A DNA stretch of 64,000 nucleotides from Candidatus Poribacteria bacterium (GTDB taxonomy: Bacteria > Poribacteria > WGA-4E > WGA-3G), in contig JAJDWA010000012.1 in the NCBI GenBank assembly GCA_022825825.1, forward strand, positions 1 to 64,000, in the 5' to 3' direction. The notes under the pieces are model-generated. The model did no database searches. It had not been told where the DNA came from and was given only the letters and a program-made list of their open reading frames with translations. Below, in pieces: positions 1 to 64,000 of this stretch (position 1 is its first letter; every line of letters starts with the position of its first letter). The position numbers were made by a program, and so were the translations under genes.

Positions 1-3000
1 GTCAAAAAGGCACAAGAACATGTCAAGCAAAACCAAATAGAGGAAGCAATAGAAATCTACGAACGGATTGTGATAGCGGCACCAGAAAACGATAAATCTC
101 GCTTACAGCTCGCAACGCTTTACTCACGCATAAATCAACACGAAAAAGCTGCGCAAACCTACAACGAACTGCTTAAAGCCGAACCAGAAAACATAAAGTA
201 TCAAGATGCACTGGTTGATAGTCTACAAGCTGCGGGTAAACACAACGAAGCACTTGAAATCGCCCAGACTTATGTTCAAACGTATCCAGAAATGGGTGTC
301 CATTACGCACGCCTCGCAAGACTTTATGAGGCAGAAGGTAATGAAGCCGCAGCCATCGAGAACTATAAAAAAGCAACTACTTTTGGATATGGTGACAAAA
401 AAATATATCTCAGACTTGCAGAACACTATTTTCTCAGTGAGGATATAACGGCTGCTGAAAAAGCATTGAAAAACGCCCTCCTATCCACTACATCAAGTTG
501 GGATCAAGAAGGGATTGAACGGCAATTGGTCAACCTCTATCTTTATCAAGGAAATTTAGAAGAGATGCTACAAAAGGCTGAAGCGGAAGGCACACTCACA
601 TTCGAGATGCAAAAACATCGGGCACAACATTTTTACAATACCGGCGAATTGGAAAAAGCTGCTGTTCACTTTAAGAAAGCACTCGAAATGACCAATAGTA
701 CTTATAAGCGAGATGAAATCGCTAACGAATTGATCGATGTCCACTTAAAACAGGACAGGTCAGACTTGGTTTTAGACTTCTACGAATCCGAAATATCAAA
801 ACAGATTCATTCAAAGGGCGTCTCAACATCTTTCAGTTCATCCGGTATTACAGCCCGATTCGGTGGTGATTACACACGTAACACCTTGATAGATGCCTAT
901 AAAAATCGAGGGCAACTTGATGTATTGAGAACCCTTTTCGAAGGTAAACTTGAAAAGGATGCTACTAACCCTGGCATCCTTGAACTACTCGCTGAAATTT
1001 ATTGGGAGACCAATGAGTATCAGAAAGCTGCCGAAGCATACCACACCCTTTGTAAAGCTGAACCGATGGGACGTAAGAATATTCGCAGCTTTTATTATGC
1101 AGCTGCTGCCTTTCACAAAAGTAACCAGCCTGATATGGTGAAAGCGGTACTGAACCAAGCCGAAGCCGCGCTTGCATCCAGCAACTTTAATTGGGATACC
1201 CCATCATTCCTGGGAGCATTAGCCACTATCTGTCTTAAGAATGAAATGTTCGACCAGGCTATAAAACTCGCAACAAACGCTGTTTCTGAAGCACAGAAAG
1301 ACAAAAGCAATTGGGGCGAGTATTTATACGAAATTCTTGCGAAAAGCCACCTCGGTGCAAAACGTTATGAAGACGCTTTTGAGGCATATCAACAGATGGC
1401 AAAAGAGGATGGGCGCAGCTCCATACGAAAACGAGCAGAAATTGGAATGAACGAAGCAGCAAAAGCCGGAAAACTTTATGATAAATGGATACCGGAACAA
1501 CTGAAGCTGGTTGAGGAGAATCCCAACGATTCCCAAAATACCTTGAAACTTGCCCAAAGCTACGAAGCGACTGATAAAATTGAAGAAGCGATTGCACAAT
1601 ATGTAAGCCTCTCCGAACTTGAGCCAGAAAAATCACTGTGGTACGAAAAACTTGGTGACCTCTATCAAAATCTACCGCAAGAGAGCCGTGAAACAGGCAC
1701 TGTGTCTGAGGGGTTAAGCCCCGAACAATTGGCGAAGTCCATATCCGCCTATGAAAAAGCAATTGAACTTGAACCGACTTCGTCCCAACTCTACGACCTA
1801 TTGGCAAAAACCTATATAAAAGCAGCGCAAACTTCACAAGCGGAGGCGACGTATCGTAGCGCATTAGACGCACCTCTTACACAAAGTGAACATGATTCTG
1901 CAATCCTCGCTATTATCGGACTTTACGCTGATGAGGGGGAAGAAAACAAACAAATTGCTTTCCTTGAAGAGTTACGTCAAAATTTGGCGAAAATGGATAA
2001 TAGTGCTGTCCTGCACGAACTTTTAGGTGATCTCTACACAAAAGTAGGCGATTCCGAAAAAGCTGAGCTTGCCTATGCTAAGTGGCTGCAAATTCGGCAG
2101 AAAGCACTCAACAGCGCACCGAGCTCACACACTTATCGTAACTTTGCTGATACGCTACTTGACAAAGGACTTTATCCAGAAGCAGCACTCAAATTCGCAA
2201 AACGTGCGTTCCAAAAAAGCACAGATTTATATTATACATATCCTGCGACACTTGGACGTGCATGTATCGCCAATGGACTTTATGATGAGGCACTAAAACA
2301 TTTCAAACATGCGTTAAGTCTCATATCCGATGAGCATTATTCGGATATGTTTTGGGAGGAAATCGCTGAAGCTATCAAGAATGCTAACGACAAAGAACGT
2401 TACGTCCAAATGCTGGAGACGTTGATAAGTTCTATTCCATCAGAAAGTTCAAAGGCTCGCGCAAATATTTATCAGACCATCGCTGAATTTTATGCAGAAA
2501 ATGGGATGCCTGAGAAGGCGGAAAACTATCTTTTAAATGTTGGCTTTATTCCAGAAACTGCCTGGATAACCTTAGGGCAATTCGGCAATAAGGATAATAT
2601 GGGTCCCTATATCGCTTACATCCCAGAGGAAACCACACAGATTGACACAACCGCAAAGTATTATGGAAAAGATAAACTCATTCGTTGGCAAAAATTGGAG
2701 GACAACAATGTAAATGGGATGATCTGGCTCGGTAGTGACATTGATTGGACTACAACATACACATGGGCAATCGTCTCTTCGCCTGATGAACGTGATATTA
2801 CAATCCGATTTGACAGTGATGATCAAGGAACAGTCTGGTTAAACGGAAAAGAGGTTTTTAGGCACGATAGAATGAGTGGGGCAGAAGTTGATCGATACAC
2901 CTTTCCTGTTACCCTGCAGCAAGGCGAAAACACTATTCTCCTCAAGGTCTGCAATGCAACAATATATACGTATTTTTTTATGCGGCTTACGGATGTCGAT

Positions 3001-3669
3001 GGTAATCCGTTTAAAGATTTGAAATTCAAAAACGCTGATGCGTTGCTGAATGCTCCACCGCCTACCAAACCGATCTTCCACGTAAATGTCAACCTCGGCT
3101 TAGCTGAATACTATAGCAAAAATAACATGCCCGATAAGGCAATGGAACAGATACGACAAACCGGCATCATTCATGAGAATGCGTGGATGGTTCTCGGACC
3201 TTATGATAACACGGTGGGAATCGGATACAATACGAAATACATCCCCGAAGATACAACGCAGATTGATCTCACCGCAAAATATGAAGGCGTAGATGGACAA
3301 ATAAGTTGGGAAAAATTCACCGATGCTGCTTTCAATGGCTTTATCGATTTCGGAGAGGATATCAATTGGCGTGTTTCTTACGCATGGACAACCATAACCT
3401 CTCCTGACGAACGAGAAGTGCTATTCCGATTTAGCAGTGATGACCAATCAAAAATATGGCTAAATGGCAAAGAGGTATTCGTGGATCCCAACGCTCAATC
3501 AGCAATACTTGACAAAAACACTATTCCCGTAACGCTCAAGGCAGGCAAAAATACCATCCTCGTCAAAGTCTGCAATGAGGAAATGAGTTGGGGATTCTAT
3601 CTGCGGCTTACGGATGTTGATGGAAAACCTTTTGAAGATTTGAAAATTAACGGTGTGCCAGACAATTAG
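1..3669 (+). CDS. Large TPR protein with duplicated C-terminal beta modules (5' end outside window)
   Basis: The reading frame is open from base 1 (first codons GTC AAA AAG GCA), so the gene starts upstream; the GTG at 70 is not needed as a start. About 1222 residues are visible. The first two thirds are helical TPR-type repeats with typical spacing of small and aromatic residues, for example KAAQTYNELLKAEPEN. The last third contains two copies of a beta-rich module of about 150 residues. Each begins AW(I/M)(T/V)LG and contains SPDER, SDDQ, WLNGKEVF and the ending RLTDVDG(N/K)PF. The module resembles carbohydrate-binding or jelly-roll domains of secreted proteins; that assignment is by pattern only. 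A short TPR-like helix pair precedes each copy (NGMPEKAENYLL and NNMPDKAMEQIR), so the duplicated unit is helix pair plus beta module. Probably an exported scaffold or binding protein; the substrate is unknown. Confidence 0.85.
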   Translation, partial: VKKAQEHVKQNQIEEAIEIYERIVIAAPENDKSRLQLATLYSRINQHEKAAQTYNELLKAEPENIKYQDALVDSLQAAGKHNEALEIAQTYVQTYPEMGVHYARLARLYEAEGNEAAAIENYKKATTFGYGDKKIYLRLAEHYFLSEDITAAEKALKNALLSTTSSWDQEGIERQLVNLYLYQGNLEEMLQKAEAEGTLTFEMQKHRAQHFYNTGELEKAAVHFKKALEMTNSTYKRDEIANELIDVHLKQDRSDLVLDFYESEISKQIHSKGVSTSFSSSGITARFGGDYTRNTLIDAYKNRGQLDVLRTLFEGKLEKDATNPGILELLAEIYWETNEYQKAAEAYHTLCKAEPMGRKNIRSFYYAAAAFHKSNQPDMVKAVLNQAEAALASSNFNWDTPSFLGALATICLKNEMFDQAIKLATNAVSEAQKDKSNWGEYLYEILAKSHLGAKRYEDAFEAYQQMAKEDGRSSIRKRAEIGMNEAAKAGKLYDKWIPEQLKLVEENPNDSQNTLKLAQSYEATDKIEEAIAQYVSLSELEPEKSLWYEKLGDLYQNLPQESRETGTVSEGLSPEQLAKSISAYEKAIELEPTSSQLYDLLAKTYIKAAQTSQAEATYRSALDAPLTQSEHDSAILAIIGLYADEGEENKQIAFLEELRQNLAKMDNSAVLHELLGDLYTKVGDSEKAELAYAKWLQIRQKALNSAPSSHTYRNFADTLLDKGLYPEAALKFAKRAFQKSTDLYYTYPATLGRACIANGLYDEALKHFKHALSLISDEHYSDMFWEEIAEAIKNANDKERYVQMLETLISSIPSESSKARANIYQTIAEFYAENGMPEKAENYLLNVGFIPETAWITLGQFGNKDNMGPYIAYIPEETTQIDTTAKYYGKDKLIRWQKLEDNNVNGMIWLGSDIDWTTTYTWAIVSSPDERDITIRFDSDDQGTVWLNGKEVFRHDRMSGAEVDRYTFPVTLQQGENTILLKVCNATIYTYFFMRLTDVDGNPFKDLKFKNADALLNAPPPTKPIFHVNVNLGLAEYYSKNNMPDKAMEQIRQTGIIHENAWMVLGPYDNTVGIGYNTKYIPEDTTQIDLTAKYEGVDGQISWEKFTDAAFNGFIDFGEDINWRVSYAWTTITSPDEREVLFRFSSDDQSKIWLNGKEVFVDPNAQSAILDKNTIPVTLKAGKNTILVKVCNEEMSWGFYLRLTDVDGKPFEDLKINGVPDN

Positions 3670-3676
3670 TAGATCA

Positions 3677-3963
3677 ATCTCATAAATCATTTGTAGGGCG
3701 GGGCTCTGTGCCTCGCCATGTCTCCATAAATAGGAAACAATGGGCAGGCACAGAAACCCGCCCCATAGGCGTCAATTTTAGCACATAATTACCAGATTGT
3801 CTCTTGTAGGAGGGCTTTCTAAGCCCGATTTTCTTCTGTAGGAGCGAGTTTTGCTCGCGACATCAGACGAACGGTCGCGAGCAAAGCTCGCTCCTACAAG
3901 AAAACCTCCGCTAAATTGACGCCTATGGCAGGCACAGAGACCCGCCCCTACGATTTAGGGTAA
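3677..3963. repeat. Nested GTAG-type REP palindromes filling a 420-bp gap
   Basis: The gap between the TPR gene and the rubredoxin-like gene holds stacked palindromes. The left edge is CTCATAAATCA followed by GTAGGGCGGGGCTCTGTGCC, with its inverted partners at 3742-3764 and 3931-3951. A second element sits inside: GTAGGAGGGCTTTCTAAGCC at 3806, and an inverted pair at 3838-3898 (GTAGGAGCGAG facing CTCGCTCCTAC). The inner block is bracketed by an inverted repeat, TAGGCGTCAATTTTAGC at 3766-3782 against GCTAAATTGACGCCTA at 3910-3925, so one element appears inserted into another. The left edge matches the MITE at 55350. I see no gene in the gap. Confidence 0.8.
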
Positions 3964-4089
3964 TTTGGTATTATACAATTAAACGTTGCATTTCAAAACG
4001 AAATTTGCTAAAATGGCAATATTGGAGATTTTGATTTTTTTATAGATTGTAGACGCGCATAACGCTTTTATTAAAGAAAGGAATTTGCA

Positions 4090-4347
4090 ATGTTTGTTTG
4101 TATCGCATGCGGTTATTTGTGGAAAGAAGCGGATGAACCGCCAGACGAGTGTCCGGCTTGCACGGCACCCAAAGAGAAATATATCCCTTACGATGACAGA
4201 GCAGAACGTTGGGTCAAACGTGCAGTCGCTGCACATGTGATGTACCCAGACGAAGAAGGTGCTGACCTTCGTGCAGAGAATTCTGCTCTCTCTTCACATA
4301 TCAGATTCGCCTTGGTTGGGTTACTCGGTGACCTTCAAAAAGAATAA
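4090..4347 (+). CDS. Rubredoxin-like small iron/zinc-binding protein
   Basis: A protein of 85 residues that starts with a rubredoxin-type knuckle, C4-I-A-C7-G-Y, followed by C21-P-A-C24. This spacing matches the rubredoxin-like domain found alone or at the end of rubrerythrins, where four cysteines hold one iron or zinc. The second half (about residues 32-85) is mostly charged and helical and matches no family I recognise. The protein is too short for a rubrerythrin and has no ferritin-like four-helix part. AAAGAAAGGA lies about 7 bases upstream of the ATG, and an intrinsic terminator follows the stop, so it is probably a single-gene transcript. Role in electron transfer or oxidative stress is inferred from the family. 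Confidence 0.75.
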   Translation: MFVCIACGYLWKEADEPPDECPACTAPKEKYIPYDDRAERWVKRAVAAHVMYPDEEGADLRAENSALSSHIRFALVGLLGDLQKE

Positions 4348-4353
4348 AAGAGC

Positions 4354-4390
4354 AAGCTCCGATTTACGCAATCGGAGCTTCTTTTTGTTT
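4354..4390 (+). terminator. Intrinsic terminator after the rubredoxin-like gene
   Basis: An 11-bp perfect stem (AAGCTCCGATT / AATCGGAGCTT) with the 5-base loop TACGC is followed by CTTTTTGTTTT. It begins 7 bases after the stop codon. Confidence 0.9.
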
Positions 4391-4468
4391 TCCATTAATT
4401 TCACACCAAACCACATCATAAAAACTGAGAACCTCCGTTTATATCGAAGGTCTTAAAATCAGAAAGGA

Positions 4469-4508
4469 ACGGCATTGTTGGTCCCTTGCACCGATAAAAA
4501 AATGCCGT
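4469..4508 (+). other. Inverted repeat just upstream of the first M16 gene
   Basis: ACGGCATT (4469-4476) is repeated inverted as AATGCCGT (4501-4508), ending 8 bases before the ATG at 4517. No good ribosome-binding site lies directly before that ATG, whereas AGAAAGGA lies just before the left arm. Folding would bring the purine-rich stretch close to the start. The role is speculative. Confidence 0.4.
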
Positions 4509-4516
4509 AATATAAA

Positions 4517-6034
4517 ATGAAACATGTCCGTTATCTGCTGATCCTCTTCCTTGTGGCATTGCACGGAATAGCATCAGCCCAAAACCTTGCAGACCGTGTG
4601 GTGGAACACACTTTCCCCAACGGATTAAAACTATTGATGATTGAGCGCCACACTTCGCCTACCGTCGCGCCGTACATCCTCTTTAAAGCGGGTTCAGTAG
4701 ATGAATCTGACGATGCGCGCGGTATTGCACACATGCTTGAACACATGCTGTTCAAAGGCACTAAAACAATCGGCACTAAAGACTATGAAAAAGAAAAAGT
4801 TGTACTTGCCGAAATAGATAAAATTGGTGACGCATTAGACATGGAACGTGCAAAAGGTGCGAGAGCAGACGCAGAGAAAATTGCCGAATTGGAAGCGGCA
4901 CTCAAAACGCAACAAGAAGCCGTAAAAGAATGGATTGTCTCTGGCGAATACACTGAAATTTATACGCAACACGGCAGCACGGGATTTAACGCTGGCACCT
5001 CTGTTGATTATACAATTTATACAGTGGAACTGCCTTCTAACAAATTAGAATTGTGGGCAATGCTTGAATCTGATCGGCTTAAGAACGCTGTCCTCCGCGA
5101 ATTTTATGTTGAACGTGAAGCGGTAAAAGAGGAACGCCGAATGGTTGTGGAAACGCGTCCCGGTGGCAAATTATATGAACAGTTTATGGCTGCATCCTTC
5201 ACCGCGCATCCCTACGGTATGCCGATTATCGGATGGCCTTCTGATATCGCAATGCTAAACCGCAAAAAAGCAGAAGAATTCTTCCGTATCCACTACGCTC
5301 CCAATAACTCTGTGATGGTCATTGTCGGAGATATTAATACCGAAAAAACCATCAAACTCATTGAAAAATATTTTGGTGATATTCCATCGCAACCACTCCC
5401 TGATGAAGTCACCGTTCGTGAACCTGCACAAGAAGGGGAACGAAGGATTGAGGTAGAATTTGACGCTGAACCACAGATGATGATCGGATTCCATAAACCG
5501 ACAATCCCACATTTCGACGATTACGTGCTGGACATGATCAGTGCCATTCTTTCGGATGGACGCACTTCCCGTTTTTACAAAAACATCGTTGAAGAAGGCA
5601 TAGCGGTTTCTGCTAATTCAATAAACGGATACCCCGGTGCTCGTTATGATAACCTCTTTGTGGTTAGTGCTACCCCTCGCTCGCCCCATACGACAGCAGA
5701 TGTGGAGGAAGCAATTTATGCTCAACTGGAAAAACTGAAAACGGAACCTGTTGCAGAAAAGGAATTTAAACGTATCCTTAAACAGATTGATGCTGGCTTT
5801 ATCCGCGCACTCAGTTCAAACGCTGGAATGGCAAACCAACTCGCTTTCTATGAAGGCATTGCTGGTGACTGGCGATACATACTCAATTGGCGGAAAAAGA
5901 TGTATGAAATCACACCGGATGACATCATGAGAGTAGCCCAAACCTATTTTAAAAAGAGCAATCGCACCGTCGCTACACTTGTTAAGAAAGAACTTGTAGC
6001 ATCTGAAAGTACTGACAAGGAGGAAAGTGAATAA
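4517..6034 (+). CDS. Secreted zinc peptidase, M16 (pitrilysin) family, catalytic partner
   Basis: 505 residues with an N-terminal signal peptide ending near ASAQ (residue 22). The inverted zinc-binding motif of M16 peptidases is present as H72-M-L-E75-H76, followed by MLFKGT. The downstream conserved region containing the third zinc ligand is visible as EREAVKEERR. About 50 charged, helical residues (from about residue 90) are inserted between the two parts, which is longer than in compact M16B enzymes. The C-terminal half matches the inactive M16 repeat (YAPNNSVMVIVGD). The stop overlaps the start of the next gene by one base (TAATG), behind AAGGAGG, so the pair is translationally coupled. 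Together they fit the catalytic/non-catalytic M16 dimer common in diderm bacteria, acting in the periplasm. Confidence 0.9.
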   Translation: MKHVRYLLILFLVALHGIASAQNLADRVVEHTFPNGLKLLMIERHTSPTVAPYILFKAGSVDESDDARGIAHMLEHMLFKGTKTIGTKDYEKEKVVLAEIDKIGDALDMERAKGARADAEKIAELEAALKTQQEAVKEWIVSGEYTEIYTQHGSTGFNAGTSVDYTIYTVELPSNKLELWAMLESDRLKNAVLREFYVEREAVKEERRMVVETRPGGKLYEQFMAASFTAHPYGMPIIGWPSDIAMLNRKKAEEFFRIHYAPNNSVMVIVGDINTEKTIKLIEKYFGDIPSQPLPDEVTVREPAQEGERRIEVEFDAEPQMMIGFHKPTIPHFDDYVLDMISAILSDGRTSRFYKNIVEEGIAVSANSINGYPGARYDNLFVVSATPRSPHTTADVEEAIYAQLEKLKTEPVAEKEFKRILKQIDAGFIRALSSNAGMANQLAFYEGIAGDWRYILNWRKKMYEITPDDIMRVAQTYFKKSNRTVATLVKKELVASESTDKEESE

Positions 6035-8181
6035 TGCAGAAACAGATTACCAATGGACTTTTCATAGCGGTATTAATTACCTGTTTTATCGTTTCGGGTG
6101 TTTTGCCGTTATGTGCTAAACCGCACGAAGAACTCACATTTGAACCTATTCAGTTCAAACCGCCTGTACCGCAAAGACATGAACTTTCCAATGGAATGGT
6201 TTTATATCTACTGGAAGATCACGAGTTGCCGGTATTTGACATCAGCGGACTGGTTAGAACGGGTACCATCTACGACTCCAGTGACAAGATTGGATTAGCC
6301 TCTATCTTCGCGAGTGTCATGCGAACCGGTGGCACAATGTCGCGTGAACCGGATGCCTTGAACGAAGAACTTGAATCTATGGCTGCCTCCGTTGAGGTCG
6401 GCATGTCGCCTGAATACGGCACGGTGAATCTTTCAACGATGGCAGAAGATATTGAAAAAGGATTAGAAATCTTTGCTGATGTTTTACGAAACCCCGCTTT
6501 CCGCGAAGAAAAACTTGAACTCCGAAAACAACAGGCAATTGAAAGTATTCGTAGAAGAAATGATAATCCGATTCAATTGGCATGGCGGAACTTCTCTGAG
6601 ATTCTTTACGGAAAAGATCATCCGTTCGGATGGTATTCTGAAATTGAGAACGTAGAGAGCATCACAGTAGACGATCTCAAAACGTTCCATACCAAATACT
6701 ATCATCCTAACAACATGATGCTATCAATTACCGGCGATTTTGATACTGAAACGTTAATCGCACAACTTGAAAAAGTGTTTGAAGGATGGGACAACGCTAA
6801 AATAAAATTTCCACACATTGCTGCCGTTGAAAACGCACCAAAACCTTCTGTCAACTATATTTTCAAGGATCTACCGCAGACGACAATGCTGATTGGACAT
6901 TTCGGCATCGAGCGGACTCCAGATTTCCCAGATTTTTTTGCGCTCCGTGTTATGAATGACATTCTTGGCGAAGGTGGGTTTACCTCTCGTTTAATGAAGG
7001 AGGTACGAGAAAAACACGGTCTCGCCTATATGGTCGGAAGCCTCATGCAAATGAGTCTCTACTCAAATCCTGGTGAGTGGTTCGCCTATTCACAGACACG
7101 TACAGATAAAACTGCCGAAGCAATTTCGCTCATCATCAGCATAGTACGGGGCATAAGAGAAAACCCGGTGTCTGAGGAAGAACTACAGCGTACTAAAGAT
7201 TCGCTTATCAATTCGTTTGTGTTCGGTTTCGAGAGTAGTTCGCAAATCGCCTTTCAGCAGATGATGCTTGCTTATCGTGGATTCGCACCAGACTTCCTTG
7301 AAACCTATACTGACAATATCGCGAAGGTTACGGCGGAAGATGTGCAGGCTGTTGCGCAGAAGTATCTCCATCCTGATGCGCTTACAATTGTCACTGTCGG
7401 AAATCAAGATAACTTCGACCGTTCTTTGAGCGAATTCGGGAAAGTCAATGAGATTGAGATAAAACAGGCGGAACTACCACCCGCTGAACCGATGCCTGAA
7501 GCGAGTGAGACGGACATTGCAAAAGCCAAAGAAATCGTTGCTGCAGCCGTTGCGGCACACGGTGGTATAGAGAGATTGAAAGCAGTCAAAAATGTTGTTG
7601 CGAATATGCAGGTCACTATTCATACGCCAATGGGAGCAATGGATATGAAAGTTGTCCTACATCAGGTCTATCCAGATAAAATGCGACAAGATATCAACAC
7701 ACCTCAGGGCGAAACGAGTATCGTGTTTGACGGTGAAGCTGCCTTTGCCATGTCACAAATGGGCACGCAACCGCTACCACCTGAAATGACGACCTCCCTG
7801 AAAAATGCTATTTTCAGAGACACGGTCCCACTGCTGGTCCACCTTACACAAAACGATGTCCCAGTTCAATATGCAGGCACAGAAGAAGTGGATGGAAAAC
7901 CGGCATCTGTTTTGCTTGCCAAGCAGCCTTCAGGTGAAATGCTTAAGGTCTTCATCAGTGAAGATACACATTATGTGGTTAAATTAGCATTTCGCGAAAC
8001 AGAGCAGGGTGTGACGATGGAGAGAGAAACTCTGTTTTCCGATTTTCGCGACGTTGAGGGCGTTAAATTCGCGTTCCACGTTGTGCAAAATGTGAATGGT
8101 GAACTATACACCAATAATCGTGTCAATAGTGTCAAGTTGAATACTGAACTTGACGAATCACTTTTTGAGGTGCCTGAGTGA
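6034..8181 (+). CDS. M16 peptidase-like protein without zinc site, fused to a C-terminal lipoprotein-sorting-like domain
   Basis: 715 residues with a signal peptide (about 1-28). The M16 fold is evident from the N-terminal (SNGMVLYLLEDH) and C-terminal (YYHPNNMMLSITGDF) core blocks. The HxxEH zinc motif is replaced by GLASIFASVMRTGGT, so this should be the non-catalytic partner of the upstream protein. Residues about 490-715 form an extra domain (AAAVAAHGGIERLKAVKNV and onward) that resembles the LolA/outer-membrane lipoprotein-sorting fold seen appended to M16 proteins. The GTG of the next gene overlaps the end of this one (GTGA), so three genes form one coupled unit. Functional detail beyond the M16 pairing is inference. 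Confidence 0.85.
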   Translation: MQKQITNGLFIAVLITCFIVSGVLPLCAKPHEELTFEPIQFKPPVPQRHELSNGMVLYLLEDHELPVFDISGLVRTGTIYDSSDKIGLASIFASVMRTGGTMSREPDALNEELESMAASVEVGMSPEYGTVNLSTMAEDIEKGLEIFADVLRNPAFREEKLELRKQQAIESIRRRNDNPIQLAWRNFSEILYGKDHPFGWYSEIENVESITVDDLKTFHTKYYHPNNMMLSITGDFDTETLIAQLEKVFEGWDNAKIKFPHIAAVENAPKPSVNYIFKDLPQTTMLIGHFGIERTPDFPDFFALRVMNDILGEGGFTSRLMKEVREKHGLAYMVGSLMQMSLYSNPGEWFAYSQTRTDKTAEAISLIISIVRGIRENPVSEEELQRTKDSLINSFVFGFESSSQIAFQQMMLAYRGFAPDFLETYTDNIAKVTAEDVQAVAQKYLHPDALTIVTVGNQDNFDRSLSEFGKVNEIEIKQAELPPAEPMPEASETDIAKAKEIVAAAVAAHGGIERLKAVKNVVANMQVTIHTPMGAMDMKVVLHQVYPDKMRQDINTPQGETSIVFDGEAAFAMSQMGTQPLPPEMTTSLKNAIFRDTVPLLVHLTQNDVPVQYAGTEEVDGKPASVLLAKQPSGEMLKVFISEDTHYVVKLAFRETEQGVTMERETLFSDFRDVEGVKFAFHVVQNVNGELYTNNRVNSVKLNTELDESLFEVPE

Positions 8182-8948
8182 AAACATTGAATTTACAAGT
8201 CCGATATTTTCAAGATAGCACACCAGCGGATGTGCCGTGCCGTGAAACAGCGTTTATCCGCCGTGAATTTGAAATGCCGTTGCCAATTGATGAGACCGCT
8301 TTGGTCCTCGTTGATTTGTGGAACGTGCATTTCATTGAAACTTGGATTGAACGCGCAAAGCAGGTGACTGTTGATTGTGTTGTCCCTGTAATAGATGCGG
8401 CGCGACAGGTAGGCATGACAATCGTTCATGCCCCTTCGCCGTCGGTAGCGGCGCAATATCCGCACCTCAAACGGCACAAACCGCCTGAACCAGCTTCACC
8501 TTTGACGTGGCCTCCCTCCGATTTCCGAGGCAGAGAAGGCGATTATTCTGTATACCGTGGACCTCGCAGTCAACCGCCGGGTATCGGCGTCCATTGGGAT
8601 AAACTTGCATCGCAACTCTCCATGTCCCCTGCAATTGACGTTAAAGAAGATGAGTTTGTCATTGCTACTGGACAACAGTTGCATGAATTGCTTGAAGAAC
8701 GGAAAATCCTGCATCTCATCTTTGCAGGTTTTGCAACAAATTGGTGTGTTTTAGGCAGGGATTACGGTATCCGTTCTATGTCAAGGTACGGGTATAACAT
8801 CATTCTACTCCGGGACGCCACTACAGGCGTAGAGTTCCCTGATACTTACGATAACCTGTTCACAACAGAGATAGCAATTCGGGAGGTTGAACAGCAGTAT
8901 GGGTTTAGTGCGTCAAATGCCGATTTCTTTGCGGCAGTAGCAAAATAA
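8178..8948 (+). CDS. Isochorismatase-fold cysteine hydrolase
   Basis: 256 residues; GTG start overlapping the preceding stop. The family core is present: ALVLVDLWN with D46 as probable general base, GMTIVHAPSP on the next strand, and AGFATNWCVL with C190 as nucleophile. K156 (VKEDEF) is a candidate for the catalytic lysine, although the surrounding segment fits only loosely. There is no signal peptide, so the enzyme is cytoplasmic, which is odd for a gene coupled to two exported peptidase-like proteins. The substrate could be an N-carbamoyl compound, nicotinamide or another amide and cannot be read from sequence. The last 30 codons recur as an orphan copy at 11310-11410. Confidence 0.85.
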   Translation: MKTLNLQVRYFQDSTPADVPCRETAFIRREFEMPLPIDETALVLVDLWNVHFIETWIERAKQVTVDCVVPVIDAARQVGMTIVHAPSPSVAAQYPHLKRHKPPEPASPLTWPPSDFRGREGDYSVYRGPRSQPPGIGVHWDKLASQLSMSPAIDVKEDEFVIATGQQLHELLEERKILHLIFAGFATNWCVLGRDYGIRSMSRYGYNIILLRDATTGVEFPDTYDNLFTTEIAIREVEQQYGFSASNADFFAAVAK

Positions 8949-9063
8949 AAATGACTATATGCACGCTAATATCATGACTTTTTTAAATAAGGCATTTTTT
9001 CTTCGATTCTAACGACAACATGCTTGTAGCATATAGAATTAAGGGAAAAAGGACAACACTGAT

Positions 9064-11307
9064 ATGTTAAGCGATATTGAGAACATTCTTTCATTGGAAC
9101 TTCTCGCTACTCCTTACCCAATCGCTGTTTCTCCTGATGGTAACCAGCTGGCAGTTGTAACACAAAGTCATTGTAGACAACAAACCATAGGAAAAAAGTC
9201 TGATAAGTTCCTTCCGACAGGTTTACCAAAAGGGTTGGAAGGGAGTGAAATTTGGCTCGTGAATGTTAAGAACGGGGAATCTCAGAATCTCACACCGAAT
9301 TGGGGAACAAGTTTCAGACCAGCGTGGTCGCCTGATGGAAAGAAATTAGCTTTTTATTCCGATAGACATGGAAAAGCACAGTTGTGGGTGTGGGAAGGTG
9401 AAGAAAATGAACCAAGACTTGCGAGTAAGGTCACAATCCAAACATATTATTGGGACGGCCCACCTCTTTGGACCCCAGATGGGGTACGTATCGTTGTTAA
9501 GTTGTCACCTAAAATCGAAATAAATGAGGAAACCGGACCAAATGAAAATGCTGTTTCTGTGAAAGTTTTTACCAATAATATTGCAGATGAATCGTCTGAA
9601 GGCAAAAACAATTCCGAAGGTGAATCTGAGCTATGGTGGCCTCAGGGTGTGGAAAAGTGGTTTTCAGCGGATGTAGGCGTTATAACAGTTACTACCGGAG
9701 AAGTTCGAACCTTAGCACAAGGATTTTATCCAACTGGAATCCGTATTTCACCTGATGGCAAAAATGTGGCTGTCATGAACTTTCGCGGCTTTGTCGGATT
9801 AGAAAACGCTCAGTCGGTATATGGCTTTTATCTTTTCCCTCTGGATAGCGAATTGCCAAGGTTACTTGCCGATTCGCTGAAGTTCCATGGACTCTTGTTT
9901 AGTTGGTCTCCAGATGGCCGTTATATTGCTTATGGGACAGCGGGTTATCCGGGTGCAACTCAGGCAGCAAAAAACGAACTCTTCCTCGTTTCGACATCTG
10001 ATGGTAGTGAGGTGTGCCTCACTCAGGATATTGATACCGATTTAGCGAATAGCACACATCCGCCCTTATGGAGTTCAGATAGTCAACATCTATTCTGTGT
10101 TGCTCGAGGTCATCTCTGGCGAATTGATGTCACTGACAGGACAGTTGAAAAATTAACAGATGGATTTGACCAGAATGTTGTCCGGGTTGTTAGACGAGCT
10201 GAAGCAGATACTATTTGGTCACCAGACAATGCCGAATCGATATGCATTCAGACATTAAATGGAGCAGAACATGGGTTTCATCGCGTCAATCTTAAGACAC
10301 TTGAGGTTACACAATTAGTTGAAGAAAAACGGGTATATAATCCAAATGGTAGAAACATGGATGTTGCTCCTCAAACGGGAGATATTTTCTATACCATTGA
10401 GGACGTAAGTCATCCAGCCGATGTGTGGGTAGCGGATACAAATTTTCTAAACCCGAGACAGCTTACTTACCTAAATATGGACGTTGAAAAAATACCTCTC
10501 GGCACTTCCAAAATCATTACTTGGCAAACTCCCGCTGGAAAACAGTTAAGAGGTGCATTATTATTGCCAGCAGACTATGCTGAAGGACAAAGTTATCCGT
10601 TAATCACACAAGTTTATGGTGGTTCTTTTCTATCGCGCATCGGGAATAATTTTGGCACAGATGGTATTGGTCATAGTTTTCTGCTTACAAAGCAAGGTTA
10701 CGTTGTCTTTCTCCCCGATATGCCGATGGAAACAAATTCTCCCATTAAAGAACTGACAGAGTTGGTCCTTTCAGGCATAGATAAAGTGATTAACATGGGA
10801 ATTGCCGATGCTAAACGCTTAGGGGTGATGGGGCACAGTTATGGAGGTTACTGCGTCAATGCTCTGATTACCCAGACACCACGGTTTGCCGCAGCGGTCG
10901 CAAGTGCTTCTGTTAGCAATCTGATTAGTTTAAGTGGATTATTAACTGAAGATGGCGATAGTCCATGGTTTACTTGGACAGAAAAAAGTCAAGGCAAAAT
11001 GGGCGGTTCCCTTTGGGAGTTTCGCGATCGGTATATTGAAAACTCACCTATCTTTTTTCTTGACAACGTTGAGACGCCCTTATTATTGATTGTTGGAGCA
11101 TTAGACGATGCCGCTGTCCCACAAGCGGGGGAAATGTTCTCTGGGTTACGCAGACTCGGAAAGAAGGCGGTTTTAGTGCGATATGAGGATGAAGGACATG
11201 TGCCACAAAAAGGACGTTATCCAAATGTGGTTGACTATTGGCAGCGGGTGCTTACTTGGTTTGATGAGCATTTTTCAGAATCCTCAGAAAAAGATTGCAA
11301 GTTATAG
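9064..11307 (+). CDS. Prolyl oligopeptidase-family (S9) serine peptidase
   Basis: 747 residues. The first 450 or so contain WD40/TolB-like beta-propeller repeats (SPDGNQLAV, AWSPDGKKLAFYSDR, ISPDGKNVAV, SWSPDGRYIAYG), which gate the active site in this family. The C-terminal alpha/beta-hydrolase domain carries the triad: S592 in GHSYGGY, D681 or D682 in GALDDAAVP, and H712 in EDEGHVP. The layout matches acylaminoacyl-peptidase/DPP-type S9 enzymes. I see no signal peptide (N-terminus MLSDIENILSLELLATPYPI), so it is probably cytoplasmic. AAAAAGGA precedes the ATG. The stop lies directly against a duplicated fragment of the isochorismatase gene. Confidence 0.88.
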   Translation: MLSDIENILSLELLATPYPIAVSPDGNQLAVVTQSHCRQQTIGKKSDKFLPTGLPKGLEGSEIWLVNVKNGESQNLTPNWGTSFRPAWSPDGKKLAFYSDRHGKAQLWVWEGEENEPRLASKVTIQTYYWDGPPLWTPDGVRIVVKLSPKIEINEETGPNENAVSVKVFTNNIADESSEGKNNSEGESELWWPQGVEKWFSADVGVITVTTGEVRTLAQGFYPTGIRISPDGKNVAVMNFRGFVGLENAQSVYGFYLFPLDSELPRLLADSLKFHGLLFSWSPDGRYIAYGTAGYPGATQAAKNELFLVSTSDGSEVCLTQDIDTDLANSTHPPLWSSDSQHLFCVARGHLWRIDVTDRTVEKLTDGFDQNVVRVVRRAEADTIWSPDNAESICIQTLNGAEHGFHRVNLKTLEVTQLVEEKRVYNPNGRNMDVAPQTGDIFYTIEDVSHPADVWVADTNFLNPRQLTYLNMDVEKIPLGTSKIITWQTPAGKQLRGALLLPADYAEGQSYPLITQVYGGSFLSRIGNNFGTDGIGHSFLLTKQGYVVFLPDMPMETNSPIKELTELVLSGIDKVINMGIADAKRLGVMGHSYGGYCVNALITQTPRFAAAVASASVSNLISLSGLLTEDGDSPWFTWTEKSQGKMGGSLWEFRDRYIENSPIFFLDNVETPLLLIVGALDDAAVPQAGEMFSGLRRLGKKAVLVRYEDEGHVPQKGRYPNVVDYWQRVLTWFDEHFSESSEKDCKL

Positions 11308-11309
11308 TC

Positions 11310-11410
11310 TGTTCACAACAGAGATCGCTATTCGGGAAGTGGAGCAGCAGTATGGGTTTAGTGCATCAAATACCGATTTCTTTACGACGGTAGACAGACT
11401 ACCAGAGTAG
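11310..11410 (+). pseudogene. Orphan 3' tail of a second isochorismatase-like gene
   Basis: From CTGTTCACAACAGAGAT onward this stretch aligns with the last 30 codons of the isochorismatase-like gene (8858-8948) at both DNA and protein level. The shared peptide is LFTTEIAIREVEQQYGFSAS, followed by N(T/A)DFF. It differs only at scattered, mostly third-position bases and ends with its own short divergent tail and TAG at 11410. No upstream part of such a gene is present; the S9 gene ends 2 bases before. The best reading is the residue of a duplicated isochorismatase gene replaced or cut by the S9 gene. Confidence 0.75.
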
Positions 11411-11417
11411 TTGCGTA

Positions 11418-11657
11418 TTGACGTTGGAATGGGATGTTTCAGATCGACGTATTTTTAGTATTGCATATCATAAACATGGTGAAGACTATTATGTGGAGGT
11501 TGGGAAACCTGATCCGCGTAACGGAGAACTTGTGATTGCGATACTCGATTCAGTGACCTATCTTGTATGTACACCTAATCGCGGCGTGCTACGAGGTATG
11601 CCGATCTTAGTGGGTGGATCGGAATTGAGAAAGGTCACGGATTTCAGACCGAATTAG
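11418..11657 (+). CDS. Small hypothetical protein
   Basis: 79 codons from a TTG at 11418 (another in-frame TTG at 11424); no ATG and no strong ribosome-binding site. The product (LEWDVSDRRIFSIAYHKHG, then DYYVEVGKPDP and VTYLVCTPNRG) has a soluble alpha/beta look with no membrane segment. I do not recognise the family. It sits between the isochorismatase remnant and the cytochrome/LRR gene. Because its frame runs into the remnant without a clean start, it could also be part of the decayed locus. Confidence 0.45.
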   Translation: MTLEWDVSDRRIFSIAYHKHGEDYYVEVGKPDPRNGELVIAILDSVTYLVCTPNRGVLRGMPILVGGSELRKVTDFRPN

Positions 11658-11700
11658 AAAATTTTTGTAAAACTTAACAGTCAGTAGAGGGAGAAATCAA

Positions 11701-14700
11701 TTGAAGACACAAATAAATATCATAAAAATCAGTTGTCTATTAATGTTTATATTAGTTGGGAGTGTTAATGCACAACAGAATCTGGCACAAGAGGCTTATG
11801 CTATCTTTGAGCAATCCTGCCTGATATGCCATGGGGAAAACGGTTCCTTTCGGGAATCACTCATCATTGAACACACAGCACTTATTGAAGGTGGAGCAGT
11901 TGTGCCCGGTGATCCAGGCGGTTCCGTGTTCTATCAACGACTCATTGAAACAAACCCTGCCAAACGGATGCCGCAAGGACAACCACCGCTTGCCCCCGAA
12001 GCAATTGAGACAATCCATCAATGGATTGCTGCCGGCGCACCCGATTGGGATGCTGTTCCCAGACCAGAGATTTCTTTCATTACCACCGATGCAATGCTTG
12101 CAACGATTGAAAACCACGTCAACTCTCTCCCCGCGCGTGACAAATCGTTTGCACGCTATTTTACGTTAACACATCTCTACAACGCAGGTGAGACGATTGA
12201 GGCATTAAACGCCTATCGGCGCGCCCTCTCAAAACTGGTTAATAGTCTCTCTTGGGGACGCAACGTTGTTAAACCGCAGCCTATTGATGCGGAACAAACC
12301 GTTTTCTATATTGACCTCCGCGATTATGAATGGGATGTGAGAAACGATGCATGGACGCAGATTGAACAAGCGTATCCATACAAAATAGCGTTTGATGCGC
12401 CAACACAAACGCATCTTCTCGAAAAACTAACGACCTTACAGCAAGAGATGAGCTGCGAAGTGCCGTTTGTGCATGTGGATTGGTTTCTTGCCAATGCATC
12501 ACTGCCACCCCTCTACCACGAGATTCTCGCGTTGCCCAAAACAGACCGCGAATTAGAGGCATCACTTGAGGTGTTCGTTGCTGAAAACATCCAAAATGCA
12601 CCGGGCAAACGCGTGTGGCGTGCAGGTTTCAACGATTCCGGTGTTTCACGGCACAATCGCGTTGTTGAGCGGCACATCTCACGGTATGGTGCGTATTGGA
12701 AAAGCTACGACTTTGCGGGGAGCGCAGAGTCGCAGAACATTTTTACGCATCCGCTTGATTTCACACATGACGGTGGTGAGATTATCTTCAATCTACCAAA
12801 TGGGTTGCAGGCATATTATCTTGTAGATGGAGTAGGCAGTCGACTTGAGGTAGCACCGACAGACATCGTCTCCGATCCGGCTGCGAATGATCCTGCTGTG
12901 CGGAACGGGCTTTCGTGTATTGGCTGCCACACGGAAGGGATGAAGACGTTTGAAGACGAGGTGCGTGCTGTTGTTGAAAAAGCTGATAACCCACCTTTTA
13001 ACAAAGAACGTGCATTAGACCTCTATGTCCCAAAATCGGTGATGGACGATCTGGTGGCAGAAGATACGCAACGTTACAAGGCAGCACTTGAAGAAGCTGG
13101 CGGTATATTTGGTGGCATTGAGCCGGTTCAACGTTTGCATGAGGTGTTTCAAGGACCTCTGAGTGCGGCGCACGCTGCAGCTGCGGTTGGATTAGAAACC
13201 GACGTGTTCCTTGCAAAAATAAGTAAAAGTGTGAGTTTACAGAATTTATTAGGAGCACTGGTGATAGAAGGCGGTGCCATCAAACGGGACGCATGGACAT
13301 CAAACTTTCACGATGTGATTTCTGCGTTGAATACGCCTGATAGTGTGCTGCCGCCGGTTGTGGAACGTCCGGAGCGTATTCCGGGTGCTGGTGTCCACAT
13401 TCCAGATCCGAATTTACGTGCAGCAATTGAAGAAGCACTTGATAAAGCTGCTGGTGAAGTGATTACGGTAGAGGATATGGAGACGTTGACAGAACTTAAT
13501 GTAGAAAGACTGGGTATCCAAGATATAACTGGACTTGAATATGCGACAAATCTGGATTTTCTACAAATTCGCCACAATTTGATTACAGACATCAACCCGA
13601 TTGCAGAATTAACTCAGATAACTTGGTTACGGGCAGCAGACAACAAGATTTCGGATATATCACCACTCACTGAATTAACAAACTTATCGTCCCTTTCAAT
13701 ATATGATAATGAAATATCTAATATCTCACCACTTTTAGCATTAACCAATTTAACGTATTTAAATATATTTAATAACCCATTTTCTGATATTTCACCACTT
13801 GCTAATTTAAAAAACCTTAGGACAATAAAGATAAGTGTTGAAGAGGGGGATGACCTAACTCCTATTTCCGAATTAATGAACCTGGAGAATTTTTCTTACT
13901 GGGGGCAGGGCAATCCTATTCCTGATTTGTTTCCATTAACGAAGTTACCAAAACTTCAGCATGTGGATATACGCGGGACCGGACAACCGGATTTGACATC
14001 TTTCGCAAGAGTGGAATCCTTGAAAAGTTTTGAATTTTGGGGGTCAGGTGAAGCTGCTCCCGATCTATCCCATTTATCGGAATTAATAAATTTGAAAGAA
14101 CTATGGGTCATCAATTGTGGTATTACAGATTTAACCTTTTTAGAAAACTTCACAGGTTTGGAACGGTTAAATCTTGACACTAACAACATATCGGATGTGT
14201 CTCCGTTGGCAGCATTAACAAACCTGAAATGGCTAAACTTGACGCGCAATCCGATAACTGACTTCTCACCTTTAGTGGAACTTTCTCAGAATACAAATAT
14301 AATTGCAGGCAGTGTTAATATTCCGGATCGAAACTTACGTGAGGCAATAGCAGAGGAACTTGGAAAAGACAATACTGCAGTTGTTGCAATAACGTTTGAT
14401 GAGATGAAAACGTTAACAACTCTCAACGCAAGTGACATGGATATTAAGGATTTAACAGGGCTTGAGTTTGCGACGAATCTGGAAAGTCTCGAAGTTCGGG
14501 ACAACCAAATTTCTGATTTATCGCCCTTAAAGAATTTGAAGAATCTGGCTTCGCTGAAACTTTTCAATAATCCGATATCTGACCTATCACCACTTGCAGA
14601 AATGAATCAACTTAAAGAATTAACCCTTGCCGATCATTCAAATTTTGATTTAGGAGTTGTTGATCTATCACCACTTGCAGGGTTAAACAACTTAACTTGG

Positions 14701-16770
14701 TTCAGCTGTGGCAATATCAAGATAGTTGACTTAAAACCTTTAGCAGGATTAGTTAATCTGGATGGGATAAGGCTTTCCAGCAATGGTGTCTCTGACTTTT
14801 CACCTTTGGCAGATTTAGTCAATCTGAGAAGTATTCATACTTGGGGCAACCCTGTATCAGATATATCATTTCTTACAAAACTAACAAATTTGGAAGAACT
14901 AAATATTTGTGGCGGGGCTAATATTTCCGATCTTTCATCTCTGTCGGGATTAACAGCTTTGAAAACGCTTTATCTGTTCGATTCAGGTATCTCGGACGTG
15001 TCTGTTTTGGCAGGGTTAACAGGTTTAACAGGATTGGAACTCAGAAACAACAACATCTCTGATGTATCACCGCTTGCGGGGTTAACTAACTTAAAATGGT
15101 TAAATCTTAGAGGAAACGTTATATCTGACTTTTCCGCTTTGGATGAATTAGCAAAATCTACTGATATCTCCCGTGCTTTCAATCCGGGTGCTCCGATTGC
15201 TGGACCGAAAATAGAAGGGCCGTGGTTATGGGTAACAGTGCCGAGAGATAACCTTGACGACCCTGTAGATTTTCTGTCGGAAGCGAGTGGCGGTGCTGTA
15301 ACGGAACAGCATATCGCTACCAATGGAGCAATAGAGGGCAATTCTGTAGGTAATAGTGTATGGGTATCCAGCAAAATATCACCTGAGGAAGACAGTGCGA
15401 ACATCGGACACATGCTGCACGCGCTCAATATAGAAACGCATAGACGTAAGGGGGTCGTCTACGGTACTGTGATTTTGGGTTCCGCGCGAGAACAGGACAC
15501 AACAATGCTTGCAGGAAGTGCTGGGCCTCTCAAAGTTTGGCTCAATGGCGAAGTGGTTTACGAGGCAAGTGCTTGGCATAGAGGTAAAGATTATCAAGAC
15601 TTTTTCCCCGTCACCTTGAAGCAGGGTGCCAATATTTTATTAGTTTCCGTTCAGATGCGCACACATAGCGAGGTTGATGGCTATTTCGGTTTTGAAGAGG
15701 GCACGGAATATACAGTGGTCCCACCAGATGTTCGCTTCACATTTTCTGCAACGGAGACAACCCTTCTTACAGATGATACGTTTACACTCAATCTCAACGC
15801 AGAAAACATCACCGATTTAGCGGGATGGCAAACTGATATTGCGTTTGACCCAAACGTACTTGAAGCAGTTGAAGTTACTGAAGGCGATTTCTTGAAGTCG
15901 AAAGTCGGCACCACCTTCTTCCAAGGTGGCACGATTGATAATACAGCAGGCAAAATCACAGATCTATTTTCGGCGCGGATAGCTGAAAGTGGTGTTAGCG
16001 GCACAGGCACACTGTTGTCAGTAACATTCAAGGCAAAAGCGGGCGGCGAAACACAAGTGACACTGGAAAACTTTGAGTTTAGTTCTATCACAGGTGACAT
16101 TATTCCTGCTGTGCCTCCCAATATTAGCATCACTGTAGGTGAATATCCCCCGTGGGATGTGAATCAAGATGGACGTGTGAGTGTTCTGGACATTGTTCTT
16201 GTAGCGAGCGACTTGGGAGCAGGCGCGCCTGCCAATTTGCGAACGGATGTAAATCGAGATGGGGTTGTTGACGTCCAAGACCTTATCCTTGTGCAAGAAC
16301 ACATGGGTGAATCAACGGACACTGCTGCGTCTCCGATGCTTGCAATAGACAACAAAAAACTCACGCCTACAATGGTCCAAGCATGGATAACGCAAGCACA
16401 AGCTGCAGATGACGGTTCAATTATCTTCCGTCAAGGTATTGAAAATCTTGAGAGGCTATTAGCATCACTGATTCCTGAAAAGACGGTCCTTTTGGCGAAT
16501 TATCCAAATCCGTTCAATCCGGAGACGTGGATTCCATATCACCTTGCGAAACCTGCGGATGTTACTTTGACGATCTATGCTGCAAATGGTGCGGTTGTTC
16601 GGACATTAGCGTTAGGGCATCAGGCTGCAGGTGTTTATCAGAGTCGTACCCGTGCGGCGCATTGGGATGGTAGAAACAGCGTGGGTGAGTCTGTGGCAAG
16701 CGGCGTCTATTTCTATACGTTAACGGCAGGAGATTGGACTGCCACGCGGAAGATGTTGATTTTGAAGTAA
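11701..16770 (+). CDS. Giant secreted protein: cytochrome c motifs, LRR blocks, cohesin, dockerin and C-terminal sorting-type domain
   Basis: 1689 residues from a TTG start behind AGAGGGAG. Domains in order: signal peptide (1-24, ending VNAQQ); a cytochrome c-like part with C40-L-I-C43-H44 and a short helix-rich segment; a long region ending in a second heme motif, C406-I-G-C409-H410; two blocks of SDS22/internalin-type leucine-rich repeats (about 560-870 and 875-1155; consensus LxxLTNLxxLxLxxNxISDxSP); a beta module with WLNGEVVYEA (about 1160-1335); a cohesin-like domain (about 1340-1482, LAGWQTDIAFDPNVLEA); a type-I dockerin with two calcium loops (about 1484-1537, DVNQDGRVSVLDI and DVNRDGVVDVQDL); and a C-terminal domain starting NYPNPFNPETW, like FlgD-type or type IX secretion C-terminal domains. 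The window shows no partner or secretion genes. The TPR gene follows after 46 bases. Confidence 0.85.
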   Translation: MKTQINIIKISCLLMFILVGSVNAQQNLAQEAYAIFEQSCLICHGENGSFRESLIIEHTALIEGGAVVPGDPGGSVFYQRLIETNPAKRMPQGQPPLAPEAIETIHQWIAAGAPDWDAVPRPEISFITTDAMLATIENHVNSLPARDKSFARYFTLTHLYNAGETIEALNAYRRALSKLVNSLSWGRNVVKPQPIDAEQTVFYIDLRDYEWDVRNDAWTQIEQAYPYKIAFDAPTQTHLLEKLTTLQQEMSCEVPFVHVDWFLANASLPPLYHEILALPKTDRELEASLEVFVAENIQNAPGKRVWRAGFNDSGVSRHNRVVERHISRYGAYWKSYDFAGSAESQNIFTHPLDFTHDGGEIIFNLPNGLQAYYLVDGVGSRLEVAPTDIVSDPAANDPAVRNGLSCIGCHTEGMKTFEDEVRAVVEKADNPPFNKERALDLYVPKSVMDDLVAEDTQRYKAALEEAGGIFGGIEPVQRLHEVFQGPLSAAHAAAAVGLETDVFLAKISKSVSLQNLLGALVIEGGAIKRDAWTSNFHDVISALNTPDSVLPPVVERPERIPGAGVHIPDPNLRAAIEEALDKAAGEVITVEDMETLTELNVERLGIQDITGLEYATNLDFLQIRHNLITDINPIAELTQITWLRAADNKISDISPLTELTNLSSLSIYDNEISNISPLLALTNLTYLNIFNNPFSDISPLANLKNLRTIKISVEEGDDLTPISELMNLENFSYWGQGNPIPDLFPLTKLPKLQHVDIRGTGQPDLTSFARVESLKSFEFWGSGEAAPDLSHLSELINLKELWVINCGITDLTFLENFTGLERLNLDTNNISDVSPLAALTNLKWLNLTRNPITDFSPLVELSQNTNIIAGSVNIPDRNLREAIAEELGKDNTAVVAITFDEMKTLTTLNASDMDIKDLTGLEFATNLESLEVRDNQISDLSPLKNLKNLASLKLFNNPISDLSPLAEMNQLKELTLADHSNFDLGVVDLSPLAGLNNLTWFSCGNIKIVDLKPLAGLVNLDGIRLSSNGVSDFSPLADLVNLRSIHTWGNPVSDISFLTKLTNLEELNICGGANISDLSSLSGLTALKTLYLFDSGISDVSVLAGLTGLTGLELRNNNISDVSPLAGLTNLKWLNLRGNVISDFSALDELAKSTDISRAFNPGAPIAGPKIEGPWLWVTVPRDNLDDPVDFLSEASGGAVTEQHIATNGAIEGNSVGNSVWVSSKISPEEDSANIGHMLHALNIETHRRKGVVYGTVILGSAREQDTTMLAGSAGPLKVWLNGEVVYEASAWHRGKDYQDFFPVTLKQGANILLVSVQMRTHSEVDGYFGFEEGTEYTVVPPDVRFTFSATETTLLTDDTFTLNLNAENITDLAGWQTDIAFDPNVLEAVEVTEGDFLKSKVGTTFFQGGTIDNTAGKITDLFSARIAESGVSGTGTLLSVTFKAKAGGETQVTLENFEFSSITGDIIPAVPPNISITVGEYPPWDVNQDGRVSVLDIVLVASDLGAGAPANLRTDVNRDGVVDVQDLILVQEHMGESTDTAASPMLAIDNKKLTPTMVQAWITQAQAADDGSIIFRQGIENLERLLASLIPEKTVLLANYPNPFNPETWIPYHLAKPADVTLTIYAANGAVVRTLALGHQAAGVYQSRTRAAHWDGRNSVGESVASGVYFYTLTAGDWTATRKMLILK

Positions 16771-16816
16771 AATTTGATGGAGAAACCCCAGGCAAATTCC
16801 CAAGTAAACACTTCAA

Positions 16817-18082
16817 ATGTTAAAATACGTTATAATACTCATTCTCTGCACTGTTTTAGGAAATATCGCTTTAGCCAACCGTGCCGACGAATATTACCAA
16901 CGCGGCGTAAAATACTTGGCAGAAGGTCAGTATCAGAAAGCACTTAAAGCGTTTGATGAAACAATCCGTTCAGCGAAAGCAGATACAGATAAAAACTTGT
17001 TTGCTGAGGTTCATTACCAGAAAGCATCCGCTTACCACGTTTTGGAGGAGTTTGAAAAAGCAATATCAGAATATGAAAAAGCCATTGCACATAACCCAAA
17101 CGCCACCGTTTACTATAACGCGCTCGGTATAACACACTCAGAGCTCAAACAATATAAGGCTGCGCTTGACGCTTACAGGAAAGCGTTAACGTTATCACCG
17201 GATAAAGCCCAACCACACTATAATATCGGGTTGGTTTATCTGAAACAGGGGACTTTTCCACTTGCTGTTGATGCGTTTAAACAAGCGATTGCTATTGATG
17301 CAAAATGGGCAGAGGCACATTACGGACTCGCTGAGGCATACCTGAAACAAGGACTTCTTCCCAAAGCAGAAAAATCTTATGCTAAGGCAGTTCTTCTGAA
17401 TCCAAGTGGCATCGGTGCTATTTTAGGTTTAGGGCAGGTATATGCCAAGCAGACACGTTTTGATGATGCGATAACTCAATTTCAAAAAGTGATTGAAATT
17501 CAGCCTGACAACACGGATGCACATTACCAACTCGCTCAGGCATATATCAAACTTGGGCAGAAAGAAAAAGCAGCGTCAACAATGGCATTCTTCAAAATTC
17601 TCCGCCACACCGACCCACTTCTTCAAAAAGCGCAGAAGTGGGTTAAAATTCATCCAGATGATCCGAAAGGTTATAATAATCTCGGTATTTTGTACCTAAC
17701 GCGTAAGCGGTATGACAAAGCGGTAGCAAACTATAAACGCTCCATTTCACTATCTCCATTTTTAGCTGCTGCGCATTACAATTTAGGGCTTGCCTACCAC
17801 AAACAGGGAAACATAAAACTCGCAATTGCGGCATACCAAAAAGCAATCTCTATTGATGCAACACTCGCTATTGCACATAATAATATCGCTGTTTGCTATA
17901 CCGAATTGAAGGCGAATCTTGATAAAGCACTATCCCATGCGAAAACTGCCACAGGCCTTGCACCAAACGAAGCGAATTATTGGGACACACTCGCCACGGT
18001 TTACACGCATCTTGGGTCGGACAGTGAAGCAAAACAAGCCCGCCAAAAGCAGGTTTCCCTTTTATCTAAATCAAAAAAATGA
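16817..18082 (+). CDS. Exported TPR-repeat protein
   Basis: 421 residues with a short signal peptide (about 1-20, ILCTVLGNIALA). The remainder is TPR repeats with the standard 34-residue period, including AEAHYGLAEAYLKQGLLPKA, PHYNIGLVYLKQGTFPLA and AAHYNLGLAYHKQGNIKLA. The repeats are well conserved, so the protein is an intact protein-binding solenoid. Its end overlaps the next start by four bases (ATGA), so it is translationally coupled to the CRTAC1-like gene, and TPR plus ASPIC/UnbV is a familiar gene pairing. It may scaffold the two large secreted neighbours; the partner is not shown by sequence. Confidence 0.88.
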   Translation: MLKYVIILILCTVLGNIALANRADEYYQRGVKYLAEGQYQKALKAFDETIRSAKADTDKNLFAEVHYQKASAYHVLEEFEKAISEYEKAIAHNPNATVYYNALGITHSELKQYKAALDAYRKALTLSPDKAQPHYNIGLVYLKQGTFPLAVDAFKQAIAIDAKWAEAHYGLAEAYLKQGLLPKAEKSYAKAVLLNPSGIGAILGLGQVYAKQTRFDDAITQFQKVIEIQPDNTDAHYQLAQAYIKLGQKEKAASTMAFFKILRHTDPLLQKAQKWVKIHPDDPKGYNNLGILYLTRKRYDKAVANYKRSISLSPFLAAAHYNLGLAYHKQGNIKLAIAAYQKAISIDATLAIAHNNIAVCYTELKANLDKALSHAKTATGLAPNEANYWDTLATVYTHLGSDSEAKQARQKQVSLLSKSKK

Positions 18083-19776
18083 GATGTATTTGCTATCTGC
18101 TGTATTTAGTTTTCTTCAGTACTTCCGCTTATCCAGAAGTTCAATTTATTGATGTCACTGGGTCTGCAGGAATTGACTTTGAACATTTTGATGGCAGAAG
18201 CGGTGAAAAGTATCTCATTGAAACGCTCGGTTCTGGTGCACTCTTTTTTGACTTTAACGTTGATGGTCACCTTGACCTATATATTGTTAACGCTGCAACC
18301 AGCCCGCCACCTACGCAACCCGTAGAATCTTCTAATTATACGCATCTTCCAATAAATAAACTTTATCAGAACAAAGGTGATGGCACTTTTACGGATGTGA
18401 CGCTAAAAGCAGGCGTTGGCGACACAGGATACGGTGTCGGTTGTGCCGCTGCAGATATTAACAACGATGGATTCCCTGAGATATATGTAACAAATTTCGG
18501 GAGCAATAGACTTTATTACAATAATGGTGATGGCACTTTTACTGACATTACTGAAAAAGCAGGTGTTGGCGATAAACGTTGGGGAACAGGTTGTGCCTTT
18601 TTGGATTACAATTTAGATGGAAATATAGACCTCTATGTTGTCAACTATATGATATTTTCCATTGAGGGAAACCAAGGATGGGAGTCACGCGGTGCCCGTA
18701 TCTATTGTAGCCCTGTGGATCAAATGGATGGTACTCGTTTTCAAAGTGAACCAGACATTCTCTACCGTAATAATGGCGATGGCACCTTCACAGATGTCAC
18801 CGATGCAGCGGGGATTACACATCGCGCCCTCGGACTCGCGGTTGCTGTGGGTGATTATGATAACGATGGCGATCCTGACCTACACATCGCTAACGATATG
18901 GAACCTGACCTGCTTTACCAAAACAGTGGTGATGGCACTTTTACAGATGTAACGGACTTTACCGGCACAGGTTATGACGAAAATGGCATCCCTGGCAGCG
19001 GCATGGGGAGCGCATTTGGGGACTATGATAATGATGGGTACCTTGATTTAGTTGTAAGCAATGCGCCATCTCAACCTGTACTGCTTTTTCACAATGAAAA
19101 AACACAATTTTTCACGGATGTCTCCTTTGCTTTAGGAATTGGTGCTGTAACTGTTCCCTATTTCAAGTGGGCAGTTGAATTCTTCGATTACAACAATGAC
19201 GGATTTCAAGACATTTTCGTTTGCAATGGGCATCTTCAGGATAATATTGAACTTTTTTCCGATGACACATATCCACAAACAGACCTGCTTTTTCAGAATA
19301 ACTACCGAGACGGGACACACACCTTTTCCGATGTTTCTACTGAAGTCGGTTTAACACAGCTGGCGAAAATGGTAGGGCGCGGTGCAGCTTTTGGTGATTA
19401 CGATAACGACGGTGATATTGATATTTTTCTCAATCATTCCAATCAACCTGCAAAACTCCTCCGCAACGATGGTGGAAACAGTAATAATTGGATAACAATT
19501 CATACTATTGGCACGAACAGCAATGCATCTGGGATCGGCACGAAAATCACTTTGAAAGCAGGCACACTCTCGCTTGTCAAAGAGGTTCATAGCGGTTCCA
19601 GTTATCTCTCACAGAACGATCTCCGCGTTCACTTTGGGCTTGGGAAAAATACCCAGGTTGACTCTCTTGAACTTCACTGGCCAAGTGGGCATAAAGATAA
19701 ATTTTTTGAACTGAACGCAAATCAGATATTCCATATTAAAGAGGGGCAGGGAATTATAAACGGACAAAAAGATTGA
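18079..19776 (+). CDS. CRTAC1-like secreted protein with FG-GAP repeats and ASPIC/UnbV domain
   Basis: 565 residues. An N-terminal hydrophobic segment (about 1-16) acts as signal peptide. FG-GAP/VCBS-type blades with calcium-binding loops follow: DFNVDGHLDLYIVN, DINNDGFPEIYVTN, DYNLDGNIDLYVVN, DYDNDGDPDLHIAN, DYDNDGYLDLVVSN. Many are preceded by NNGDGTFTDVT. The C-terminal about 80 residues form the ASPIC/UnbV domain (GTKITLKAG, VHSGSSYLSQND, HFGLGK, LELHWPSG). The architecture matches the CRTAC1 family of extracellular beta-propellers. Coupled to the preceding TPR gene. A promoter for the next gene overlaps the stop codon. Confidence 0.92.
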   Translation: MRCICYLLYLVFFSTSAYPEVQFIDVTGSAGIDFEHFDGRSGEKYLIETLGSGALFFDFNVDGHLDLYIVNAATSPPPTQPVESSNYTHLPINKLYQNKGDGTFTDVTLKAGVGDTGYGVGCAAADINNDGFPEIYVTNFGSNRLYYNNGDGTFTDITEKAGVGDKRWGTGCAFLDYNLDGNIDLYVVNYMIFSIEGNQGWESRGARIYCSPVDQMDGTRFQSEPDILYRNNGDGTFTDVTDAAGITHRALGLAVAVGDYDNDGDPDLHIANDMEPDLLYQNSGDGTFTDVTDFTGTGYDENGIPGSGMGSAFGDYDNDGYLDLVVSNAPSQPVLLFHNEKTQFFTDVSFALGIGAVTVPYFKWAVEFFDYNNDGFQDIFVCNGHLQDNIELFSDDTYPQTDLLFQNNYRDGTHTFSDVSTEVGLTQLAKMVGRGAAFGDYDNDGDIDIFLNHSNQPAKLLRNDGGNSNNWITIHTIGTNSNASGIGTKITLKAGTLSLVKEVHSGSSYLSQNDLRVHFGLGKNTQVDSLELHWPSGHKDKFFELNANQIFHIKEGQGIINGQKD

Positions 19777-19801
19777 CAATGAAATTCAGATAGGGTATCA
19801 T
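19773..19801 (+). promoter_or_regulatory. Sigma70-type promoter for the PhyH gene
   Basis: TTGACA (19773-19778), a 17-base spacer and TATCAT (19796-19801), 74 bases before the ATG at 19876. It overlaps the stop of the CRTAC1-like gene, suggesting a separate transcription unit. Confidence 0.6.
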
Positions 19802-19875
19802 ATCAAGAGCATGATATTCTTATAGAATGAGAACTCGTAGGATTTTTATCACTTGTACTTAGGAGAAAAATTTCA

Positions 19876-20697
19876 ATGGCAATTACGGATGCAATGCCAG
19901 AACTCAAACGTAAACTACAATTCTTCCCCGTCGAAAACGAAAATCCATCAACGTTAACGCCTGCCCAAATCCAACACTTTAATGAAAACGGATTTATCTG
20001 CCCTTTAGACGTCTACTCTGAAGCGGAAATCTCACAACATCGCGAGTACTTCAATCAACTTATGGATAAAGTTTTGGCGGAAGGTGGAAACGGGTATTCT
20101 ATTAACGGATGGCATACACGTTGTCCGGGCATTCATGACCTCATTACTGAAGACAGAATACTGGATTATGTTCAAGACCTACTCGGTGAAAACCTTATCT
20201 GCTGGGGAACGCACTACTTCTGCAAACTTCCTGGCGATGAAAAACAGGTCAGCTGGCATCAGGATGCGTCTTACTGGCCCCTCTCGCCGAGTAAAACCGT
20301 TACTGTATGGCTCGCGATTGATGATGCCGCCGTTGAAAACGGTGCAATGAGTGTTATTCCGAAATCACACTTACATGGACAGATAGCGTTTGAAAGAAGC
20401 ACAGCAGAGGAAAAGAATGTGCTTGGTCAGACTGTTCATGAGCCGGAACAATTTGGTGATGTGCCTGTGCCTTTTGAAATGAAGGCGGGGCAGCTTTCGT
20501 TGCATTCCGATTTACTATTGCACGGTTCAGAACCGAACACTTCTGATCGGCGTCGATGCGGTTTGACAATGCGATTTGTCCCGCCAGAAGTCCAAGCCGC
20601 GAACAATTGGAATCAACGGGCTATTATTGCCAGAGGTAGTGATCCGAATGGTCATTGGGTTCACAACCCGCGTCCCACTGAGGATACCCTCCCTTAA
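19876..20697 (+). CDS. Phytanoyl-CoA dioxygenase (PhyH) family oxygenase
   Basis: 273 residues. The Fe(II)/2-oxoglutarate facial triad is readable: H128 and D130 in WHQDASYWPL and H216 in LLLHGSEPN. R225-R227 (SDRRRCG) fit the 2-oxoglutarate carboxylate anchor. Because the aspartate is present, it is a hydroxylase rather than a halogenase of the SyrB2 type. The substrate cannot be assigned; bacterial members act on many small molecules besides acyl-CoA. TAGGAG lies about 10 bases before the ATG. This copy is clearly divergent from the two close paralogues at 59140-60829. Confidence 0.88.
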   Translation: MAITDAMPELKRKLQFFPVENENPSTLTPAQIQHFNENGFICPLDVYSEAEISQHREYFNQLMDKVLAEGGNGYSINGWHTRCPGIHDLITEDRILDYVQDLLGENLICWGTHYFCKLPGDEKQVSWHQDASYWPLSPSKTVTVWLAIDDAAVENGAMSVIPKSHLHGQIAFERSTAEEKNVLGQTVHEPEQFGDVPVPFEMKAGQLSLHSDLLLHGSEPNTSDRRRCGLTMRFVPPEVQAANNWNQRAIIARGSDPNGHWVHNPRPTEDTLP

Positions 20698-20781
20698 CAA
20701 CAATGGCAACCATGAATTTCCGTAAACATGAATATAAAATATAGTTTTCAAAGTGTTTCTGCAATTTCTTAGAGTTTGTCG

Positions 20782-22038
20782 ATGTTTCCAAGACGTATCC
20801 TTTTTGCTGCATTTGCTATCTCCGCCGCCGCGAGTTTTCTTTTATGCGGGTATGAATTTATCCGCGCAGTATCAGATTCCTTATTCATTGAAGTTTACAC
20901 TGCAAACAACCTTCCGCGGGTAATGGTGGCTGTCCCACCCAGTGTTTTTCTACTTCTCTATATTTATGGACGATTGCTTTCGTGGTTGGGTGCTACCCGT
21001 ACTTTAGCGATCACTTCCTTCCTGTCAGCTGTTTTAATCTACGGGTGTTACTTATTACTTTTAAGAGGAGTGGGATTCGCTACTGCTATTATTTATGTTT
21101 TTCGTGAAGCGTACATTGTAATCATCATTGAACAATTTTGGTCTTTTGTCAACAGTACCCTCACTTCTAAGCAAGCAAAAACGATAAATGGTCCCTTTTG
21201 TGCAATTGCTTCAGTCGGGTCCGTTGTGGGAGGGAAGCTTGTAGCCAGATGGGCAGAAACGCTGGGCTCAGAAACACTACTTGTATTTGCTGCCAGTTCC
21301 CTTATACCAGCAGCAATTTTTGGTGTTATCGCTTATGCCTTTGCTGGAGAACCGAAACCAACTGTGGCCGAGGAAGGCGGACGACGTGGACACTTAGGTC
21401 TAAAGACGTTTTTTAGTTCTAAATATTTAGTGTTTATAGGTCTGCTGATTCTAAGTACCCAAGTCATCTCAACTGTACTTGATCTCCGATTCAAAGGGCT
21501 GGTGGAAATGGATTTGCCCGTCAAAGATGCCAGAACAGCGTATATCGGCAACTTTTATGGAAATCTTGGCGCGGTCTCAGCCGTTTTACAACTGATTGTT
21601 GTACCGTTAGCACTTCGATTTGTCTCTATACGGATTATCCATATCGGCATTCCAATAGTGCATCTGGTCAACGGACTTATTTTGACGCTTACACCATCAC
21701 TTCAAGCTGGTGCAAGAGCCTTTCTAACATTTAAAGCGCTTGATTATTCACTTTTCCGTGCTGCCAAAGAGTTGTTCTATATGCCGCTCACTTATGATGA
21801 ACGCTACCGCGCGAAACAGGTTATCGATTCTTTTGGATACCGTTTCGCCAAAGGTGGTAGTGCGGGCGTCATTACATTAATTGGTCTGGGTATAAAAACT
21901 ATTCCCGGTATGGCCTATTCCATTACTGCTATGGTGGCATCATGTATATGGGGTGGATTTGTTACGAATTTGACATCACAATATCAAAAATTAGAAAAAA
22001 CTGATAAAAACGTTGACAATGAAAACTCTATTGTGTAA
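20782..22038 (+). CDS. Multi-pass transporter resembling TLC (ATP/ADP translocase, Npt-type) family
   Basis: About 418 residues from the ATG at 20782 (a TTG two codons upstream is less likely). Roughly ten to twelve hydrophobic segments are visible. The blocks YEFIRAVSDSLFIEVY, FREAYIVIIIEQFWSFVNST, AIASVGSVVGGKL and ELFYMPLTYDERYRAKQ resemble the bacterial relatives of plastid and rickettsial nucleotide transporters. In free-living bacteria such relatives are often of unknown substrate. A general MFS transporter is the alternative. A promoter for the next gene lies over its 3' end. Confidence 0.65.
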   Translation: MFPRRILFAAFAISAAASFLLCGYEFIRAVSDSLFIEVYTANNLPRVMVAVPPSVFLLLYIYGRLLSWLGATRTLAITSFLSAVLIYGCYLLLLRGVGFATAIIYVFREAYIVIIIEQFWSFVNSTLTSKQAKTINGPFCAIASVGSVVGGKLVARWAETLGSETLLVFAASSLIPAAIFGVIAYAFAGEPKPTVAEEGGRRGHLGLKTFFSSKYLVFIGLLILSTQVISTVLDLRFKGLVEMDLPVKDARTAYIGNFYGNLGAVSAVLQLIVVPLALRFVSIRIIHIGIPIVHLVNGLILTLTPSLQAGARAFLTFKALDYSLFRAAKELFYMPLTYDERYRAKQVIDSFGYRFAKGGSAGVITLIGLGIKTIPGMAYSITAMVASCIWGGFVTNLTSQYQKLEKTDKNVDNENSIV

Positions 22039-22041
22039 AAT
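22013..22041 (+). promoter_or_regulatory. Sigma70-type promoter for lipoprotein and ABC importer genes
   Basis: TTGACA (22013-22018), a 17-base spacer and TAAAAT (22036-22041). It overlaps the end of the transporter gene and lies 37 bases before the lipoprotein ATG. Confidence 0.6.
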
Positions 22042-22078
22042 ATAGTATAGGAACTCACAGTGAAGGAGGACAAAGTTG

Positions 22079-22858
22079 ATGACGCATCATAAGTTGAGAA
22101 GTTTCCAAAGACAACATCTGTACTTGGGTATACTTTTTTTAGTAGGTGTGTTTTTGGTCGGTTGCGCGGTGGTACCACAACCTACGGTTGAGGTCTACAT
22201 AGAGGCAATTGAAGGTCGCGCAGACACAAAAATTCATCCTGAAACAGGCGCTGTTACCATGCAACAAAAAGGGGTTGCTGTTACCATTGAACCGCTTGAT
22301 GTAATAGAAATATTTGCGTTAACCGATGACCCACGTATCAATCCTTATCTCGTTGTTGGCAGACGGGGTAATGTTGAACCTATCTATACAGTTTTTGAAA
22401 TGACAGTTCATAACCTTGACACACCTCGGGTTTTGGTTGAAGAATCAGCGATGCTTATTGATAAGAATGGCGCGCAATACGCAAACCTACCTTATGATTA
22501 CTTTGAAGACCTTTACGATAACGTGACTCGTTCTGAGCAAAACGTTTCATCTACAACATATCCGCATTACCATTCTCCTTATCGCAATTATTATCCACAC
22601 TATCAAACCTACGTGGATATTGCAGCGTTAGAGGAAGGACAGGCGATAGTTGCGGAAAGTCTGTTTGAGAGTGGAAAGTTGTTCAAAGGTGCTAAGCGGC
22701 GTGGACTTATAATTTTCGACCGTCTTAATCTTGATACAACAGATATGCGGATAATTGTTCCTGAAATCAGCGTTGTACATTCAGATGAAAAACAGGAAAA
22801 ACTGAAATTTAAATTTGACTTTAGGCAGGTTGTTACAGAAAAATCTGCTATAGAATAA
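22079..22858 (+). CDS. Lipoprotein of unknown function
   Basis: About 259 residues. ATG at 22079 is favoured over the TTG just before it because GAAGGAGGA ends 8 bases upstream. The N-terminus is a lipoprotein signal with lipobox LVGC (VFLVGCAVVPQP), so the mature protein is lipid-anchored. The middle contains an unusual His/Tyr/Pro-rich stretch (YPHYHSPYRNYYPHYQTY), bracketed by beta-strand-rich sequence. No family recognised. The gene is 14 bases upstream of the solute-binding protein gene and shares its promoter, so an accessory role for the importer is possible but unproven. Confidence 0.7.
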   Translation: MTHHKLRSFQRQHLYLGILFLVGVFLVGCAVVPQPTVEVYIEAIEGRADTKIHPETGAVTMQQKGVAVTIEPLDVIEIFALTDDPRINPYLVVGRRGNVEPIYTVFEMTVHNLDTPRVLVEESAMLIDKNGAQYANLPYDYFEDLYDNVTRSEQNVSSTTYPHYHSPYRNYYPHYQTYVDIAALEEGQAIVAESLFESGKLFKGAKRRGLIIFDRLNLDTTDMRIIVPEISVVHSDEKQEKLKFKFDFRQVVTEKSAIE

Positions 22859-22872
22859 AAGGAGTATTGAAA

Positions 22873-24030
22873 ATGAGAAATTGGCTTATAGGGTTGTTGT
22901 TAATATCACTCGTATGCGTTTGGGGATGCGATACTGGAAACCAAGTAAGGGTAGCTGTGGCAGGTCCATTTACTGGTAGTGCAGCAGCATTTGGAGAAAT
23001 GATTAAACGCGGTGCACAACTCAAAGAGAAAGAAATTAATGAGGCTGGTGGTATTAACGGTAGGCAATTAATCCTTGACTTTGAGAATGATACTGGTAAA
23101 GAGAAGGAAGCAATTCAGGTTGCAACACGTATCTCCACAAACCCACGTATTCTTGCTGTCGTCGGACACTTTAATAGTGCGTGTACTTTAAGAGGCAAAA
23201 CAATTTACGGAAGAAAAGGCATCGTAGCATTGTCCCCTGGGTCAACAAACGTAACAGTTTGCGAAGGAAGTGATTGGATGTTTCGGAATTTGTATCGTGA
23301 TGATTTTCAGGCCGAATTTATTGCAAAATATATTAAAAATAAACTGAGCGATCTAACATCCGTTGCTGTTTTTTACGACAATGATGCTTACGGTAAAGGG
23401 TTAGCAGATGCTTTCTTAGGTGAGGCAGAAGTAATTGGACTAAACGTCGTTGCAACGGAATCCTATGATCGTGATAATACCGACTTTAAGGCACAACTTA
23501 CTAGTATTAAAGCCAAGAATCCAGACATCATTTTTATTTCTGGACTTTATAGTCAAGCTGGTCTGATTGTAAAGCAAGCGCGTGAGTCAGGGATTACTTC
23601 ACGGTTCTTTGGAGCAGATGGTGTTGATTCACCGGATTTCTTAGAAATTGCGGGGGCTGCAGCAGAAGGCACTTTACTAACAACACCTTTTACGTTTGGC
23701 GCGGGGGGTGAACGCGCTCTGCAAGTTGCAGAAGCATTTAAAACTGAGTACGGTGTGGACCCTGATACTTGGGCTGCGCTCTCGTATGATGCTGTTGGCA
23801 TGATTGCTGAGGCTATAGAAAAAACGTACCAACAAGACGCTTCACTTGCTGATAAGCGAAAAGCTATTCGAGACCATTTGGCATCGTTGGATACACCAGA
23901 GGAAGGTTACACGGGCATTACTGGATTAACCTATTTTGACAAAAATGGAGATACCGTTAATAAACCTGCCTACGTCAAGGTTGTCAAAGATGGAAAATTT
24001 GATACAGCTGAAATGCAGATGCTGGAATAA
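22873..24030 (+). CDS. Branched-chain amino-acid-type ABC importer, substrate-binding lipoprotein (LivK/Leu-Ile-Val family)
   Basis: About 385 residues from the ATG at 22873 (AAAAGGAG 8 bases upstream). The N-terminus has a lipobox (VWGC). The periplasmic-binding fold follows: VRVAVAGPFTGSAAAFGEM, INEAGGINGRQL, VVGHFNSACTLRGK, VAVFYDNDAYGKGLADAF, YDRDNTDFKAQL and the late TWAALSYDAVGMIAEAI. These are the standard blocks of type-I peptide/amino-acid receptors. The ligand could be branched-chain amino acids, amides or urea. It is followed by the two permease genes in the same direction. The two ATPases normally in such a cluster are absent. Confidence 0.9.
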   Translation: MRNWLIGLLLISLVCVWGCDTGNQVRVAVAGPFTGSAAAFGEMIKRGAQLKEKEINEAGGINGRQLILDFENDTGKEKEAIQVATRISTNPRILAVVGHFNSACTLRGKTIYGRKGIVALSPGSTNVTVCEGSDWMFRNLYRDDFQAEFIAKYIKNKLSDLTSVAVFYDNDAYGKGLADAFLGEAEVIGLNVVATESYDRDNTDFKAQLTSIKAKNPDIIFISGLYSQAGLIVKQARESGITSRFFGADGVDSPDFLEIAGAAAEGTLLTTPFTFGAGGERALQVAEAFKTEYGVDPDTWAALSYDAVGMIAEAIEKTYQQDASLADKRKAIRDHLASLDTPEEGYTGITGLTYFDKNGDTVNKPAYVKVVKDGKFDTAEMQMLE

Positions 24031-24096
24031 ATTCGTGCCAACAGATATTTAGTTTATCGTGCTAAAAAAACAGATAACATAAGGGACACATAAAAT

Positions 24097-24993
24097 ATGG
24101 CTCAATTCTTAGAGCAAATCATAAATGGGTTAGTGTTAGGTGGTATCTATGCACTTATCGCTGTTGGATATACCATGGTTTATGGGATTATCCAATTGAT
24201 AAATTTTGCCCACGGTGAAATATTCATGTTTGGTGCCTATTTCGCATTTACCCTTGTGACATTCTTAAATGTTCCTTTTTGGATTGCTTTACCAATGAGC
24301 ATGATTCTTTGTGCAGTAATGGGAATATTAATAGATGTCATTGCATATCGTCCTCTTCGTAACGCATCTCGTTTATCAGCATTAATTACTGCTATCGGTA
24401 TGTCCTTAGGCTTGCAAAACCTTGCTCAACTTATCTGGAAAGCAGACCAACGGACTATCAAAAGTGAATTACTTCCCACATTTTTTTTAAGCGAAAACGC
24501 AATTAGCCTTCCAAGCGGAGCGGCTTTACCGTACCGAGATCTCTTTATTATTCTACTTGCACTTGTTTTGATGATCGCTTTAAATCGATTGATTCACCTA
24601 ACAAAGATTGGAAAGGCAATGCGCGCTTGTGCTCAAAACAAAGTTGCCGCTAATTTAATGGGTATCAAGACAAACCATGTTATAGCAGTAACATTTGCTA
24701 TCGGTTCCGCTTTAGGTGCGGTTGCGGGGGTAATGGTGGGTTTACGCGAGGTGATTGAACCTATGATGGGGTATTATAAAGGTGTCGCAGCGTTTGCAGC
24801 TGCAGTTCTCGGCGGCATTGGGAACATCACGGGGGCAATGCTTGGTGGTATCTTAATCGGGCTTGCCGAAGCACTTGGAGCGGGTTATATTAACTCCAGT
24901 TATAGGATAGCAATTGCCTATATCATAATGATTGTTGTCATTCTTATACGTCCATCAGGGTTACTTGGTAAGTCTACAAGCAACCGTGCGTAA
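24097..24993 (+). CDS. livH: LivH-type ABC permease
   Basis: 298 residues, entirely membrane-spanning (about eight segments). It opens FLEQIINGLVLGGIYALIAV, then GYTMVYGIIQLINFAHGEIFM, the hallmark of LivH. The region NKVAANLMGIKTN matches the cytoplasmic EAA-type loop that contacts the ATPase. AAGGG precedes the ATG. It forms the inner-membrane channel with the LivM-type protein encoded next. The liv symbol marks the family; the real substrate is unknown. Confidence 0.92.
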   Translation: MAQFLEQIINGLVLGGIYALIAVGYTMVYGIIQLINFAHGEIFMFGAYFAFTLVTFLNVPFWIALPMSMILCAVMGILIDVIAYRPLRNASRLSALITAIGMSLGLQNLAQLIWKADQRTIKSELLPTFFLSENAISLPSGAALPYRDLFIILLALVLMIALNRLIHLTKIGKAMRACAQNKVAANLMGIKTNHVIAVTFAIGSALGAVAGVMVGLREVIEPMMGYYKGVAAFAAAVLGGIGNITGAMLGGILIGLAEALGAGYINSSYRIAIAYIIMIVVILIRPSGLLGKSTSNRA

Positions 24994-25046
24994 CGCGTAG
25001 AAAATCTTCATATACTCAAACGAAATTGTATTTACTACAGAATTCC

Positions 25047-26039
25047 ATGAAAAATAAGTTAACATCAAAAAGCGTAATTCTTTTTCTTTTAATTTGCTTT
25101 TTTCCTTTATTTACCTACGGAATAGATTATATCTATCGATTGTTATCCAGTCAGGGCATCTACCTTCCAATTCCAAGTGGGGATACCATGCTCCGCACTG
25201 TTATTGATGTCTGTTTATACATACTCCTCGCTGTTGGGATTAATATTGTTTGTGGGTTTACAGGACAATTAGACCTCGGATACGTTGCGTTTTATCTGGT
25301 CGGCGGATATACGGCAGGACTTTTAATGACAAGGCTCGGTATAAGTTATTGGATAGCCCTACCGGTTGCAGTCCTAAATGGAGCACTGTGGGGACTGATA
25401 CGTGGTGTTCCTACCTTACGGTTGACCGGTGATTATTTTGCAATTGTGACCTTCGGTTTTGCTGAACTACTCTTTCGAGTCGTTAAAGTTGAAGATTGGT
25501 TAATCGGTGACATTGATGGGATGATCAACGACATTCCACCTCCAAAAATTTTCGGGATAGAACTCTATCAACTTTGGCATTACTATTATCAGATTTTTAT
25601 ATTGCTCGCTATAGTTGTATTTGTAACCTATCGTTTACTACATTCTCGTGTCGGAAGAGCATGGGTTGCTATACGGGAAGATGAACAAGCTGCAGAGAGT
25701 ATGGGTATTAATGTTAGTCGTTATAAGTTGCTTGCTTTTACTGTAAGTGCAGCTATAGGGGCACTTGGTGGCGCTTTTTTAGGCCCATTCAGGGCAGGTA
25801 TTAGTGCGGGAACTTTTGAATTTTGGGAATCGATCCTAATCATTTGTATGGTCGTCCTCGGAGGGTTGGGCAGCATTAAAGGAGCTATTATAGGTGGTGC
25901 CGTCCTTGCCTCCTTAGGTGAGATACTCCGCTGGGTTCTTCCTGGCCAACTCGGAGACGCACGTTATCTTATTTTTGGGATTATCCTCATCCTTTTGATG
26001 CGCTACCGTCCTGATGGGTTAATTCTCAAGAAAGCATAA
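25047..26039 (+). CDS. livM: LivM-type ABC permease
   Basis: About 330 residues from the ATG at 25047; an in-frame TTG at 25026 would add seven residues and neither has a clear ribosome-binding site. Family signatures: GINIVCGFTGQLDLGYVAFY, GDYFAIVTFGFAELLFRV, AWVAIREDEQAAESMGINVS (the ATPase-contact loop) and the ending MRYRPDGLILKK. The next gene is convergent, so the operon ends here without LivG and LivF. Either unlinked ATPases serve this importer or it was separated from them. Confidence 0.92.
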   Translation: MKNKLTSKSVILFLLICFFPLFTYGIDYIYRLLSSQGIYLPIPSGDTMLRTVIDVCLYILLAVGINIVCGFTGQLDLGYVAFYLVGGYTAGLLMTRLGISYWIALPVAVLNGALWGLIRGVPTLRLTGDYFAIVTFGFAELLFRVVKVEDWLIGDIDGMINDIPPPKIFGIELYQLWHYYYQIFILLAIVVFVTYRLLHSRVGRAWVAIREDEQAAESMGINVSRYKLLAFTVSAAIGALGGAFLGPFRAGISAGTFEFWESILIICMVVLGGLGSIKGAIIGGAVLASLGEILRWVLPGQLGDARYLIFGIILILLMRYRPDGLILKKA

Positions 26040-26138
26040 ATTTATATGAACCACCAAATCAATAAGGAAAATAAAACACTTGTTAATATGTGTAAACAGT
26101 ATAGTAAAGCTGTTCTGCTACCAGATAGTTGTAAATGA

Positions 26139-27164
26139 TTAACTAAGGTTCCTTCTTTTTCGATTTATCCATTTCTGAATCAGCAGCTCACCTATCAAAA
26201 GAATCAGTGCCAACCCAACAAACCACTGAAACCTTTCCTGATATTCACCATCAGAACGCACCCTGAATTTCTGCTTTTCGAGCCTTGCTAAGTCCGTCGT
26301 TAACTGGGTGGTACCCTCGTTTACATGATAATAGTTTCCATTTCCCACTTTGGCAATTTCGTATAAATAATCCGCATCTAATGCGGTTAGCACCAGTTGC
26401 CCATTGATATCTCGCTTGTATCCTGCGCTTTCAATCGGCAGTGGTATCGGAACAGGTTTATCGGGATTTCCTATACCGACACAATAGATATGTACACCCT
26501 CTCTCTTAGCTGCTTTCGCTGCCGCAATAGCATCTGTCCCATGATCTTCGCCATCTGTAAAAAGAATTAGGGCTTTTTGTCCACTGGAATCGGTCCCTGT
26601 TGTCAAATTGCTCTGATCAAAAATGAGTCTATCCGTTGCTATCTCAATTGCATTGTCAATACGGGTGCCGCTATGGACAAGTGTTTCGGGAGTCATCGCT
26701 GCTAAAAATTCTCTGAGCATAGTGACATCGCTTGTCAAGGGACATACCACAATACTTGCTTCGGCAAAATAAAGCAAACCGACACGATCACCTTCAAGCT
26801 GTTCCAACAAAGAGGACATCACATCTTTTGCGCGCGTTAGCCGTCGGATAGCGTTGTTATCTGTAGCAAGCATACTGGTGGAAATATCCAGCGCAAGCAT
26901 AACGTCTAATCTTTCAGCAACTGTTTCAGGTTTAGCACCCCACTGCGGCTGCGCTATTGCGATCACTAAAAAGAGATAACTTAACATCAACAATACAGCT
27001 TGAATTTTTTGTCTTTTTAGATGTGTTGCGCGAACATTGCTTTGGAATAGCAGCATTGCCTTTCGCTTCATGTGCAATCCAAAAAGCAGCAACAAAATTA
27101 AAATAGGCAACCCGACCCATAGAAAAAATAGGAACTCCGGATTGCCAAAACGAAACCAATTCAT
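26139..27164 (-). CDS. VWA-domain membrane protein, BatA/BatB type
   Basis: 341 residues. Two N-terminal membrane segments (about 12-30 and 55-71) precede a von Willebrand A domain with an intact metal site: D93-I-S95-T-S97, a threonine in HSGTRIDNA and FTDGEDHG. A third membrane helix lies near the C-terminus (FVGLALILLIGELLIQKW). This is the arrangement of aerotolerance-type Bat proteins. The usual companions (MoxR ATPase, DUF58 protein, second Bat gene) are not in this window. The reported link to oxygen tolerance or envelope stress comes from the family, not from this locus. Confidence 0.88.
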   Translation of the reverse strand: MNWFRFGNPEFLFFLWVGLPILILLLLFGLHMKRKAMLLFQSNVRATHLKRQKIQAVLLMLSYLFLVIAIAQPQWGAKPETVAERLDVMLALDISTSMLATDNNAIRRLTRAKDVMSSLLEQLEGDRVGLLYFAEASIVVCPLTSDVTMLREFLAAMTPETLVHSGTRIDNAIEIATDRLIFDQSNLTTGTDSSGQKALILFTDGEDHGTDAIAAAKAAKREGVHIYCVGIGNPDKPVPIPLPIESAGYKRDINGQLVLTALDADYLYEIAKVGNGNYYHVNEGTTQLTTDLARLEKQKFRVRSDGEYQERFQWFVGLALILLIGELLIQKWINRKRRNLS

Positions 27165-27202
27165 GTTTGTTGTAACGCCAAATTTTGGACGAAAATAATC
27201 TT

Positions 27203-28894
27203 TTACAGATTATGATTTAACCAATGGATACGATCTTTATATTTCTTAACTTCTACTTTTGCACTCGCCTGATTCCAATTGTTACTTTCAACGAGGAATT
27301 GTGCTATTTGTGGTGCAATGTCTAACCCTTGTCCCTGTGTCCATCCGATGCGGGTGCGTCTCCACAGCAAGTCTTCTAACGTTATTGCCATTTCTCCCCA
27401 ATAAGCATAGAGAATTTCTGCTTTCACAAATGGGAGAGACATGGTAATAGTCTCCGCAAGGGTAGCATCCTGATTAACAAACTCCTTAATGCTTTGATAC
27501 CCTCGAATTCCATACCTTTGAATGAGACGTTCCTTATCAATTAAATGTGTGGTTTCCTTATCAGTGTCATGTCTGTTAAGTTCATCTGATATTGCACTTG
27601 GCAAGGGACAGACAGCGGTTTTACATTCACGCCGAACATTTAGAGATTCTGCTAAGTAGTCAACTGTCTCCTCAGCGATCAGACGATGCGTTGTCAGTTT
27701 TCCACCATAAACATATAAAATGCCGCTTGGACTTTCAGTGATGATATGCTCTCTTGAAACAAAATTACGATCTCCGGTTTCCTCTTTAGAATCGTTGGAG
27801 GCGATAAGAGGACGTACTCCCGCATAAGTACCGATAATAGAACTACGATCTAACGATATACTTGGAAATATCCGCTGCGCTTCAGAAAGCAGATACGTTA
27901 CCTCTTTTGTAGAGGGACGAGCAGATTCCGGTCCATCCTCTGGGGTCGTTTCAGTTGTACCAACAATAGAGGTATTGTGCTCACCGGGTAAAATAAAAAT
28001 CGCTCGCTGTTTTCCATTGTACGACTTTTCTGCATGTGTATATGTCACGATACCATACTGAACTGAGGTATCTCCAGCATGGCAACGTGGCAAGATAAGG
28101 TGAATTCCTTTTGCATTTTTGGTCACTAATCGAGGAACACCATCGTAACTGGGGTCTTTACACCATAACTGATCGGTCCACGGGCCTGTCGTAGAGACGA
28201 TTTTGCGCGCAACGATCTCAAAGCATTCACCTGAAATGGTATCTTTAGCCATTATGCGGTGCATCGGATTTGACGCATGGGGTTGGGCAATAAAATCAAA
28301 AAACTGGACGTAATTCGTAACGATTCCGCCATGACGATGTGCGTCCTTGAGAGTTGCTACCGTCAATCTTGCATCATCAACCTTGCTATCCCAAAGTATA
28401 ACACAACCTTTTAGTCCATTTTCAGCGACAGGACCGACCATGGCTTGTATTTTATGAACATCAAGAAGTAATTTAGCTTTTTCTGTAGTATCTGATTTTG
28501 AGAGATGATTATAGTATTGTGCTGCGAGTCGAATCCCGGTAAGTGGGTACGGATCCCCTTTGTAACCAAGAATCGCTATCGGTATCGGTTTAACAAGATT
28601 GGGAGCAATATGAAGTAGGGTTTCTCGTTCCTTTCGTGCCTGTTTTACAAGAGCGATATCGCGTTTTGCCAGATAGCGAAATCCGCCGTGAATAAGTTGG
28701 GAACTTGCACCACTCGTTCCACAGGCAAAATCGCCTTGCTCAATCAGCCCAGCTTTAATGCCACCGTTTAACGTGAGGTCCCGAATTAGGCCTGCCCCGA
28801 CGATGCCGCCACCGATAACTAACACATCTAACGGTTCCGTCTTTAAGATTTTTATATTTTGGGTACGAGTATTGCTTGAAAATTCGCCTGACAT
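27203..28894 (-). CDS. glpD: FAD-dependent glycerol-3-phosphate dehydrogenase
   Basis: 563 residues. The FAD-binding Rossmann motif is near the N-terminus (VLVIGGGIVGAGLIRDL), followed by the family segment SGASSQLIHGGFRYLAKRD. Further blocks are TGPWTDQLW, GVRPLIASND and YGGKLTTHRLIAEE. It oxidises sn-glycerol 3-phosphate to dihydroxyacetone phosphate and passes electrons to quinone at the inner face of the cytoplasmic membrane. The C-terminal about 120 residues fit the helical cap domain of GlpD. It starts 10 bases after the aminotransferase gene, so the two are probably co-transcribed. No glpK or glpF lies nearby. Confidence 0.92.
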   Translation of the reverse strand: MSGEFSSNTRTQNIKILKTEPLDVLVIGGGIVGAGLIRDLTLNGGIKAGLIEQGDFACGTSGASSQLIHGGFRYLAKRDIALVKQARKERETLLHIAPNLVKPIPIAILGYKGDPYPLTGIRLAAQYYNHLSKSDTTEKAKLLLDVHKIQAMVGPVAENGLKGCVILWDSKVDDARLTVATLKDAHRHGGIVTNYVQFFDFIAQPHASNPMHRIMAKDTISGECFEIVARKIVSTTGPWTDQLWCKDPSYDGVPRLVTKNAKGIHLILPRCHAGDTSVQYGIVTYTHAEKSYNGKQRAIFILPGEHNTSIVGTTETTPEDGPESARPSTKEVTYLLSEAQRIFPSISLDRSSIIGTYAGVRPLIASNDSKEETGDRNFVSREHIITESPSGILYVYGGKLTTHRLIAEETVDYLAESLNVRRECKTAVCPLPSAISDELNRHDTDKETTHLIDKERLIQRYGIRGYQSIKEFVNQDATLAETITMSLPFVKAEILYAYWGEMAITLEDLLWRRTRIGWTQGQGLDIAPQIAQFLVESNNWNQASAKVEVKKYKDRIHWLNHNL

Positions 28895-28904
28895 TTTCTA
28901 AAAT

Positions 28905-30335
28905 TTATACCGTATTCTCTTTTAGAGTATTGGCTAACAACGCTGCATGATTGGATATTTTGCGAATTGCTGTAAGTATGCGCGCTGCTGCTTTTGGAAC
29001 TGGTTCCGTTAGAAGTGGCAAAAATACTAATTGTGAACACACTTTCTCGGTGATAGGTAGGTCTCCTGGGGCGTATCCTTTAAAATCTCCTCCCATTTCA
29101 GATGTACAGAGAGATCCTCGTCCATTTGTAAAAATATCAAGCCCTTTCATAAAGAGTGGAAGGGTATGAAGTAAAGGGTACGGATTGCTATTTGTTGGCA
29201 AACTCCCAGAAAAAACAGGCACCCCATCACCGACCATGAGCGGATAAGGATTATTATTTGCCAAAACACCTTCTTTCCGTAAAGCGTGAGCAAACACTGG
29301 TGCTGGTAAACCGTGCATCTCCTCCTCGCGGTAATGGATAGGAAATCCAAAGAATGCTGCTGGTTCCGCCCCTGCATACCGCTCAATAGGACTCACCCCA
29401 GAAATATCTTGCAACCCATCTCTGATTTCTTCAATATATGCACCACGGTTTACGTTGAGTTTGTCAAGTTTTTTTAACTGTACCGAAGCGATACCAATTG
29501 CTAAAGGATGCGCGCGATATTTTACGCCTAATCCCATAGGTGGGAGATGTTTGTAGTTAAGTGCACAAGGATCCAACACAGGGGCCCCGATACTATCTAT
29601 AGCACGATTAACTTGACCTAATAAACAAGCACGTTCAAAAACCGTGATGTTATTCGTAGCGAGCATTCCACCTTCGCCAGCACTTACTGCTTTGCTTCCT
29701 TGTAAACTCCATGCGCCCACTTGTCCGATACTGCCGCACGGTTTACCTTTATAAGATGCCCCGTGTGCGTGCGAGCAGTCTTCTATCACAGAAACACCGG
29801 TTTCTTCACTGAGTGCCATTAAAGCATCCATGTCACACACATTACCCCATAAATGTACTGCGACAATCGCTTTTGTTCGCTCTGTAATGCGCTGTCGGAC
29901 ATCGTCAACGTCGATAACCAACGTTCTGGGGTCAACTTCACAAAAAACAGGTCTTGCATTTAGCATTAGTGCAGGCGTAATAGAACCCATCCATGTGTAG
30001 GTCGGACAGATAACTTCATCACCGGGACCTACGCCCAGTCCGAACATGGCACTATGTAGTGCAGCAGTACCATTACTTAGACTCATAGCAAATTGGGTCT
30101 GATGGCGTTCACGCCATATCTGCTCAAATTCCTGAACAACCGAAGACCCGCCGGACAGTTCGTTCCGCAGTGTCATTTCATAGGCAATTTGTGCCTCTGC
30201 TTCCCCGATTTGACGCCATTTATCCAATTTCGGAAATGGCGCTTCTTCAGATATTTCAAAAACTGGTTTCCCTCCTGCAACAGCCGGAAGGTTTTTTGGA
30301 TCAATCTCAGTGTTAGGAAATTGTATATTTTTCAT
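28905..30335 (-). CDS. DegT/DnrJ/EryC1/StrS-family PLP aminotransferase
   Basis: 476 residues, about 80 longer than compact sugar aminotransferases of this family. The PLP lysine is K215 in LQGSKAVSAGEGGML. Other markers are SLSNGTAALHSAMFGLGVG, CPTYTWMGSITPAL and EDCSHAHGASYKG. Family members aminate keto-sugars on nucleotide carriers or act in inositol/antibiotic pathways. Immediate neighbours (GlpD, nucleoside-type permeases) do not fix the substrate, although surface-sugar genes occur 8-10 kb downstream. Alternatively it is one of the DegT-like regulators, less likely with the lysine intact. Confidence 0.88.
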   Translation of the reverse strand: MKNIQFPNTEIDPKNLPAVAGGKPVFEISEEAPFPKLDKWRQIGEAEAQIAYEMTLRNELSGGSSVVQEFEQIWRERHQTQFAMSLSNGTAALHSAMFGLGVGPGDEVICPTYTWMGSITPALMLNARPVFCEVDPRTLVIDVDDVRQRITERTKAIVAVHLWGNVCDMDALMALSEETGVSVIEDCSHAHGASYKGKPCGSIGQVGAWSLQGSKAVSAGEGGMLATNNITVFERACLLGQVNRAIDSIGAPVLDPCALNYKHLPPMGLGVKYRAHPLAIGIASVQLKKLDKLNVNRGAYIEEIRDGLQDISGVSPIERYAGAEPAAFFGFPIHYREEEMHGLPAPVFAHALRKEGVLANNNPYPLMVGDGVPVFSGSLPTNSNPYPLLHTLPLFMKGLDIFTNGRGSLCTSEMGGDFKGYAPGDLPITEKVCSQLVFLPLLTEPVPKAAARILTAIRKISNHAALLANTLKENTV

Positions 30336-30395
30336 CGTCCCTTGCCTGTGTTTGATTTTGTAAAAGTTCTAATTCGGTAAATAAAAAAATTGTTC

Positions 30396-30524
30396 TATAG
30401 ACAAAAAAAGAATATGAAATATGGGATCTTAGAATTTAATGAGACACTTTGCACCAGCACGGTTAGGAAACCGTGCCTACCGCGGGAGAGCGAAAGTGTG
30501 TATTTATTTCTAAGCTTTACTATA
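30396..30524. repeat. Small element with GTAG-type REP, ends resembling TATAGT inverted repeats
   Basis: The divergent gap between the aminotransferase and permease genes (465 bp) contains a palindrome that reads GTAGGCACGGTTTCCTAACC on the minus strand (30458-30480). To its right are GGGAG, AAAGTGTG and the edge CTTTACTATA, a layout shared with the element at 40661-40884. The left edge (TATAGACAAA) matches the right edge imperfectly. Apart from this and a possible promoter nearer the permease, I see nothing else in the gap. Confidence 0.55.
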
Positions 30525-30640
30525 AAATAGGAATAACTATGAAAATCTAAATTATCGTATTGATCACAAACTTTCAGAGCAAAGATTTGAAATATTGACT
30601 GGATTACCTTAAATTGAAGTTGTCAGAAAATCCAATACAA

Positions 30641-30669
30641 TTGTTTTAATGTTTGGCATGTGCTATACT
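30641..30669 (+). promoter_or_regulatory. Possible promoter for the permease pair
   Basis: TTGTTT (30641-30646), a 17-base spacer and TATACT (30664-30669). The -10 is good and the -35 is weak. The distance to the TTG start at 30801 leaves a leader of about 125 bases. Confidence 0.4.
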
Positions 30670-30800
30670 AACAACACTCGTAAACTTGGTCCAAAAGAAA
30701 ACGTTGTAAATCTAAGCAAGTTTACATCCTTTACATAATAGCACGTTTGAGATAAACTGTCAATTCTTTGTAACTTGGACTTCACGTTTCTGAGAAGATT

Positions 30801-31886
30801 TTGAATATCCGCCAATCTTTTACTACGTTGTTCAACAATCTGTTATTTCAGATTTTACAATTGATCCGTAACCTTTTGCCGCCGCTACTTGCTATCTGCG
30901 GATTTTTTCTTTTATGTGGGATTGTTCTAATCCTAAGGCGACAAAACCTATGGGAGTTTTATACAACAATCTTTATCAGTGGGTTTTCCAGTTTTGATGA
31001 AGTCGGTAGTGTGCTGTTTAATTCGACACCGCTTATTTTTACAGGGCTTGCAGTCGCTATAGGATATAAGTGTGGATTGTTTAATATCGGTTGTGAAGGA
31101 CAACTCTATGTCGCTGCCTTTGCGGCTACGTGGGTAGGTATATATCTGAACTTACCCTCTGTTATGTTAGTCCCCCTGTGCATCGGCGCCGCAATGATTG
31201 CGGGAAGTATTTGGGGTGCGGTTCCTGGGTTCTTAAAAGCGAAATTCGGCGCGCACGAAGTTATCAACACAATTATGATGAACTTCGTTGCGTTTGCACT
31301 TACGAATTTTCTCGTCATATCTGTTTACCGTGAACCCGATCAGATGATCCCACAAACGGCTCAGATCCATGAAGCAGCGCGACTTCCACGTCTATCAAAT
31401 ATGTTTCCTGTCCTCTCCCAGAGTAATCTTTTAGATGCGAGTTTCTTGATTGCGTGTGCTTGTGTCGTAATCTGTTATATCTTTTTAAAATATACCCGTT
31501 GGGGATACGAACTCCGATTAGTAGGAAACGCGCCAGAAGTTGCTGAATATGGTGGTATCAATCCTCGTGTAGTGACGGTGTGGGTAATGGCACTGAGTGG
31601 CGCAATTGCGGGGTTAGCAGGTGTTGCAGACGTTATGGGATATCGACACAGATTCTTAGACGGTTTTTCATCTGGTTGGGGTTTCACCGGAATTGCTGTT
31701 GCGCTTTTGGGGAGAAATCATCCGTTTGGGGTATTGGCAGCAGCCCTATTGTTTGGTTTACTTAATAAAGTTGCTTTGGACATTGAACTTATTTTAGAAG
31801 TACCACGCGGACTGTTTCTCGTAGGCCAAGGATTACTGATTGTGGGGTTGGTCTGTATGGAAGGTATTTCAAAGAGAAATAATTGA
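30801..31886 (+). CDS. Nucleoside-type ABC permease (BmpA-system, YufP/NupP-like)
   Basis: 361 residues from a TTG start. About nine hydrophobic segments. Family blocks are PLIFTGLAVAIGYKCGLFNI, then GCEGQL and KAKFGAHEVINTIMMNFVA, and ELRLVGNAPEVAEYGGI near the ATPase-contact loop. This matches the larger of the two permeases in BmpA-dependent nucleoside/purine importers. Its stop overlaps the next ATG (TGATG), so it is coupled to the second permease. The ATPase and the BmpA-like binding lipoprotein that normally precede it are missing; the upstream gene is on the other strand. Confidence 0.85.
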   Translation: MNIRQSFTTLFNNLLFQILQLIRNLLPPLLAICGFFLLCGIVLILRRQNLWEFYTTIFISGFSSFDEVGSVLFNSTPLIFTGLAVAIGYKCGLFNIGCEGQLYVAAFAATWVGIYLNLPSVMLVPLCIGAAMIAGSIWGAVPGFLKAKFGAHEVINTIMMNFVAFALTNFLVISVYREPDQMIPQTAQIHEAARLPRLSNMFPVLSQSNLLDASFLIACACVVICYIFLKYTRWGYELRLVGNAPEVAEYGGINPRVVTVWVMALSGAIAGLAGVADVMGYRHRFLDGFSSGWGFTGIAVALLGRNHPFGVLAAALLFGLLNKVALDIELILEVPRGLFLVGQGLLIVGLVCMEGISKRNN

Positions 31887-32728
31887 TGATTTTAGATTTA
31901 ATTCCAAGCACATTGCGAATGACAACACCCCTTGGTTTTGCTGCACTTGGTGGAATATATTCGGAACGGACGGGCATTATAAATATTGCCCTTGAAGGTA
32001 TGATGCTCCTTGGGGCTTACGGTTATCTGGTTGGCGCACACGCATCGAATTCAGCATGGATTGGATTGCTTGTTGGTATCGCTTTAGGGGTTGTATTAGC
32101 ATTATTACATGCTGTTGCTACAATTACTTTTCATGCTGAGCAAATTGTCACGGGTATCGCGATAAATATTCTGGCCTTAGGCGTTACAGAGTATCTTATC
32201 CCCACCACTGATAGAGTGCCAGGATTACCAGAGATGGGATTGCCATTCATTGGCTCCTACAGTGTTCTTGTCTATCTGCTTCCTATATTAATGGTAGTAA
32301 GTCACATTCTGCTTTTCAAAACACCGTGGGGTTTACGGTTACGAGCTGCGGGGGAATCAACCGAGGCACTCAGAACGCTTAGTTTAAGTCGTGCCAAATG
32401 GCAGTATTTTGGTGTGATTTTGAGCGGCATCTTCGCTGGGATAGGCGGCTGTTTTATGGTATCTGATATCCATGTATTCACAAAAGGTATGATAGGAGGA
32501 AGAGGATATGTGGCATTAGCAGCCGTTATTTTTGGAAATTGGCGTCCACTCTATGGCGTTGCTGCATGTCTTCTCTTTGGATTCGCATCTTCTTTGGAAC
32601 TAACTAACCTGTGGAAAATCCCCGATCAATTAATAAAAAGTTTTCCATATATTTTAACTATGATTGTGCTCGCTGGACTTGTTGGTAGAGCGCGTCCCCC
32701 AGCCGCTCTGGGGAAAAATGAATCCTAA
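31886..32728 (+). CDS. Nucleoside-type ABC permease, second subunit (YufQ/NupQ-like)
   Basis: About 280 residues from ATG 31886, one base overlapping the previous stop. It begins with the typical RMTTPLGFAALGGIYSERTG, then IINIALEGMMLLGAYGYLVG. The contact loop (GLRLRAAGESTEALRTLSLS) and GGRGYVALAAVIFGNWRP complete the match to the smaller permease of BmpA-type importers. The downstream neighbour is convergent, so the unit is a bare permease pair. It must borrow its ATPase and receptor from elsewhere or be a relic. Confidence 0.85.
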   Translation: MILDLIPSTLRMTTPLGFAALGGIYSERTGIINIALEGMMLLGAYGYLVGAHASNSAWIGLLVGIALGVVLALLHAVATITFHAEQIVTGIAINILALGVTEYLIPTTDRVPGLPEMGLPFIGSYSVLVYLLPILMVVSHILLFKTPWGLRLRAAGESTEALRTLSLSRAKWQYFGVILSGIFAGIGGCFMVSDIHVFTKGMIGGRGYVALAAVIFGNWRPLYGVAACLLFGFASSLELTNLWKIPDQLIKSFPYILTMIVLAGLVGRARPPAALGKNES

Positions 32729-32748
32729 ACGATATGTAAGGAAGCCTC

Positions 32749-35148
32749 TTAACTCTCCTCATCTGTCAATTCATAATAACCAGAATGCCTGGTATAATAA
32801 CCGTAAGATTTGGCATGCTTTGGATTTATCATGTTACATAATACCCCGATACCTTTTCCCGGTAACACTTCCTTAAGATGTTTTATTCCTGTCAATACAT
32901 CAAACCGTTTGGTTTTTGTAATATCAAACACATAAACGACCGCATCAACAACAGTTGCCAAAATGACTGGGTCTGCTACTGCGCGAACAGGTGGAGAATC
33001 AATAACAATAACATCGTACTCTGATTTTGCAAGTTCCAACCATTGCGTCATCATTTCTGAATTTAAGAGTTCAATCGGATTTGGCGGTACAGTTCCGCCC
33101 GGCACCAGGTGCAAATTGGGAATACCGGTCTGTCTAACTGTAGAATATAGAACATCATAACTATTTTCGGTGTTTATACTGATAAGTGCTTCGCTCAACC
33201 CTGGTTTACGTGTGTCACTGTGCGTAACCACCGAAGGGGTGTCAGGTGTCTCTTCACCATCTTGGGACATTATCTGAAGTAGTTGGTCTGTTGGAAATGC
33301 TGTGTGCTGAGAAGGTCTACGCATATCTGCATCTATTAGCAGAACCTTGTTACCTTTTTGCGCAAGCGCAGCAGCGAGATTGGAAGAAACGGTACTTTTC
33401 CCTTCCCCGCGGGTAGAGCTTGTGACAAGAACAGTTTTTAGGGCACCACTCAGGTTAAGGAATGGTAATTTCGCAACAAGCACCCTAAATGCTTCCGCAG
33501 TCCTGGAATTAGGTGCATCATTAACTATGAGTGGAATTCGATAAGCACTACGTTTCTTAATGGACGGAATTACACCGAGAAAATTGGGTGGTTCTGGCAG
33601 CGAATCTAACTGACGGACAGAGTCCTCTAATCGCAAATAGGTATCTTTGAAATAATTTTTGGCGACTGCAAACGTAAACCCAAGGAGTGCCCCAACCATA
33701 GCACCCAAAACAAGGTTTACCTTCTTTCTCGGTTTTATAGGTTCTTCTGGGAGACGCGCTTGATCTAATACTTTAATATTTTCTGTACGCGCTTCAGCGA
33801 CAATTTGTGACTCCCGAATTTTCGCCTCTAAAGCAATGACCTGCGCGTTGTAAATTTCCACATCCCGCTTGAGCCGAAATAATTCGAGATGTTCTTCTGA
33901 CCATCCGCCGAGTTCCTTGACACGTTTATCAATTTGAGCAGAAACCTCTGCTTTCTGCTTTTCAAGGCTAATAATCGCTGCTTGAGCTTCATTTATCTTT
34001 TGTGCAAGAACTTGGTGTAAAGGGTTATAAGACGAAGTTGTGCTTTTTACCTCTTTTTCCTCATTTTTAAGGCGCGCTTTTGTCTCATTAATTTTTTCAT
34101 CCAAAGACGTTATTTCAGGATGTTCTATGTCTCCGTATTTACCGATAAGTGCTTTCCGTTCAATTTCATATTCGTTCAAGTCATCTTGCAGTTTGGAATA
34201 TGAAGGATTCCTTGCTACCGTTTCAGAGATAAGTTCCTCTTCAACCCCTTTTATGTCTTCTTCATAAGACGCCAGTCTCAATTTAGCCCCAATTAATTGA
34301 CTGGTCAACTCATTTTCGCTAAATTGCAAGGATAAAACGAGTTGAGCTTGTGTGCCGCCTTCCGCATTTAAGGTGAGTTCCGGATTTTCTTGCTGAAAAT
34401 CAAAGAGTTGTTTTTCGGATGTTTCCAGTTCCTGTTTAGCTTCATTGAGCATCGTTTGCGGAAGAGGTTTTTCCCACCATTTCATATCTTCCTCTTTTTC
34501 CGCTTCAATTGTATCCACAAGTACATTAGCAATTCTGTTACACAAAAGCTGCGCGTACTCTGGTTTCTGCTGCTTCACTGTGAGGGTAATCACATTGCCA
34601 TCCGGGGACTCTTCAACCTTTAACTGCTCATCAATAAGTGTTTTGACGAAATAGTCTCTCCACTCAGTATCAGTGAGTTCGCCTTGTTCAGTCACACTCG
34701 AATCTAATTTAATATTCAGAAGATTCGTTAGCCACTTCACTGTGGCACCTCGGTGAATAGGTTGCGGTTTCAACAGTTCTTCATCTATCAGCTGGTTAAC
34801 TGTTGGGGCGATCACTAAGTCGCGGGATTGTAGCAGCGTCGCATAAGTGCCCGACGAAGGCCCTTTTAGGAGCCCCGTTAGTGGGAACTGTGAGACTAAC
34901 GAAGAGGGCGTTTGACCCTCAAGGATACGAAGCGTTGTTTCGGATTGAAAAACTGGGGGCGTGAAATCGGTTACAAGAAATGCTCCAAAAACGCAGAGTA
35001 AAAAAATAGTCAGGACACTCCACTTATTACGAAAAAGAATCCAAAAATAGTCTGATAATCGAATTTCGGTAATTTCTTCAAGTTGTCTATCTGTAGTTTC
35101 TGGCATATCTAACCTCATGCTCATTTTCCATGAACGCACCTTATGCAC
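32749..35148 (-). CDS. Wzz/Wzc-type polysaccharide co-polymerase fused to BY-kinase
   Basis: Up to 799 residues from a GTG; internal ATGs at 35124 and 35118 are equally plausible starts. Order: cytoplasmic N-terminus, membrane helix (SVLTIFLLCVFGAFLVTDF), a long periplasmic Wzz region with coiled coil (about 200-450), second membrane helix (LVLGAMVGALLGFTFAVA), then a bacterial tyrosine-kinase domain with Walker A (SSTRGEGKST), Walker A' (VLLIDADMRRP) and Walker B (VIVIDSPP). The C-terminal tail has a tyrosine cluster (YGYYTRHSGYYE) typical of autophosphorylated BY-kinases. It controls chain length and export of capsule or exopolysaccharide with the outer-membrane channel encoded just upstream. 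Confidence 0.92.
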   Translation of the reverse strand: MHKVRSWKMSMRLDMPETTDRQLEEITEIRLSDYFWILFRNKWSVLTIFLLCVFGAFLVTDFTPPVFQSETTLRILEGQTPSSLVSQFPLTGLLKGPSSGTYATLLQSRDLVIAPTVNQLIDEELLKPQPIHRGATVKWLTNLLNIKLDSSVTEQGELTDTEWRDYFVKTLIDEQLKVEESPDGNVITLTVKQQKPEYAQLLCNRIANVLVDTIEAEKEEDMKWWEKPLPQTMLNEAKQELETSEKQLFDFQQENPELTLNAEGGTQAQLVLSLQFSENELTSQLIGAKLRLASYEEDIKGVEEELISETVARNPSYSKLQDDLNEYEIERKALIGKYGDIEHPEITSLDEKINETKARLKNEEKEVKSTTSSYNPLHQVLAQKINEAQAAIISLEKQKAEVSAQIDKRVKELGGWSEEHLELFRLKRDVEIYNAQVIALEAKIRESQIVAEARTENIKVLDQARLPEEPIKPRKKVNLVLGAMVGALLGFTFAVAKNYFKDTYLRLEDSVRQLDSLPEPPNFLGVIPSIKKRSAYRIPLIVNDAPNSRTAEAFRVLVAKLPFLNLSGALKTVLVTSSTRGEGKSTVSSNLAAALAQKGNKVLLIDADMRRPSQHTAFPTDQLLQIMSQDGEETPDTPSVVTHSDTRKPGLSEALISINTENSYDVLYSTVRQTGIPNLHLVPGGTVPPNPIELLNSEMMTQWLELAKSEYDVIVIDSPPVRAVADPVILATVVDAVVYVFDITKTKRFDVLTGIKHLKEVLPGKGIGVLCNMINPKHAKSYGYYTRHSGYYELTDEES

Positions 35149-35226
35149 ATAAAAGATGTAAAAAGATAAAGGGTGAAAATAGAAGAGTTATTTTCCTATA
35201 TTGTCCCTTTTTCCGTACTCGTTTTT

Positions 35227-36417
35227 CTACCTATATCTTAGCCAAACACTTACGACCAAGTTCGTTAACGAAGCAGCAAAACTTAAAACTCGCCAATCAA
35301 TCCGTGTCCGTTCTAATATCCGAAGTTGATCGTTCGGGTACAGATAAACTTCCGACTGCACCAAATTGAAGTTAAGTTCTTCTTGTGTTCCATTAGCTCG
35401 TGTAAGAATACATTTTTTCGGGTTCGCTTTCTCCTCGTTTAACCCGCCCGCCATTGCGACTGCATCTCTTAAGAGCGTTGGTTCGGTAATTACATATTGA
35501 CTTGGCTTCTCAACTGCCCCGACAACGCTTATTTTGGCTTCTGCCAAGGGGACGTATAAAACATCCCCCGGCGCCATCATTGCGCTACCGTTTTCCGAAG
35601 TGAGATCAACGGGTATATTTCCTGTATCGGTGATGATCTCTGATTTTTTTAAATCTGCAAAGTTTGTTTTGGAACCCCCTGCAAGTTTGAGGGCATGGTC
35701 AGCAGAAATTTGGTCATTGGTAATGGGATAATAGCCAGGAGTGGTCACTGCTCCTATTACACGGATCCGTCGTTGCGCATAGATTGAGGGGATAATGACA
35801 ACATCGTAATCTTTTAAGGGAATATCAATATTCCCTGATTCTATATGCTCATTTAAATTAATTGTTTTGAATGTTTTGCCATCGCGCAATATAGCAATTT
35901 TGGTCAGATCAGCCAGTTCATAGTTAATTCCTGATGCTGCCAAGGCGTGCATCAGATAAACTTGACCCGTTTCAAAAACATAGATATTTCCTCTTGGTCT
36001 CTGTTCAACTGCTCCGAACACCAAAATGTTACGCCTCGGTTGCATCAGCGTAACAAAAACACGGGCACTTGGAAGTTTTTTTGAAAAGGTCCGCTGCATT
36101 TCTGTCTGGAGTTCAGAAACTGTTAAGTCTGTTGCTTTGATGAGTCCAATGAGCGGATAGGAGATATAGCCATCTGGCTGAACCGGAATAGGAACACGGT
36201 CTTTGGTATATTCAGGGTAGCCTTCAACAGTAACAACAATACTGTCGCCAACTTGCAATTTATATGTAGAGGTTTCTGGGAACTGTGGACTTTTGGTCAC
36301 AATGTTTTGATCGTTTTGATCAGAGGAATCCTCAGCGAAAACTAATGGAGAGAAACTTTGTAATCCTAAAATTATCACGGAAAGAAGTAGAAAAAGTAAA
36401 CGTGAAAACATGTTCAT
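35227..36417 (-). CDS. Wza-type polysaccharide export protein with SLBB domains
   Basis: About 396 residues. The start is placed at ATG 36417 because the sequence from there (MNMFSRLLFLLLSVIILGLQ) is a signal peptide; the frame stays open to a TTG at 36525 that would add a charged, non-signal extension. The mature protein has the export domain (YKLQVGDSIVVTVEGYPEY, VPVQPDGYISYPLIG) and then three soluble ligand-binding beta-grasp-like repeats (RNILVFGAVEQRPRGNIYVF, RRIRVIGAVTTPGYYPI, AKISVVGAVEKPSQYVI). A short hydrophobic stretch lies near the C-terminus. It should form the outer-membrane channel with the Wzc-like protein encoded next on the same strand. Confidence 0.9.
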   Translation of the reverse strand: MNMFSRLLFLLLSVIILGLQSFSPLVFAEDSSDQNDQNIVTKSPQFPETSTYKLQVGDSIVVTVEGYPEYTKDRVPIPVQPDGYISYPLIGLIKATDLTVSELQTEMQRTFSKKLPSARVFVTLMQPRRNILVFGAVEQRPRGNIYVFETGQVYLMHALAASGINYELADLTKIAILRDGKTFKTINLNEHIESGNIDIPLKDYDVVIIPSIYAQRRIRVIGAVTTPGYYPITNDQISADHALKLAGGSKTNFADLKKSEIITDTGNIPVDLTSENGSAMMAPGDVLYVPLAEAKISVVGAVEKPSQYVITEPTLLRDAVAMAGGLNEEKANPKKCILTRANGTQEELNFNLVQSEVYLYPNDQLRILERTRIDWRVLSFAASLTNLVVSVWLRYR

Positions 36418-36857
36418 AAATTTTTCATAACCTTTTGTTGCTTTCTTGGAGCAACCTTGAGGTGAGGTAATTTTGTATTGGCGTACTTGTGCCTTATGTT
36501 TTATTTTTTTAAATTCCTCGCGCAAATGTTAAGTGATGACGCGTTTTTTAGTATAAAATGTTCCATATTTTAAAGTATTTTAGCAAGAATTGAGCAAAGA
36601 TTCAAGTGAAAATAGGAAAACTACTGAGACATTCAACCTTTGATTTATATGTCAATTCATCAATATTATAGAGTTACCTTTTCTTATTCTATTGAATTGG
36701 TCTAATAACACCTAACTTCTCATGAAATAGTAGTATTTGGTAACTCTATTTATCCTGTTTGTTGTAATCAGTTTTGTTTTTCTTCAAGAAATTTAGAAAA
36801 AGTTACATATACTTGGTTGAGAGTGTGTGTAAATATTTTTGCATGTGTGTTGCCTGA

Positions 36858-36929
36858 ATCGCGGAAAGCGCGGATTTCACCAAATCAACGGATAGAGAAT
36901 CCATCCGCGTTCTCCGCGCTTTCCGCGAT
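36858..36929. repeat. 17-bp perfect inverted repeat
   Basis: ATCGCGGAAAGCGCGGA (36858-36874) and its exact reverse complement (36913-36929) flank 38 bases. TGTTG outside the left arm and CAACA outside the right arm extend the symmetry. No T-run follows closely, so it is more likely a repeat element than a terminator. The rest of the gap upstream of the Wza-like gene (36418-36857) is AT-rich with nothing I can name. Confidence 0.7.
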
Positions 36930-36991
36930 GCTGACAACACAAAACGCAAACTAAAAGGTTGCGGTACGAAGAGAGGCTACACCCAGTGGAT

Positions 36992-37031
36992 AGGAAAAAG
37001 AAAAGGCAGGGGCCAAAAACGGGTCCCTGCC
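36992..37031 (-). terminator. Intrinsic terminator for the minus-strand cassette A
   Basis: Read on the minus strand: GGCAGGGACC, a loop ending CGTTTTT, GGCCCCTGCC, then TTTTCTTTTT. It begins about 20 bases after the stop of the secreted protein gene at 37052. Confidence 0.85.
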
Positions 37032-37051
37032 TGTGTGAATAGGACTGAATA

Positions 37052-37864
37052 CTATGGATTGCCTCCAGTATTGTAGGCGGTTCTCAGACTGCTGCACGCG
37101 GAGCAACTTGCCCCCGACGACCCAGCATAACCGCAATAGATGCCATACTCAGATGGAGTGGTCGGAGCATAGGCCTTAGATGCGTAGTCCTCACCCTTTG
37201 ACGGGTGTCTACCAATTGCATCTGCTTCTGCTGTCCCAGATACTTGGGTTGGGTCTACAAACCTGTTTACGGACCCACTAACGAATATTGAATGTGACCA
37301 GCTACCCGTTTTAGTTTTTTTGGATTTCTGTCGGATTGTGTAATCTGAGCTATATTCCATGCCTATTTCAGCATATAATTCGTACTTGGATCTGTACTGG
37401 TCATAGTCTGGTGTGCAACTTGCCCACGCATACGCGGTTGACTCTGTCCAGCGATTCGGTTCCCAAACAGTATACATTCCGAGAGGTAACCCTTTTTTCA
37501 GGTTGGGTTGTATACGGCCCGTGTAATTTTGGGGGATATGGTCATTATCGCTTTCAAGTAGACTAAAATGTTCCCATTTTCCGCCACTTGTGTAAATGTG
37601 AGCATACGCATTGCCACCCGTAGAAAGGGCATCCTCACCGTCTGTACCTGTCCTATCTCGCATAGAAAAACTAAATTTATTCTTTTCCTTTTTATACTTG
37701 TCCGTTGCAAAGTAGTATTCAGGGTATGTGTTGATCTCAAAATCTATGGCGTCCGTAAAGCGGTTTGCTTCCTCATCGTCAAAGGATAGATCGGATCGGC
37801 CAAGTGTTGTCATTCCCAATAACAGTAGAATGATACTGAGTATCTGAACTATTTGATATTTCAT
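37052..37864 (-). CDS. Small secreted protein, second gene of cassette A (unknown function)
   Basis: 270 residues with a signal peptide (about 1-24, ILSIILLLLGMTTLGRS). The mature part is rich in Tyr, Ser and Gly and has a cysteine-containing tail (YCGYAGSSGASCSACSS). I do not recognise a family. AAGGAG lies just before the ATG, overlapping the spacer after the membrane-protein gene 11 bases upstream. A paired arrangement of membrane gene then secreted gene recurs at 50196-51471, where the secreted partner may be distantly related (both contain a segment like YELYAEIGMEYSS versus YEVSAKTYKSS). A terminator follows directly. Confidence 0.65.
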   Translation of the reverse strand: MKYQIVQILSIILLLLGMTTLGRSDLSFDDEEANRFTDAIDFEINTYPEYYFATDKYKKEKNKFSFSMRDRTGTDGEDALSTGGNAYAHIYTSGGKWEHFSLLESDNDHIPQNYTGRIQPNLKKGLPLGMYTVWEPNRWTESTAYAWASCTPDYDQYRSKYELYAEIGMEYSSDYTIRQKSKKTKTGSWSHSIFVSGSVNRFVDPTQVSGTAEADAIGRHPSKGEDYASKAYAPTTPSEYGIYCGYAGSSGASCSACSSLRTAYNTGGNP

Positions 37865-37875
37865 AGCGGTTCTCC

Positions 37876-38556
37876 TTATTTCTCGATCCCTAAATATTCA
37901 TAGGGATCAATACTGATTTCATCAGGCGTTACAACTTTGAGATGCGACGGTATTTCGCTCGCATCTTTATATATACCTAATGCTAAATCGTCTGGGTGTG
38001 CTTCCACACTCCAGATTTTTTTATTTCCGTGTGCGTCAGTATAATATTCAACCAGGACAGTACCACGTTCAATAGGTTCAATGAGTCCTGTTTCGTGGTT
38101 AATTCCGACGCTACCATATTCTTTCCCTTCGTGCCAAATCTTTATCATGAAACGGAGTAATAATTCGGTTTCTACGTCTTCAATATCATCCCAATAGTAA
38201 TGTGCATTCCATTCTGGCGGTGGTTTTGGTAATTCCCCGAGCCCGAAGGGTGACATCTTTGGTATTGATGTTTCTGTAGATACCGTGACGTTATCCTGTG
38301 TTTTTTTGGCCGTTGGTTTCTCTGCGGGTGGCGTTTCGCTTTCCGCAGGGGTTACATCGGTTGCCTGTTGTGCCGTGTTACCTGTCTTGGAAACCTGTTT
38401 AAGTTTCTTCGATTGGCGTAGCAGTTTTTCTGCCTCAGCAGCTTCTTGTTTGTAGGGTGCGATGTCGTGCTGATACCAGAAATAGCACGCACCCGCAACA
38501 ATCAGCAGCACCACAATGCCACCGATGATCCATCGGGCATAAAATCTATCTGTCAT
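37876..38556 (-). CDS. Single-pass membrane protein, first gene of cassette A (unknown family, paralogue at 50698)
   Basis: About 226 residues from ATG 38556, chosen because AGGAGG lies directly upstream (the ATG at 38580 lacks one). Residues about 8-26 form a membrane helix ending CYFWYQHDIAPYKQE. A polar linker rich in Thr, Lys and Pro follows, then a conserved globular part beginning MSPFGLGELPKPP and ending SIDPYEYLGIEK. The paralogue at 50698-51471 shares CY-WYQ-D--PY-Q, SPFG-GE-P, a central IK-W-EG and the final IDPY--LG. Orientation should place most of the protein outside the cytoplasm. Function is unknown; the motif set suggests a conserved lineage-specific family. Confidence 0.7.
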   Translation of the reverse strand: MTDRFYARWIIGGIVVLLIVAGACYFWYQHDIAPYKQEAAEAEKLLRQSKKLKQVSKTGNTAQQATDVTPAESETPPAEKPTAKKTQDNVTVSTETSIPKMSPFGLGELPKPPPEWNAHYYWDDIEDVETELLLRFMIKIWHEGKEYGSVGINHETGLIEPIERGTVLVEYYTDAHGNKKIWSVEAHPDDLALGIYKDASEIPSHLKVVTPDEISIDPYEYLGIEK

Positions 38557-38580
38557 TTTATACCTCCTGTTGTGCCACAT

Positions 38581-38979
38581 TTAGATGCGGCTTTAGTTGT
38601 TTATAGGCTTCCTTTATCAGTTACTTCAGCGGCAGGTTTACCCATTGCTTAAAAAAATCACGGGCATCCCCAGCTACCAAGCCACAACTAACGAATATAT
38701 GTTAAAAAAGGATACCCATATTGTGTTAGTTGCATTTGGTAGTGTAAATAGTATACAACAAAAAGTCAAATTAAATTTGGAAAAGATTTGAAATTTAATT
38801 TTATTTTTCAAAAAAGTCCGGAGGTTCTCCGTGTCCTCCGCGATAATCTGTGATTCAGACAGAAAATAGTAAACGACTCAGACAACGCGCCTTATCCCAA
38901 ATTTATGCAAAAAACTTTACACACCCGTGGTTGAGAATGTTTGTTGCTTTAATTTATAGAGTTGTGTTAATATAATCTT
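38581..38979. other. Intergenic stretch, no gene seen
   Basis: A 399-bp AT-rich gap between the divergent cassette A and heptose-kinase genes. It contains a GC-rich patch (TCTCCGTGTCCTCCGCGATA at 38828) vaguely like the palindrome at 36858, and TATAAT at 38971, which is too close to the GTG at 38980 for a normal leader. One short open frame (38597-38791) has no coding character. Confidence 0.5.
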
Positions 38980-40035
38980 GTGAATTTAAAAAATGTTTTT
39001 ACACAAATTCAAAATAAAAAGGTGATGGTAATCGGAGACATCATTGTGGATGAATACATCTGGGGTGACGTGAACCGTATTTCGCCTGAAGCACCTGTTC
39101 CGGTGTTCGAGACGACCGAAGAAAGAAAAGGCTGTGGTGGTGCTGCTAACGTCGCACAAAACATCGCCAGTTTAGGTGGTGAGGCGCAATTAATCGGTGT
39201 TATCGGGAAAGACAGAGATGGCGAAAAACTTATCCAGATGTTAAATCATACAGGTGTTGGCACTACTGACATCTCTATAGACGTCCAGCGCCCCACGAGC
39301 AAAAAAACTCGCGTGATTGTTAGTGCTGCTACTACTGATTCCCTACAACGAAATGCCAACAGTCTTGAACCTATGTCTCTGCATCAAGGACATCATTTGC
39401 TTCGGATTGATAGAGAGTCTAAGCAGCAAATTAGTGCCTTAATAAAGGAACGTCTAATGAGTGCTATCACTTCTCAAATAGCAAAAAGCGATGCAATCAT
39501 TTTTGCTGACTATGACAAAGGTGTTGTTAGTGCTGAGTTGATAAAGGCAGTCGTAACAGATGCCAAACCTTATGGTATACCGATTATCGTTGACCCAAAA
39601 CAGAATAATTTTTGGCATTATCAAGGCGTGACCGCGCTTACACCGAACCATAAAGAAGCAGGGGCAGCTTTACAGCAAGAAATCTCCGATGTGTCACACC
39701 TAATTACTGTAGGTGAAAAGATATTGGATCAGTTATCGCTAAAAGCTTTATTGATTACGCGTGAGGAGGACGGAATGTCTCTATTTAAACGTGACTTAGA
39801 TGGTACCCTTGAAGTAGATCATTTACCTCCCCACTCAGGAGAAGTAACGGATGTAACAGGTGCAGGAGATACGGTGGTTGCTGTTTTCACACTTTCACTT
39901 GCGGCACAAATTGATTATCACAGCGCGGCTCAACTGGCAAACCTCGCTGGCGGAATTGTGGTTGGAAAAATGGGGTGTGCGACTGTTACACCGGAAGAAC
40001 TACATCAGGCTATTCACGCATTGCCCGAAATATAA
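38980..40035 (+). CDS. rfaE1: D-glycero-beta-D-manno-heptose-7-phosphate kinase (RfaE domain I, PfkB family)
   Basis: 351 residues from a GTG. The PfkB signature regions are VMVIGDIIVDEYIWGDVNRI, then SPEAPVPVFE and GGAANVAQNIASLGGEAQLIG. The C-terminal VTDVTGAGDTVVAVF carries the catalytic aspartate. SPEAPVP after the WG motif is diagnostic for the heptose kinase domain. It lacks the C-terminal cytidylyltransferase half found in HldE, so this is the separated kinase. The next gene encodes the following pathway enzyme, consistent with ADP- or GDP-heptose synthesis for LPS-type surface glycans. TATAAT 4 bases upstream of the GTG could mean a leaderless transcript. Confidence 0.9.
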   Translation: MNLKNVFTQIQNKKVMVIGDIIVDEYIWGDVNRISPEAPVPVFETTEERKGCGGAANVAQNIASLGGEAQLIGVIGKDRDGEKLIQMLNHTGVGTTDISIDVQRPTSKKTRVIVSAATTDSLQRNANSLEPMSLHQGHHLLRIDRESKQQISALIKERLMSAITSQIAKSDAIIFADYDKGVVSAELIKAVVTDAKPYGIPIIVDPKQNNFWHYQGVTALTPNHKEAGAALQQEISDVSHLITVGEKILDQLSLKALLITREEDGMSLFKRDLDGTLEVDHLPPHSGEVTDVTGAGDTVVAVFTLSLAAQIDYHSAAQLANLAGGIVVGKMGCATVTPEELHQAIHALPEI

Positions 40036-40088
40036 CTTTGGTGTCAATTTTTCTAAATTTAACCAAATATCCACATTTGTGATATAGC

Positions 40089-40652
40089 ATGAAAACTATC
40101 TTCCTTGACCGGGATGGGGTTATAAACAAAAACCCATCGGACTACGGTTATGTATGCAACTGGACAGATTTTACCTTTCTTCCGAATGCGTTAGAGGCGA
40201 TTCGAGACCTAACCCATAACGGTTTTCGCATTATTGTGGCAACCAATCAAGCAGGAATTGGAAAAGGAATTTATACCGAGCAGGATTTAACTGATATTCA
40301 TTGTCAAATGCTTACTGAAATTGAGGAAACAGGCGGATATATTCACAAAATTTACTACTGTCCACATCATCCAGATGCAGGATGCGAATGCCGAAAGCCA
40401 AAACCAGGAATGTTAATTCAAGCCGCACGCGAACACAATATTGATGTGTCAAAAACATTTTATATTGGGGATTCAATTACAGATATTCAGGCAGCAAGAA
40501 GGGCAGACATATCACCAATACTTGTCTTAACTGGGCACGGGCGAGATTCCTATAACCACTGTATCAATTCTGATTCAACCGCTAAAACAGATAAGCCGAA
40601 TAAAATCTTTACTAACCTCTATACTGCTTCACGTTGGCTGATTCAATGCTGA
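40089..40652 (+). CDS. gmhB: D-glycero-D-manno-heptose 1,7-bisphosphate 7-phosphatase (HAD)
   Basis: 187 residues. HAD motif I is FLD7RD9GV at the N-terminus; motif II is IIVATNQAGIGKG; motif III/IV is RKPKPGML and YIGDSITDIQAARRAD. The zinc loop CPHHPDAGCECRKP is characteristic of GmhB. It removes the 7-phosphate made upstream by the bisphosphate intermediate, following the heptose kinase in the pathway and in gene order (53 bases apart). Cytoplasmic. Confidence 0.93.
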   Translation: MKTIFLDRDGVINKNPSDYGYVCNWTDFTFLPNALEAIRDLTHNGFRIIVATNQAGIGKGIYTEQDLTDIHCQMLTEIEETGGYIHKIYYCPHHPDAGCECRKPKPGMLIQAAREHNIDVSKTFYIGDSITDIQAARRADISPILVLTGHGRDSYNHCINSDSTAKTDKPNKIFTNLYTASRWLIQC

Positions 40653-40660
40653 AATTACAA

Positions 40661-40884
40661 TATAGTAAAATCCATAATTATTTGGACACTACGAATCAAC
40701 GCCAAATGTACGTATGGCATTTAGCCAAATCAACGCTGAATCCGCGTATGGTATTCAGCCAAATCAACGCCAAATGCGCTTTTTGGCATTTGGCGGGTTC
40801 GGTTTCCTAGTCAAACCTGTGTAAATAGTGCGGTTAGAAACCGCACCTACCGGGAGTGTGCACATATTTTCAGATTTCACTATA
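40661..40884. mobile_element. MITE-like element with TATAGTRAAATC ends and REP core
   Basis: TATAGTAAAATC (40661-40672) faces GATTTCACTATA (40873-40884), an 11 of 12 match as inverted repeat with TA at both outer ends. Inside are a tandem of near-repeats (CAACGCCAAATG, CAACGCTGAATCC, CAACGCCAAATGCG, with TGGCATTTGGC hairpins) and a GTAG-type palindrome reading GTAGGTGCGGTTTCTAACCG on the minus strand (40828-40850). The right half resembles 30458-30524. No transposase gene is present. Confidence 0.65.
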
Positions 40885-40927
40885 AAATATAAAAGACATG
40901 CAAAGTATTAAATTCCGATTTTAGATT

Positions 40928-42286
40928 ATGATATTAAAAAAAATAGAAACTTGCAGTGCACATGCTGGCGTAATCGGGCTTGGATATGTCGGGTTATCCC
41001 TTATGGTTGCTATTGCCGATGCAGGCTTCAGAGTCACTGGGATTGATATCAATCCAGAAAAAATAGAGCGGCTGAAACGCGGTATATCTGATGTTCCTGA
41101 TGTTCCTGAAGCTATTCTCGGCCCGCTGATTAAGTCAGGACAAATTCAGGTTACAACCAATTATCATGTTCTTAGTGAACTGGATATAATCAACATTTGC
41201 GTGCCAACCCCCTTAAAAGAAAACAGAATCCCTGATATGCAATTCATTACCGCTGCTGTGGCGGAAATTGCTCTCCATTTGCATTCCGAACAACTGATAA
41301 TACTTGAAAGCACGACCTATCCTGGGACGACTGAAGAGATCGTACTGCCAATGCTTCAATCCAACCTCAACGAAAAATTGGGTGAAGCCAACTCTTCGAG
41401 TTTAAGTTCTGATTCTTCCAAACCATTACAAGTAGGACGAGATTTCTATCTCGCTTTTTCACCAGAACGAATTGAACCTGGGAATAGTACCTACTTTATG
41501 ACGAATACGCCAAAAATTGTCGGTGGTGTGACGCCAAAATGCACCCAAGTTGCCAAAACTTTTTATGAACAGTTTATCAATAAGACGCATACTGTCTCCT
41601 CACCTCGAATAGCAGAAATGGCAAAATTGCTTGAAAATACATTTCGGAGTGTAAATATAGGGTTAATCAACGAAGTTGCGCTTATCTGTGATCGGATGGG
41701 TTTAGATGTATGGGAAATTATTGAGGCTGCTGCGACTAAACCCTTCGGATTTATGCCTTTCTATCCGGGTCCAGGTCTTGGAGGACATTGCATACCGATT
41801 GATCCGCACTATCTCTCTTGGCAAGCGCGCAATTACAACTACCACGCGCGATTCATTGAACTTGCCAGCGAAATTAACAGCAGCATGCCTAAATACGTTC
41901 TTGACAAAGTCATTCAGGCACTAAATCTCCATCAGAAGCCTCTCAATGGCTCAAAAATATTAATATTAGGTGTGGCATACAAAAAAGATATCGGAGACAC
42001 ACGTGAATCCCCTGCGTATGAAGTAATAAGATTAATGCTTGACAAAGGTGCATATATTTTATATCATGACCCACATGTTGCACAGATTGTTCTTGCGGAA
42101 GGAGAAATCTATTATTCACATACATTAACAGCCGCTATGATAGAAAGTGTTGATTGCGTTGTAATCCTTACTGACCACAGCACTGTAGACTACGACTTGA
42201 TTGTTCAACACGCTCCTGTCGTCGTTGATACCCGCAACGCAACCCACGCTACTCAAAACGGATCCAGCAAAATAATTAAAATTTAA
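40928..42286 (+). CDS. UDP-N-acetylhexosamine 6-dehydrogenase family (nucleotide-sugar dehydrogenase)
   Basis: 452 residues. The NAD-binding motif is VIGLGYVGLSLMVAIADAGF at the N-terminus; NICVPTPL and ESTTYPGTTEE follow. The catalytic cysteine is C288 in GLGGHCIPIDPHYL. The last third (ILGVAYKKDIGDTRESPA) is the UDP-binding domain. The GGHCIPIDPHYL form is typical of UDP-GlcNAc or UDP-ManNAc dehydrogenases rather than UDP-glucose dehydrogenase. It would supply hexosaminuronic acid for a surface polysaccharide, in line with the heptose and Wza/Wzc-type genes nearby. A short Ser-rich insertion (SSSLSSDSSKP) sits near residue 160. Confidence 0.9.
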   Translation: MILKKIETCSAHAGVIGLGYVGLSLMVAIADAGFRVTGIDINPEKIERLKRGISDVPDVPEAILGPLIKSGQIQVTTNYHVLSELDIINICVPTPLKENRIPDMQFITAAVAEIALHLHSEQLIILESTTYPGTTEEIVLPMLQSNLNEKLGEANSSSLSSDSSKPLQVGRDFYLAFSPERIEPGNSTYFMTNTPKIVGGVTPKCTQVAKTFYEQFINKTHTVSSPRIAEMAKLLENTFRSVNIGLINEVALICDRMGLDVWEIIEAAATKPFGFMPFYPGPGLGGHCIPIDPHYLSWQARNYNYHARFIELASEINSSMPKYVLDKVIQALNLHQKPLNGSKILILGVAYKKDIGDTRESPAYEVIRLMLDKGAYILYHDPHVAQIVLAEGEIYYSHTLTAAMIESVDCVVILTDHSTVDYDLIVQHAPVVVDTRNATHATQNGSSKIIKI

Positions 42287-42480
42287 AATGTTACATTGCG
42301 TTGACTAAAATACAAATCCGTTTATTCTATAAGTTTATTATCTCGTATTAGATTAAGAGGTATTGCAATTACTCCTTAAAGTCCAAAACATATAAAAGTT
42401 ATCTCAAAATACAGTTCACGAGCAAAATTAATTACGTCTCTATTCTCTCTATGTGAACTGAATATCTTTGGAGCACTTTC

Positions 42481-44055
42481 ATGATAGAACCTAATCCAAA
42501 ATTAAAGATACATCATGATCAACTTACATGGTTTCTTGCTATATTTTTAAATGAAAAAGAAATTTTCCAATTACTGATGCACACCAACCTTGTTACGGAT
42601 ACCGATAAGTTACATTCTTCTTCAAAACAGGAGTTGTTGAATAGGTTAACCAACGCTTTTTCCAGGCAATCGCATATTGATGAAATTGTTATTGAACACC
42701 TTTCACAAAAGGCGGAGCATGCGATCTCAAGAATTGGATACATGGTAGTTGATGAAATCCATACTTTTTTTAAATCTCCTGGTCCTCTAATTGAATCAGG
42801 AGAATTTGGCGAAGTAGTCTGGGCACTTTTGACGGATTCGCGAGAAGATGTGCACTCACATGGAATTCGTTTATTAACAGCAGCGTATAAAACTCATAAA
42901 GACTCTGCTGAGGGAGAGGTACATCAGTTCTCTGATTATCTTGCTGCTCCGCAAACATCTTCCCCAGAAATCCAAAAGATACAAACAAAATATGCCAACA
43001 GTTTAAAAGAGGTGCAAAAGGAGGTTGATGAACAGACCACCGAAATTGAAAACCTTAAAAATACTTTAGCAAACTTACAAGTTGAGTACACAGCGATTGA
43101 GAAAAAGAATAAACAGTTGGAACAGCATTGCCAATTAATACTTGAAGAAAATGAGACATTAAAAATAAAAGAAGATGTGTATCAAGAAAACAAAAATCAG
43201 ATTGTTTCTTTACAACAGGAAAATGAAAGTCTTCACGAAAAAGCGACACAGTATTCGGAAACCAGCACTTCCCTCATTAAATTGGAGGCTGAACACCAGC
43301 AGCTGCTGGCAAAATATGGGGATGTCACAGCTCAACTCAATGAGATCACACAAATCAGGGCATCCAAGGAAACTTTCATGGGTGAACTAAAGTTAGTTGA
43401 AGAAGCTGTTTATAAGGAATTTCAGACTTTAGAACAACTAAAAACTGATCTACAAACCTATTTTGATGTAATTGAAAAATCACATCAAGCATCCCGGAAC
43501 GCGCTCAACCAAATTCGACAAACAGTAGATCATTTAGACGAACCTGAATCGGAGTCTATAAATCAAGAGGATCGGACAGGAACGCAACCGCGTGTGGGTG
43601 TATTTGTTGATGTTCAAAATATGTTCTACGCTGCAAAGGATCGGTTTGAACGCCGAGTTGATTACATTAAACTTCTTGATTTGATCGTTGGTCCGAGGCA
43701 GCTCATATCTGCATACGCTTATATTGTACAGATTCCTGAAATTAAACAAGGTAATTTCATTTCTCTATTAGAGCACAACGGCTATACAATTCGTAGTAAA
43801 GACTTACGTCTGCGCGGAGACGGTTCAGCAAAAGGGGATTGGGATGTCGGAATCGCCGTAGACGTAGTCTCTATGCTCGGAATGTTAGATGTTGTTATTT
43901 TAGCAAGCGGAGATGGGGATTTTTGCCCATTAGCTGAACTCATCAAACAGCAGCATAAGCGAATAGAGATAGTCGCATTTGAGCACAACACATCAATGGA
44001 TTTACAAGCAGTGGCAGACCAATTTTTCCCGATAGGGGAAGAATTGTTAATGTAG
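42481..44055 (+). CDS. Coiled-coil protein with C-terminal NYN (PIN-like) domain
   Basis: 524 residues; TTTGGAG precedes the ATG. The N-terminal 150 residues are helical and unassigned. Residues about 170-365 form a long coiled coil (EVQKEVDEQTTEIENLKNTL and onward). The C-terminal about 150 residues are a LabA/DUF88-type NYN domain with acidic metal-binding residues: VGVFVDVQNMFYA, KGDWDVGIAVD and ILASGDGDFCPL. NYN domains are predicted ribonucleases. A coiled-coil fusion of this length may serve oligomerisation or tethering. The neighbours (nucleotide-sugar dehydrogenase upstream, secreted repeat protein downstream) give no functional hint. Confidence 0.85.
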   Translation: MIEPNPKLKIHHDQLTWFLAIFLNEKEIFQLLMHTNLVTDTDKLHSSSKQELLNRLTNAFSRQSHIDEIVIEHLSQKAEHAISRIGYMVVDEIHTFFKSPGPLIESGEFGEVVWALLTDSREDVHSHGIRLLTAAYKTHKDSAEGEVHQFSDYLAAPQTSSPEIQKIQTKYANSLKEVQKEVDEQTTEIENLKNTLANLQVEYTAIEKKNKQLEQHCQLILEENETLKIKEDVYQENKNQIVSLQQENESLHEKATQYSETSTSLIKLEAEHQQLLAKYGDVTAQLNEITQIRASKETFMGELKLVEEAVYKEFQTLEQLKTDLQTYFDVIEKSHQASRNALNQIRQTVDHLDEPESESINQEDRTGTQPRVGVFVDVQNMFYAAKDRFERRVDYIKLLDLIVGPRQLISAYAYIVQIPEIKQGNFISLLEHNGYTIRSKDLRLRGDGSAKGDWDVGIAVDVVSMLGMLDVVILASGDGDFCPLAELIKQQHKRIEIVAFEHNTSMDLQAVADQFFPIGEELLM

Positions 44056-44087
44056 TTTAGGTTTTCAGCATAAGGCTTCGGGAAATT

Positions 44088-45527
44088 ATGTTCGTTTCTG
44101 ATTGTTCCTCAATGTTTAATTGCTCACGGTTACGTTTTTCCTCATGTAAACCCATCCCTTACGGCTTGTTACTCTTTCTTCTTTTTATTACTCCTCTCTC
44201 CATTGCCCAACCAGAATGGCTGCCAACGGAAAATGTACCGGTATGTACGGCTGAAAATGCTCAATATTTTCCTGTATTAACAACGGATGGTGAAGATGGT
44301 GTTATTGTTGCTTGGCGTGATGCGCGAAACGGCAACTACGACATTTATGCGCAACGTGTTAACAGCAAGGGCGAGATGAGCTGGACACCAAATGGGATTG
44401 CTGTCTGTGAGCACGAAGCGCCTCAAAGTAGCCCTGCTATTGTTTCTGACTTGGCAGGTGGTGCGATCATCGTGTGGGGCGATACGCGGAACGGTACGCA
44501 AGATAGTTACGCGCAACGCATCAATGCAAACGGTGAAGAACTGTGGGGGCCTGATGGTATCGAAGTTTGTACAGATGCCGCTTTACAAAATGATTTTATC
44601 GTTATTCCAGATGGGAACGGAGGCGTGGTTGTTGCCTGGGAGGATTGGCGTGCTGGTAACCAAGATATATATGTTCAAAAAATTTCAGCTGAAGGAGAAG
44701 CAATTTGGAAAAAGAATGGGATTCCTGTGTATAGCGGGGAAGGAAACCAATATGATCCTGTTATAATCAGCGATGCCGAAGACGGTTTCATCGTTGTGTG
44801 GTGGGATATTAGTACACCTGACTGGAACATATTCGCGCAACGGATCGATAGCGAAGGAAATAAGGTGTGGGATTCTCCTATTCCTGTCTGCACTGCACAA
44901 GGCAATCAAGGAGCACCAACCATCGTTACTGATGGAAATGGCGGAGCATTCTGTGTTTGGTCGGACTATAGAAATGACCCGAATTTTTTTACAAAAGCTC
45001 AACTTTATGCACAGCACATAGCTGCAGATGGCACAACCTTATGGGAAAAAGATGGTATACCGATTTGTGAATTGCCTGTCAATCAACAACAAGCAAATTG
45101 TATCAGTGATGGTGAAGGGGGATTCATCGTTGTGTGGTGGGATGATCGGGATGTTTTTGCTGACATCTACGCCCAGCGCGTTAATGTCCAAGGTAAAATT
45201 TTATGGAATAAAACCGGTGTGCCAGTTTGCACAGAGGGAGGCGTCCAACAAGTTCCCATGCTTGTTTCTGATGGTGCAGGCGGCGCAATAGCCTATTGGC
45301 TCGACTATAGAATGGATTTCGGGGATACAACTGAAGATGCTATCTACGCGCAGCGGATTAGTGCTGAAGGGGCACCACTTTGGAAAGAGAACGGCGTACC
45401 GGTCTGTACTGCAAATAAAGAACAGATTACGCCGAAAGGAGTCTCTGCAGGGGGTGGTAGCGCAATTGTGGTCTGGAGTGATGCCCGCGGCGACGATTAC
45501 GACATCTATATCCACCGTGTCCATTAA
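44088..45527 (+). CDS. Secreted protein made of eight ~55-residue repeats
   Basis: 479 residues. A hydrophobic segment (GLLLFLLFITPLSIA) acts as signal peptide after a 25-residue polar lead; a later ATG at 44112 could be the true start. The rest is eight repeats, each with a consensus like NGIPVC---NQ--P-IVSDG-GG-IVVW-D-R-G--DIYAQR(V/I)-A-G--LW. The regularity suggests a beta-propeller. No catalytic motif seen. Similar repeat proteins are annotated as hypothetical exported proteins; the ligand is unknown. Single gene: the tyrS promoter follows. Confidence 0.8.
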   Translation: MFVSDCSSMFNCSRLRFSSCKPIPYGLLLFLLFITPLSIAQPEWLPTENVPVCTAENAQYFPVLTTDGEDGVIVAWRDARNGNYDIYAQRVNSKGEMSWTPNGIAVCEHEAPQSSPAIVSDLAGGAIIVWGDTRNGTQDSYAQRINANGEELWGPDGIEVCTDAALQNDFIVIPDGNGGVVVAWEDWRAGNQDIYVQKISAEGEAIWKKNGIPVYSGEGNQYDPVIISDAEDGFIVVWWDISTPDWNIFAQRIDSEGNKVWDSPIPVCTAQGNQGAPTIVTDGNGGAFCVWSDYRNDPNFFTKAQLYAQHIAADGTTLWEKDGIPICELPVNQQQANCISDGEGGFIVVWWDDRDVFADIYAQRVNVQGKILWNKTGVPVCTEGGVQQVPMLVSDGAGGAIAYWLDYRMDFGDTTEDAIYAQRISAEGAPLWKENGVPVCTANKEQITPKGVSAGGGSAIVVWSDARGDDYDIYIHRVH

Positions 45528-45556
45528 TACAAACGTTGAATGTTTATCGATCAGAT

Positions 45557-45585
45557 TTGACAATCCTTGCCTTGCATGGTATTAT
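45557..45585 (+). promoter_or_regulatory. Promoter for tyrS
   Basis: TTGACA (45557-45562), a 17-base spacer and TATTAT (45580-45585, continuing AAT). GGAAGGA precedes the ATG at 45622. The leader is too short for a T-box. Confidence 0.65.
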
Positions 45586-45621
45586 AATAAGCGGTAAAAA
45601 TTTTTTGGAAGGATAACTCCC

Positions 45622-46866
45622 ATGTCAAATCTTTTTGAGACCCTACAAGAACGGGGCTTCATTCAGCAGTGTACGAATGCAGAGCAGCTTTCCTGCTTAC
45701 TCTCTGAAAATCAAATAACATATTACGTTGGTTTTGATCCAACAGCAGACAGCCTCCATGCTGGTAGTCTTGTGCCGATTATGGCGATGGCACATTTGCA
45801 ACGTGGTGGACACAAACCGATCGCAATCATCGGCGGCGGAACTACGATGATCGGCGATCCGACTGATAAAACTGAGATGCGTTCAATGCTCTCTGCTGAA
45901 CAGATTGAAAAAAATGGAGCAAGCATTCTACAACAACTACAGCGTTACCTTGATTTAGATGATGATACTGCAGGATTTTTTTTGAATAATGCTGAGTGGC
46001 TGCTTTCCCTAAATTATATTGAATTTCTACGCGATATCGGTAAACATTTTCGTGTCAATGAGATGATACGTGCTGAAGGGTATCGGCAGCGGCTTGAACG
46101 CGAGATGGGACTTTCATTCCTTGAATTTAATTACCAATTGCTGCAAGCGTACGATTATCTGTGTCTTTTCCAAAAATACGATTGCGTTCTCCAACTCGGT
46201 GGCGATGACCAGTGGGGTAATATCCTTGCAGGAGTCGATCTGGTGCGTAGGATTGAGGGGAAACGTGTCCACGGTCTGACCTTTCCATTACTTACGACAG
46301 CCGGTGGTGCAAAAATGGGAAAAACAGCCGGTGGTGCTGTCTGGCTCGATTCACATCGAACCTCCCCATACCAATTCTACCAGTATTGGATTAACATTGA
46401 TGACCGCGATGTTGAACGGTTTTTAGCATATTTCACCTTTTTACCGATGGATGAGGTGAAGCGACTTGGCAGCTTGGAACATGATGAAATCCGGGAAGCA
46501 AAAGCCGTGCTTGCATACCAAGCGACGAAACTGGCACACGGAAAAGTTGAAGCAGATAAAGCACAGGAAACATCGCGCGCTGCATTTGGCGGCGGCGGAC
46601 TTGATCTTGATGCAATGCCGACTACTACAATCTCTACAGAACAACTTGATTCAGGTATTCCAATAATGGATTTGTTTCATGAAGTTGGCTTAACCAGTTC
46701 AAAAAGTGAAGCGCGCCGCCTAATTCAACAGGGAGGTGCCTATATCAATGAAAAGCAGTATAAGGCTATAGATGTTATCATTGATGCTGATCTGTTAGAA
46801 GAAAATGCGTTGATGCTGCGTGCAGGCAAAAAACGTTATCACCGCGTTGTGGTTGAAGAGGCGTAG
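45622..46866 (+). CDS. tyrS: Tyrosyl-tRNA synthetase
   Basis: 414 residues, the usual TyrS length. Class-I markers: the HIGH equivalent H46-A-G-S-L in DPTADSLHAGSL, GGGTTMIGDPT, tyrosine pocket QLGGDDQWGNI and the KMSKS equivalent K231-M-G-K-T. The C-terminal about 70 residues form an S4 RNA-binding domain (SKSEARRLIQQGGAYINEKQ). It charges tRNA-Tyr in the cytoplasm. A strong promoter and ribosome-binding site precede it. The sequence is intact. Confidence 0.96.
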   Translation: MSNLFETLQERGFIQQCTNAEQLSCLLSENQITYYVGFDPTADSLHAGSLVPIMAMAHLQRGGHKPIAIIGGGTTMIGDPTDKTEMRSMLSAEQIEKNGASILQQLQRYLDLDDDTAGFFLNNAEWLLSLNYIEFLRDIGKHFRVNEMIRAEGYRQRLEREMGLSFLEFNYQLLQAYDYLCLFQKYDCVLQLGGDDQWGNILAGVDLVRRIEGKRVHGLTFPLLTTAGGAKMGKTAGGAVWLDSHRTSPYQFYQYWINIDDRDVERFLAYFTFLPMDEVKRLGSLEHDEIREAKAVLAYQATKLAHGKVEADKAQETSRAAFGGGGLDLDAMPTTTISTEQLDSGIPIMDLFHEVGLTSSKSEARRLIQQGGAYINEKQYKAIDVIIDADLLEENALMLRAGKKRYHRVVVEEA

Positions 46867-46956
46867 AATCATATAGATGGACAATGCACTCTCTATCTGA
46901 ATAATTGGGTTGTTTAAACTGTTTTGTAAGAAAAAATAAAAAATACAATTAAAAAC

Positions 46957-46986
46957 TTGACTTTACCTTATAAAATGTGTTATCAT
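46957..46986 (+). promoter_or_regulatory. Promoter for the aroF-leuA leader
   Basis: TTGACT (46957-46962), an 18-base spacer and TATCAT (46981-46986). A transcript from about 46993 would carry about 390 bases before aroF, containing the leader peptide and the attenuator hairpin. Confidence 0.6.
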
Positions 46987-47091
46987 ATTGAAAAGTAGTT
47001 TCAATATTTTTAAACGTTTTGTTTGGAATAACGTTTTATAAGGCAAGAAAACGAGAAGGCTTACAACCAAAGAAATTTAGGATATTTTGTG

Positions 47092-47241
47092 ATGCAAAAG
47101 TTTGAACACACGACCACCTCTACAGTACAGACGAGTGGTGCACAGTCTACTCTCATATTTTTACGGGACTATTATTTTACCCTTTGGGCGCTCTTTACGC
47201 TCGGGTTGTTCCCGTTTTTGTACTGCGGCGGTAGGTGGTGA
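47092..47241 (+). CDS. Putative attenuator leader peptide (aromatic- and Leu-rich)
   Basis: A 49-codon frame from ATG 47092 to TGA 47239-47241, with AGGA 9 bases upstream. The second half is loaded with regulated residues: F23, Y27, Y28, F29, W32, F35, F40, F42, Y44 and W49, plus Leu at 21, 24, 31, 34, 37, 39 and 43. The core reads DYYFTLWALFTLG, later LFPFLYCGGRW. The gene stands immediately before a hairpin terminator and the aroF and leuA genes, which make aromatic amino acids and leucine. That is the layout of a ribosome-mediated attenuator. A small hydrophobic membrane peptide is the alternative reading. Confidence 0.7.
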   Translation: MQKFEHTTTSTVQTSGAQSTLIFLRDYYFTLWALFTLGLFPFLYCGGRW

Positions 47242-47293
47242 TAGTTTGTAAGCACTCATGAAAAAGTTTTAATCGATCTCATACATCACTACC
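47113..47293 (+). promoter_or_regulatory. Mutually exclusive leader pairings before aroF
   Basis: Two alternative helices can be read. In one, ACCACCT and CAGTAC (47113-47128) pair with GTACTG and AGGTGGT (47220-47239). In the other, GGTGGTGAT (47234-47242) pairs with ATCACTACC (47285-47293), nine pairs with one G-U. The second overlaps the first three bases of the terminator's left arm, so it could act as antiterminator. Pairings were found by eye, without energy calculation. Confidence 0.5.
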
Positions 47294-47330
47294 CAGCGTC
47301 GATAACAATTCGATGGTGGGTTATTTTTTT
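47291..47330 (+). terminator. Attenuator terminator upstream of aroF
   Basis: ACCCAGCGTCGA (47291-47302) and TCGATGGTGGGT (47310-47321) form a 12-position stem with one mismatch and one G-U wobble around a 7-base loop, followed by TATTTTTTT. It lies between the leader peptide and aroF on the coding strand. Confidence 0.75.
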
Positions 47331-47385
47331 AGTAATCATCTACATTGACTTGAAACAGAGTTATTGTCGGAGGGAATTGATAACC

Positions 47386-48402
47386 ATGGTAATCGTTACC
47401 AAAACGGATGCAACACCCGATCAGATTGACGCAATTGTCAAACGGATTGAGAGTGTAGGGTTGAAAGCACAGATTTCAACTGGCGAACAACGCACCGTCA
47501 TCGGTGTAATAGGAGATAAAACATTGCTTGGCGATATTCCGATGGAGTCAATGTCGGGCGTTGAAAGGACAATGCCGATCACTGCCCCATATAAATTAGC
47601 AAGCCGCCAATTTCGGGATGAACCGACTGTTATCTCTACGAACGGGACGAAAATTGGAGGACGGAAGTTAGCAGTTATGGCGGGCCCTTGTGCAGTTGAG
47701 AGCACTGAACAGATTGTAACTATTGCAAAACTGGTAAAAAAGGCGGGCGCCGGTTTTATTAGAGGTGGCGCGTTTAAACCTCGCACAGGCCCCTATAGTT
47801 TCCAAGGCTTCGGAGCAGATGCATTGCAAATGCTGGTCGCAGCCAAAGAAGAAACTGGCTTGGGTATCGTTACAGAGGTCATGACTCCCCATGAAGTTGA
47901 ACTTGTCGGAGAATATACGGACATATTTCAACTCGGCACGCGGAATATGACAAACTTCTATCTACTGCGTGAAGTTGGCCGCGCACGTAAACCTGTTATT
48001 CTGAAGCGCGGGATGTCCTCAACAATTGAAGAATGGCTGCTTGCTGCGGAATACATCCTTTCCGAAGGGAATCCTGATGTTATTCTTTGCGAGCGAGGTA
48101 TCCGCACCTTTGAAACCCACACGCGTAACACACTGGACCTCAACGCAGTTCCCGTTGTTCACGAATTAAGCCATCTCCCCATCGTCGTTGACCCGAGCCA
48201 CGGTACTGGTATCCGCAGTTTAGTGTGCGATATGACGAAAGCATCCGTTGCATCTGGTGCAGACGGGCTGTTATTGGAAGTACATCATGACCCAGATAAC
48301 TCTATGACAGGTGATGGTGCGCAATCTCTGTTTCCCGATCAATTTGAGACACTCATGCAAGAACTAAAACCGATTGCAATCGCTGTTGGGCGTGAAATAT
48401 AA
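47386..48402 (+). CDS. aroF: 3-deoxy-7-phosphoheptulonate synthase (DAHP synthase), ferredoxin-like-domain type
   Basis: About 338 residues from ATG 47386, chosen because the product then begins MVIVTKTDATPDQIDAIVKR, the normal start of the N-terminal ferredoxin-like regulatory domain; a TTG at 47350 would add twelve residues. GGAGG lies 12 bases upstream. Catalytic-domain markers: AVMAGPCAVESTEQI, GGAFKPRTGPYSFQGFG, QLGTRNMTNFYLLREVG and PIVVDPSHGTGIR. It condenses PEP and erythrose 4-phosphate, the first step to Phe, Tyr and Trp. The N-terminal domain is the type that binds Tyr/Phe as feedback inhibitor in relatives. It probably shares a transcript with leuA, 81 bases on. Confidence 0.94.
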   Translation: MVIVTKTDATPDQIDAIVKRIESVGLKAQISTGEQRTVIGVIGDKTLLGDIPMESMSGVERTMPITAPYKLASRQFRDEPTVISTNGTKIGGRKLAVMAGPCAVESTEQIVTIAKLVKKAGAGFIRGGAFKPRTGPYSFQGFGADALQMLVAAKEETGLGIVTEVMTPHEVELVGEYTDIFQLGTRNMTNFYLLREVGRARKPVILKRGMSSTIEEWLLAAEYILSEGNPDVILCERGIRTFETHTRNTLDLNAVPVVHELSHLPIVVDPSHGTGIRSLVCDMTKASVASGADGLLLEVHHDPDNSMTGDGAQSLFPDQFETLMQELKPIAIAVGREI

Positions 48403-48483
48403 GTGACAAAGTGAATTCTAACTTAAGTCCATTGTGAAGTGATTTAACTTACAATGACGGGTACCTTTTTGGAGGAAATAACC

Positions 48484-50037
48484 GTGGACGATTTTGAAAC
48501 TAACCAAGAAAAGGTTTATATTTTTGATACAACACTCCGAGATGCGGAGCAAACTCCCGGAGCCGCTCTCGGCATTGAAGAAAAATTGGAGATTGCCAAG
48601 CACCTTGCGAAATTAAATGTTGATGTCATTGAAGCTGGTTTTCCAATTTCGTCACCGGGTGATTTTGATGCCGTTCAACGCATCGCTAACGAGGTGAAGG
48701 GACCCGAAATTTGCGCACTTTCACGCGTTGTCGAAAAGGATATTACGGCAGCATGGAAAGCGATTCAGGATGCTCCCCGTGCCCGTATCCATACATTTGT
48801 TGGTACATCAACTATCCACATGGAACGCATCACTCGCACAACACCAGAGAGAACTCTTGAAATGGCGGTAGATGCGGTTACTTATGCAAAAAGTTTGTGT
48901 GCAGATCATCCGGATGCTACCGTTGAGTTTTCACCGATGGACGCAGGCAGAACAGAATTGGCATATCTGTACGAGGTAGTTGAAGCCACTATTGCCGCAG
49001 GAGCAACCGTAGTCAATATTCCTGAAACTGTGGGATGGACAGTGCCTGCTGAATTTGGTGGTCTCATTGCAGGCATCAAGGAAAATGTCTCAAATATTAA
49101 TGATGCCATTATTAGTGTTCACTGCCATAACGATTTAGGGTTGGCTGTGGCAAATAGTCTTGTAGCTATTGAACAGGGCGCACGGCAGGTAGAGTGCACT
49201 ATCAATGGGCTTGGTGAACGTGCGGGAAACACTTCACTTGAAGAGGTGGTCATGGCAATCCGAACCCGACGTGATTACTTTAAAGCGTATTACACCGATA
49301 TTAATGCCAAAGAGATTGTTCCTATCAGTAGACGTGTAAGTCGCACGATGGGTATTCCTGTGCAACCGAATAAGGCGATTGTCGGTGAAAACGCTTTTGC
49401 CCACAGTTCAGGAATCCATCAAGATGGGATTATTAAGTCGCGTGTGACTTTTGAAATCATTGACCCGAAAGAGATCGGTTGGCAAACGAGCCAGATAATT
49501 CTCAGTCCACGTTCTGGACGGAACGCCTTGAAACATCGTCTCAGCGAACTCGGATATGAACTGGATTCGGAGCAATTAGAGAAGGTTTATGAAAGATTCC
49601 TCCGCGTTGCAGATAAGAAAAAAGCTGTTCATGATGCCGATCTTGAGGCAATCATGAGCGATGAGATTCGTACCGTCCCTGCCACCTTTGAACTTGACTA
49701 CATTCAAGTTGTTAGTGGGACAAAGATTTCACCGACAACCACCGTCGGTATCCGTACGGAGGATGGAATAGTTGAAGATGCTTCCACCGGCGATGGCCCT
49801 GTGGACGCAGCCTTTAAGGCAATTAATCAAATTGTCAAAATCAAACTGAACTTAATTGATTATCAAATACGTTCGGTAACGGAAGGCGAAGACGCCATCG
49901 GTGAGGTTACGTTGAAGGTGCAGGACAATGGGCACGTCATCACAGGACACGGTGCGAGTACGGATATTATTGAGGCAAGTGCCAAGGCGTATATCCATGC
50001 TGTAAATAAATTGATTCAACTCCGTTCAGAGGGATAG
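48484..50037 (+). CDS. leuA: 2-isopropylmalate synthase
   Basis: About 517 residues. GTG 48484 is preferred because GGAGGA ends 7 bases upstream; the in-frame ATG at 48454 has no ribosome-binding site. The DRE-TIM barrel has YIFDTTLRDAEQTPGAALG, VIEAGFPISSPGDF, SVHCHNDLGLAVANSL with the metal-binding histidines, and CTINGLGERAGNTSLEEV. The C-terminal about 130 residues form the LeuA allosteric domain, which binds leucine in the family. It commits 2-ketoisovalerate to leucine synthesis. Pairing with aroF under one leader rich in Leu and aromatic codons suggests joint control. A bidirectional terminator follows. Confidence 0.94.
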   Translation: MDDFETNQEKVYIFDTTLRDAEQTPGAALGIEEKLEIAKHLAKLNVDVIEAGFPISSPGDFDAVQRIANEVKGPEICALSRVVEKDITAAWKAIQDAPRARIHTFVGTSTIHMERITRTTPERTLEMAVDAVTYAKSLCADHPDATVEFSPMDAGRTELAYLYEVVEATIAAGATVVNIPETVGWTVPAEFGGLIAGIKENVSNINDAIISVHCHNDLGLAVANSLVAIEQGARQVECTINGLGERAGNTSLEEVVMAIRTRRDYFKAYYTDINAKEIVPISRRVSRTMGIPVQPNKAIVGENAFAHSSGIHQDGIIKSRVTFEIIDPKEIGWQTSQIILSPRSGRNALKHRLSELGYELDSEQLEKVYERFLRVADKKKAVHDADLEAIMSDEIRTVPATFELDYIQVVSGTKISPTTTVGIRTEDGIVEDASTGDGPVDAAFKAINQIVKIKLNLIDYQIRSVTEGEDAIGEVTLKVQDNGHVITGHGASTDIIEASAKAYIHAVNKLIQLRSEG

Positions 50038-50129
50038 GATTCATCACAACAATTAAACTTAAAGGACAAGAGGCTTTCACAAAAAGTTTTAATCTCTATG
50101 TCGGTTTTCCAGTGTTGTTGTGATATAAC

Positions 50130-50166
50130 AAAAAGGCAAATAACCTTTCCTGTTACTTGCCTTTTT
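50130..50166. terminator. Bidirectional intrinsic terminator between leuA and cassette B
   Basis: AAAAAGGCAAATAAC (50130-50144) and GTTACTTGCCTTTTT (50152-50166) pair with one mismatch around a 7-base loop. The T-run at the right end serves leuA; on the other strand the complement of the A-run serves the minus-strand gene ending at 50196. Confidence 0.9.
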
Positions 50167-50195
50167 GTTGGTGTACGTTAGTTATAACGGACATC

Positions 50196-50642
50196 TTAGT
50201 AAGGATAACCCAGTCCCATATAGTTTATTTCGCCCTTTCTAGATGTCTGATCCCAAATACGATATGCACCAACCCACAAGACACCATCAACAGATACAAG
50301 GTGGTAATGATCGCCGACGATTGCAATTGCACGACAGCCGTTGTTAAAATAATCTATATGCCTATCTTTTCGTGTTGGGATATAACTTAGCAAAGGTGCA
50401 AAGGAAGATTTATACGTCTTCGCAGATACTTCATAAAACCCATAACGGTACCAGTGCGCTGCGGCTAACGCATGAACATGTGCCCGTGTAGTGGACCAAA
50501 AAACACTTCCGATACGAATGGTTGACCGGGTGATTTCTCCATGGGATTCCCCATGCAAACTTGATGGCAAATCACTGTTTTGAGGAAAATCTGCTGATTC
50601 ACCAAGCTGTGTTGATATACCTATTACCACAGAAATTATCAA
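50196..50642 (-). CDS. Small secreted protein, second gene of cassette B (start region apparently frameshifted)
   Basis: 148 codons from a TTG at 50642; the visible frame opens inside a hydrophobic stretch. The natural start appears to be the ATG at 50694, behind AAGGAG overlapping the upstream stop, but it runs to a stop after ten codons. Removing one A from the five-A run (plus-strand T-run 50684-50688) joins it to this frame and gives a complete signal peptide (MNKTVQYNIIKLFAVLILII, then SVVIGIS). The mature protein (ALAAAHWYRYGFYEVSAKTY, DYFNNGCRAIAIVGDHYH, VLWVGAYRIWDQ) matches no family I recognise. Either the gene is broken or the assembly has a homopolymer error. Confidence 0.6.
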   Translation of the reverse strand: MIISVVIGISTQLGESADFPQNSDLPSSLHGESHGEITRSTIRIGSVFWSTTRAHVHALAAAHWYRYGFYEVSAKTYKSSFAPLLSYIPTRKDRHIDYFNNGCRAIAIVGDHYHLVSVDGVLWVGAYRIWDQTSRKGEINYMGLGYPY

Positions 50643-50697
50643 TATTAAAACAGCAAATAACTTAATAATATTGTATTGGACTGTTTTTGTTCATTTT

Positions 50698-51471
50698 TTA
50701 CTCCTTATAAGGTAGACCCAGGAATTGATACGGATCAATTCCTGTAGACTCTATATCTAAAATACGAAGGTGATCTGGTGGGTTATCGGATAAAAAGTCA
50801 TGTGCGTCAAAAACAACCTGAGGTCCTGATATTAACCGGGTAGGATATCGCTTCATTGTTCCATCAGGCATCCGCGTTTCGCCATAAAGAACATAGACGG
50901 TGTTGTCATAGTGAGGATAAATTTTGTCGTTATAGGTACTTCCGCTACCATGGAAACTTTTATCACCCTCTGTCCATAATTTAATAAGAACGCGTTCTAT
51001 GAGTTCAATATTTTTGAGAGCATGGTCAGGAAGATTTGCTTGCCTATCAGGGTCATTCCAACTGAGAGCCGCTGGAAAACCCAACGGGACTTCCGGATAC
51101 TCTCCAAATCCAAACGGTGAAACACGAACATTTTCTTTTGTTTCTTCAAAAGTTTTTGATAAAAGTGCTTTAGTACTTTTGACTTTTGTGTCATCTGATA
51201 CTGAGTCGAAAACGTTAACGGTTCCCTTGGAGGTTGTAGGGTTTTCAGTTTTCGACTCGTCTGCAACAATGTTAGATTTTTCCTCTGGTTGGGTAATTCC
51301 TCGAGTTTTTTGGGAGGCTGTATATCGGCGGGCGTATTCTCTGGATGCCCTCTCCTGCTGCCGGTATGGCTCCGTATCGTACTGATACCAAAGGTAGCAT
51401 CCAAGGGAAAAGAGAAATAGAAACCCTATACCACTGCAAAACCATAGATTAGTGAAAAATTTTCGTAACAT
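50698..51471 (-). CDS. Single-pass membrane protein, first gene of cassette B (paralogue of 37876-38556)
   Basis: 257 residues. A membrane helix lies at about 10-30 (FCSGIGFLFLFSLGCYLWYQ), followed by YDTEPYRQQERASREYARRY. A Thr/Ser/Lys linker leads to the conserved part: VSPFGFGEYPEVP, a central LIKLWTEGDK, PPDHLRILD and the C-terminus GIDPYQFLGLPYKE. The same landmarks in the same order occur in the cassette A protein. The secreted partner gene follows immediately, with AAGGAG straddling the stop. No domain is recognised; a membrane-anchored exported protein is the safest reading. Confidence 0.7.
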   Translation of the reverse strand: MLRKFFTNLWFCSGIGFLFLFSLGCYLWYQYDTEPYRQQERASREYARRYTASQKTRGITQPEEKSNIVADESKTENPTTSKGTVNVFDSVSDDTKVKSTKALLSKTFEETKENVRVSPFGFGEYPEVPLGFPAALSWNDPDRQANLPDHALKNIELIERVLIKLWTEGDKSFHGSGSTYNDKIYPHYDNTVYVLYGETRMPDGTMKRYPTRLISGPQVVFDAHDFLSDNPPDHLRILDIESTGIDPYQFLGLPYKE

Positions 51472-51691
51472 ATTTCTGCCTCAATAGATGTAAGACCCTC
51501 GCGAAGTGTCAGTTAAAATGTGATTTTGTAACGGTTTTTAAGACAATTGTGAGTGTTAGTGCTCAAACGTTTGAGACTACATTCAAAATAATTGTAAGCA
51601 ATTTTCGTGCCAATATTTGCAAGTGACGTCCTGCATTGATATGTAGCGAGGTATTTACACATGGAAGCTGCTTTCTTCTATTTTTCTTTTT

Positions 51692-51828
51692 TATAGTAGA
51701 GATTAGAATTAACGCTACATTCCTAAATTGTAGGAGGGAACTCCGATTCCCGACTAACAGTGGTTTGGTCGCGATTCGGAGATCGCTCCTACAGAATATA
51801 TGTCCACTTATTTACATAATTTACTATA
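51692..51828. repeat. MITE-like element with REP pair in a 397-bp gap
   Basis: TATAGTAGAGATT (51692) faces AATTTACTATA (51818-51828), sharing the TATAGTA edge. Inside is an imperfect GTAG pair: GTAGGAGGGAACTCCGATTC (51730) facing GATTCGGAGATCGCTCCTAC (51773-51792). The rest of the gap between cassette B and GlnE (51472-51691 and 51829-51868) shows nothing I can name. Confidence 0.55.
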
Positions 51829-51868
51829 ATCTTCATACAGATTGTACTCCACAAGTAGCAACTTAGGT

Positions 51869-54800
51869 TTAATTAACGAGAAGTTCATTGAAAAGTGCGC
51901 GGGTCTTCTCTGTCCACTTTCCATAATCCTGCAAAAATGCTTCCACAATAGGCACTTCTTCGGTTTCGACGTATCCGAGGCGCCGTGCTAATTGTGTCAA
52001 TTCTGCCCGATTTGTAGGCAACGCATCTAACGCGCGGTCGTGAACAATCCGTAACGCGTTTTCCACACGCCGAAGAAATTTGTACGCCTCTGATAATCCT
52101 TTGCGCTGTACCTCTGTCAGAACATCAATAGCATGTAATCTGTCAATTGCAAGGAGTGTATTAGCGACACGGACAGAGGGTGTCTCAGTTCCGTGGATAA
52201 GTTGCAGCGTCTGCACAGCAAATTCAATATCAACAAGTCCACCATATCCTGATTTTACATTAGCAGCAGGTCTTTGAACTTTGCCACTACGTCTGCGTCG
52301 TGGTTTTGTTTTTTGGGTAGCTTGCGCTTCTTTTCGTTGGCGTGTCCGCACAATCTCAGCAACATTTTCAGAGATGAGTGGTTGCTTATAGCAAAAGGCA
52401 TGTGCAATATCCATAAATTGGTTTCCCAACCCTTCTACATCTCCTGCTACGACGCGTGCGCGTGTGAGTGCCTGTCGTTCCCAGATTTCTGCGGTGTTGT
52501 CATAGTAATTCTGATACCCCTTCAGCGGCAATGCTATAGCACCGCCTGTGCCGTAGGGACGGAGTCGTAGATCAAGCTCATAAATACTCATGCCGTGATC
52601 CCCGCTGAGCTGCTTTACTAACTCCAAACCGAGGATAGAGAAGTATTCTGAATTGGGCATTCCGTTTGTTGTCTTTCCGTCCGCCGTGTAGACACACATC
52701 ACATCTAAATCTGAGCTAAAGTTAAGTTCCCGTCCTCCAAATTTGCCCATTGCGATGATGGCAAACGTCGCGGGTATTTCGTCATCAGTCATTGGGATAC
52801 CGTGTTCTTCGCGTAACTGAACGTCGATCTGTGGATAGATAGCTTGCAGGATCGCTTCGGCTAAATCGGAGAGTTCTTCGGTCGTCGTAGGGAGATCAGC
52901 ATTGCCGAGAATGTTTCGTAAGGCGATACGCCAAATCTCATCGTTCTTGTAACGCCTGAGTGATCTCAGTATGTGAGCATCGGATGTATCCGAAAGGAGT
53001 TGTCCAACCTCTTCATGTTTTTGGGCAAGTGTTTTCGGGGATTCGGTAAAGGTAGGCACTGTCAACAGGTCAAACAATTCGGGGCTTGCAATCAACAAAT
53101 CTGCCAAGTAAAGGCTTGAACCACAAACACTGGTGAGTGCTTCAAGTGCCTCTTGTCTTTCCATGAACATCGTGTAGTAGCTGCTGCGTGCGCCAACTTT
53201 CGCGGCAAATGCGTCAAAATAGCGAAGTGCCATATCTGGATCGGGGGCTGCGCTTAAACATTTCAAGAGAGTCGGGGCGAGTTTGAAGAAAGTCCGTCTA
53301 ACTGCGGGGGAAAACTGCTGTCCGTCGGTACCATTAGCAAGTTGTCGTAGTAAGCGATGTGCTTCGCGTACATTCTCAAAACCGAACTTGCCCAATTGCG
53401 TCTGAATCTCTTCAGGGTCATCTTGGCTAAGTAGCACAGCTATATCTAATTGATCCGGTTCCCGGACGTTCATCACTTTTTCAAAAATCTCACGAACCCG
53501 TGCTTTATGCATTCGGTAATCTTGCCGAAATGTTTCAAGCGGAGTATCATAGTATCTCAAACGTCGGGCGAACTGAATTTCTTCATCTTCCTTTGCTGGG
53601 ACCGAATACCGTTGTTGGTCTGCTTCAATTTGTATGCTGTTTTCAACCCTTCGTAAAAACCGATAGGCATCTGATAAGGCATCAGCGTCTTCTACGTCCA
53701 AAAGCTCGTTAGCCTTCAACGCTTCAAGTGTCTCCAACGTATTTTGCGAACAGAGTGACTTTCGCTGCCCACCATGAATCATCTGCAAGCACTGAACAGT
53801 AAATTCAATATCCCGAATAGCACCTGGACCGAGTTTGACATGTTTTTCAAGGTCTACCCTCTCTCCTACGAGCCGTTCTTCTATGCGTGCTTTTGTATTG
53901 CGAATGTCTACCTTAATTTCATTAAGCGTTACACCGTCTAAATAGCGTTGATATACAAACGGCTGAATCATGCGGATAAATTCATCTCCAAATGCCATAT
54001 CCCCCGCGACAGGACGTGCTTTAATCAGAGCCTGACGTTCCCATAAATCACCCCAACCTTCATAATAACTTTCGTAACTTTCCATAGAACGGATGATGAC
54101 GCCAGCGCTGCTCTCAGGTCGCAAACGAATATCCACACGAAACACATAGCCTTCTACCGTTACTTCGCTCATCGCCTTAATTAAAAACTCGCACAAACGT
54201 GCGTAATATTCGCTATTATCAATGCCTTTATCGGTCTGTCCTTCGTCTGAGTAAACAAAGATTAGATCTATATCAGAACTAAAGTTGAGTTCATATCCCC
54301 CAAATTTCCCCATGCCGATAACAGCAAAGCGGCAAGGATCTGTGCCTTCTTCATTGAGCGGAGTACCAAACTTCGGCGTCATTACCTGATCACAACCAAT
54401 TTTATAGCAGTGTTGTAATGTTGCTTCTGCCAAATTACTCATCTCCATGGTTGTGGTTTCAACGGCTGTTACTTGGAGCAAGTCGCGTAGTGCGATGCGG
54501 AGGCTTTCGCGACGCTTGTATCGTCTAATTATCCGAAGTTTCTGATCAAGGTCCCTATATCTGCTGAGTGCCGCGGAAAGTTCATCGGACATTTGTTCAC
54601 GGGTCTTTGGCGTGTCCATCACGTTTGCATCAATGATGTCGTAAAAGTAGATCGGGTTGCGAATCAGAATATCGGATAGATATGAGGATGCTCCGAAACT
54701 GAGCATCACAGTTTGCATCAGAAACGGTGCATCCCGCAAAAGTTCATAAATCCACTTTCGACTAAACGTTACGAGTGCGAAACGTGAGAAATTATTTAAA

Positions 54801-55018
54801 GCAGCTTCAGGGTTAGGGCAATTTAGACAAGTTTCTAATATCGGGATGACAATGTCGGCAAAACAGGTTTGGACATCAGCATCGTCAGTAGCAAGTTCTT
54901 GTAGACTTCGCAATATGGAGGTGTTATCTACGCTTCCGTCTCTATCGGATGTGTCCGATAAAATTCGATGAATTTCGTCTTTCTGACTTTGTGGAAGCGG
55001 TAGTTCTACGTAATTCAT
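51869..55018 (-). CDS. glnE: Glutamine synthetase adenylyltransferase/adenylyl-removing enzyme
   Basis: 1049 residues, about 100 longer than the E. coli enzyme. Two nucleotidyltransferase domains are visible with metal-binding aspartates: GMGKFGGYELNFSSDIDLIF near residue 243 (de-adenylylating half) and AMGKFGGRELNFSSDLDV near residue 755 (adenylylating half), each followed by its helical regulatory domain (GAIRDIEFTVQCLQMIHGGQ and GGLVDIEFAVQTLQLIHGTE). It adjusts glutamine synthetase activity to nitrogen status in the cytoplasm. A very basic insertion (KTKPRRRRSGKVQRP, about residue 915) interrupts the second half. No glnA or glnB is nearby. Confidence 0.95.
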   Translation of the reverse strand: MNYVELPLPQSQKDEIHRILSDTSDRDGSVDNTSILRSLQELATDDADVQTCFADIVIPILETCLNCPNPEAALNNFSRFALVTFSRKWIYELLRDAPFLMQTVMLSFGASSYLSDILIRNPIYFYDIIDANVMDTPKTREQMSDELSAALSRYRDLDQKLRIIRRYKRRESLRIALRDLLQVTAVETTTMEMSNLAEATLQHCYKIGCDQVMTPKFGTPLNEEGTDPCRFAVIGMGKFGGYELNFSSDIDLIFVYSDEGQTDKGIDNSEYYARLCEFLIKAMSEVTVEGYVFRVDIRLRPESSAGVIIRSMESYESYYEGWGDLWERQALIKARPVAGDMAFGDEFIRMIQPFVYQRYLDGVTLNEIKVDIRNTKARIEERLVGERVDLEKHVKLGPGAIRDIEFTVQCLQMIHGGQRKSLCSQNTLETLEALKANELLDVEDADALSDAYRFLRRVENSIQIEADQQRYSVPAKEDEEIQFARRLRYYDTPLETFRQDYRMHKARVREIFEKVMNVREPDQLDIAVLLSQDDPEEIQTQLGKFGFENVREAHRLLRQLANGTDGQQFSPAVRRTFFKLAPTLLKCLSAAPDPDMALRYFDAFAAKVGARSSYYTMFMERQEALEALTSVCGSSLYLADLLIASPELFDLLTVPTFTESPKTLAQKHEEVGQLLSDTSDAHILRSLRRYKNDEIWRIALRNILGNADLPTTTEELSDLAEAILQAIYPQIDVQLREEHGIPMTDDEIPATFAIIAMGKFGGRELNFSSDLDVMCVYTADGKTTNGMPNSEYFSILGLELVKQLSGDHGMSIYELDLRLRPYGTGGAIALPLKGYQNYYDNTAEIWERQALTRARVVAGDVEGLGNQFMDIAHAFCYKQPLISENVAEIVRTRQRKEAQATQKTKPRRRRSGKVQRPAANVKSGYGGLVDIEFAVQTLQLIHGTETPSVRVANTLLAIDRLHAIDVLTEVQRKGLSEAYKFLRRVENALRIVHDRALDALPTNRAELTQLARRLGYVETEEVPIVEAFLQDYGKWTEKTRALFNELLVN

Positions 55019-55047
55019 CTTTTTCCTCTATACAATACCTTCGTCAA

Positions 55048-55338
55048 TTATCTTGGGTTTAATTCAGGTCGCGTGTAGTGAATAGCACCGATTGATCCCA
55101 GATGTTCATTGATTTGCTGAATAACAATAGGTTCAGGTTTTTGCGGAAATCCTTTTAACGTTTCGTCTAAATGCTTCAAACCTTGATATAGTGTTTTTAG
55201 GTCTAAAACACTATATTCGGTATTCGGATGATGGAATGTCTCTATGAGTTAGCACTCATTGATACCATAAACATTGATAAGTTTGCTGCTTTGTTCACGG
55301 GTATCTTGTGGACATTCATAAAACCTTGTCCTATTGTG
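55048..55338 (-). pseudogene. Decayed gene fragment, C-terminal part
   Basis: On the minus strand one frame reads RTRFYECPQDTREQSSKLIN, then VYGINEC, TAA (55249-55251), and continues in the same frame LIETFHHPNTEYSVLDLKTL, YQGLKHLDETLKG and NEHLGSIGAIHYTRPELNPR to TAA at 55048. The composition looks like real protein on both sides of the internal stop, and there is no start codon near the second part. The MITE at 55350-55496 lies just upstream in gene direction. I do not recognise the family. Confidence 0.5.
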
Positions 55339-55349
55339 TTAGTACAACC

Positions 55350-55496
55350 TATCTCATAAATCATTGTAGGGCGAGGTCCCTGTGCCTCGCCTGTCTTGAG
55401 GATTGAACAACGGGCGGGCACAGGGACCCGCCCCTACAATAGAAGTGAACTTGGGTGAGAACAACGAATATACTCAAAAATCCGATTTATGAGATA
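55350..55496. mobile_element. MITE with 13-bp TATCTCATAAATC inverted ends and REPIN core
   Basis: TATCTCATAAATC (55350-55362) and GATTTATGAGATA (55484-55496) are perfect terminal inverted repeats with TA at both outer ends, as expected from TA target duplication by IS630/Tc1-type transposition. The core is an inverted pair of GTAG palindromes: GTAGGGCGAGGTCCCTGTGC (55366) facing GCACAGGGACCCGCCCCTAC (55418-55437). The left 30 or so bases match the element at 3677. It carries no gene. The remainder of the 711-bp gap holds the decayed gene fragments. Confidence 0.75.
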
Positions 55497-55729
55497 CGCT
55501 ATAGAAATACAGTCCTTCACATCAATCTGTCGGGGATTGAGGAGCTCTCCGTATGCAGCCGAAAATTCTTAAAACTAAATAACTCTGGCAAGATTCACAA
55601 ATGGCAGACTTGACAGTTGCTTTGTTCGCAAGCTTCCGGATAAATAGGTCTATCTTGATATTTGAATTGGTTCCCCGGACTTCCCTAAAAGATCATTAGT
55701 GAGGGAAAACCTTCTAATAGATATTCTAC

Positions 55730-56518
55730 TTACCTTTTAAGGTTTGCCCATGTTATCGCCAATTTGCCGCGGGCAGAAACATCCAATGTATTGTCAACGA
55801 TTTTCTGGATGTCTGCCTCAGAAAGCGGATAGTTGGCTAACATCAGTTCGTCCATGCGACCTTGAAAGAAACGAGGACAGCACGCGTTGCTCTCCCCACC
55901 AAATCGCAATACTTTATCAGGTGAACTCCTGCCAGTTCCTTTTTGTGGAATAACCTTGCCATCGTGCTCGCCGTTAATATAGAAACGCGCCTCTGTTCCG
56001 TCCCACACAAGTGCAACATGTGACCATTCTTTCGCCATCACCTTACCGAAAGAAATATGGTAACCGGGGTTATCAGTGTCATAAAAGTAGTAAGCGAGTT
56101 GACCTGCCCCGGGTTCTATTTGCAGATAATAGGTGTTTTTGTAGAAAATAGTAGCTTTGTTCTCCGGCCCACCGGCGGGGAGGGGATCAGGATAAATCCA
56201 CGCCATCATCGTAATCGCTTTGTCTATATCAATCTCATCGGAGTGTGCGACCTCTACATAATCGGGTTCTCCGGCTTTTCCAGCCATCTGTACGGCTTTG
56301 CCGAGGATACCCTCTGTCCATTTGACATTACCATTGAATTTACCGACTAAGCCAGCAGTAGCGTCTTTCGTCTCTTTTCCGCTGCCTTCGTCAAAGTGCC
56401 AGACATATACTTTCTTACCAAGTTGTGCCACATTGCCTTTTCCACCAGCGGCGAACGTAACTTGGCAGAGGAGTAGACTTAAGAAAATGCTTAAGAAGAT
56501 AATTTTCTGAGTTTTCAT
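55730..56518 (-). CDS. Secreted LamG-domain protein
   Basis: 262 residues. Signal peptide about 1-23 (FLSIFLSLLLCQVTFAAGGK). One LamG/concanavalin-like domain covers most of the rest: VYVWHFDEGSGKETKDATAG, DEIDIDKAITMMAWIYPD, WSHVALVWDGTEARFYINGE and GRMDELMLANYPLSEADIQ. It should bind carbohydrate or protein outside the cell. The last residues, GKLAITWANLKR, are nearly identical to those of the LamG neighbour at 56665. Last gene of the minus-strand run that starts with the PhyH pair, though 146 bases separate it from the previous gene. Confidence 0.9.
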   Translation of the reverse strand: MKTQKIIFLSIFLSLLLCQVTFAAGGKGNVAQLGKKVYVWHFDEGSGKETKDATAGLVGKFNGNVKWTEGILGKAVQMAGKAGEPDYVEVAHSDEIDIDKAITMMAWIYPDPLPAGGPENKATIFYKNTYYLQIEPGAGQLAYYFYDTDNPGYHISFGKVMAKEWSHVALVWDGTEARFYINGEHDGKVIPQKGTGRSSPDKVLRFGGESNACCPRFFQGRMDELMLANYPLSEADIQKIVDNTLDVSARGKLAITWANLKR

Positions 56519-56601
56519 ATTAATTCCTCCTTGAAAACGTATTTCAATTTATGGAAAGTTGGAAACTACAATGTTTAGCGCTGATTGGAAATGTAACAGA
56601 A

Positions 56602-56622
56602 GCGGGTCTTAGAACCCACCTA
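56602..56622 (-). repeat. Single degenerate REP palindrome between the LamG genes
   Basis: On the minus strand it reads ATAGGTGGGTTCTAAGACCC, then GC: the GTAG-type palindrome with the first G changed. It has no inverted partner nearby and no long T-run. Confidence 0.5.
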
Positions 56623-56664
56623 TAAAACAGAATTGGAAAAATATACGACAGGTATGCGTTTTGC

Positions 56665-57435
56665 CTATCTTTTTAGGTTTGCCCAAGTTGTGGCGAGTTT
56701 ACCCCCTGGATCAACTGCAAAGAACACACCATTGTTCATATCCTGATTGATTTCGTCTTCGGAAAGGGCGCGGTTGTAGATGGCTACCTCGTCAACAAGA
56801 CATACTGTACCAGAGAGTCCTGTCTGGGATTTGCCGATGCGGAATACAACATCAACACTGAAAATCTCATTGCCAGGCGGTTTCCATTCAACATCCAACT
56901 CACCATCAATATATTGGCGGATCATATTACCGTCAAAAGTAGAAGATACGTGATGCCATTCGTTCAATTTGGGTTTGATAGTCTGTTTATTACGAGACCC
57001 TTGCCACCCACCACCGACGTTCATCCACGTTTCAATTTGTGGTGCGCCGGTAGGGTTCGAACTCCACTGAAGACAATATCCTCCCGTGTTGTTTGCTGTC
57101 CTACGTCCCATCAGGTTAGAATCACCTTGGTCCTGTTCTGGGAAAAACCATGCTTGAATCGTGAGTTCATCCGTAATATCAAGTTCGGGGACTGACGCAA
57201 CTTCTACAAAGTGCTCTGTATTTGCCAAATGGATGCACGCACCTAATTTACCATCTTTTGACCATGTTGCCCCATTCAGGGTAGCCTCAAGATTATTTCC
57301 GCTTGCATCTTTGGCTTTGTTACCGTTTCCCTCATCAAAAGGGAGGTACATCATGAGTGTCTTGTCATCCTTTAATGCCCAAGCATTGATACTGAGACTT
57401 AGGGCAATGAGGAGAACAGTAGTAATAAGTTTCAT
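56665..57435 (-). CDS. Secreted LamG-domain protein (paralogue of 55730-56518)
   Basis: 256 residues with a signal peptide (about 1-20, VLLIALSLSINAWA). The LamG domain is marked by LMMYLPFDEGNGNKAKDASG, ELDITDELTIQAWFFPEQDQ, EWHHVSSTFDGNMIRQYIDG and CLVDEVAIYNRALSEDEINQ. It ends GKLATTWANLKR, the tail shared with the other LamG protein. It starts 47 bases after the ThDP-enzyme gene, so probably lies in the same operon. An extracellular ligand-binding role is inferred. Confidence 0.9.
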   Translation of the reverse strand: MKLITTVLLIALSLSINAWALKDDKTLMMYLPFDEGNGNKAKDASGNNLEATLNGATWSKDGKLGACIHLANTEHFVEVASVPELDITDELTIQAWFFPEQDQGDSNLMGRRTANNTGGYCLQWSSNPTGAPQIETWMNVGGGWQGSRNKQTIKPKLNEWHHVSSTFDGNMIRQYIDGELDVEWKPPGNEIFSVDVVFRIGKSQTGLSGTVCLVDEVAIYNRALSEDEINQDMNNGVFFAVDPGGKLATTWANLKR

Positions 57436-57482
57436 GTCAAAACTCCTTTGTCACGATCATGAAGTTTCTCTGATCGGACATA

Positions 57483-59117
57483 TTAAAACTTAGAAATCTG
57501 AATTTCCTTTGCTGTAATAAATTCAAGTAGCGCAGGAACACCTTCCTGCGTTTTTTGGATACCGCGCTGGATAGCGGGTACAATTTGGTCCGGTGTTTCA
57601 ACGCGTTCGCCATAGCCACCGAACGCCTTTGCCATATCTGCGTAGTTGCCAGAAATGTCTGTACTCCGATATTTCTCGGTAGATACAGGCATAATCGGAA
57701 TTTCAATTGCCATAGAGAAATTATTAAATAGGACAGATAAAATCGGAATTTGTTCACGCACTGCGGTTTCAAAATCCATGCCGGTAAACCCGATTGCTGC
57801 GTCCCCCCAAACATTGATGCAGAGTGCGTCCGGCTTTGCGAGTTTTGCTCCCATTGCAAGACCGAGACCGTAGCCAAGTTGAGTCGTTTTGCCCCAACCG
57901 ATGTAGGAGAGCGGACTTTCACAATGCCAAAACGGGGACAGTTGATCGCGAGGACTTCCTGCATCATGCGTGATAATTGTGTTCTTGACATCAACGGTGT
58001 GCATCAGATCCCAGATAACGCGATAAGGCGTCATCGGCACTTCGTCGGAGGTGAGTTTTGGCATCCACTCTTCCAACCATTCGGCTTTGACGTTACTGAT
58101 CTCTTCTGTAACTGCAGCCGTGCGACTTTCAGATGCGTCACCAGAACGTTCACGAACAGCCTCAACTAAGCCCTCTAAAATCAAGCGTGCATCACCGACA
58201 AGCGCTGCCGCAACGGGTACATCTTTATTGATGTCTGCGGGATCTAACGTTGCATGGATGACCCGTTTACCTTCCGGAATTGTTACACCGAAGTGAGTTC
58301 TGCTGAAACTGCATCCGATACCGAAAAGGAGGTCTGTCTTTTGGAGGAAGTGATGCACCGGTTTTGGGATGGAGCGTCCCCCGGAACCGAGTGCCAACGG
58401 ATGATCTTCGGGAAAAGCACTTTTTCCGCCCAAACTTGTAGTGACTGGCGCTGCAAGAAGTTCCGCGAGTTCCTTCAAAGCATTCCACGCCTGTGCGTAG
58501 TGAACTCCTTGTCCCGCATAAATAACAGGACATTCAGCATCAATTAAAGCATCTGCAACAGCTTCAATTTCAGCACTGTCAGGACCGTAACGTACAGTGG
58601 GAACAGGTGTCGGTTCAAACGGTTCGGGCACTTCCTGTGACATTAAATCGCCGGGAATTTCAACAAGCGCGGGTCTCGGTCTACCGTTCCGCGCTTGCGT
58701 AAAGGCGCGCCGCATCACTTCTGGCAGTGCTTCTGGCACTGTAAGTTGTTCACAAGACTTTGTCACGTGCCGATAGTTCAATGCCGAATTGAAGTTAGGT
58801 TGAATTTGGGTCAATGGTCGTGAATATCCCATCGGTAGAACAACAATTGGGGCGGAATCACCGTAAGCCTGTGCAACGCCACCGAATGCATTTTCAGAAC
58901 CAGGACCGCTCTGCATGCAGAACACACCGATCTGTTGTCCAGAGGTCATGCGGCTCACTGCGTCTGCCATGTGGAGTCCGATGCGTTCTTGGCGAACAAT
59001 GATGGGGCGAATATCCAATTTCGCGGCCGCCTCAATAATTGGGTTAACGGGATATGCAAACAGATATTCCACACCTTCTGTCTTCAGCACTTTTGCAACC
59101 GCATCAACAACTTTCAT
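57483..59117 (-). CDS. Thiamine-diphosphate-dependent enzyme of the acetolactate synthase/2-hydroxyacyl-CoA lyase superfamily
   Basis: 544 residues with the three-domain layout of the superfamily. The N-terminal pyrimidine-binding domain has the conserved glutamate E44 in VRQERIGLHMADAVSRM. The central domain is degenerate. The C-terminal domain has the ThDP/Mg motif from GDA (438) to NN (465-466). The product is shorter in the centre than biosynthetic IlvB and has no small-subunit gene beside it, so valine/isoleucine synthesis is unlikely. Two PhyH genes lie directly upstream on the same strand (22-base gap). That pairing recalls alpha-oxidation (2-hydroxylation followed by ThDP-dependent cleavage), but the substrate is unknown. 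Confidence 0.85.
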   Translation of the reverse strand: MKVVDAVAKVLKTEGVEYLFAYPVNPIIEAAAKLDIRPIIVRQERIGLHMADAVSRMTSGQQIGVFCMQSGPGSENAFGGVAQAYGDSAPIVVLPMGYSRPLTQIQPNFNSALNYRHVTKSCEQLTVPEALPEVMRRAFTQARNGRPRPALVEIPGDLMSQEVPEPFEPTPVPTVRYGPDSAEIEAVADALIDAECPVIYAGQGVHYAQAWNALKELAELLAAPVTTSLGGKSAFPEDHPLALGSGGRSIPKPVHHFLQKTDLLFGIGCSFSRTHFGVTIPEGKRVIHATLDPADINKDVPVAAALVGDARLILEGLVEAVRERSGDASESRTAAVTEEISNVKAEWLEEWMPKLTSDEVPMTPYRVIWDLMHTVDVKNTIITHDAGSPRDQLSPFWHCESPLSYIGWGKTTQLGYGLGLAMGAKLAKPDALCINVWGDAAIGFTGMDFETAVREQIPILSVLFNNFSMAIEIPIMPVSTEKYRSTDISGNYADMAKAFGGYGERVETPDQIVPAIQRGIQKTQEGVPALLEFITAKEIQISKF

Positions 59118-59139
59118 AAAATTCTCCTATAACGTTAAA

Positions 59140-59946
59140 CTATGGGGCGATTGGACTGCCAGCGTCCATCACAAGCGGAAAATGGTCACCAGCTAATTTT
59201 TCGCCATCATTGACGGTAACAAAAGGCTTCATCACATGGTTTCCGCTTTCATCATAAAGCGTTTCATTTGTCATATAATGCACTGCAATAGCGCGCCGTG
59301 GTTGTTTACTTGCGTTGTCATGTGATCCGTGCCACGTTAAGGAATGATGATAATGAACATACCCTTTTGGTACGGGACAAAGTTCCACTTCCAATTCGTG
59401 CTCTTCAAAGCGGTTTGGCATGGAATGAATATCTTTGACGGAATGCAGAAAGGAAATCTGATTACCCCAATGGTATGAACCAGGCACCATACGCATACAA
59501 CCGTTGCTTTCATCAACATCGTCTAATGCGACCCATCCGGTTACCTGACTCGTTTTTGGTGTAAGTATCGGCCAATAAGGTGAATCCTGATGCCACATAT
59601 TGACACCGCCAACCTCAGCCGGTTTATATTGGATTTGATCGTGCCAGACGCGCACTTCTGTTGCTGAAGTGAGTTGTGCAATTTCTTCAACGATGATAGG
59701 ATTATGCACAAGTTTATGATAAGCAGAACTTGCTTCCCAGATGTTAACGATTTGCCAGACAGGCGTTTCTTCCCTGCCGCCGAGGTTCACAATATGGACA
59801 GGTTGCGGGATATCCTCTTTTTTGTAGTCATCAATAACGCGAGCCAATTCTGACCGCAATTCCTCAACTTGTTCATCGTTTAAAACACGACTTCCAAGGA
59901 GAAAGCCCTTCTCACGAAATGCGTCTATTTGGGCTTGGTTAAGCAT
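59140..59946 (-). CDS. Phytanoyl-CoA dioxygenase family protein, tandem copy 2
   Basis: 268 residues. Fe(II) ligands H119 and D121 in MWHQDSPYWPIL and H206 in LTWHGSHDN; R217/R218 (KQPRRAIAVH) fit the 2-oxoglutarate anchor. It is a close paralogue of the gene at 60017-60829: most residues are identical, including the N-terminal FREKGFLLG, VLNDEQVEELRSELARVIDD and the ending LAGDHFPLVMDAG. Both start behind an identical AGGAGACAAAT. The ThDP enzyme gene follows after 22 bases. Differences are concentrated around residues 160-190, which may tune the substrate. Confidence 0.9.
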   Translation of the reverse strand: MLNQAQIDAFREKGFLLGSRVLNDEQVEELRSELARVIDDYKKEDIPQPVHIVNLGGREETPVWQIVNIWEASSAYHKLVHNPIIVEEIAQLTSATEVRVWHDQIQYKPAEVGGVNMWHQDSPYWPILTPKTSQVTGWVALDDVDESNGCMRMVPGSYHWGNQISFLHSVKDIHSMPNRFEEHELEVELCPVPKGYVHYHHSLTWHGSHDNASKQPRRAIAVHYMTNETLYDESGNHVMKPFVTVNDGEKLAGDHFPLVMDAGSPIAP

Positions 59947-60016
59947 ATTTGTCTCCTAAAACCTTGCTTTTTATAAAAAAGTATTTTTAATTATCCAGAG
60001 TTTCGGCACTCAGTGA

Positions 60017-60829
60017 TCATACTATCGGGTTTGTCGGTGTTCCATTCTCCATCACAAGTGGAAAATGATCACCCGCCAATTTTTCATCGCCATTGACAGT
60101 AACAAAAGGTTTCATGAGGTGATTGCCTTCTTCATGGTAAACCGTTTCGCTTGTCATATAATGCACTGCAATAGCGCGGCGTGCAGCGTCACTGTTGTTG
60201 TCGTGTGATCCGTGCCATGTCAATGAATGATGATAATGCACATGCCCTTTCGGTACCGGACAGAGTTCTACGGATAGTTTATTTTCTTCAAAGTTGTCGT
60301 GCATTTTATGGATGTCTCCGACACTGCCCAAAAACTTCATCTGAGGACCCCAATGATAGGAACCTGGGACCATCCGCATACATCCGTTGCTTTCATTCGC
60401 ATCGTCTAATGCGACCCATGCGGTCACCTGACTCGTTTTCGGCATAAGTATCCCCCACAGTGGTGAATCCTGATGCCATCTGTTGACGCCGCCAATTTGA
60501 GGCGGTTTATATTGGATCTGATCATGCCAGACGCGCAACTCTGTTGCTGATGTGAGTTGTCCAATTTCCTCTACAATAACCGGATTGTAAATAAGTCGCT
60601 GGTAGGCAGAACTCGCCTCCCAAATATTAACGATTTGCCAGACAGGACTCTCTTCTCGGCCACCAAGGTTAGCAATTCGTACGGGCTGCGGCACATCGGC
60701 TTTTTCGTAATCATCAATAACGCGTGCTAATTCTGACCGCAATTCTTCAACCTGTTCGTCAGTTAGGACACGATTTCCGAGCAGAAAACCTTTCTCACGG
60801 AACGTGTCAACCTGGGTTTGGGTAAGCAT
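60017..60829 (-). CDS. Phytanoyl-CoA dioxygenase family protein, tandem copy 1
   Basis: 270 residues, first gene of the operon. The metal triad is HQD in RWHQDSPLWGIL and the distal histidine in LTWHGSHDN; the arginine anchor is in AARRAIAVHYM. The WHDQIQYKPP segment before the triad is shared with copy 2. A consensus promoter sits 31-60 bases upstream and AGGAGACAAAT precedes the ATG. Both copies are intact, so they are either dose-amplified or have diverged in substrate. Confidence 0.9.
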   Translation of the reverse strand: MLTQTQVDTFREKGFLLGNRVLTDEQVEELRSELARVIDDYEKADVPQPVRIANLGGREESPVWQIVNIWEASSAYQRLIYNPVIVEEIGQLTSATELRVWHDQIQYKPPQIGGVNRWHQDSPLWGILMPKTSQVTAWVALDDANESNGCMRMVPGSYHWGPQMKFLGSVGDIHKMHDNFEENKLSVELCPVPKGHVHYHHSLTWHGSHDNNSDAARRAIAVHYMTSETVYHEEGNHLMKPFVTVNGDEKLAGDHFPLVMENGTPTNPIV

Positions 60830-60859
60830 ATTTGTCTCCTATGGAATTTTGTCTAAAGC

Positions 60860-60888
60860 ATTATAGCATTTTTATATCTTTGTGTCAA
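60860..60888 (-). promoter_or_regulatory. Consensus sigma70-type promoter for the PhyH operon
   Basis: On the minus strand: TTGACA (60888-60883), a 17-base spacer and TATAAT (60865-60860), a perfect match to both hexamers. The PhyH start is 31 bases downstream of the -10 box. Confidence 0.85.
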
Positions 60889-60918
60889 TTTGTTAACCTG
60901 CGTGTATCTGTAAAAAGC

Positions 60919-60947
60919 TTGACCTTACAGAGATCGTGTGGTATCCT
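60919..60947 (+). promoter_or_regulatory. Promoter for the repeat lipoprotein gene
   Basis: TTGACC (60919-60924), a 17-base spacer and TATCCT (60942-60947), on the plus strand, back to back with the PhyH operon promoter. Confidence 0.5.
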
Positions 60948-61034
60948 TAATAAAAACAGTGGAAATTAAAACTCGCCTATCACACAATTCTGAAATATCT
61001 GTTGACTGCATTAGAGAAAGGAAATTTGGAAAAT

Positions 61035-62768
61035 ATGTTGGATAAAGATAATACCTTCATCAATAACATAAGAAACAAAGCAACAAAATATGTTTTACTA
61101 TTAGTTTTTGCTGCCCAAATTTTCGGAAGCGGTTGCGATGATATGAATAATCCCGTAAAAGTTATGGAGCAAATGGAAGACAGAACAGTCGCAGAAATAA
61201 AAACTGAGGCACCAAAACAGGAAACAAGATTATCCAACAACACAATTGACGAAAACAACAAACCGGACGCAGTAATTGGAAAGTTCATAAACGAAAGCGG
61301 AGACAATTTACAATATTTCATAAAAAATGAAGATGACAAAAAAATTGTATACGTAAATAAAGACAACGAACTTGTAGCAAAAATTTCTTTTGATTTTGAA
61401 AAAACGCCAAGATATGATATAGAAGTCGGCGAAAAGAATTTAGGGACAGACGACACAAAATTTAATACTTATGAAATTCTAATAAACAATTTACGAGAGG
61501 CAGGGGACATTATGCTCTCAAACAACACAATTGACGAAAACGCACGCCCAAACACAAAAGTTGGAGAGTTTATAACAGAAGAAGGACAGAAACTTAAATA
61601 TTCAATTCCAGGAAAAAGTCCTGATTTTTACATAAATGACAAAAACGAACTGCTAACCAAAAGAGAACTTGACTTTGAAACACAACCAAAATATAGTTTA
61701 CAAATCGCAGAGAAAAATGTTGAAACAGGAGAAACAGTAGAAAAAAATATTGAAATTTTGGTTAATGATTTACGAGAGGCAGGTGACATTATGCTCTCCA
61801 ACAACACAATTGACGAAAACGCACACCCAAATACAAAAGTTGGAGCGTTTATAACAGAAGAAGGACAGAAACTTAAATATTCAATTCCAGGAAAAAGTCC
61901 TGATTTTTACATAAACGATAAAAATGAACTGCTAACCAAAAGAGAATTTGACTTTGAAACACAACCAAAATATAGTTTACAAATCGCAGAGAAAAATGTT
62001 GAAACAGGAGAAACAGTAGAAAAAAATATTGAAATTTTGGTTAATGATTTACGAGAACTTGAAGATATAAAAGTTTTAGCACCTGATAACACAGAAAACT
62101 TGTCAATTGAAGAAAACAGAGAAAAGGGAACAATTGTCGGAACTTTTCAAGATGGAGAAGGACAGCAAATTGTAGGCAGTGGCAGCAATTATTTTGAAGT
62201 TGATGGAAAAAATTTAGTTATAAAACAATCTCTAAATTTTGAAGAGCTCATAAGACAATCACGCCTAACGCCAAACCAAGAAATGGAAATAAGCGTCCAA
62301 GAACCAAAAGTTGAGGGACAAAAAGTTTTCACAATAAAAATAGTAGATGTAAATGAAGCGCCTTATGATATTCAGCTTTCAAATAATTCTTTTAGTTCAG
62401 ACGATTCAATCGGAACAGAATTTGCGGAAATCCTATCTTACGATGAAGACATAGAGGACACGCACACATACAGGATTACAAAAGGGCACGAATTTATAGG
62501 AGTTAACGGAGGAAAATTAGTAAAATTACAAAACCTCCCAAGCTCAGAAATAGATATAGAAATTGAAGCAACAGATAAAGGTGGGCTAAAATGGACAAAA
62601 CAATTTACAATCACACAAACCCAACCTGAACCGATTATTCCACCAGAAGAACCTCAACAACCGCCAGAAGATCCTGTACCTCCCCAAGACGATGACGATC
62701 CTGACCCTCCCGAAGATCCACCAAGCGACCCAGATCCAAATCTTCCACCCGGCGATTGGTTCAATTGA
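61035..62768 (+). CDS. Lipoprotein with cadherin-like tandem repeats and Pro/Asp-rich tail
   Basis: About 577 residues from ATG 61035 (a TTG at 61002 has no ribosome-binding site). The lead ends in a lipobox-like GSGC (VLLLVFAAQIFGSGCDD). Three repeats of about 93 residues follow, each starting LSNNTIDEN, with an FxxExG motif and a late DFE(T/K)xPxY, typical of cadherin-like domains; copies two and three are almost identical. Two further divergent cadherin-like units follow (LSIEENREKGTIVGTFQDGE; QLSNNSFSSDDSIGTEFAEI). The tail is a Pro/Asp/Glu-rich spacer ending PNLPPGDWFN. The gene is visibly richer in A and T, with many AAA and ATA codons, than its neighbours, which suggests recent acquisition. 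Probably a surface adhesin. Confidence 0.8.
   Translation: MLDKDNTFINNIRNKATKYVLLLVFAAQIFGSGCDDMNNPVKVMEQMEDRTVAEIKTEAPKQETRLSNNTIDENNKPDAVIGKFINESGDNLQYFIKNEDDKKIVYVNKDNELVAKISFDFEKTPRYDIEVGEKNLGTDDTKFNTYEILINNLREAGDIMLSNNTIDENARPNTKVGEFITEEGQKLKYSIPGKSPDFYINDKNELLTKRELDFETQPKYSLQIAEKNVETGETVEKNIEILVNDLREAGDIMLSNNTIDENAHPNTKVGAFITEEGQKLKYSIPGKSPDFYINDKNELLTKREFDFETQPKYSLQIAEKNVETGETVEKNIEILVNDLRELEDIKVLAPDNTENLSIEENREKGTIVGTFQDGEGQQIVGSGSNYFEVDGKNLVIKQSLNFEELIRQSRLTPNQEMEISVQEPKVEGQKVFTIKIVDVNEAPYDIQLSNNSFSSDDSIGTEFAEILSYDEDIEDTHTYRITKGHEFIGVNGGKLVKLQNLPSSEIDIEIEATDKGGLKWTKQFTITQTQPEPIIPPEEPQQPPEDPVPPQDDDDPDPPEDPPSDPDPNLPPGDWFN
61506..62063 (+). repeat. Tandem 279-bp repeat inside the cadherin-like gene
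   Basis: The blocks 61506-61784 and 61785-62063 are nearly identical at DNA level, with a handful of substitutions, and in frame (93 codons). This indicates a recent internal duplication; the block before them is a diverged third copy. Confidence 0.9.
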
Positions 62769-62821
62769 AATTAGCGGTGAGCATTTGAGGACCCAGATCC
62801 AAATCTTCTACCCGGCGATGG
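62727..62821 (+). repeat. Direct repeat across the cadherin-like gene's stop
   Basis: A 31-base unit beginning GACCCAGATCCAAATCTTC at 62727 recurs at 62790 with two changes, 63 bases apart. The second copy lies after the stop but in the same frame, and would encode DPDPNLLPGDGGGH before a TAG. The gene's original C-terminus may have been that second copy. Confidence 0.8.
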
Positions 62822-62839
62822 TGGAGGACATTAGTTCGT

Positions 62840-63230
62840 AAGTTGGGTAGAGCGGAACTGAGTAGAGGGATCTTCACATCCCAATCGACCTGAATAAAGG
62901 ACTGTGTCGGTTTCAGCCAGTTAGGAGCGAAACCCAACAGGTATACTGTTCCTCTTCCTGTAGGAGCGAGCTTTGCTCGCGACCTTTCGTTCGGTGTCGC
63001 GAGCAAAGCTCGCTCCTACAAGAGGTTGTTGGGTTTCGCTTCGCTCTACCTCATAGATGTCAACTTAAGACATCCGCCTCTCTGGTAGGCGCGTTTTCTA
63101 AACGCGCCGGTCTCAATTTGAGATCGAAAACACAGCGCGTTTCCAAAACGCGCCTACTAAAACTTAGGATCCGGTGCGGTTAGGAAACCGCACCTACCGA
63201 GTGAGGCGTTTTAAACGTTATTATCTCCTT
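62840..63230. repeat. REP/REPIN array of several families
   Basis: The gap after the lipoprotein gene holds, in order: an outer inverted repeat (GCGAAACCCAACAG at 62927-62940 facing TTGTTGGGTTTCGC at 63026-63039) around an inverted pair GTAGGAGCGAG/CTCGCTCCTAC (62960-63019); an inverted pair GTAGGCGCGTTTTCTAAACG (63085) facing CGTTTCCAAAACGCGCCTAC (63138-63157); and a single GTAGGTGCGGTTTCCTAACC on the minus strand (63173-63197). No open frame of interest and no transposase. Confidence 0.8.
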
Positions 63231-63271
63231 AAGTTAATACATAATGCCAAAATATTTACACCCAACCTGCG

Positions 63272-64000
63272 TTAATCTCTTATTACCCGGTTTTTGAGTT
63301 CTACCCATTCGTCATCGGAAAGTTTGGGAGGCCATGCAATCCTTTCGCCAATCAGCGCTGAGCGATATGCCGCCATAACCAGATCGAAACCGAGCAAAGC
63401 GAACTCTAACCTATTGCGATGCGGTTGATTCTCGTCATCAAGCCATGTCGCGATTGCCTGTGTAAAGGCGCGTTGCCCGTCTCTATCATCTATTCCAAAA
63501 TCGGTCTTCTCAACGAAGGTCTCTGCCATACCGTCAAGTTGGTATCCCCATGAACCGTTTTCACGCCACCACATACGTCCTTTTGTTCCCCAAAAATCCA
63601 GGTTACAGCGCGGATTACTACCGGGAAAGTCTATTGTACCAAACGCATTTCGCGCGGATTCAAAAAATACGCGTGCGCCGTTTTCAAATGTATAAATCGC
63701 CATTAAATCTTCAGGGCACTGAAGAATTGGAACGTCGTAGGTTTCACCACCTTCAACGCTTCCCCACACGTGCGTAATAGGAATATCCTTAAGCGCAAAA
63801 AGCACAACATCCATCAGATGCGTGTCCATATCAGTAATTTCCCCTTGTGTGGCGGCGCGAATGAAGTGTATGTCGCCAAGGCTGTCTTCAGCAAAAAATT
63901 CCAGTAGTTTTTCAGCAAACGGAAGATATCTGCGTTGGTGATTAACAATAATTTTTAATCCTGTTTGCTCGTGTGCAATGGCAAGTGCTTCCGCTTCGCT
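63272..64000 (-). CDS. Gfo/Idh/MocA-family oxidoreductase (5' end outside window)
   Basis: The frame is open to the window edge, so the N-terminal NAD-binding part is missing; an apparent ATG at 63829 is internal. About 242 residues are visible. They begin SEAEALAIAHEQTGLKIIVN and continue HQRRYLPFAEKLLEFF, the typical end of the Rossmann domain, then the C-terminal alpha/beta domain (GEITDMDTHLMDVVLFALKD, MAIYTFENGARVFFESAR and the final ALIGERIAWPP). Members oxidise or reduce sugars, inositols and their derivatives. No neighbour fixes the substrate. Confidence 0.85.
   Translation of the reverse strand, partial: SEAEALAIAHEQTGLKIIVNHQRRYLPFAEKLLEFFAEDSLGDIHFIRAATQGEITDMDTHLMDVVLFALKDIPITHVWGSVEGGETYDVPILQCPEDLMAIYTFENGARVFFESARNAFGTIDFPGSNPRCNLDFWGTKGRMWWRENGSWGYQLDGMAETFVEKTDFGIDDRDGQRAFTQAIATWLDDENQPHRNRLEFALLGFDLVMAAYRSALIGERIAWPPKLSDDEWVELKNRVIRD

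Follow-up and report, generated by a model that had tools for sequence, protein, structure and literature searches.

An attenuator-like leader upstream of aroF and leuA

We describe a leader region in a Candidatus Poribacteria genome that probably places the aroF and leuA genes under a ribosome-mediated transcription attenuator, which would sense charged tRNA for the aromatic amino acids and for leucine. The region lies within a 64,000-nucleotide stretch of DNA (hereafter the window), taken from an assembly of 5.1 Mb in 75 contigs. Leader-peptide attenuation had been proposed in an initial annotation of this DNA, and four lines of evidence support it: conservation, synonymous codon changes, covariation, and geometry. 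The attenuator is predicted about as firmly as sequence alone allows: the leader, its promoter, the helices, the terminator, their conservation, and codon-level selection can all be seen in the DNA.

Genes in the window, as named by NCBIfam, run in the order tyrS, leader, aroF, and leuA. The tyrS gene, upstream of the leader, occupies positions 45622-46866. The gene for an aroF-type 3-deoxy-7-phosphoheptulonate synthase, the first enzyme of aromatic synthesis, is located at 47386..48402 on the forward strand (NF006421 and TIGR01361, above cut-off) and probably starts at the ATG at 47386. It is followed on the same strand by leuA, encoding 2-isopropylmalate synthase, at 48484..50037 (TIGR00973 and NF002086, above cut-off). 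The probable start of leuA is the GTG at 48484, which is preceded by GGAGG, with an ATG at 48454 as the alternative. These families agree with the aromatic and leucine synthesis functions assigned to both genes in the initial annotation.

In 47 of the 48 named loci, aroF and leuA are less than 0.5 kb apart. The exception is L070, with a distance of ~2.3 kb. Its gap holds frames that resemble a methyltransferase and a second DAHP synthase, the latter of a different type; this synthase-like frame was also seen between aroF and leuA in L111 (reverse strand), a locus of the same genome, which belongs to f4. Every leader-bearing locus has leuA downstream of aroF, and no leader locus without leuA was found. 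Tandem repeats were also observed. A 279-base unit is present in two tandem copies, 96% alike, at 61489-62056 of the window, and a tandem heptamer, AGTTATA, was found in the aroF-leuA gap of L042 (2086-2118) and just past leuA in L078 (5608-5633).

A sigma-70 type promoter, TTGACT-18-TATCAT (10 of 12 consensus matches), is found at 46957..46986 on the forward strand, its -10 element ending 105 bases upstream of the leader ATG. Relatives L035, L036, L046, L048, L063, and L068 carry TTGACT/A-18-TATAAT (11 or 12 of 12) at 97-108 bases before the ATG. A promoter with at least 10 of 12 matches within 150 bases before the ATG was present in only 20 of the 43 loci of family f1, compared with 6% of shuffles. 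The leader ORF itself (MQKFEHTTTSTVQTSGAQSTLIFLRDYYFTLWALFTLGLFPFLYCGGRW; 49 codons, 47092..47241, forward strand) extends from the ATG at 47092 to the TGA stop at 47239-47241 and is preceded by an AGGA Shine-Dalgarno site at 47079..47082. The promoter and the 49-codon frame with its own AGGA before aroF are therefore all present as first described.

Residues 21-49 of the leader, on recounting, hold the ten aromatic codons (five Phe, three Tyr, and two Trp) and seven Leu codons originally ascribed to its second half. Nine of the aromatic codons and the seven Leu codons form a control-codon run at 47152..47223 (forward strand), whose Leu/Tyr/Phe enrichment is kept in relatives, while the tenth aromatic codon, Trp at 47236, falls within segment 2 of the predicted RNA structure described below. 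The window leader ends in ...LFTLGLFPFLYCGGRW. Among 754 ORFs of 25-100 codons on both strands of the window, the leader frame, counted from an upstream GTG at 47089, ranks second in F/Y/W/L density per 20 codons, and its F/Y/W count of 8 is the top value among the best eight of the 754, tied with two others. Codon composition alone is suggestive only, and chance is excluded because of conservation.

Conservation of the leader across Poribacteria

The leader frame and the terminator, on whose conservation in related genomes the original proposal hinged, both precede aroF in 53 of the 56 aroF-leuA loci with enough upstream DNA, which belong, where the leader is present, to families f1 to f4. 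The 53 comprise the window, 48 of the 50 loci L031-L080, L113, and L008, L013, and L016. Loci L069, L079, and L028, whose contigs end within or before the leader, were left out, and fetched loci of already represented genomes and unfetched aroF places are outside these counts. In the window, the 48 named loci, and L113, a hairpin of at least 11 pairs followed by a T-rich stretch lies 34-209 bases before aroF (50/50), and a leader frame precedes the hairpin in the same 50. Leader and terminator are also both present in L008, L013, and L016, which belong to the window's genus.

The leader is absent from three linked aroF-leuA loci in two distant families, f6 (L118, L119) and f10 (L283), in which a different frame ends shortly upstream of aroF. 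Since the leader is missing there, the pairing of aroF with leuA probably predates the attenuator. No matching leader was found at aroF loci without leuA (L120-L123, L129, L130), and no matchable leader precedes aroF in 30 non-Poribacteria loci (L081-L110). A 21-codon frame with six Phe/Tyr codons and a terminator was observed ~170 bases before aroF in the Spirochaetes-titled L084, and is possibly an unrelated aromatic leader.

All 43 f1 loci have an ATG-started leader ORF of 38-72 codons in the same place. Each has a Shine-Dalgarno match of at least three bases, extending to four bases in 29 of the 43, with the weakest, GAG, in L041, L054, and L058. The first half of the leader differs between genera, and f1 leaders elsewhere end in ...GLYLYLYLYLYSNDRW or ...VFYLYLYLYLYGNDRW. 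Most f1 leaders stop within segment 2, those of L037, L048, L055, L063, L064, and L075 stop a few codons later, and the leaders of f2-f4 stop further downstream, beyond segment 2. The weakest leader is the frame of L077 (genus f3g5), with few Leu and few aromatic codons; both L076 and L077 of this genus have few Leu codons despite the leuA that follows.

A 39-base repeat (CGGTGCAGCTTGCAAACCGAAAACTTGCTATTCAAAAGA) is found in tandem between the terminator and aroF in L078 (2866-2981 and ~2652-2690) and L043 (~2699-2727), and a similar unit can be seen by eye, in frame, inside the leader ORF of the sister genus. The extra residues in the leaders of that genus were not traced to a dispersed repeat: the one pattern tried was not dispersed, and this origin was rejected.

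Codon-level selection on the leader

Control-region statistics were compiled from 33 distinct regions out of the 43 f1 loci. The alignment for codon bias called for by the initial annotation shows, in the last eight control codons, 97 Tyr (12.9x background), 97 Leu (4.6x), and 26 Phe among 264, while the first 20 leader codons of the same 33 regions are near background for Tyr and Leu. Codon -6 is Leu in 30 of the 33 regions, by way of CTG, TTG, TTA, and CTA. Leader Leu codons are mixed, with TTG at 31% vs 16% in five window genes. The last leader codons, which form segment 2, vary in the residues they encode (CGGRW, GNDRW, SYARW, SDVRW, YDGGW).

Fifteen distinct Leu-Tyr leaders were compared over their last six codons. 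Pairwise differences amount to 0.192, 0.000, and 0.265 at codon positions 1, 2, and 3, respectively, and 157 of the 235 pairwise codon differences (67%) are synonymous vs 20.7% expected from random point changes, in pairs that are not independent because the sequences are related. The fixed second position, together with the synonymous excess, argues that the leader is a translated message whose amino acids matter, and selection appears to act on it as a series of codons specifying the regulated amino acids.

Antiterminator and terminator structures

Segment 1 (47113..47128, forward strand) is predicted to pair with segment 2 (47220..47241, forward strand, including the stop codon) over 47220-47239 when no ribosome holds it open. 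In the window, this helix has an energy of -27.0 kcal/mol and a z of -2.7. Segment 2 is also predicted to pair, over 47226-47241, with segment 3 (47286..47301, forward strand), its antiterminator partner, which overlaps the 5' arm of the terminator. The first of the two competing helices drawn by eye in the initial annotation (47113-47128 with 47220-47239) thus exists, while the second is longer than drawn (47226-47241 with 47286-47301) and therefore occupies most of the terminator 5' arm. The terminator hairpin, formed by segments 3 and 4 (47291..47321, forward strand; -17.0 kcal/mol), begins 49 bases past the leader stop, as annotated, and is followed by the U-run TATTTTTTT at 47322..47330 on the same strand. 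Hairpin and U-run were detected in a folding scan of the sequence; a simple consensus scan does not report the terminator at 47291.

Covariation was assessed in an alignment of 41 of the 43 f1 sequences, from which L033 and L044 were dropped. The antiterminator has 94.4% of cells paired, compared with 29-69% in slid controls, and none of 500 shuffles matches the observed pairing or covariation score. Covarying stems, another check suggested at the outset, are exemplified by one antiterminator pair that is A-U in 18 and G-C in 16 of the 41 sequences, a double change; with 2 antiterminator pairs showing such changes, the count does not rise above that of the shuffles (1.7). For the terminator, 99.0% of cells are paired over the 41 sequences. 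In families f2-f4, the helices consist of different but still complementary sequences (e.g., GATGGTGGGC with GCCCATCATC), and the single-locus z-scores of the pairing between segments 2 and 3 have a mean of -2.7 over 50 loci.

When folds end before segment 4, segment 2 sits on 7-12 of the 12 bases of the terminator 5' arm in all 50 loci. With segment 4 included, equilibrium folding prefers the terminator, by a median of 8.2 kcal/mol over the fold without segment 4 and by 5.0 kcal/mol in the window. Because the terminator wins at equilibrium, antitermination must be kinetic, a matter of timing, in keeping with the general view of attenuator switches.

Helix 1:2 reaches p<0.05 against codon-shuffled controls in 8 of 41 leaders, seven of which are of the window's type. 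As a generally conserved feature, it was rejected, being good in the window's genus and not elsewhere, and it is kept as a genus-level feature. An earlier search for this helix over long stretches was too loose, with a mean z of -0.5 among the matches listed.

Proposed mechanism of attenuation

Transcription would start ~100 bases upstream of the leader ATG. Without translation, segments 1 and 2 would pair, the terminator would form from segments 3 and 4, and the operon would be off. A ribosome stalling at a Tyr, Phe, Trp, or Leu codon at 47152-47223 would sit in the loop between segments 1 and 2, keeping the two apart, and most or all of segment 2 would be free to pair with segment 3 while segment 4 is still to be transcribed. 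The terminator could then not form in time, and aroF and leuA would be transcribed. The aromatic signal would be Tyr above all, then Phe, with Trp. When both kinds of charged tRNA are ample, the ribosome would reach the stop at 47239 and cover segment 2, and the terminator would form; a finishing ribosome would lead to termination because the stop codon sits within segment 2. As the leaders of f2-f4 end beyond segment 2, we infer that this third state, or the reset of the switch, must differ in those families.

The initial annotation had regarded the switching of the helices as not simple, as the control codons span a long stretch. This difficulty falls away, in that any stall between segments 1 and 2 would act alike. 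The run of control codons lies in a single block ahead of segment 2, so that running short of either amino acid would be enough to open the operon, giving OR logic. From these features, we infer that the frame is translated in the cell, that ribosomes stall on it, that transcription terminates prematurely, and that leucine is a true second signal.

A parallel leader before hisI, trpE, and trpG

Operons of hisI, trpE, and trpG, with a leader of alternating His and Trp codons and a terminator, were found at L157 (~640-1261 and on to trpE) and at L223, on contig C62 of the window's own genome, where a frame with SNHWHWW and a terminator precede hisI (phosphoribosyl-AMP cyclohydrolase), trpE, and trpG. 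A Trp-rich leader frame is present in 44 of the 51 trpE loci examined. The run contains at least two His codons in 38 of the 40 leaders with hisI before trpE vs none of the four without hisI, a contrast whose Fisher value of 0.0001 is overstated because the loci are related. The four hisI-less leaders lack or nearly lack His codons. One of them, L174, was scored on the wrong frame; in its homologous frame, the run contains a single Trp and a single His codon. L163 and L279 have hisI and one His only. The cleanest contrast is offered by the hisI-less leaders of f9 (FWRWWW) and f10 (NWCWWW).

Seven of the 51 loci, which have no frame with at least two Trp codons, were left out of the 40 and four: L169 and L273 (truncated at contig ends), L281 (whose frame has several His but a single Trp), and L172, L267, L278, and L284 (no frame found). 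His codons in the trp leaders are CAT in 114 of 122 cases, and so provide little synonymous evidence, unlike the Leu-Tyr run. The pairing of segments 2 and 3 in the trp leaders occupies the same position throughout, and between families its sequence changes in step with that of the partner; single-locus z-scores are modest (median -0.9, 8 of 41 below -2).

Given the aroF-leuA and hisI-trpE-trpG leaders, we lean towards a general two-input leader design in Poribacteria, in which codons of both amino acids alternate before mixed-pathway operons and the leader codons evolve with gene content. Each such leader may serve as a small OR gate, signalling when either of the two products runs short.

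Other amino acid operons in these genomes

A separate leucine attenuator was sought in the aroF-leuA gap of eight loci, with no convincing leader with a terminator found. One weak hairpin (L196) and no matching leader were found at 20 leuC loci, and neither a hairpin nor a matching leader at 20 pheA loci. Hairpins precede ilvB in most of 19 loci. Three of the four ilvB loci put to Rfam, the window's genome included, have a T-box (RF00230) before ilvB, at L136 3243-3527 (reverse strand), L139 963-1223, and L145 1131-1383; the fourth, L133, is below the T-box cut-off. No terminator or leader was found at six leuA loci without linked aroF in f4g6/g7 (L227-L232). A mini-ORF with a strong ribosome site (e.g., AAGGAGGTGATG, MKVGLTATDEPDLRD) was observed directly before leuA in non-f1 families (L227-L233, L072, L073), and a similar-looking one in L241 and L243. 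The mini-ORF could be a translational leader of leuA.

Leucine as the probable second input and alternative readings

Leucine is likely the second signal, as judged from the enrichment of Leu codons, their synonymous conservation, the gene content of the operon, and the parallel hisI-trpE-trpG case. Of the joint aromatic and leucine input first proposed, the leucine part is well supported where Leu codons are kept synonymously (f1) with leuA downstream, with the parallel operon on its side, and it fits poorly with the Leu-poor leaders of f3g5. The latter would suit an attenuator that senses aromatics only, with the Leu codons as hydrophobic filler or as slippage products of a Leu-Tyr hexamer repeat. 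Leu is a common residue; leaders differ in how many Leu-Tyr units they carry, as expected of slippage; and L076 and L077 have few Leu codons though leuA is present. However, synonymous substitutions occur at positions 1 and 3 of the Leu codons while position 2 is fixed, so that, since copying, these codons have been kept to Leu or a similar residue, and the 4.6-fold enrichment is confined to the control run. The window's own genus, moreover, has Leu without LY repeats, and the His/Trp leader of hisI-trpE-trpG follows the same composite rule. We therefore regard an aromatic-only attenuator as unlikely.

The hydrophobic second half of the leader, and its conservation as a protein-coding frame, could also be read as a small functional membrane peptide that lies before a terminator by chance. 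The residues at its C-terminus, though, change along with the RNA pairing that they encode, its length ranges over 38-72 codons with a first half that differs between genera, it has no NCBIfam or Pfam match, and such a peptide has no need of overlapping antiterminator and terminator, all of which makes this reading very improbable.

It is scarcely credible that the leader is a chance open frame between tyrS and aroF and the hairpin an ordinary terminator of tyrS. One other of the 754 short window ORFs does reach its composition. However, of the 42 named f1 loci, only 14 have tyrS in the upstream DNA retrieved, and 22 with >2.5 kb upstream lack it, yet the leader is present in all; nor would chance account for the synonymous pattern and covariation. 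Equally hard to credit is a T-box or another leader RNA that senses tRNA or a ligand. T-boxes do occur before ilvB in these genomes (3/4 loci) and before aroF in the two Firmicutes loci tested (L083, L087), but the aroF leaders of the window and 12 relatives match no Rfam family at gathering score, where a T-box would be expected to score as it does at ilvB; the sole match at E up to 10 is a snoRNA family of eukaryotes on the opposite strand, which stays under its cut-off.

Relation to known attenuators

In the multivalent attenuators known so far, the amino acids combined come from connected pathways: in enterobacteria, leaders of the thr operon contain Thr and Ile codons, and those of the ilv operons Leu, Val, and Ile codons. 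The attenuator of the thr operon is described as having Thr/Ile specificity (Lynn et al., 1987, cited in PMC7041290). The preferred reading of the aroF-leuA leader, a two-input attenuator, resembles these thr and ilv systems in bringing several amino acids into one leader with a terminator and an antiterminator. Unlike them, the Poribacteria leaders pair separate pathways (Leu and aromatic; His and Trp) that share an operon, and they belong to another phylum.

The trp, phe, and his attenuators of Proteobacteria have the same architecture of leader, antiterminator, and terminator. As single-amino-acid systems, they differ from the two-input aroF-leuA leader. This architecture is also described for trp attenuators of Actinobacteria in the part of that report consulted (PMC1262725), and no Tyr-rich leader before a DAHP synthase gene appears in the portions covered of the literature on trp, phe, and his attenuators. 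Branched-chain synthesis in S. aureus involves a leucine-rich attenuator peptide (PMC5794164), similar to the aroF-leuA leader in its Leu content, but the part of that source consulted mentions no aromatic input. The T-boxes before aroF in Firmicutes (L083, L087) precede the same gene and read tRNA charging, as is proposed for the aroF-leuA leader; T-boxes bind tRNA directly and have no leader peptide.

A literature search, in which subscription journals were thinly covered, returned no Poribacteria attenuator and no Leu/aromatic or His/Trp leader among the matches listed. The mechanism is old, while the pairing of unrelated pathways and its occurrence in this phylum appear to be new. Leader-peptide attenuation would thereby be extended to an uncultured phylum, with T-boxes (ilvB) predicted alongside leader peptides (aroF-leuA, hisI-trp) in the same genomes. 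The words of the leaders seem to track the gene content of their operons, so that the gain and loss of regulatory codons upon operon rearrangement becomes testable. In bacteria that have never been grown, co-regulation of unrelated pathways may thus be predicted from sequence alone.
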